20,230 bases of DNA from a virus. Below, piece after piece: positions 1 through 20,230 of this stretch; the first letter of the stretch is position 1, and each line of letters opens with the position of its first letter. Location: positions 1 through 20,230 of the IMG/VR virus record IMGVR_UViG_3300025671_000702; one strand, given 5' to 3'. The notes beneath the pieces were generated by a model, which saw only the letters and a program-made list of their open reading frames with translations, ran no database searches and was not told where the DNA came from. The translations under genes and the position numbers were made by a program.

Positions 1-134
1 CCAAACATAACTTTCTTAACCCGTGAACCGTCCTTCACATACACGACAGACTTCTTACGGCCATAACCAGGTTCACCCTTACGGATACGACGAGGAGAAT
101 CCAACTCCACGTTCTTGCCCTGATACACAGCCAT
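1..134 (-). CDS. Small basic phage protein of unknown function (partial, 3' end off window)
   Basis: The reading frame starts at ATG 134 and stays open for 44 codons to the left edge. The visible part is very basic, beginning MAVYQGKNVELDSPRR and ending near VKKVMFG. It resembles, from memory, the N-terminus of a small conserved family in marine and freshwater phages that continues with a 'FGDPNM...RARHNC...YWSC' C-terminus; that part is outside the window, so the match is untested. The start is 12 bases after the stop of the preceding gene and no Shine-Dalgarno is visible. A TACAAT box ends 6 bases before the ATG, so the message may be leaderless. The function of the family is unknown to me. 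Confidence that it is coding is good; the family assignment is moderate. Confidence 0.7.
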   Translation of the reverse strand, partial: MAVYQGKNVELDSPRRIRKGEPGYGRKKSVVYVKDGSRVKKVMF

Positions 135-140
135 GCGCTA

Positions 141-146
141 ATTGTA
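141..146 (-). promoter_or_regulatory. Possible -10 box for a leaderless small gene
   Basis: TACAAT on the minus strand fits the TAnnnT form of actinobacterial -10 boxes. It lies 6 bases before ATG 134, so transcription would begin at or next to the start codon. No clear -35 is visible. This is inference from spacing only. Confidence 0.3.
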
Positions 147-419
147 CTACAGAATGCCAGTCTCTACCTGCGAGCGGTGGGTAGCTTTCTGCTCGATTTC
201 CCTCGCCCCATCAATTTTGGCTGGTTGCAAACCGTCCTGTTTGAGCCGCTTATAGGCATCCATGTCTTTAGACCATTGACGTTCTGTGGCTTCAATACGA
301 TTATTTTCGATCTTTCGGGACGGCATTGATGACGCTGCGAACGAAACGCCCGCAATCCGACAGCCGAAACAGCCTTCAATATCAAGCGTTGGATGTACTT
401 CACGATGTTTCATAGTCAC
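147..419 (-). CDS. Conserved hypothetical phage protein, 90 aa
   Basis: The GTG start at 419 overlaps the stop of the upstream gene by four bases (GTGA), which suggests translational coupling. An ATG two codons later (413) is an alternative start; neither has a clear Shine-Dalgarno. The protein is hydrophilic, with a CFGC pair near residues 17-20 and a conserved-looking middle containing RWSKDMDAYKRL-like sequence followed by DGLQPAKIDG. I recall similar sequences (CFGCK, W.KDMDAYKRLR.DGLQPP.IDG) as hypothetical proteins in actinobacteriophages and virome contigs. The two cysteines alone do not make a zinc site. It is the last complete gene of the leftward late operon seen here. The function is unknown. 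The reading frame overlaps a competing one on the same strand, but operon coupling and the recalled family favour this frame. Confidence 0.7.
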   Translation of the reverse strand: MTMKHREVHPTLDIEGCFGCRIAGVSFAASSMPSRKIENNRIEATERQWSKDMDAYKRLKQDGLQPAKIDGAREIEQKATHRSQVETGIL

Positions 420-703
420 GAAATATAGTCGCCGTAACCCGCAGCAGTAAGACTTGCCGCTTCGGTAGCGGAAACTTCATGGTCGTGACCCCCTTGATAG
501 GTGTGGATAACTGTTGACATATCTGACGGTTCTGATTCTACATAGGTGCCGTCATCAAGTTTGTAGATGTTTCGTCCACGGGGGTTTGGCCGGTAGTGCT
601 GTAGGAACCGGAACGCTAACCGTTGTTCTTCGTTCCACGGGATATCCACATCAAAATCTGAGAAGTGGTGAAGGTTGTCGGTGGGTGGTGTGAATGTTGC
701 CAT
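416..703 (-). CDS. Small virion-associated protein, paralogue of the C-terminal domain of the adjacent repeat protein
   Basis: This 95-residue protein starts at ATG 703, in a TGATG overlap with the stop of the upstream gene. From about residue 40 its sequence (RPNPRGRNIYKLDDGTY, then YQGGHDHEVSATEAASLTAAGY) matches the C-terminal 60 residues of the neighbouring 358-residue protein, which has LNVYKLSDGTY, YFGSHENFVTAEEKADLVAAGY. Similar short modules (NVYKLTDGTYT..., GGH.H.VT..EA..L.AAGYG) occur, from memory, at the end of structural operons of actinobacteriophages. It is probably a stand-alone copy of a virion accessory or capping domain. The biochemical function is unknown. Confidence 0.75.
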   Translation of the reverse strand: MATFTPPTDNLHHFSDFDVDIPWNEEQRLAFRFLQHYRPNPRGRNIYKLDDGTYVESEPSDMSTVIHTYQGGHDHEVSATEAASLTAAGYGDYIS

Positions 704-1779
704 CAGGTCACATCGTATCCTGCTGCTACTAGATCTGCTTTTTCTTCTGCGGTCACAAAGTTTTCGTGTGAACCGAAATAGATTTTGACGACAGCGTTGT
801 CGTTGCGTGGATCTATTGAGGTGTAAGTGCCGTCGCTGAGTTTGTAGACGTTAAGTCGGCGTTCGCCGGGGGTGAGTCGTGAGAACAGCCGGTTTGCTGG
901 GGTTGCGGAATGGTAGTTTGCCCACGGGAAGTCTGCTTCGACGGGTGGCCGGAAGATAAAGCTCTTTGTCCAGGTGGCTGGGATGTCTGCTCCGTTGCCG
1001 GTGTTGCTTGCTGCACGGAACACGAAGCGTGCGCCGATGGAGGTGGCTGTGCCTGTTCCTGTTCCGGTGGCTGTGCGTGGGGCGATGTGTAGTCCGCTGG
1101 CGGTTTGGGTGCTGTCACCTGAGCCTGTAGCGGTGCGTGGAGCAATATGGACACCGATCGCAGTTGAGGTTCCTGCCCCTGTCGCACTGCCTGTAGCGAA
1201 CGTGGTGCGTACCTGAACAACAGCAGAGGTTCCGTCACCTTCGCCTGTTGCTGTTCGGGGTGCGATGTGAAGTCCGGTTGCGCTGTCTCCGGTGCTTGCG
1301 CCTCCGCTGCCGTATGCGGTGCGTAATAGTTTGTGCAGGATGGCGTTGTTGGATGTGCCTGTGCCGGTGCCTGTGGCGGTGCGTGGCGCAATGTGAAGGC
1401 CGGTTGTAGCAGAGGTTCCTGTGCCTTCACCTGTGGCGGTGCGTGGCGCGACGTGTAAACCTGTTGCTGTTGAGGTGCCGGTGCCGTCACCTGTGGCGGT
1501 GCGGAACGCTATGCGAACACCTATGGTGGTGGAGCTGCCGGTGCCGGTTCCGGTTGCTGTGGTGTCGAGTGTGCGTGACCCGTTGTAGCCGGTGGTGTTT
1601 GTGGAGTAGGTCAGGGCTGTGGATGCGTAGCCTTGCGATACGTTGGCGGTGGTGCCTTCGTAGGTGAGTTGTTCCCGGTCGTATAGGTAGTCGGGGTTGT
1701 CGTAGTCTTGTTCTACGGTGTTTCCGGCGTACGTTATGTGTTCTTCGTAGTCGGTGGAGGATTCGTACAGCCGACTCAT
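703..1779 (-). CDS. Repetitive Thr/Gly-rich structural protein, probable tail appendage
   Basis: The 358-residue protein starts at ATG 1779 with AGGAG six bases upstream. It has three parts. Residues 1-72 are acidic and Tyr/Thr-rich. Residues 73-276 are ten tandem units of 20 (twice 22) residues, of the form RTATGxGxGTSxxxGLHIAP. Residues about 280-358 form a compact domain shared with the next, smaller gene. Alternating Thr/Gly/Ser turns and short hydrophobic stretches (GLHIAP, GVRIAF) suggest a regular beta-structure such as a fibre shaft. No enzyme motif is visible. Its position after the fibre genes and the lack of a signal peptide favour a virion appendage. Similar repeats occur in other phage contigs, but I cannot name a characterised homologue. 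Confidence 0.8.
   Translation of the reverse strand: MSRLYESSTDYEEHITYAGNTVEQDYDNPDYLYDREQLTYEGTTANVSQGYASTALTYSTNTTGYNGSRTLDTTATGTGTGSSTTIGVRIAFRTATGDGTGTSTATGLHVAPRTATGEGTGTSATTGLHIAPRTATGTGTGTSNNAILHKLLRTAYGSGGASTGDSATGLHIAPRTATGEGDGTSAVVQVRTTFATGSATGAGTSTAIGVHIAPRTATGSGDSTQTASGLHIAPRTATGTGTGTATSIGARFVFRAASNTGNGADIPATWTKSFIFRPPVEADFPWANYHSATPANRLFSRLTPGERRLNVYKLSDGTYTSIDPRNDNAVVKIYFGSHENFVTAEEKADLVAAGYDVT
952..1563 (-). repeat. Ten tandem ~60-bp coding repeats
   Basis: Ten consecutive units encode 20 residues each, with two units of 22 (residues 153-174 and 255-276). The DNA copies on the plus strand share blocks such as cctgtggcggtgcgtggcgc, so the array is repetitive at the nucleotide level as well as in protein. 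Copy-number change by slippage or recombination would keep the frame, because every unit is a multiple of three bases. Confidence 0.85.
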
Positions 1780-1782
1780 CGG

Positions 1783-2013
1783 TTACTCCTGCGGCGGGTC
1801 AGGGAACTCTGCTGTCTCGGATGGTGTCCAAGTTGCCGGGAAGTCACGCAACGCCTGTCGGTATGTTGCCCATGCTTGTCGTTGCTCATCGGTTAGCGGG
1901 CTGTCAGGCATCTGAGTCCAATCGCTAGCACCTAGAAATGCGTCACGGTGCCAACGCATTTCTTGTTCGTAATCTTCCGCCGTTTCGCCTTTCATGTTGC
2001 AACGTACTACCAT
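1783..2013 (-). CDS. Tail assembly chaperone-like protein (fibre module, copy 2)
   Basis: The 76-residue protein starts at ATG 2013, in a TGATG overlap with the stop of the fibre gene before it, and has GGGAG/AGG just upstream. The core (RDAFLGASDWTQMPDSPLTD, then WATYRQALRDFP) matches the consensus I recall for the phage tail assembly chaperone family (Phage_tail_APC): RD.LL..SDWTQ.PD.P...AW..YRQALRD. In this family the proteins typically sit directly after tail-fibre genes, which is the case here. A paralogue at 2879-3166 ends with nearly the same sequence (WTPxETAEFPDPP). It probably assists folding or attachment of the fibre encoded just upstream; that pairing is inference from order. Confidence 0.8.
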   Translation of the reverse strand: MVVRCNMKGETAEDYEQEMRWHRDAFLGASDWTQMPDSPLTDEQRQAWATYRQALRDFPATWTPSETAEFPDPPQE

Positions 2014-2879
2014 CAGCCTGCTCCCATGTCATAGACCAGCATTTCTCCGTAGCGATAACCGCCTGCGTTGTTCATTCGTGCTGTTCCTGTTGTTGTGAAC
2101 GCCATAGTGTAGACGGTGTGAGTTCCTGTGCTGAACGTTCGCCCCGTAATCACTGTCGTGTCGAAACTGTAACCCGACGACGGCACGTTGTTGTAGGTTG
2201 CGTTCCATGCGCCAGATAACGGAACTGTGTTGTCATCAGTCAGCCACACGCCCACTTGCATCGCTGACGACGTATTGTCGATCAACGGGACTACACCCAT
2301 TAGCAAAATCTTTCTGCTAGTTGCAATAGTGAACGTTACGCTCATGAGCGCAACCGCCGATGTTCCAAAAGTTGCGTCGCCACTAGTTGCCGTACGAGCG
2401 AGCAGACCTCTTGGTAGCGATGTTCCTGATACCAACACATCTGTTTGGCTGTTGATGTCACCGTTCACATCCAACGTGTACGACGGTGTGGTGTCGTTGA
2501 TACCGACATTGCCTGCTTCGGTGACCCGCATGATCTCGCCACCAATTTTGATGGCGAACGCCGTGTTTCCTGAACCAGAATAAGTTGGAGTCAATATGAC
2601 CTGCTGATCGACATTGGCGTTATCGGTTCTGTCCAACGACAACATATCAAAAGAATCTGCTTTGATATGAAGCGGCGAAGATGGTGTCGTTGTGCCAACA
2701 CCTACTCGTTCGTTAGCGTCATCAATATGTAACGGTGCGCCATCCAACAGGGCAGTCTCAATAGCCTCCACCGCATCATTCACATCCGCATGTTGAGCAG
2801 AATGCGACGGCGAAGCCATCGTCGAGCTGGATGTCGGGTTCGTAAAGTTATCTATGCTGGACGGAAAGTTGGTGGTCAT
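2013..2879 (-). CDS. Tail fibre or appendage protein, paralogue 3
   Basis: The 288-residue protein starts at ATG 2879, in a TGATG overlap. The N-terminal ~65 residues (MTTNFPSSIDNFTNPTS, QHADVNDAVEAIE, DGAPLHIDDANERVGVGT) are shared with the fibre genes at 3163-4254 and, less closely, 4251-4835, and are probably the virion-attachment part. Next come two GIGTTxPxxxLxVxG-type units (about residues 59-72 and 123-140), typical of phage fibre shafts. After an LPRG junction near residue 155 a C-terminal domain begins that resembles the end of the 4251-4835 protein (SVTF..., SRKILLMG, ending LVYDMGAG). That domain probably contacts the receptor or forms the tip. No S74 chaperone domain is visible. 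The adjacent chaperone-like gene is downstream. Confidence 0.82.
   Translation of the reverse strand: MTTNFPSSIDNFTNPTSSSTMASPSHSAQHADVNDAVEAIETALLDGAPLHIDDANERVGVGTTTPSSPLHIKADSFDMLSLDRTDNANVDQQVILTPTYSGSGNTAFAIKIGGEIMRVTEAGNVGINDTTPSYTLDVNGDINSQTDVLVSGTSLPRGLLARTATSGDATFGTSAVALMSVTFTIATSRKILLMGVVPLIDNTSSAMQVGVWLTDDNTVPLSGAWNATYNNVPSSGYSFDTTVITGRTFSTGTHTVYTMAFTTTGTARMNNAGGYRYGEMLVYDMGAG
2451..2513 (-). repeat. 63-bp repeat shared by two fibre genes (copy B)
   Basis: This segment encodes GNVGINDTTPSYTLDVNGDIN in the fibre at 2013-2879. It differs from the copy at 3571-3633 at about 5 of 63 positions by eye, mostly silent. The sequence around it is much more divergent. Confidence 0.85.
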
Positions 2880-3166
2880 CAGTTGGCCTCTGGCGGGTCA
2901 GGGAATTCTGCTGTTTCGGCAGGTGTCCAAATAGCAGGGAAGTCACGTAGGGCTTGACGATAATTGCCCCACGCAGTTTTATCTGTTGGTGCGTCACTTG
3001 TCATAGCCCAATCCGACTGAGCCAGCAAACGGTCACGTTCAACACGCATACGTTCTAGCCACACCTCATCAGGTAGGTCTGGCACCGTCAAGTCAATACC
3101 CAACTCGTCGTAGCGTTCTGGCGGTATTTCGCCAGGTTCTGTTCTGTCGTACAAATAGATAATCAT
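2879..3166 (-). CDS. Tail assembly chaperone-like protein (fibre module, copy 1)
   Basis: The 95-residue protein starts at ATG 3166, overlapping the upstream fibre stop by ATGA, with AGGG four bases upstream. Its C-terminal half (VERDRLLAQSDWAMTSDAPTD, WGNYRQALRDFPAIWTPAETAEFPDPP) is the same domain as in the 76-residue protein at 1783-2013. An extra N-terminus of about 40 residues (MIIYLYDRTEPGEIPPERYD, then LPDEVW) resembles the leading part found in longer members of this family. It follows the fibre gene at 3163-4254, so the pair looks like a fibre-plus-chaperone cassette. The divergence of the N-termini between the two copies may reflect partner specificity. The chaperone role is inferred from family and position. 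Confidence 0.8.
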   Translation of the reverse strand: MIIYLYDRTEPGEIPPERYDELGIDLTVPDLPDEVWLERMRVERDRLLAQSDWAMTSDAPTDKTAWGNYRQALRDFPAIWTPAETAEFPDPPEAN

Positions 3167-4254
3167 ATCGCCCTGTAGTATCCCTTAATGTATATGTAGT
3201 CACCTGATGCCCAAGTAGTCGGATAACTGACAGACCAATTGCTTACGCCTGTCCCGCCAACAGAACCCCAAAAACGAAGAGCAGTCTGCCCTGAAGTCTG
3301 TACCTGATACGATTGGTAAGTAACGCTACTCGAAGCATCGCGTGCGATAGCGTAAAGGTCTGTGTTTACCGAACCGTTAACGGGCAGACCGTCAATGAAC
3401 ATTGTTGCAGTAACTGTGCTGGTCAACTGTGCCTGTAAGTCAATGAAAACAAGGTCGTTCACTTGCACATATTTCGCACGGGAGGTGGTAGCACTGAAGT
3501 TTAGGTACGAAGGTGTCCAGTCTTGCCAAATGCCGACCGCTGTGCCACCGATGCGTAGGTCGCCTGTGGTGTTGATGTCTCCGTTGACATCCAACGTGTA
3601 CGACGGCGTGGTATCGTTGATACCAACATTGCCAGACGAGTCAATAAGCATACGCGCCGAGCCGCCAGCAGTGAGTCGCATGTCGTCCCCGACAGCCGCA
3701 ATAATCACTTCCGTCGCAGAAGTTGAGTCGCTATCAGAAAATGCAATACCCGCTACGGAGTCGGTAGAAGTCACATACATAGGGACGTTTACCCCACCCG
3801 CTCCATTGACATGCAAAATTGCGTCAGGGCTGGTTGTGCCAATACCGACGTTGCCAGACGAATCAACACCCATAGCGTTGATGTTCCCATTGCGAAACCC
3901 AACAAAATTAGCGTCAGGATCAAAAAAGACTTGACCTGCACGGCTTGTTCCCCCAGCCTCAGGTGCCCTCAATTCAATTCTTGCGTCCGACCCATTAGTT
4001 GTGTGCTGGAACACAGACGTATTGTCATTCGCTGAGCGGACATCAAGGGTTTCGCTAGGTGTCGCCGTACCGATACCGACACGCTCGTTATCGTCATCAA
4101 TATGCAACGGGGCGCCATCCAACAACGACGTTTGCACCGCTTCCATAGCGTCATTAATATCGGCGTGCTGTTGATCGTGCGGCGGATTATCTAACGTGTC
4201 AGCCGATGTTGGGTTCGTGAACGCATCAATGCTAGAGGGGAAGTTCGTGGTCAT
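3163..4254 (-). CDS. Tail fibre or appendage protein, paralogue 2
   Basis: The 363-residue protein starts at ATG 4254, in an ATGA overlap with the previous fibre gene, with AGGCGG a few bases before. Residues 1-65 are the shared attachment module (MTTNFPSSIDAFTNP, QHADINDAMEAVQ, DGAPLHIDDDNERVGIGT). Three GIGT-type shaft units lie near residues 60-72, 137-151 and 210-226. The C-terminal domain begins about residue 243 with GIWQDWTPSYLNFSATTS and contains KYVQVNDLVFI. This matches a tip domain I recall from many phage appendages (W.DYTP..., G.Y.Q.G.LV). This tip is unrelated to the tips of the other two fibres here. It is likely a host-recognition or fibre-tip domain. The shared N-terminus suggests that all three attach at equivalent sites. 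Confidence 0.82.
   Translation of the reverse strand: MTTNFPSSIDAFTNPTSADTLDNPPHDQQHADINDAMEAVQTSLLDGAPLHIDDDNERVGIGTATPSETLDVRSANDNTSVFQHTTNGSDARIELRAPEAGGTSRAGQVFFDPDANFVGFRNGNINAMGVDSSGNVGIGTTSPDAILHVNGAGGVNVPMYVTSTDSVAGIAFSDSDSTSATEVIIAAVGDDMRLTAGGSARMLIDSSGNVGINDTTPSYTLDVNGDINTTGDLRIGGTAVGIWQDWTPSYLNFSATTSRAKYVQVNDLVFIDLQAQLTSTVTATMFIDGLPVNGSVNTDLYAIARDASSSVTYQSYQVQTSGQTALRFWGSVGGTGVSNWSVSYPTTWASGDYIYIKGYYRAI
3571..3633 (-). repeat. 63-bp repeat shared by two fibre genes (copy A)
   Basis: This segment encodes the same 21 residues, GNVGINDT...NGDIN, as 2451-2513. About 58 of 63 bases are identical by eye. It sits between the shaft and the tip domain, where an exchange would swap tips in frame. 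Confidence 0.85.
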
Positions 4255-4835
4255 GAGCCGCCTACATCCAAAACGATTAGTTGAGTTGGGACAGACGAAT
4301 CTGCATAAATTCGCCCTGAAGTTGCTCCTCCGCCAACCTTACCTTTTAATTCAACGGTTGAGGAACCGCTTGACGGGTAAGAATAATACAACCAAGGGTT
4401 TGACGTTCCAAGGTCTAAACTGGTGCTCAGATATGCAATAGGGTTTGCTTGTCTTAACGTACCGTCAATAAAAATCCCTAATTCTTCAAAACCAACTGCG
4501 TTAATGTTGTCTGGCAAGCCGTGACCCATAATTAGATAAAGGCGCGATGAATCGGCATTAAAAGTAACAGACAAAAGTGTTGTCGAAGTTGTGTTTAAAG
4601 TAAAAGACGTAGTTCTTTGTGCTTTTGCTATCACGCCTCTTGGTAGTGCGTTCACTTTATAATCAAGCGAACTGGTTACCGCCGAACCATCAACACCAAC
4701 CTTCGACTCCAAAGCCTCAACAGCATCATTCAAATTAGCGTGCTGATCTGCATGAGGAACCGTGACAGAATCCATCGCATCCGAAGCAGACGGATTCGTA
4801 AACGAATCCAAAGAACCCGGAAAATTAGTTGCCAT
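4251..4835 (-). CDS. Short tail fibre or appendage protein, paralogue 1
   Basis: The 194-residue protein starts at ATG 4835, in a TGATG overlap with the preceding gene. Its N-terminus (MATNFPGSLDSFTNPSASD, HADQHANLNDAVEALESKVG) is the same attachment module as in the two longer fibres, but the GIGT shaft units are absent. After NALPRGVIAK near residue 66 comes a beta-rich C-terminal domain (SFTLNTTSTTLLSVTF, SRLYLIMGHG, ending LIVLDVGGS). This domain aligns with the C-terminal part of the 2013-2879 protein, starting at the LPRG junction. It therefore looks like a shaftless version of that fibre. No chaperone-like gene follows directly; the next gene is another fibre. The receptor role is inference. 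Confidence 0.8.
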   Translation of the reverse strand: MATNFPGSLDSFTNPSASDAMDSVTVPHADQHANLNDAVEALESKVGVDGSAVTSSLDYKVNALPRGVIAKAQRTTSFTLNTTSTTLLSVTFNADSSRLYLIMGHGLPDNINAVGFEELGIFIDGTLRQANPIAYLSTSLDLGTSNPWLYYSYPSSGSSTVELKGKVGGGATSGRIYADSSVPTQLIVLDVGGS

Positions 4836-5197
4836 CAGTCCAACGTCAACGTCAACGACGTAATCTGAAACGTATCACCAGCCGTCACAGCAGCAGACGA
4901 AGCCAACGCCCCAGACCACAACGGATCACCAGCCGACGGATCAGTCCACAACGACCAATGCGAATAAGTCTCAGACGCAGAAACATTCGTCCACTCAACA
5001 GTCCCAGACGAAGCCATCGAACCACCCGAAGCAGAACCAAACGACACAGCTTTCCGGGTAGCCTCCGTCGCAGCATTAGCCGTACAATCCTCACCCGGAT
5101 CACCCGTATGCAACTTCAAATACGCAGCAGTCACCGAAAACGACGTGCCACCAATCGTGTCCAGCAACTTGTTCTCAGCATAATTAGAAATACTCAT
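4835..5197 (-). CDS. Small structural protein of phage appendage region, 120 aa
   Basis: It starts at ATG 5197 with AGGAG five bases upstream, and is the first gene after the capsid terminator hairpin and a new extended -10. The sequence (YLKLHTGDPGED, then ATRKAVSFGSASGG, VEWTNVSASETYSHWSLWTD, LWSGALASSAAVTAGDTFQI) matches a widespread phage family I recall: YLALHTGDPGEDGT...R..V.FG.AS.G...N...V.FP...G..THFGLWDA..GGNLLWSGALT....V..GD. These proteins are beta-rich and encoded with tail or head-fibre genes; their exact place in the virion is unclear to me. The coding strand is strikingly G/T-rich compared with most neighbours. It ends with LTLTLD, encoded by a short gacgttgacgttgac repeat. Confidence 0.8.
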   Translation of the reverse strand: MSISNYAENKLLDTIGGTSFSVTAAYLKLHTGDPGEDCTANAATEATRKAVSFGSASGGSMASSGTVEWTNVSASETYSHWSLWTDPSAGDPLWSGALASSAAVTAGDTFQITSLTLTLD

Positions 5198-5222
5198 GTC
5201 AACTCCTAGTAGTCGTCCCTAA

Positions 5223-5231
5223 ATAATAGCA
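5223..5231 (-). promoter_or_regulatory. Extended -10 promoter for the appendage genes
   Basis: TGCTATTAT on the minus strand matches TGnTAnnnT. It lies between the terminator-like hairpin after the capsid gene and the start at 5197, leaving a leader of about 20 bases that contains AGGAG. No recognisable -35 lies 17 bases upstream. It would restart transcription for the fibre region. Confidence 0.5.
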
Positions 5232-5247
5232 CCCCAGAAAGAGCGAA

Positions 5248-5269
5248 GCCCCCCGCCGAAGCAGGGGGC
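5248..5269 (-). terminator. Hairpin terminator after the major capsid gene
   Basis: On the minus strand GCCCCCTGC-TTCG-GCGGGGGGC forms a 9-bp stem (one G-U pair) closed by a TTCG tetraloop, about 22 bases after the capsid stop. The wobble pair exists only in the minus-strand RNA. The following TTCGCTCTTTCT is only moderately T-rich, so it may terminate partially or mainly protect the capsid mRNA 3' end. Confidence 0.7.
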
Positions 5270-5291
5270 AACGCAACCAGGGTCAACCAGA

Positions 5292-6257
5292 TCAGGCGTT
5301 AGCACCGATGCTGGACGATGACTCAATACGACGGAGGCTTGCCTCACGGAAGCGACCGTAACCGCCGAGCCAGTACCAACCGATTGGACGGAAACGCTCA
5401 AGGGTGTCAGTGATAGGACCACGGACAATCTTCGGAAGCGCACCGTTACCATCAACGATTGAGTGTGCCTTAGCGAGAGCCTGACGGCCCATCACCAACG
5501 TTGCGTACACATCGATGGTACCGGCTGAACCGGTTCCGTTTGATGCGTTAGCAAACAGAGGTGCGCGTGGTGTCTCAATGAAACGGACACCCTCAAAAGC
5601 ACCAATCTCACCGTTGTAAATCATGTCGGTGTCAACATAGACGTGTGGGTCACGCCATGCTGCTGCGCCGGTCTCTGAACGGAGGTCATAGGAAACGTCC
5701 GGGTGGATGAATCCCATGTACAAACCGTTGAACGTTGGGACGTTCGCTGCACGCAACTGTGCGGTTGCCTTACGAATGTCGTTGGCTTCCAACTCGTCTT
5801 CCACAGCAACGGTGGTACGAGAAGTTGGGGTGGTTGCACCGCCGCCGCCATAAGCGACATTGGAACCAGCCTTCAACACGTCAGCAACAACGGTGTCAAG
5901 TGACGAACCGGCGTTGTAACCGATGACGTTCGCTGCAACAGTGTCAACGTCAAGGAACGAGGTGCCACGCAGCTTAGCGGTCGTAGCAACAGCGTTACCA
6001 TATTCGTTGAGGGTCACTGTCACTTGGCTGTCGCTCATCGCAACAGCGGTAACGTCAGTGTCTTCGGTGAGGGCTGAAGTCGCTTCAGCAAGATCGTTGA
6101 AGATCGTGAACGTAACCGACGTACCAGGCATCGCCTGCTGGGTCGGCTGAACGTCTGCTACAGCGTCAAACAAAAGTTCTGAACGGAGCGCAAAATATGC
6201 GAGCCGATCAAATGCCGCCTGATCGACGGATACTGATGACTGTTGGGTATATGCCAT
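5292..6257 (-). CDS. Major capsid protein (N4-gp56-like family)
   Basis: The 321-residue protein starts at ATG 6257, 11 bases after AAAGG. It carries hallmarks I recall for the N4-gp56 family of HK97-fold capsid proteins. Near residues 35-65 is DVQPTQQAMPGTSVTFTIF with NDLAEAT; near 75-95 VAMSDSQVTVTLNEYGNAV; near 185-195 GFIHPDVSYDLR; then RDPHVY, NGEIGAFEGVRFIETPRAP, DVYATLVMGRQALAKA, and a C-terminal IGWYWLGGYGRFREASLRRIESSS. The length fits the family. It assembles the icosahedral shell with the scaffold encoded just upstream and the portal further upstream. There is no N-terminal prohead-protease delta domain. Hairpins lie on both sides of the gene (6283-6309 and 5248-5269), which may set its mRNA level apart from its neighbours. 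The assignment is strong. Confidence 0.93.
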   Translation of the reverse strand: MAYTQQSSVSVDQAAFDRLAYFALRSELLFDAVADVQPTQQAMPGTSVTFTIFNDLAEATSALTEDTDVTAVAMSDSQVTVTLNEYGNAVATTAKLRGTSFLDVDTVAANVIGYNAGSSLDTVVADVLKAGSNVAYGGGGATTPTSRTTVAVEDELEANDIRKATAQLRAANVPTFNGLYMGFIHPDVSYDLRSETGAAAWRDPHVYVDTDMIYNGEIGAFEGVRFIETPRAPLFANASNGTGSAGTIDVYATLVMGRQALAKAHSIVDGNGALPKIVRGPITDTLERFRPIGWYWLGGYGRFREASLRRIESSSSIGANA

Positions 6258-6282
6258 TGGGGATCAAACCTTTCGGAAAGAG

Positions 6283-6309
6283 GAAGCCCCCTAACGGTTA
6301 GAAGGCTTC
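6283..6309 (-). terminator. Attenuator-like hairpin between scaffold and capsid genes
   Basis: The minus-strand RNA GAAGCC-UU-CUAAC-C-GUUAG-GG-GGCUUC is a nearly continuous inverted repeat with two U-G pairs, and spans the scaffold stop codon. It is followed by CTCTTT. The wobble pairs form only on the transcribed strand. It could be a leaky terminator, an RNA processing site or a 5' stabiliser of the capsid message. Confidence 0.55.
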
Positions 6310-6729
6310 GGATTGTGCTTGGGCTTCGGCCAGCAACTTTTCAACTTCCGCTTGAGACTTTGCTTGCGAAATGCGTTGAACAAAATCGACAGGAGGTTCA
6401 CTGTCTGAACCTGCCGCAATCTGGTTTGTCCGATTCCACGTTCCGGCTTCCTGCTTGATGCTTTCGGCCTGCGTGTCTTTCAGAAGTCCTGCTTCGATAC
6501 CTGCTTCACGGATAGCGTCAGCCGACAGGTCACCGTCATACGCTTTCACGAAATATTTGGAGATCGGCAACTCAGGGTCAATACCTGCTTTGACGAACGC
6601 CAACTCTCGTGCCGCGCTAGACGCTGCGTCTGCTTGCGCTTTCAGTTCAGCATTTTCTGCTTCCAGCTGCCTCATCCGATCGCGTAACGGATTTCTGCCT
6701 TCTTGCTCTTCATCGAAGTTGCTGTCCAT
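6298..6729 (-). CDS. Probable head scaffolding protein
   Basis: The chosen start is ATG 6729, preceded by AAAGGAG at 7-base spacing; a longer in-frame start at 6825 lacks such a site and would add a Cys/Arg-rich tail unlike the rest. The 143-residue product is acidic and highly charged. A predicted coiled coil lies near residues 14-44 (LRDRMRQLEAENAELKAQAD), followed by AFVKAGIDPELPISKYFVKAYDGDLSADAIREAGIEAGLL. That pattern (AG.D......F...YDGD...DAI..EA...GLL) is what I recall from scaffold-like proteins directly upstream of capsid genes. The Gln/Glu/Ala-rich C-terminus is typical of scaffolds. It would guide prohead assembly and then leave. Function is inferred from order and composition. 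Confidence 0.8.
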   Translation of the reverse strand: MDSNFDEEQEGRNPLRDRMRQLEAENAELKAQADAASSAARELAFVKAGIDPELPISKYFVKAYDGDLSADAIREAGIEAGLLKDTQAESIKQEAGTWNRTNQIAAGSDSEPPVDFVQRISQAKSQAEVEKLLAEAQAQSEAF

Positions 6730-6801
6730 ATGTACACTCCTTTGCCCAATCACCATCCGGAGGCAGATAGTGACGCTGCTATGTCTCCCTTGCGGGGTTC
6801 C

Positions 6802-6816
6802 TGCCCACCGTGGGCA
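6802..6816. repeat. Perfect inverted repeat in the scaffold leader
   Basis: TGCCCAC-C-GTGGGCA is a perfect 7-bp inverted repeat in the 108-base gap before the scaffold start, 9 bases downstream of the extended -10 at 6825-6833. It could act as an operator near the transcription start or as a 5' leader hairpin. The rest of the gap holds the AAAGGAG site and nothing else I recognise. Confidence 0.6.
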
Positions 6817-6824
6817 TCGGGACA

Positions 6825-6833
6825 ATCATATCA
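6825..6833 (-). promoter_or_regulatory. Extended -10 promoter for scaffold and capsid genes
   Basis: TGATATGAT on the minus strand matches TGnTAnnnT and lies five bases past the stop of the preceding gene. Transcription would start around 6817-6819, giving a leader of about 90 bases that contains the 6802-6816 inverted repeat. No good -35 is seen. It would give the capsid genes their own promoter. Confidence 0.5.
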
Positions 6834-6837
6834 CAAG

Positions 6838-7683
6838 TTATTGTAGTCCGGTGAGTTCTGCGCCTTGACCAGCGAAACGCCCGCCCTGTTCAAACGCCGC
6901 TTGACGGCGACGGGCACGCTGACGGAGCCGTTGCTGTGCCGCACCTGACGTACCAAACACGCCAGCAATCTGCTCTTCTTGTGACAAACCAGCCATACCA
7001 GCCTGCTGTTCTTCGGTTGTCGCCTGGAACAATTCTTGTGATTGTTCAATGGCTTGGAACCCTTGCTGTGCTTGTTGCTGTGTTATGCCTTGACGTTGTA
7101 ATTCTTCGGCTTGCGCCAAACTAATATCAACACCGGACTGTTGTGCTTCGCCAGCAATAATTGCTGTCTGTGCTTGTTGTTTCAAACGTTCACGGGATCG
7201 TTCGGGGTCAAGGAAGAATTGTGCAAGGTCAGATTCATTGACCCCATACAAACGTTGTAGTTCCGCAACAACTTCAGGGTCAGCGTTACGCACAGCAGAA
7301 TACCCTTCGTTAATGCGCGCATAGTATTCGTCAGGCGAAACATCGTTAGCAATAAAGTTAGCGATATCAGTTTGGCTATCGTAGAAACCTTCCGGCATAC
7401 CAGACAAACCACGGTAATAGCGATAAGAATTTTCTAACTCGACATACCGATCCTCGGAATACACGTTCAGTCCTGCTGCTCGGCGTTCCTCGTTACCCCT
7501 AAACCGTTCCCGATACACTTCGGTGCCACGAATCCTTGTTTTTAATTGGGCTTCGCTAACAATGTTCTGACGGAACACCAGATCGTAAACAAACTCGTCC
7601 AAACCTTGCAGATCGTATTGGCTGAGATAGCTGGCGATGATTTGTTTAGCGGAAACCTGTTCCTCTGTACCTGTCATTGACAT
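6838..7683 (-). CDS. Probable virion protein of unknown function, 281 aa
   Basis: It starts at ATG 7683 with GGAAGG seven bases upstream; a second in-frame ATG lies two codons later. The N-terminal part has ASYLSQYDLQGLDEFVYDLV, then RNEERRAAGL-like sequence, ELENSYRYYRGLSGMPEGFYD, and ISPDEYYARINEGYSAVRNADPEV-like sequence. A GVNESDLAQFFLDPER motif lies near the middle, and a long Gln/Ala-rich helical stretch fills the C-terminal 120 residues. I recall this arrangement (GLDEF, E.SYR, GFYD, DPEV, G..E.DL..FF.DPER) as a common hypothetical protein near the capsid genes of virome phages. The low-complexity helical C-terminus and its position suggest an internal virion or ejection protein. Nothing indicates an enzyme. 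Confidence 0.75.
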   Translation of the reverse strand: MSMTGTEEQVSAKQIIASYLSQYDLQGLDEFVYDLVFRQNIVSEAQLKTRIRGTEVYRERFRGNEERRAAGLNVYSEDRYVELENSYRYYRGLSGMPEGFYDSQTDIANFIANDVSPDEYYARINEGYSAVRNADPEVVAELQRLYGVNESDLAQFFLDPERSRERLKQQAQTAIIAGEAQQSGVDISLAQAEELQRQGITQQQAQQGFQAIEQSQELFQATTEEQQAGMAGLSQEEQIAGVFGTSGAAQQRLRQRARRRQAAFEQGGRFAGQGAELTGLQ

Positions 7684-7685
7684 GG

Positions 7686-8699
7686 CTATACCTTCCCAAA
7701 GATGTCCGCGATGGTGTTAACAGTTGCATACGCTTTGTCTTTTGCCTGCGAAGTAAACTCGTAGCCGAACGACTCGGTATTACGCAAATAATCTCCCCAC
7801 TCTTGCAGGTTCATCATGCGTTGCTCACCGCTACCAGCATCAGGCTGATAAGTAATTGCTTTCGCCCAATCAGGACTCGTGAAATCAATTGAATCAGGAT
7901 TGATCTCTAACGTGTTGGAAGCAATCTCACGATATCCGGCAACCACATCTTCAAACGTGCGACCCGCATCAAACTGATCTGCCAACGCAGGATACATTGT
8001 TTTGGCCTGAGCCTGCATGTAAGAATCAAACGTTGAGATTGATTCATCGCCCGTAGCGATACGTTGAACCCAAGAGTTAAACGTCGTATCTGAGGGTTTC
8101 ACACCATACTTGGTGACAACCTTTTTCATTTCGTCACCGTAATAGCCTTGAACTAAGCCAGCTGTTCCTTCGTCGCCCGTCAACGAAACAGCTTTTTTGC
8201 CGATCATGTTGTCAATCGTTGTGTCATTCCAGCCTTCACGCAAACTGCGTGTAGCAATATCAGATATCTGAACTGGGTTCAACCTGACACCCATCTCTAA
8301 CGCTTTTGCGGCAATCTCGGAAGCACGATTGTCAACATACGTTTGGTAGGTGGCTGGGTCTTGTGCGCTTTCCAAATCCCATTCGCGTGCTGATGCGGTG
8401 GTGTTCTGGTACCATTCTGTTGCACGCAGCGCCTGCGTGAACTTTACGCCACCAGGTTCCCAATCATTTTCGTAAGCCTGTTTGATGACTTCTTTGACTT
8501 CTTCGTTGCTTGAAATGATTGCCCAGTATTCTGGGAATAGTTGTTCTGCGGCTTCTTGCCAAGACACTGGGATGTCTTCTTCTGCGGCAGGTGCATCTGT
8601 TTGTGTTGATGCAGATGTATCTGTTTGTGTTGATGTGGTTCGGGGAGCAGACAAAAACTCTGCCTCAGCCAACGCTTCGTAATCTATATTGTCAGACAT
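7686..8699 (-). CDS. Probable virion protein of unknown function, 337 aa
   Basis: It starts at ATG 8699 in a TGATG overlap with the upstream gene. An acidic, Thr/Ser/Ala-rich N-terminus (TSTQTDTSASTQTD, about residues 22-40) precedes a predominantly helical body. Recognisable stretches are FTQALRATEWYQNTTASAREWD, IATRSLREGWNDTTID near the middle, and DYLRNTESFGYEFTSQAKDKAY near the C-terminus. I associate these with hypothetical structural proteins of virome phages that neighbour the 281-residue type. No transmembrane segment, protease or lysozyme motif is visible. The order of large, mostly helical proteins between portal and capsid suggests DNA-ejection or internal core proteins. That role is inferred. 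Confidence 0.75.
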   Translation of the reverse strand: MSDNIDYEALAEAEFLSAPRTTSTQTDTSASTQTDAPAAEEDIPVSWQEAAEQLFPEYWAIISSNEEVKEVIKQAYENDWEPGGVKFTQALRATEWYQNTTASAREWDLESAQDPATYQTYVDNRASEIAAKALEMGVRLNPVQISDIATRSLREGWNDTTIDNMIGKKAVSLTGDEGTAGLVQGYYGDEMKKVVTKYGVKPSDTTFNSWVQRIATGDESISTFDSYMQAQAKTMYPALADQFDAGRTFEDVVAGYREIASNTLEINPDSIDFTSPDWAKAITYQPDAGSGEQRMMNLQEWGDYLRNTESFGYEFTSQAKDKAYATVNTIADIFGKV

Positions 8700-9538
8700 C
8701 AGACCGCCTTCAACGCTTCAGCGAAACCACCAACATGGCTCGCAAACTTAATACCCATAGCCTCAGTCGGAGCAACATTCTGAGCAAACTGTTCAGCGGC
8801 AACACTAATATCTGATGCGGCTGTCGCCACACCCCCCGCTGAAGCCTGCTGTTGCGCCTGAATCTGTTGTTGCTGATATGCCTTAACGAAATCGTTCGCT
8901 TCGGTTTCAGTGAAACCACGACCCAACGTTTGATACGCAACACTTTTTGCTACAGCTTTAATATCGTCAGGAGAAGTAACCCTATAGGTAGGTCCTGTTC
9001 CCCGTTTTTTTGCGGGGGCGTTACGTCTGTAATCTAAAACTGCTCGATCAAAACTGACACCTGAATCGTTAGCGAACTTGTACAGGTAGGTGTATCCGTC
9101 TATATAGTCGTCAATGGTTTCAATGGTGAACCCTGTGTCTCGTAACACATCTGCGATAAGTTCTCTTTGTTCGTCTGAACTGTTGTAGTAGGCGTTGAAA
9201 CCTTCAACTTTAGGGTCGTAAATGTAACGTTCGCCATTTGCGTCAACAAGAAACTGTCCGTCTAAACCGACAAGTCCGGGTTCGTTTGTTTCGTAGTCGT
9301 AACCAGTTCCCCCCGTGCTGATACCAGGCACCCCGATTGTTGTTGGTGTCGGTCGATATCCTATTGGTCTGACACCGGAGTAGTTGGCTCCACGCGACGG
9401 CGGTTGGTTAAGTTTGTTTTCGTCTTCTTCGTCAACTGTCAGCGCATTAACGGTGGCCTCCACTATATCCGCTATATCATCGGCAGACAAACCAGAACCA
9501 GAACCCTGACCATCAACTTGTTGAGGAAACTTCGTCAT
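8699..9538 (-). CDS. Probable virion protein of unknown function, 279 aa
   Basis: It starts at ATG 9538 with AAGGG seven bases upstream. The first 95 residues are low-complexity: GSGSGL, an acidic patch (VDEEDENKL) and Pro/Gly/Thr-rich sequence. A short ordered part follows (DGQFLVDANGERYIYDPKVEGF), then a helical domain (ELIADVLRDTGFTIETIDDYIDGYTYLYKF). The end is Gln/Ala-rich (QQQQIQAQQQAS) with AEQFAQNVAPTEAMG and ASHVGGFAEALKAV. I do not recognise a family. Its position between the 1623-residue protein and two other helical proteins suggests that all four belong to one internal virion or ejection apparatus. Confidence 0.72.
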   Translation of the reverse strand: MTKFPQQVDGQGSGSGLSADDIADIVEATVNALTVDEEDENKLNQPPSRGANYSGVRPIGYRPTPTTIGVPGISTGGTGYDYETNEPGLVGLDGQFLVDANGERYIYDPKVEGFNAYYNSSDEQRELIADVLRDTGFTIETIDDYIDGYTYLYKFANDSGVSFDRAVLDYRRNAPAKKRGTGPTYRVTSPDDIKAVAKSVAYQTLGRGFTETEANDFVKAYQQQQIQAQQQASAGGVATAASDISVAAEQFAQNVAPTEAMGIKFASHVGGFAEALKAV

Positions 9539-9546
9539 GATAACCC

Positions 9547-12500
9547 TTAACTGTCAATCTCTCTAAATAATACATCGTCCCAAACCATCTGGAAAGACGG
9601 ATACTGCTGAGTCAAACCAATACCATGCAACAACAACACAGACCGCAAATCAGTGTTCTCATCCGTTGACAAACCAGACCCTCTAGCATCCGCAGCTTCC
9701 AACACACGATCACGCATAGCAAAATAACTACGCAACGCAGTACCAACCTCATTATTTTGAGTCACTTCCAAACGAGAAGCCTCTTCCAACTGGGAAATTT
9801 TGCGAGGCAACTCGTTGATATCAAACGGGGCGGTCCCATAACCAGGGAAAATTTCGACAAGATTCTCACGGTAGGTTTTCAAATACTCTCTCTGCAACGG
9901 ATTCGGTTCGTTATCCATAGACGCAAGAACAGACTGATACAAACGGGAACCAACAAAATACTCTGCCGATTCGCGTCGAGCCTCAGGATCTTGCCAACGT
10001 TCACGCTGACCGCTTGCGATCTGGCTTTGATACTTAGTGAAATCAATATCGGTACCTAAACGGCCAGCAAAATACGGGTACACGTCAGGAACATTTTTTA
10101 CGATGTCAGGATTATCTCGTTCCCACTGGTCAAACTGTCTGGTGGCCTGCAAACCATCAATGTTCGTATAGGTTTTTCCAACCATGTAACCGATTGCGTC
10201 TTCACCAAAAAACTCTATATATTTCCTTACGGCCGTAGCAGGATCTTCTTCACGCAACAACCCTAACGCCCTAGACAAAACTGCGTTAGAAACATTTCCA
10301 TTAACCATCGTTGTGATTTCGTCAATGGTTATCTGACCTTCAAACTGGGTGGGAACCATCACCTCAATCTTTGGACGCATCGGCAAAATGAACTGGCCTA
10401 GAGCGCGTTGCAGCACCATATGCTGAGCCACCTGAGCAGCATCATCCAAAAGATCGGCGTTCAGTTGCGCCTGTTCATCTGGATCACGAGTCCTTGACGT
10501 GTACTTGCCTGTCGCCCACAAAGCGTCATACGCTTGGAGTCTTGCATCAGCCACAAGGCTTGGCGTATTCGGATCACTAGAAATAATGTCAGCCATTTTC
10601 TGCGCCCAAGATGGCACAACCAAAGATTCTGCGCTTTGCTCACCGTACGGTGTCATCCACGCATAAATATCTTCAGCTTTCGGAATGACACGTCTTGTTG
10701 GCCCCCAACTCAAAAGGGCGGTAGCAGGGATCGTTAGAGCCGGTCCGCCAGAAGGCATCGCAGAAATAGCAACGTTCGCCGTTCTCAGCTGCCCGACAAG
10801 CGGAAAATCTAAATCGCTTTCCGCTGCGGCTTGCGAAGTTGAATACCCTAAATATCCGCCTGCCCCACCACCAGCAATCGCTCCAGGCAAACCGAGCATC
10901 GCTCCTCCGAGTGTTGCGCCAGCCATGCCGTACAACAAACTTGCTACGGTTTCACTACCCAACAGGCCGGTAGGATACGCATAAGACCACTGCCCTGTTG
11001 TTGGATCTCGATAAAAATATCCTTGACCGTCTTGATCTGGGTCTGCTTGTGCTAAACCTTCAAAGCCGTTGTACAAGCGTTTAGTTTCGTTGGGTTGCGA
11101 CAACAACAATCGGGGCCAACGCGTCACACCGTCCTTAAAAGCGTTAGCGAACGGTTCAAGAACACTTAACGCAACAGCAAGATTACTTTGCTCTGTAGCG
11201 TTATACAGAACGGACGCTGCGTTATCTGCCGCAAAACCTCTAGCAACAGCATCAATTTCTTCAAAAGTTCGTGAACCGGTGGCTGGGACAGTTCCGTCAG
11301 CGTAACCAACAATACGATCCCATGTTTCTTTTGAACCGATCCATCTGCCAGCGCGTGCGTCAGTGAACTTAACTTTGTTATCAGCCATCGCTTTTTTAAT
11401 GTTGTCAACGATTTTGGCTGCTTCGTCCTGATCTAGTTGAGGCAACAGAAGGTCTATGCCTTCGTGGTAAAACTTTCTCCAAACAACAGAACGGTTCAAC
11501 GTCTTGTCCGGTCGAGTCAAAATGTTTGCAAACAGTCGTCGAGTGAAATTATCCCACGACCGCAACACAGCTTTTTGTGATTCGGGTGCTTTGGTTACTA
11601 CGTTTGTAGTTCTGTTAACTCGCCCTTTAACCCACATCGGAAACGCATCAGGCGTGGTTTCCAAAATTTCTTTGACAACATCAATGAATTCGTCAGAATA
11701 ATCTGCTACTGCTTCAGGACCAAACAAACCTTGCTGCAATCTTGTGAACGCGTTGACTTCTTCCGTTGCGCCAGTAGGTAGGAACTTGCCAAAATCGCCA
11801 CCATTCTTAACAATGTCAACGAGTCGTGAGTCACCCACAGTGAACCTGCGGAACCGTTGCACAAAATAATCTTCAATGATGCCAACAGCGTTACTGCGAA
11901 TTATGTTGCCGTTCTGGTCAAAAATTTTAAACGAACCTTTTTGAGATTGGCCTCCAAGATCAAGGAAACCTTCTCCGGCTTTGCGGGATTCAAAATCTTT
12001 TAAGGCAGATAAAATCCTTCTGTCACCGGCCTGAGCCATGTCAACAATTTGTTGCGGGGTGTTGCCTTCTGCAATTAAACGGGTGATGCGGTCGTTTGAA
12101 ATCAAGTGGATATTGTCTGCAACATGGCGAACATAAAATTCTGCTTCTCTTCGAGCCGGTCGCCATGCTCCTGCCGCATACGTTGCTTTTTCTAGCACAC
12201 CAGGATCTAAGTCTTTTGTAAGACCACCTTCGACAAATTCAACAGCGTCTTTGAAAGTTTCGCTAATCACTTTGTCGGCTTCTGCTTTGTTGCGAAACGT
12301 ACCTAGTACATCGCTCCATTGTTCGCCGGTGACTGAACCTTTGTATTTGCCGACACGTTTGCGTCGAAACAGCAACGCCGAAGCAAGTTCAACAGGGTGA
12401 AACACCCCTGTTCTAATTCCCGGCGCAAAACTTTGGGCAAACAAACCTTCGTTTGCAATTCGCCAACCGTAACCACCCGAACCAAGAGCTGCACGTTTGA

Positions 12501-14418
12501 ACACTTTGTTGTGAACAAAGTCCATTGCCGCGACGGGGAGCCGTGGTTTACCTAACTCTGTTAACGCATTAGGCAACGGAGGGTTAGTGATTGTTTTCCC
12601 AGCTTTGTTAACCCCCGCCCTGCTGAACATCCAGTTGTACGGTTTCGTTAAACGCTGTACTGCTCTAGGGTCAGGCATCTGAATCTTGTAACGTGCATGT
12701 TCTGAATCTAGCCAGCCCCGCTTTTTTGAACGAGTAGACATTGTGCCTGGAACAAGTTTGCCTGTTTCGTCTTGGAAAAAATAGCGTGTGGCGACAGCAT
12801 TGTAAATGTCGCCCAGACCGCTGTCGTCCAAAGCGTTGAAGGCGTTCATCTCGTCGCCTTCTTTAATGCCACGCTCAAACACCTCTTCAGCAAATGCGCG
12901 TGGAACCCCAAACTTTTCCACAGCATCAGCAAAAATAGTTTTGAATTCGGTGATTGAATCCTTGATATCGCCTTTGTTATCCAACAAGGCATTAGTCAAA
13001 CGGTTCAATACTGGGTTGCGTTCAGCAGGAGAACTGTAAACAATCTTCAGCCAATCCTCTGCATTTTTGACAGTTTCAGTAATTTCGGCATCGTTAGCGA
13101 AACCGAGAACCAGATTTCGTGACGGCGCACGGGTCAACTTTCTTTCAACAGACAGATACCGAGAAACAGGATTTCTCAAAACTGACGCTTTAACGTTGCT
13201 CCAGTTAGACCAATCCATTTCAGAAACATTCATCGCGCCACGCTCGGCACCCAACACTCTTTCAAGTGTCACCAATGCTTCAGTTTCATTTGTTGTTTGA
13301 ACCAGATCGTTCCACACACGGGCGTTGGCGTTCGGCAACAAACGTCGAGCATCAGAAATGTCTTTGATGCCAGCAACGTTCCTAACTAGACGTTGCCCGT
13401 CGCCAGAAGCCAGCCACCCAGAAACTTTCTCAGGTCGCACAAACGGGGTCACCCCATTCGTCAATCCGAACGTTTGTCGCAGCGAACCTTTAGTCGCGCT
13501 AGAAACCGCACCAGTTGCACCTTTAACCGCACTTTTAGCCGCTGGGACTCCAGTAGGCGCAGTCATTACCAATGTTGCGTCAACAAGACCAGACACATTG
13601 TTGTACTGTTCTGAGCCGGGACGAGCAAACGCTGTTCCAAGAATTCGACCAGGGGTCATGCCAACAATGTCAAAACCTGCGCCGCCAGGAGCGTTAGGGT
13701 TGGGGACTTGAATTGCGCCACGATAATCTTTCGCTGCTTCTGCTTGCGCTAATCGTGCTTCACCTTCAATAAAAAAACCGCTGCCGGTATCTTTCCCTGA
13801 CAAAAGTTGGTAAAGGTCGGTGGTTGCAAGAATTGCTCTAGGGTCCCACCACGACGCTGTGGGGCGATAAGCCGTTGTCTTTGTTCCATCAGGACTTTCT
13901 AACGTCCATGTTGCTTTGTCCATGTCGCCGGGACGTACAACTTCTTGCGGTAAACGTGTTTCAACGTTTGTCAATAGTTGTTCAACGGTACTTAGCCCAG
14001 CAATAGTGGTTCGGCTTGCCCCTTTGAGGCCGCCGTACAATGGATCTTTAACATACTTAGAGAACCAACCTCTCTCATCGGGTGATTCTGCACCGCCACC
14101 ACCAGCACCGCCACCTACGCCACGATTCTGTTGCGCCATATTCTGGGCGTTTAAAATTGCTTTGTTTTGAAAATCTTGGACAAACCCGAAAGCTTCGTCC
14201 TCGGTCATCACACCAGAAACCATCGCTTGTGACGCTGCAAGCAAAACGTCTGCCTGAACACTGGGGAACGCAACGTTCATATCTGCAATCACATCTGACA
14301 GTTCTTGCCCGTTTGATGATGCAAGTTCAGAACGTATCTGTGCTTGACGACCACCGACATCGGCAATCTCCGCAAGCATCTGCTCTTCTTCGTCAGGCGT
14401 ATAGAAAGGACGCGCCAT
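9547..14418 (-). CDS. Very large internal virion or ejection protein, 1623 aa
   Basis: It starts at ATG 14418, in a TAATG overlap with the stop of the gene before it and with AGGG just upstream. It is the largest protein in the window. After a helical N-terminus comes a Gly-rich hinge (VGGGAGGGG, about residues 101-109) and then a long mixed region with no recognisable enzyme. Near residues 1124-1148 is DPDQDGQGYFYRDPTTGQW, then a hydrophobic, Gly/Ala-rich stretch at about 1150-1194 (GMAGATLGGAMLGLPGAIAG) resembling a membrane-active segment. I recall the motif series LEPFA.AF....W, DPDGNGQGFFY.DP.TG, P..E....MP.G and E..R......FG from giant uncharacterised proteins of virome phages. Size, the amphipathic glycine segment and position near the portal recall ejection proteins such as T7 gp16, but homology to those is not shown. 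Confidence 0.8.
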   Translation of the reverse strand: MARPFYTPDEEEQMLAEIADVGGRQAQIRSELASSNGQELSDVIADMNVAFPSVQADVLLAASQAMVSGVMTEDEAFGFVQDFQNKAILNAQNMAQQNRGVGGGAGGGGAESPDERGWFSKYVKDPLYGGLKGASRTTIAGLSTVEQLLTNVETRLPQEVVRPGDMDKATWTLESPDGTKTTAYRPTASWWDPRAILATTDLYQLLSGKDTGSGFFIEGEARLAQAEAAKDYRGAIQVPNPNAPGGAGFDIVGMTPGRILGTAFARPGSEQYNNVSGLVDATLVMTAPTGVPAAKSAVKGATGAVSSATKGSLRQTFGLTNGVTPFVRPEKVSGWLASGDGQRLVRNVAGIKDISDARRLLPNANARVWNDLVQTTNETEALVTLERVLGAERGAMNVSEMDWSNWSNVKASVLRNPVSRYLSVERKLTRAPSRNLVLGFANDAEITETVKNAEDWLKIVYSSPAERNPVLNRLTNALLDNKGDIKDSITEFKTIFADAVEKFGVPRAFAEEVFERGIKEGDEMNAFNALDDSGLGDIYNAVATRYFFQDETGKLVPGTMSTRSKKRGWLDSEHARYKIQMPDPRAVQRLTKPYNWMFSRAGVNKAGKTITNPPLPNALTELGKPRLPVAAMDFVHNKVFKRAALGSGGYGWRIANEGLFAQSFAPGIRTGVFHPVELASALLFRRKRVGKYKGSVTGEQWSDVLGTFRNKAEADKVISETFKDAVEFVEGGLTKDLDPGVLEKATYAAGAWRPARREAEFYVRHVADNIHLISNDRITRLIAEGNTPQQIVDMAQAGDRRILSALKDFESRKAGEGFLDLGGQSQKGSFKIFDQNGNIIRSNAVGIIEDYFVQRFRRFTVGDSRLVDIVKNGGDFGKFLPTGATEEVNAFTRLQQGLFGPEAVADYSDEFIDVVKEILETTPDAFPMWVKGRVNRTTNVVTKAPESQKAVLRSWDNFTRRLFANILTRPDKTLNRSVVWRKFYHEGIDLLLPQLDQDEAAKIVDNIKKAMADNKVKFTDARAGRWIGSKETWDRIVGYADGTVPATGSRTFEEIDAVARGFAADNAASVLYNATEQSNLAVALSVLEPFANAFKDGVTRWPRLLLSQPNETKRLYNGFEGLAQADPDQDGQGYFYRDPTTGQWSYAYPTGLLGSETVASLLYGMAGATLGGAMLGLPGAIAGGGAGGYLGYSTSQAAAESDLDFPLVGQLRTANVAISAMPSGGPALTIPATALLSWGPTRRVIPKAEDIYAWMTPYGEQSAESLVVPSWAQKMADIISSDPNTPSLVADARLQAYDALWATGKYTSRTRDPDEQAQLNADLLDDAAQVAQHMVLQRALGQFILPMRPKIEVMVPTQFEGQITIDEITTMVNGNVSNAVLSRALGLLREEDPATAVRKYIEFFGEDAIGYMVGKTYTNIDGLQATRQFDQWERDNPDIVKNVPDVYPYFAGRLGTDIDFTKYQSQIASGQRERWQDPEARRESAEYFVGSRLYQSVLASMDNEPNPLQREYLKTYRENLVEIFPGYGTAPFDINELPRKISQLEEASRLEVTQNNEVGTALRSYFAMRDRVLEAADARGSGLSTDENTDLRSVLLLHGIGLTQQYPSFQMVWDDVLFREIDS

Positions 14419-14810
14419 TATCGACCCTGTTCTAACATCTGATTGATGATTGACCTTAACCCATCGTTCGGAAACATATTGTGCAACGCAATCAAACGTT
14501 CCAGCGTGTCATCAGATGGAATCATCCGCCCACGAACACGTTGATCCATCGCTGACGGACCCGGACCGAAGTTGGCTCCAGCAGTCAAAGGTTCGTTCGG
14601 TCGTTCAGTAGGACGATTAAAAGTTTTTGCTCCGGGGCGAGGTGCCTGTGCTGCGGCAGCTTGTCCTTGTAAAGTGGCCGGTGATGTACCCGGCCTTACC
14701 GCTTGCTGTGATGCTTCTTGTGCTGCGCCCTCACCATAGGTTTGTCCAGTGAAACGAGCAGTAGACGTAGCAGAATTACGAAGATCAGAACGATTAGGAT
14801 AATCGGCCAT
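14418..14810 (-). CDS. Disordered Pro/Gly/Ala-rich protein, 130 aa
   Basis: It starts at ATG 14810 with a strong GGAGG seven bases upstream, two bases after the portal stop. Most of the protein is low-complexity (Gln/Ala/Pro/Thr/Gly), with RPTERPNEPLTAGANFGPGP near residues 66-85. I recall the RP...P.EP.TAG...GPGP stretch from proteins downstream of portal genes in similar phages. The last 30 residues look ordered and helical (DDTLERLIALHNMFPNDGLRSIINQMLEQ). The helix may bind a partner such as the portal or the large downstream protein. Function is unknown. The coding call rests on tight operon spacing and the good ribosome site. Confidence 0.75.
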   Translation of the reverse strand: MADYPNRSDLRNSATSTARFTGQTYGEGAAQEASQQAVRPGTSPATLQGQAAAAQAPRPGAKTFNRPTERPNEPLTAGANFGPGPSAMDQRVRGRMIPSDDTLERLIALHNMFPNDGLRSIINQMLEQGR

Positions 14811-14812
14811 TG

Positions 14813-16576
14813 TCAGCCTCCGAGTTGTGCGAGTAGAGCTTCAATACCGCCAGCACCCTGCTCAGGTGGTGGAGCCATCGGTGCCTCAGCACCCATCCCT
14901 GGCATAGCCAAACCAGGCATACCTTCAGGTGCGCCAGCCGGAACTTCCGCTGCTTGACGTTCACGGGCTTCCTCATCAACTTCTTTAACAGCGTCAAACA
15001 ACGATTTCTTTTCCAACATCACTTTCTTAGTGAGCGATGCTAGATCGGCAGGCTGGTACGGACCTTCTGGGTTAGCGGCCTGCTGCTGGATGGATGCCAA
15101 CAACGCTGCCTCAATTCCTTCGGCGGTGATGCGATCACGCTCTAGTTCTGGATCGCTAATCATCGGATCGGCTTCACGGGCAGATTCTTTTGACATCATG
15201 CCAGTACCCATACGCTGACCCAAACCGATAATCAGGTTGTTAACATCGGAACCAGAAGCCGAATACGAAACGTAGTGGAAATCGGTTTCCCAAATTTTGT
15301 TCGGGGTGTAATCAACTTTGCCGGACTGTGCGCGCCCCGGCATAAAGAATGATTTGGGTTGCGAACCGAAATAAGCTTTCTCGATTGCGATAGCAACCTT
15401 GTCTTCTTCCAGCAGAGAAGATGCAAACAGGTCTTGTGCTTCCTGCACTCGGTAGTCCACAACTGCTGACAGCACGTTTTCGCCACGGCGACCTGTACGA
15501 ATGTTTGTGCCAGATTCGCCACCGAACTCTGCTGGGATTGCACCTTCCAAACGTTCCTGCCGTTCAATGCGGTCAAGAGCCGTATCGGTTTTGTAGCCGG
15601 GGTTGACCTGCTGGATCTGTAGGTCGCCACCTTTGATAATGCCCAGCTCGCCACGCTTACCGTCAGCCAACGCAATAATTTCAGGGTTCTCACCGGGGCG
15701 GGCAACCAGATATTCGTCTGGAAAAATGCCTCGCTCAATAGCGATTTCTGTTAATGCTTGTAGACGCGCACGGGTGTAAAACATTCCGAGCATGTCATCA
15801 AACTGTCCTCGTGGTGTGTCAAGCGTGATGCGTTGCGGGATAATTACCAGCGGGCAACCGGCACGGTTAACGATGCGCTCCAGTTCAAGCACTTCCATAC
15901 CAGCACGTTCCATGTAGTTCAGCGACGGATCATCCTCTGCGCCCAGCACACCAACCACAATTTCGTTCTCGCAAACATATTCCAGCAACGTAAACTGGGT
16001 GTCTGGTTCTGGTCGGCCAACCCGTAGACGGCCATCAACCTGCGGACCGTACATTTGGATGAGCCACGAGTACGGTTTGCGATAGGTAAAGATCACGTTC
16101 TCTGGGACAGGGTTGTCTGGATCTTCGTTCGGTGACGGGTAGGTGTCAAGCGGGTTACGCAAATGCCATTTCGGTGCGTTCGTACGGAAACACGGCTTCA
16201 CTACGACAGGTGACATTGAGTAGCCGAGCAGATGGCGGGCGCGTCGCCGGAGCTTCATGTTCATCCGGTTCTGATCCCACATCGCCAACATTGCTTTGTG
16301 GCGCAGCGAAGCCAAATCTTTAGAACGTTCCGAACCTTCCTTCATTGGAGGAAAGTACGGGTGTGGCATTGTGGATGCAACACGCATCGACATTTGGTCA
16401 AGGCCAACAGACAGCAAGTTGGCGACAGATGCTTTAGCGTTCTTGTCTAGTTCGTTCAACGGAACGATCACGTCGCCTTTAGCAAGTTCACGCACCTTCA
16501 ACATTTGGTCGTGGACTGGACCCAGTATCCGGCGACGATGATTGTACATCGCTACAATTTCTTCGATAGTCCTCAC
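14813..16576 (-). CDS. Portal protein
   Basis: I place the start at GTG 16576 because GGAG sits five bases before it. An in-frame GTG two codons earlier (16582) overlaps that GGAG and would be too close. The product is 587 residues. It matches the portal type I recall from actinobacteriophages: EIVAMYNHRR at the N-terminus, VPLNELDKNAKASVANLLSVGLDQM, LRRRARHLLGYSMSPVVVKP, RNPLDTYPSPNEDPDN, YVCENEIVVGVLG-like strands, NRAGCPLVIIPQRITLD, RGIFPDEYLVARPGENPEI, GAIPAEFGGESGTNIRTGRRGE, and KVDYTPNKIWETDFHYVSY. The C-terminus is Pro/Gly/Met-rich and low-complexity. It forms the dodecameric ring at one capsid vertex through which the terminase packages DNA. Neighbouring terminase and capsid genes support the call. 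Confidence 0.9.
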   Translation of the reverse strand: MRTIEEIVAMYNHRRRILGPVHDQMLKVRELAKGDVIVPLNELDKNAKASVANLLSVGLDQMSMRVASTMPHPYFPPMKEGSERSKDLASLRHKAMLAMWDQNRMNMKLRRRARHLLGYSMSPVVVKPCFRTNAPKWHLRNPLDTYPSPNEDPDNPVPENVIFTYRKPYSWLIQMYGPQVDGRLRVGRPEPDTQFTLLEYVCENEIVVGVLGAEDDPSLNYMERAGMEVLELERIVNRAGCPLVIIPQRITLDTPRGQFDDMLGMFYTRARLQALTEIAIERGIFPDEYLVARPGENPEIIALADGKRGELGIIKGGDLQIQQVNPGYKTDTALDRIERQERLEGAIPAEFGGESGTNIRTGRRGENVLSAVVDYRVQEAQDLFASSLLEEDKVAIAIEKAYFGSQPKSFFMPGRAQSGKVDYTPNKIWETDFHYVSYSASGSDVNNLIIGLGQRMGTGMMSKESAREADPMISDPELERDRITAEGIEAALLASIQQQAANPEGPYQPADLASLTKKVMLEKKSLFDAVKEVDEEARERQAAEVPAGAPEGMPGLAMPGMGAEAPMAPPPEQGAGGIEALLAQLGG

Positions 16577-16609
16577 GCGCACTCCAAGATAGTTGACAGT
16601 CTTACGCTA

Positions 16610-16618
16610 AGGATACCA
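16610..16618 (-). promoter_or_regulatory. Extended -10 promoter for the portal gene
   Basis: TGGTATCCT on the minus strand matches TGnTAnnnT. It begins right after the zinc micro-ORF stop and lies about 34 bases before GTG 16576, giving a short leader with GGAG. No convincing -35 at normal spacing. Confidence 0.42.
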
Positions 16619-16711
16619 TTATCCGCAGCAGTGATGCTTCAATCCGCAGTGCGGGCATCGCCAACGGGTTGCCACCGGGTCAAACTGTTTAGAACAGTTT
16701 TCGCAAATCAA
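16619..16711 (-). CDS. Zinc-ribbon microprotein, 30 aa
   Basis: From TTG 16711 to a TAA at 16619-16621 the minus strand encodes a 30-residue peptide: MICENCSKQFDPVATRWRCP, then HCGLKHHCCG. The cysteine pairs C3xxC6 and C19-P-H-C22 form a classic zinc ribbon, with an extra Cys-Cys at 28-29. The pattern CxxCxxxFDPxATRWxCPxCGxKxxCC matches tiny proteins I recall from actinobacteriophages. The frame is closed by a stop 18 bases upstream of the TTG and has no ATG or GTG, so TTG is the only plausible start; no Shine-Dalgarno is visible. It may be coupled to the upstream gene. It could bind nucleic acid or another virion component. If the start is wrong, this is a relic. Confidence 0.6.
   Translation of the reverse strand: MICENCSKQFDPVATRWRCPHCGLKHHCCG
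16682..16700. repeat. Perfect 8-bp inverted repeat
   Basis: AAACTGTT-TAG-AACAGTTT is a perfect inverted repeat with a 3-base spacer. It lies inside the zinc micro-ORF, 16 bases from the second palindrome at 16717-16733. Confidence 0.65.
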
Positions 16712-16716
16712 TTTAA

Positions 16717-16733
16717 CAACTAATAATTAGTTG
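16717..16733. repeat. AT-rich 17-bp palindrome before the zinc micro-ORF
   Basis: CAACTAAT-A-ATTAGTTG is a perfect palindrome with 8-bp arms. It sits between the stop of the 75-residue gene and the TTG of the micro-ORF. It could be an operator, or a weak hairpin that modulates read-through or access to the TTG. Confidence 0.65.
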
Positions 16734-16742
16734 CAAATTTGA

Positions 16743-16970
16743 TTAGCGGCCACGTCGGTTGCGAGGAATCTTCACCATAGCGCGAACGAAATCCAAATTT
16801 GGATGTGAATAGGTTTCTGCCGCTGTGCGTGAAGGATTTAATCGGGTGGTGCCTCGGACGCGTGCATCAGCCGCAGTCATGGCTCGCTCGCGACTTGACC
16901 GAGTTGTGCGTCCAGACCCGCGACCAGATGTATACGGATTTTTGTTTTTTGGCATTCTACCTTTTGGCAT
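16743..16970 (-). CDS. Small Arg-rich basic protein, 75 aa
   Basis: I choose ATG 16970 because AAAGGA lies seven bases before it. A longer in-frame start at 17009 would add 13 residues, lacks a ribosome site and would lie inside the terminase stop. The product (MPKGRMPKNKNPYTSGRGSG, then TRSSRERAMTAADARVRGTT, ending MVKIPRNRRGR) is strongly basic and probably partly disordered. It lies between terminase and portal, where some phages encode small packaging or head proteins, so DNA or RNA binding is plausible. I recognise no family. The promoter-like TGCTATACT at 17000-17008 would serve it directly. The coding call rests on the ribosome site, operon position and the absence of a better frame. 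Confidence 0.65.
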   Translation of the reverse strand: MPKGRMPKNKNPYTSGRGSGRTTRSSRERAMTAADARVRGTTRLNPSRTAAETYSHPNLDFVRAMVKIPRNRRGR

Positions 16971-16999
16971 TGGTATTCCTTTGTTCGTAACCTTGACAC

Positions 17000-17008
17000 A
17001 GTATAGCA
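17000..17008 (-). promoter_or_regulatory. Extended -10 promoter after the terminase gene
   Basis: TGCTATACT on the minus strand matches TGnTAnnnT and starts on the base after the terminase TAG stop. Transcription would begin near 16993, leaving a leader of about 20 bases with AAAGGA before ATG 16970. No clear -35 is visible. Confidence 0.5.
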
Positions 17009-18994
17009 CTACGCATCAATAAGAAAGGAAGGTCGCCACATGCGAGGTGGACGTTTAGGTTCCGTCAACTTCGGGGCGTGCAACAACATAAACCACAACG
17101 CCATTGCCAAGTCAGTCCCCTTCTTCTTGTCACGAGTCCAAGTTTCCAACTCTTGCACCAACGCCAACGTTTTCCAGTTCTCCGACATGCGAGGCAACCG
17201 CAACGAACCTGACCTGACAACCGGAGGAATCAACGCTTCCAAACCAAAGTTCTCATCCAGCTTGTTGCGTGACGTGGTATGCGGGATTACCAGCACCTGT
17301 CGTAACGCCTGCCAACGTCGCACAAAATCGTGTGCCAACAAAAACCGTTGCGCTGCGTTAATCTCAACAACAATATGTGACACCGGATACCCCATGTCCT
17401 CGGCACGATCACACCAGTCGTCAAGAATTCCGGTATATCGGCCAGTAGACATATCGTAACCGAGCAGGTCTTCTGCTGTAAGTTTGGTGCGTTCGATATC
17501 GACAACGTGATACAAACCGAGATCGGGCTGATAGATAGTCCAAATAACCCCCCAAAAGTTTGCTGGCGAAGGGTCAACCGAAATGATTGACACCCACGGC
17601 GGTTTCAACCCACGAATAATGTTTCCCGGGAAACGGTCACGGTCAATGCAACCCGGATATTCCACACCGTCTGATGCGATACCGCCAATCAACTGTGGGC
17701 GTTCCACAAGCTGATAATCCAAATCTATGTCTTCCTGCTGGTAGACAACACGAAACTTTTGTGGCTGGTTGTATCGGACAAACGACAGGTCTTTCCACGG
17801 TAAACGCACCGGATCAAGCAACGGTCCTTCCGGCCATGCCGGTGCATCCTTACGGCGGGACTGTTTACCGGTGTCCAACTCTTCGTAATACGCTTTGTAA
17901 ATCAGGTGATGGTACTTCGGTATGCGTACTGGGTCAGCCAAAGAGTCTTCTGCGGTTGCATCCTCGCCGTCATCCTCTTCAATGTCGTCGTACGTCACTT
18001 TGTCTAAACAATGTTTGTACAAGTCGCCGGGGCCGAGCCTCTGACCGATCACATTCACCAGCCCGCCAGGGTCACAGCGTGCCTCAGCCATAGAATCCCA
18101 GCGTTCCAGTAGCCGGTCACGGGCAACAGATTCTTTAGCGTTTTCCGGTGAGGCCACATCGTCAAACAAGCACAGGTCGGCACGGTGACCGATGAACTCT
18201 GAGTCGATACCGTACGCAGAAACGGTGGGTTCTTTGTTGTCTAGCCCGCCAGGAATGAACTGTTCCACCACAAATTCTTCTGCACGCCACAACGAACCGG
18301 AAGCTAACGGTTTGAACCTGCCGTAGTCTTGGGCGAGGCAGCCTTCTGCGTCTACCGCCAGCCCTTTCTTCACTTGTTCTGGGTCAACAGTCAAAGCGAC
18401 AGGCCGTTCAAGGGTTTCACGGATACGTCGAGAGTATTGTTTTGCTAGTGTTTGCGAGATCGAGCCGATAAGGACTCGGATCGCACGGTTCCTTACGATA
18501 CACCAGACTGCTACGTCGTGAAAAAGCGTGGATTTTCCGGCACCGGGTGGACAGTTGAGTACCAGAAATTCTTTTTCTTCGGATTCTAGGTGTTGAACAA
18601 TTTTGTATGCTGCGTCTACCTGCCAGGGTGACGGGACTCGACCTAGATAGACGCGCCGGAAGTAGTCAAAGTCGTCCCAGCCTCGTTTTGCTCGTTCGTT
18701 CAGACGCTCATATGGGATGACTGGTGGCAGGTCACCGGCTTCGTCAATGACAGATCGTAGTTCTCGGCGTTCCCTACCAGAGTTTGCGTTCGCTTTTTTA
18801 ACTCCGAGGTCTGCGGCAGCTTGATCGGCTTCAATTTTGCGGCGTTTCGCATCCCATTTTTGGCCGGTGTTGTAATGGATGCCCGCAATTTTGCAGGCTT
18901 CTTTGATGGAGATACCTGCTGCACGGGCTTGCCAGAAACGGGCTTTGTCTTCTAACGGTACGTTGCGTCTACCTGACCGGTCTGTTCCTGACAT
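17009..18994 (-). CDS. terL: Terminase large subunit with N-terminal helix-turn-helix
   Basis: The ATG at 18994 is fixed by an in-frame TGA two codons upstream. The 661-residue enzyme packages DNA into the prohead. Residues about 14-55 (EDKARFWQARAAGISIKEACKIAGIHYNTGQKWDAKRR) form a helix-turn-helix. The ATPase has Walker A PPGAGKST at 149-156 and Walker B LCLFDD at 274-279 (D278, D279). The nuclease has SVDPS with D474, VVEIN with E544 and GTDLAMALWF with D628 as likely metal ligands. SPWQ at 122-125 and the NRAIRVLIGS strand are typical of this type. No separate small subunit is visible in this window, so the fused helix-turn-helix may recognise the packaging site. I recall this HTH-TerL layout from actinobacteriophages. 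No Shine-Dalgarno is seen; a TATCAT box 7 bases before the ATG suggests a leaderless message. It begins the late operon. Confidence 0.95.
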   Translation of the reverse strand: MSGTDRSGRRNVPLEDKARFWQARAAGISIKEACKIAGIHYNTGQKWDAKRRKIEADQAAADLGVKKANANSGRERRELRSVIDEAGDLPPVIPYERLNERAKRGWDDFDYFRRVYLGRVPSPWQVDAAYKIVQHLESEEKEFLVLNCPPGAGKSTLFHDVAVWCIVRNRAIRVLIGSISQTLAKQYSRRIRETLERPVALTVDPEQVKKGLAVDAEGCLAQDYGRFKPLASGSLWRAEEFVVEQFIPGGLDNKEPTVSAYGIDSEFIGHRADLCLFDDVASPENAKESVARDRLLERWDSMAEARCDPGGLVNVIGQRLGPGDLYKHCLDKVTYDDIEEDDGEDATAEDSLADPVRIPKYHHLIYKAYYEELDTGKQSRRKDAPAWPEGPLLDPVRLPWKDLSFVRYNQPQKFRVVYQQEDIDLDYQLVERPQLIGGIASDGVEYPGCIDRDRFPGNIIRGLKPPWVSIISVDPSPANFWGVIWTIYQPDLGLYHVVDIERTKLTAEDLLGYDMSTGRYTGILDDWCDRAEDMGYPVSHIVVEINAAQRFLLAHDFVRRWQALRQVLVIPHTTSRNKLDENFGLEALIPPVVRSGSLRLPRMSENWKTLALVQELETWTRDKKKGTDLAMALWFMLLHAPKLTEPKRPPRMWRPSFLIDA

Positions 18995-19001
18995 CCATCA
19001 C

Positions 19002-19007
19002 ATGATA
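19002..19007 (-). promoter_or_regulatory. Possible -10 box for a leaderless terminase message
   Basis: TATCAT on the minus strand fits TAnnnT and ends 7 bases before ATG 18994, so transcription would start at the A of the ATG. No -35 is visible and no Shine-Dalgarno lies before the gene. This is inference from spacing. Confidence 0.3.
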
Positions 19008-19015
19008 CACGGAGA

Positions 19016-19041
19016 GCAGGCCGTACGCCGCTTTATTTTTT
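19016..19041 (+). terminator. Possible rightward intrinsic terminator
   Basis: GC-A-GGC-CGTAC-GCC-GC forms a 5-bp stem with one bulged A and is followed by TTTATTTTTT. The T tract is good but the stem is short. It would stop rightward transcripts entering from the terminase gene, antisense to it. Confidence 0.3.
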
Positions 19042-19081
19042 AGGAGGTGGGTGAACGACCCGCTCTATCCGTGCAATACAT

Positions 19082-19101
19082 AACTCGAACCCCTCCGAGT
19101 T
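19082..19101. promoter_or_regulatory. Inverted repeat touching the -35, candidate operator
   Basis: AACTCG-N8-CGAGTT is a perfect 6-bp inverted repeat. Its right arm overlaps the TTGCAG -35 of the rightward promoter by two bases. A repressor bound here would block that promoter. The binding protein is unknown; the 19168 gene product has a winged helix and could autoregulate, but this is speculation. Confidence 0.4.
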
Positions 19102-19129
19102 GCAGAAAGCATACCACAGGTGCTACAGT
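19100..19129 (+). promoter_or_regulatory. Rightward promoter of the initiator gene
   Basis: The -35 TTGCAG (19100-19105), an 18-base spacer and -10 TACAGT (19124-19129) preceded by TGC give an extended -10 with a recognisable -35. Transcription would start near 19136, about 32 bases before ATG 19168. It is the best-formed promoter in the divergent gap. Confidence 0.6.
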
Positions 19130-19134
19130 GAACA

Positions 19135-19153
19135 CAACCGTTCAACACGGTTG
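19135..19153 (+). promoter_or_regulatory. Leader hairpin of the initiator mRNA
   Basis: CAACCGT-TCAAC-ACGGTTG forms a perfect 7-bp stem with a 5-base loop at the predicted 5' end of the message. It ends five bases before the AGGAGG site at 19158-19163. It could stabilise the mRNA 5' end or serve as a second operator. Confidence 0.5.
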
Positions 19154-19167
19154 CTGTAGGAGGCAAA

Positions 19168-19941
19168 ATGCAATACGAAATCAGTGCAACAGACTACTTT
19201 GCGATCATCCCCGAAAAAGTCCTGTACGCAGACATCAGTCACATCTCGGTACGCATCTACGGAGTGTTACGCAGACACGCAGACCAAACAGGAAGCTGCC
19301 ACCCCGGACGGGCAAGAATAGCGAAACTCGCACACACAAGCGCAAGTTCAGTAGACCGAGCCATACAAGAACTCGTCGAACACGGCTTCATCACCGTCCA
19401 CCACAGACGCAACCCCGACAATCCACAACAAATGCTGTCAAACAGGTACGTTATCCACAGCACCCCTCCCGCCCATGACCATACCCCTCCCGTGGGTGAT
19501 GATACCCCCCTCCCGCTGGTGACGACACCCCCTCCCGCCAGTGACGAAGTAACCATAGCCATAGAACCAAAGCCAATAAACCACTTCGAGGAATGGTGGA
19601 ACACCTACCCGAAACGGGTCAACCGCAAAGCCGCACAAAAAGCATGGAAAACAGCAACCAAAACAACCAGCCCACAAGCAATCATTGAAGCAACACGCCA
19701 ACAAATCGCAACAACAGGCAGCCCACTATCAAGAGAAGACATCTACATCCCGATGCCATCCTCCTGGCTCAACGCAGGAAGCCACCTCGACCAATACGGA
19801 ACCACAGAACCATCCAGACCATACGACCAACCAACACCCCATCACTGCAACAGATGCGACAGCACCGGACACATCACAAAAACAGATGAAAAAGGCTACT
19901 CATACGCACACCCATGCCCAAACTGCAATGATATAATCTAA
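19168..19941 (+). CDS. Replication initiator-like winged-helix protein with C-terminal zinc motif
   Basis: It starts at ATG 19168 with AGGAGG four bases upstream. The 257-residue protein has four parts. Residues about 25-98 form a winged helix (HISVRIYGVLRRHADQTG, IAKLAHTSASSVDRAIQELVEHGFI), as in phage replisome organisers. Residues about 99-127 are a Pro-rich linker encoded by tandem DNA repeats. Residues 140-205 (FEEWWNTYPKRVNRKAAQKAW, then IYIPMPSSWLNAG) form a domain I recall from phage replication proteins (F..WW..YPK...K..A..AW, ...P..WL....W). Residues 227-253 contain CNRC...CPNC, a four-cysteine zinc site. It is the first rightward gene. The alternative is a transcription regulator. 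The linker DNA contains a DnaA box and four direct repeats, which favours an initiator. Confidence 0.8.
   Translation: MQYEISATDYFAIIPEKVLYADISHISVRIYGVLRRHADQTGSCHPGRARIAKLAHTSASSVDRAIQELVEHGFITVHHRRNPDNPQQMLSNRYVIHSTPPAHDHTPPVGDDTPLPLVTTPPPASDEVTIAIEPKPINHFEEWWNTYPKRVNRKAAQKAWKTATKTTSPQAIIEATRQQIATTGSPLSREDIYIPMPSSWLNAGSHLDQYGTTEPSRPYDQPTPHHCNRCDSTGHITKTDEKGYSYAHPCPNCNDII
19451..19548 (+). other. Candidate replication origin: DnaA box plus four direct repeats inside the initiator gene
   Basis: A perfect DnaA-box 9-mer TTATCCACA lies at 19451-19459. Two bases later four direct repeats begin, at 19462-19482, 19483-19503, 19504-19526 and 19527-19548 (21, 21, 23 and 22 bp). Their common form is ACCCC(C)TCCCG, four or so variable bases, then TGA. 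They are followed by AT-richer sequence with a CCATAGCCATAG doublet. The arrangement within the linker of an initiator-like gene is reminiscent of the lambda origin inside gene O. The repeats also encode a Pro-rich linker, so coding constraint is the main alternative explanation. Confidence 0.5.
19929..19937 (+). promoter_or_regulatory. Consensus extended -10 promoter for the right-end RNA
   Basis: TGATATAAT is an exact TGnTATAAT extended -10. It ends one base before the TAA of the initiator gene. Transcription would begin near 19944-19946, at the start of the gene-free structured region. No -35 is visible, which is common for extended -10 promoters. Confidence 0.6.
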
Positions 19942-19943
19942 CC

Positions 19944-20230
19944 ACCGGCCCACGCAGGCCGCTCAGGTCGTACCCTCGTTGCACAGGGCGGGACGCAACC
20001 CACGGAAACGTGGTCGATCTCTCATGCGTAAACGACGATCCCATAGGAACTCTCGCTAAGGCAGGAAGACGAGAGAAGCACGAACCCGCGAGGGCGACAA
20101 AAACCAACCTAAACGTAAAGCTCCACGACAACGAGCGGGAATCAGGAACAGCGGCACCCTGATGGGGGACAAACACCTCCCTAAGTTCCCAACCAATCCA
20201 ACAAAACCACACATCTCAAACACAGATAAT
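19944..20230 (+). ncRNA. Candidate structured non-coding RNA (5' part, runs off window)
   Basis: This gene-free region has nested potential helices on the plus strand. CCACG-GAAA-CGTGG (20000-20013) is a 5-bp stem with a GNRA loop, enclosed by ACGCA/TGCGT (19993-19997 with 20025-20029). CTCTCG/CGAGAG pairs 20050-20055 with 20070-20075. CCC-GCGA-GGG (20085-20094) has a second GNRA loop. A three-way junction is closed by GGGAA/TTCCC (20137-20141 with 20186-20190). It holds TCAGG/CCTGA (20142-20146 with 20158-20162) and GGGGG/CCTCCC (20164-20168 with 20177-20181, one G-U). Unpaired stretches are A-rich. GNRA loops and the G-U pair exist only on the plus strand. The upstream promoter fits. Large ornate RNAs such as GOLLD or ROOL are known from phages, but I cannot confirm a match. 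Confidence 0.6.

Follow-up and report, generated by a model that had tools for sequence, protein, structure and literature searches.

The window (the whole stretch of 20,230 nucleotides analysed here, positions 1 to 20,230 of the IMG/VR virus record IMGVR_UViG_3300025671_000702) carried two divergent genes near its right end. The terminase large subunit gene (17,009–18,994, minus strand) matched phrog_38 (E 1e-60), and the replication initiation protein gene (19,168–19,941, plus strand), which is the upstream neighbour of the element described below in the window's subgroup, matched phrog_270 (E 4e-36) and Pfam HTH_36. The N-terminal stretch of this terminase weakly matched terminase small subunits or HTH domains, and a small subunit is possibly fused there. 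No tRNA was found within the window. The initiator gene ends with a TAA stop codon at 19,939–19,941, leaving 289 bases to the window end, and these hold a predicted structured noncoding RNA gene on the plus strand, extending from 19,944 (a 5' end placed by the −10 motif) to about 20,181, as delimited by alignments and covariation. One conserved block, CACAGATAAT, lay no more than 2 bases from the right end of the window (20,204–20,230) and likewise from the end of a relative's contig, L018. Several further contigs stopped within a few hundred bases of the RNA. These ends probably mark an assembly fork past a conserved stretch.

An extended −10 promoter motif, TGATATAAT, was read from the sequence at 19,929–19,937 on the plus strand (TATAAT at 19,932–19,937), which predicts a transcription start near 19,944. 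The earlier note had placed this motif across the stop codon; the motif is present, although a single base separates its end from the TAA and the two do not overlap. A TGNTAN(2-3)T element preceded 113 of 158 members among the matches listed, compared with 84 of 790 random control windows (10.6%), and it lay 110 to 15 bases upstream of the members, concentrated at a few distances. A TTGACA-like box could also be read upstream of several members; the consensus scan gave no −35 box in the window, and no Rho-independent terminator 3' of the RNA in the window or in L089. The earlier note had seen no protein-like open frame here, and this agreed with the relatives, in which no reading frame was conserved: a frame stayed open in at most 7 of the 19 sequences of the window's own group (group A) or 4 of the 28 of a second subgroup (group B), and single-base indels occurred in most members. 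A minus-strand ORF at 19,874–20,212 (112 aa) was rejected as a gene, as its relatives contained frameshifting indels and stops and it matched no family. With no frame kept and a promoter motif upstream, a noncoding transcript is the most likely reading of the element.

Among IMG/VR relatives of the initiator, the region 3' of the gene was conserved with paired exchanges. Pattern scans anchored on the conserved loops expanded the set from 17 loci to 37 matches (8 of them new and real), then to 104 and to at least 120, and relatives of 19,944 to about 20,181 were finally found at no fewer than 187 loci, representing at least 160 distinct RNA sequences with the core. These figures are lower bounds for a family known solely from IMG/VR virus contigs. 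A covariance model of the core (R1) was built from 30 sequences including the window, which as a training sequence scored 71.1 bits. Intact copies at the family loci searched scored 64.8 to 73.2 bits, L097, similar in its 5' half only, 48.1 bits, and L075, truncated by a contig end, 38.9 bits; chance matches reached 15.7 and 23.1 bits. The sole match in a genome contig, L124 from an Acidimicrobiaceae MAG, is apparently a chance hit, as it scored 23 bits and the rest of the RNA was absent. Further chance pattern matches were removed by eye (L025, L028, L029, L032, L034, L035, L037–L040, L043, L044, L064, L070, L131, and L161).

The family core is present in the window: a GRAA hairpin comes after G..GUAC-N5-UNGCA-N4-GCGG..C, and P2a, P2, and P3 all pair. 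Upstream of it, hairpin P1 (19,946–19,950/19,957–19,961) showed GC, CG, AU, and UA pairs among relatives, and three of its pairs were changed on both sides. The core proper (19,967–19,994) comprises helix P2a, the invariant internal loop GUA/CGG, helix P2, and the loop NNUNGCAN. P2a (19,967–19,969/19,992–19,994) was unvarying within the window's subgroup but occurred elsewhere as GUC/GAC, GCU/GGC, GGC/GCC, GAC/GUC, or GCG/CGC, whereas the pairs of P2 (19,973–19,976/19,985–19,988) covaried. The hairpin P3 (20,000–20,004/20,009–20,013) carries a GRAA tetraloop, GAAA in the window, on a stem that was invariant within the subgroup and showed CG, GC, AU, and UA exchanges across the family. Around a variable apical region, helix P4a/P4 (20,014–20,023/20,071–20,083) displayed compensatory replacements, with UCUCUC/GAGAGA in the window and CCCCC/GGGGG or CCGC/GCGG in relatives.

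Further 3', hairpin P5 (20,085–20,087/20,092–20,094) bears a GCRA tetraloop, GCGA in the window, and its loop-closing pair changed from C-G to G-C with the loop still GNRA. All members of group A had GRAA in the P3 loop, and all but L076, where an indel lies at this site, had GCRA in the P5 loop. Both GNRA-capped hairpins noticed originally are real, the relatives keeping GAAA or GGAA in P3 and GCGA or GCAA in P5. Hairpin P6 (20,120–20,123/20,133–20,136) was kept by 14 of 19 relatives with weak covariation, and the remainder had other sequence at this site, possibly forming a different hairpin. The stem of P7 (20,141–20,145/20,159–20,163) covaried below a conserved loop around AGCGGCA, with exchanges among UCAGG/CCUGA, UCCAG/CUGGA, and UCUGG/CCAGA. 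Between 20,164 and 20,180 lie a conserved G-run (GGGGG) and a possible hairpin P8 (20,164–20,168/20,176–20,180), for which only one-sided changes were seen; a G-run was found at this position in the subgroups read. The closed three-way junction that the earlier note had drawn was not confirmed, its closing helix (20,137–20,140 with 20,187–20,190) not being retained in relatives.

Pairing across these helices exceeded that of the controls. In group A (n = 19), 93.9% of cells were paired, versus 84.1% in shuffled alignments and no more than 49% with the partner strand slid, and in group B (n = 28) the values were 97.1%, 75.2%, and at most 46.5%; the alignments were sequence-based and the structures were partly drawn from them, so that the slid controls favour these structures. 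Two-sided changes affected 13 pairs in group A and 21 of 31 in group B. Across 30 diverse members, 96.0% of core cells were paired compared with 79.0% after shuffling. Compensatory changes occurred somewhere in the family in P1, P2a, P2, P3, P4, P5, and P7, and the second copy of the RNA in L081, like many members, carried one in the otherwise invariant closing helix of the core. The later scan patterns specified the GRAA loop, the P2 internal loop GUA/CGG, and the apical UNGCA, and the lack of variation at these sites across the full set is in part a product of that selection; the UNGCA and the GUAC were also intact in new members from a scan that had left both unspecified.

Because kinship among sequences can imitate covariation, a phylogeny-aware null was applied. 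A tree of 146 sequences served to reconstruct the substitutions, which were then reassigned to random columns along the same branches. This procedure imitates R-scape in home-made form and is distinct from that program; it scored every column pair blind to structure. Out of 1081 column pairs, the five scoring highest were without exception designed helix pairs (two in P3, one in P2a, and two in P2), the two best belonging to P3 and the P2a/P2 entries being columns 3-28, 9-22, and 10-21. Their scores were never reached in 60 null sets (each E < 0.017). Covariation among homologues, proposed beforehand as a test of the fold, was found, with compensatory core-helix changes beyond phylogeny, and the mutually compatible plus-strand helices (P1 to P7) were present with pairing above shuffled and slid controls. 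The single-sequence folding energy went against a structured RNA: relative to shuffled sequence neither strand gave a signal (z = −0.39 for plus and −0.51 for minus). Of the three refuting outcomes listed in the earlier note, this was the one that occurred, whereas covariation and the lack of a conserved protein frame both spoke for the RNA. As a test the folding energy is weak, and the covariation carries more weight. A conserved DNA element, such as a cos/pac site or operator cluster with hairpin-like palindromes, is highly improbable despite the nearby terminase and a second palindromic motif downstream, as the loops remain GRAA or GCRA, the internal loops are strand-specific, G-U pairs are tolerated, and the promoter motif is directed into the element.

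Comparison with described RNAs gave no assignment. With the Rfam 15 library, no model matched at the gathering threshold in the window and 26 other loci, and searching the window at E up to 10 yielded two implausible eukaryotic matches on the other strand, lying within the initiator gene or on its border. BLAST against cultured phages, with the initiator, the window's RNA, and the RNAs of four further members as queries, returned short chance matches only. None of 396 Actinomycetota genomes contained the RNA under strict filters, a weak negative. A full-text literature search found no description, with subscription papers and preprints thinly covered, so an earlier description is possible. The families suggested originally, GOLLD, ROOL, HEARO, and group I introns, all failed to reach an Rfam threshold. 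GOLLD and ROOL are large ornate folded phage RNAs of unknown function, about 660 nt long in the case of ROOL and often more than 800 nt in that of GOLLD, and both often lie in tRNA islands (PMC12286853). They share with the present RNA a structured noncoding nature, an origin in environmental phages, and a shape kept by covariation; however, the latter measures about 230–250 nt by alignment, about one third of their length, and the window lacks tRNA genes. ROOL and GOLLD assemble into a multimeric RNA nanocage. Their Rfam covariance models gave no matches at gathering in the window and the 26 loci. GOLLD and ROOL are nearest in kind, but the present RNA resembles them at most generally and is no member by the features tested. 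HEARO/omega RNA and group I introns likewise have GNRA-looped folds, but no constant nuclease neighbour or interrupted gene accompanies this RNA, and their models were unmatched in the region of the window even at E up to 10.

The genomic setting of the RNA was considered next to that of the terminase. Among the matches listed, a phrog_38 terminase lay divergently upstream within a few kilobases in 117 of 160 loci. In a sample unbiased by the RNA, 80 loci were chosen by the window's terminase alone, of which 32 had at least 4 kb of upstream DNA, and the RNA or a variant was present in all 32: a canonical core (E < 1e-8) in 23, always upstream and on the opposite strand, a diverged copy in L259, and a variant in the same region in eight. 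In L087-type phages, an HNH-terminase from an unrelated family, phrog_9, is encoded just downstream of the RNA and in the same direction. Such proximity recalls the pRNA of phi29, which is encoded near packaging genes, has its own promoter, and is shorter than the present RNA. Both are phage RNAs often found beside packaging genes, with an own promoter that is predicted here. The pRNA binds the portal and packaging motor; what is seen for the present RNA is its gene neighbourhood. A role as part of the DNA-packaging motor would fit these associations, as well as the N-terminal stretch of the phrog_38 terminases, which weakly matches terminase small subunits or HTH domains. The idea is lowered, however, by the two unrelated terminase families and by G004, in which the RNA lies 11.6 kb from the terminase and is opposed to it and to most neighbours. 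Together with the greater length and a whole-library cmscan in which the Rfam model of phage pRNA was unmatched, these points leave a packaging RNA unlikely.

The RNA with its own predicted promoter usually lies between the leftward structural genes and the other arm, a position where it may act in cis on an early/late divergent region, as a leader, an attenuator, or an antisense of a neighbour. The downstream genes, however, varied in strand and identity between lineages, which makes a cis-acting leader less likely, and an antisense would not need an elaborate covarying fold; regulation of this kind thus appears improbable. In G011, all genes of at least 150 aa point leftward and the RNA rightward, and in G005 the RNA occurs in a phage of quite different gene content. 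L081 (G010) holds two diverged same-strand copies about 11 kb apart (L081:434-488 and L081:11386-11442, corresponding to G010:C1:21694 and 32646).

A link with replication, as a primer, an origin transcript, or a regulator of the initiator, was suggested by the RNA directly following the initiator gene in most members of the subgroup to which the window belongs, by a beta-clamp-like gene close by in other loci, and by turns of the cumulative GC skew near the RNA in G003, G004, and G002. An initiator homologue was nearby in just 18 of 160 loci among the matches listed, which lowers this idea, and the skew, which also tracks gene direction, did not turn at the first RNA copy in G010. GC skew was set aside as an origin marker, since its signal was inconsistent among genomes, and a replication-linked RNA is considered quite doubtful.

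Other features of these phages were recorded. WhiB genes (PF02467) were present in many of the RNA-bearing phages, and for this reason the hosts are probably Actinomycetota. Relatives such as L013 carried a gene resembling C5-cytosine DNA methyltransferases, so named by sequence, together with a YqaJ-like recombinase and WhiB. About 260–570 bases 3' of the core, a palindromic motif approximating GGGTGCCTCGGCAKACCCCC occurred in 59 of 112 members (L127, L130, and L147, for example) compared with 22 of 448 control stretches; in the window, the site would fall beyond the right end. This motif could be an operator, an origin, or a phage promoter element.

The eight variants were of two kinds. In L275, L289, and L290, a different P2 was joined to the 3' domain of group B, suggesting modular exchange. 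A third version, found in the same region upstream of the terminase in L295 and L297–L300, reads CGCACGGGA..AGTGGCCTGAAAAGGGGACCGA...CAGACGGGTTCAG.CG.AAAACAGAACTTGGGGGGGC, with near-identical letters across different contigs and no Rfam match. Its homology to the other versions is less certain, and would be based on position, promoter, the GGCC-GAAA-GGGGACCGA stretch, and the final G-run.

Taken together, the claim of an undescribed structured RNA was borne out by covariation across the family, a promoter-like motif, the lack of a conserved frame, and the lack of an Rfam match. Sequence comparison establishes a conserved structure, the behaviour of a single gene, and constant presence in one sampled lineage. 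We consider, with a probability of roughly 0.6, that these phage RNAs represent a new class whose members are transcribed independently and probably act in trans. Comparison shows conserved helices arranged around a core, in which the two-part stem P2a/P2 with its invariant internal loop is joined by the GRAA hairpin P3 and the long stem P4; the 3' part beyond this core is variable and closes with the G-run. In the proposed model, the RNA's own extended −10 promoter, of the sigma-70 type, would drive transcription separately from the neighbouring genes, early or throughout infection. Tertiary docking of the kind seen in large folded RNAs is suggested by the GNRA loops together with the invariant internal loop. 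The least certain step is action in trans, in which a compact fold of the RNA, or a particle of RNA and protein, would support lytic growth; it is proposed because the RNA is carried as a stand-alone gene, varying in position and orientation, followed by no constant downstream gene, and found in every sampled member of the lineage. Counting against it, the frequent site opposite the terminase gene would also fit a role tied to the locus. A stand-alone, trans-acting folded RNA or RNP nevertheless appears the most likely of the mechanisms considered.

The novelty lies in the RNA class, whose sequence and fold are outside every family tested, and no new mechanism is claimed. RNA classes so widespread and backed by covariation are rarely found, and this one resides in phages known from metagenomes alone, where RNA genes escape annotation. 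The consensus structure is sufficient as the basis for an Rfam-type family. The occurrence of the RNA, or of a variant, in each of the 32 contigs picked by terminase points to a core RNA that is perhaps essential. Whether it might be a trans-acting core component of a large actinobacterial phage group, shared also with unrelated phages, combining interchangeable 5' cores with one common 3' domain and having a job unlike that of any known RNA (for example, in motor assembly or in control of the host machinery), is in our view an evenly balanced question.
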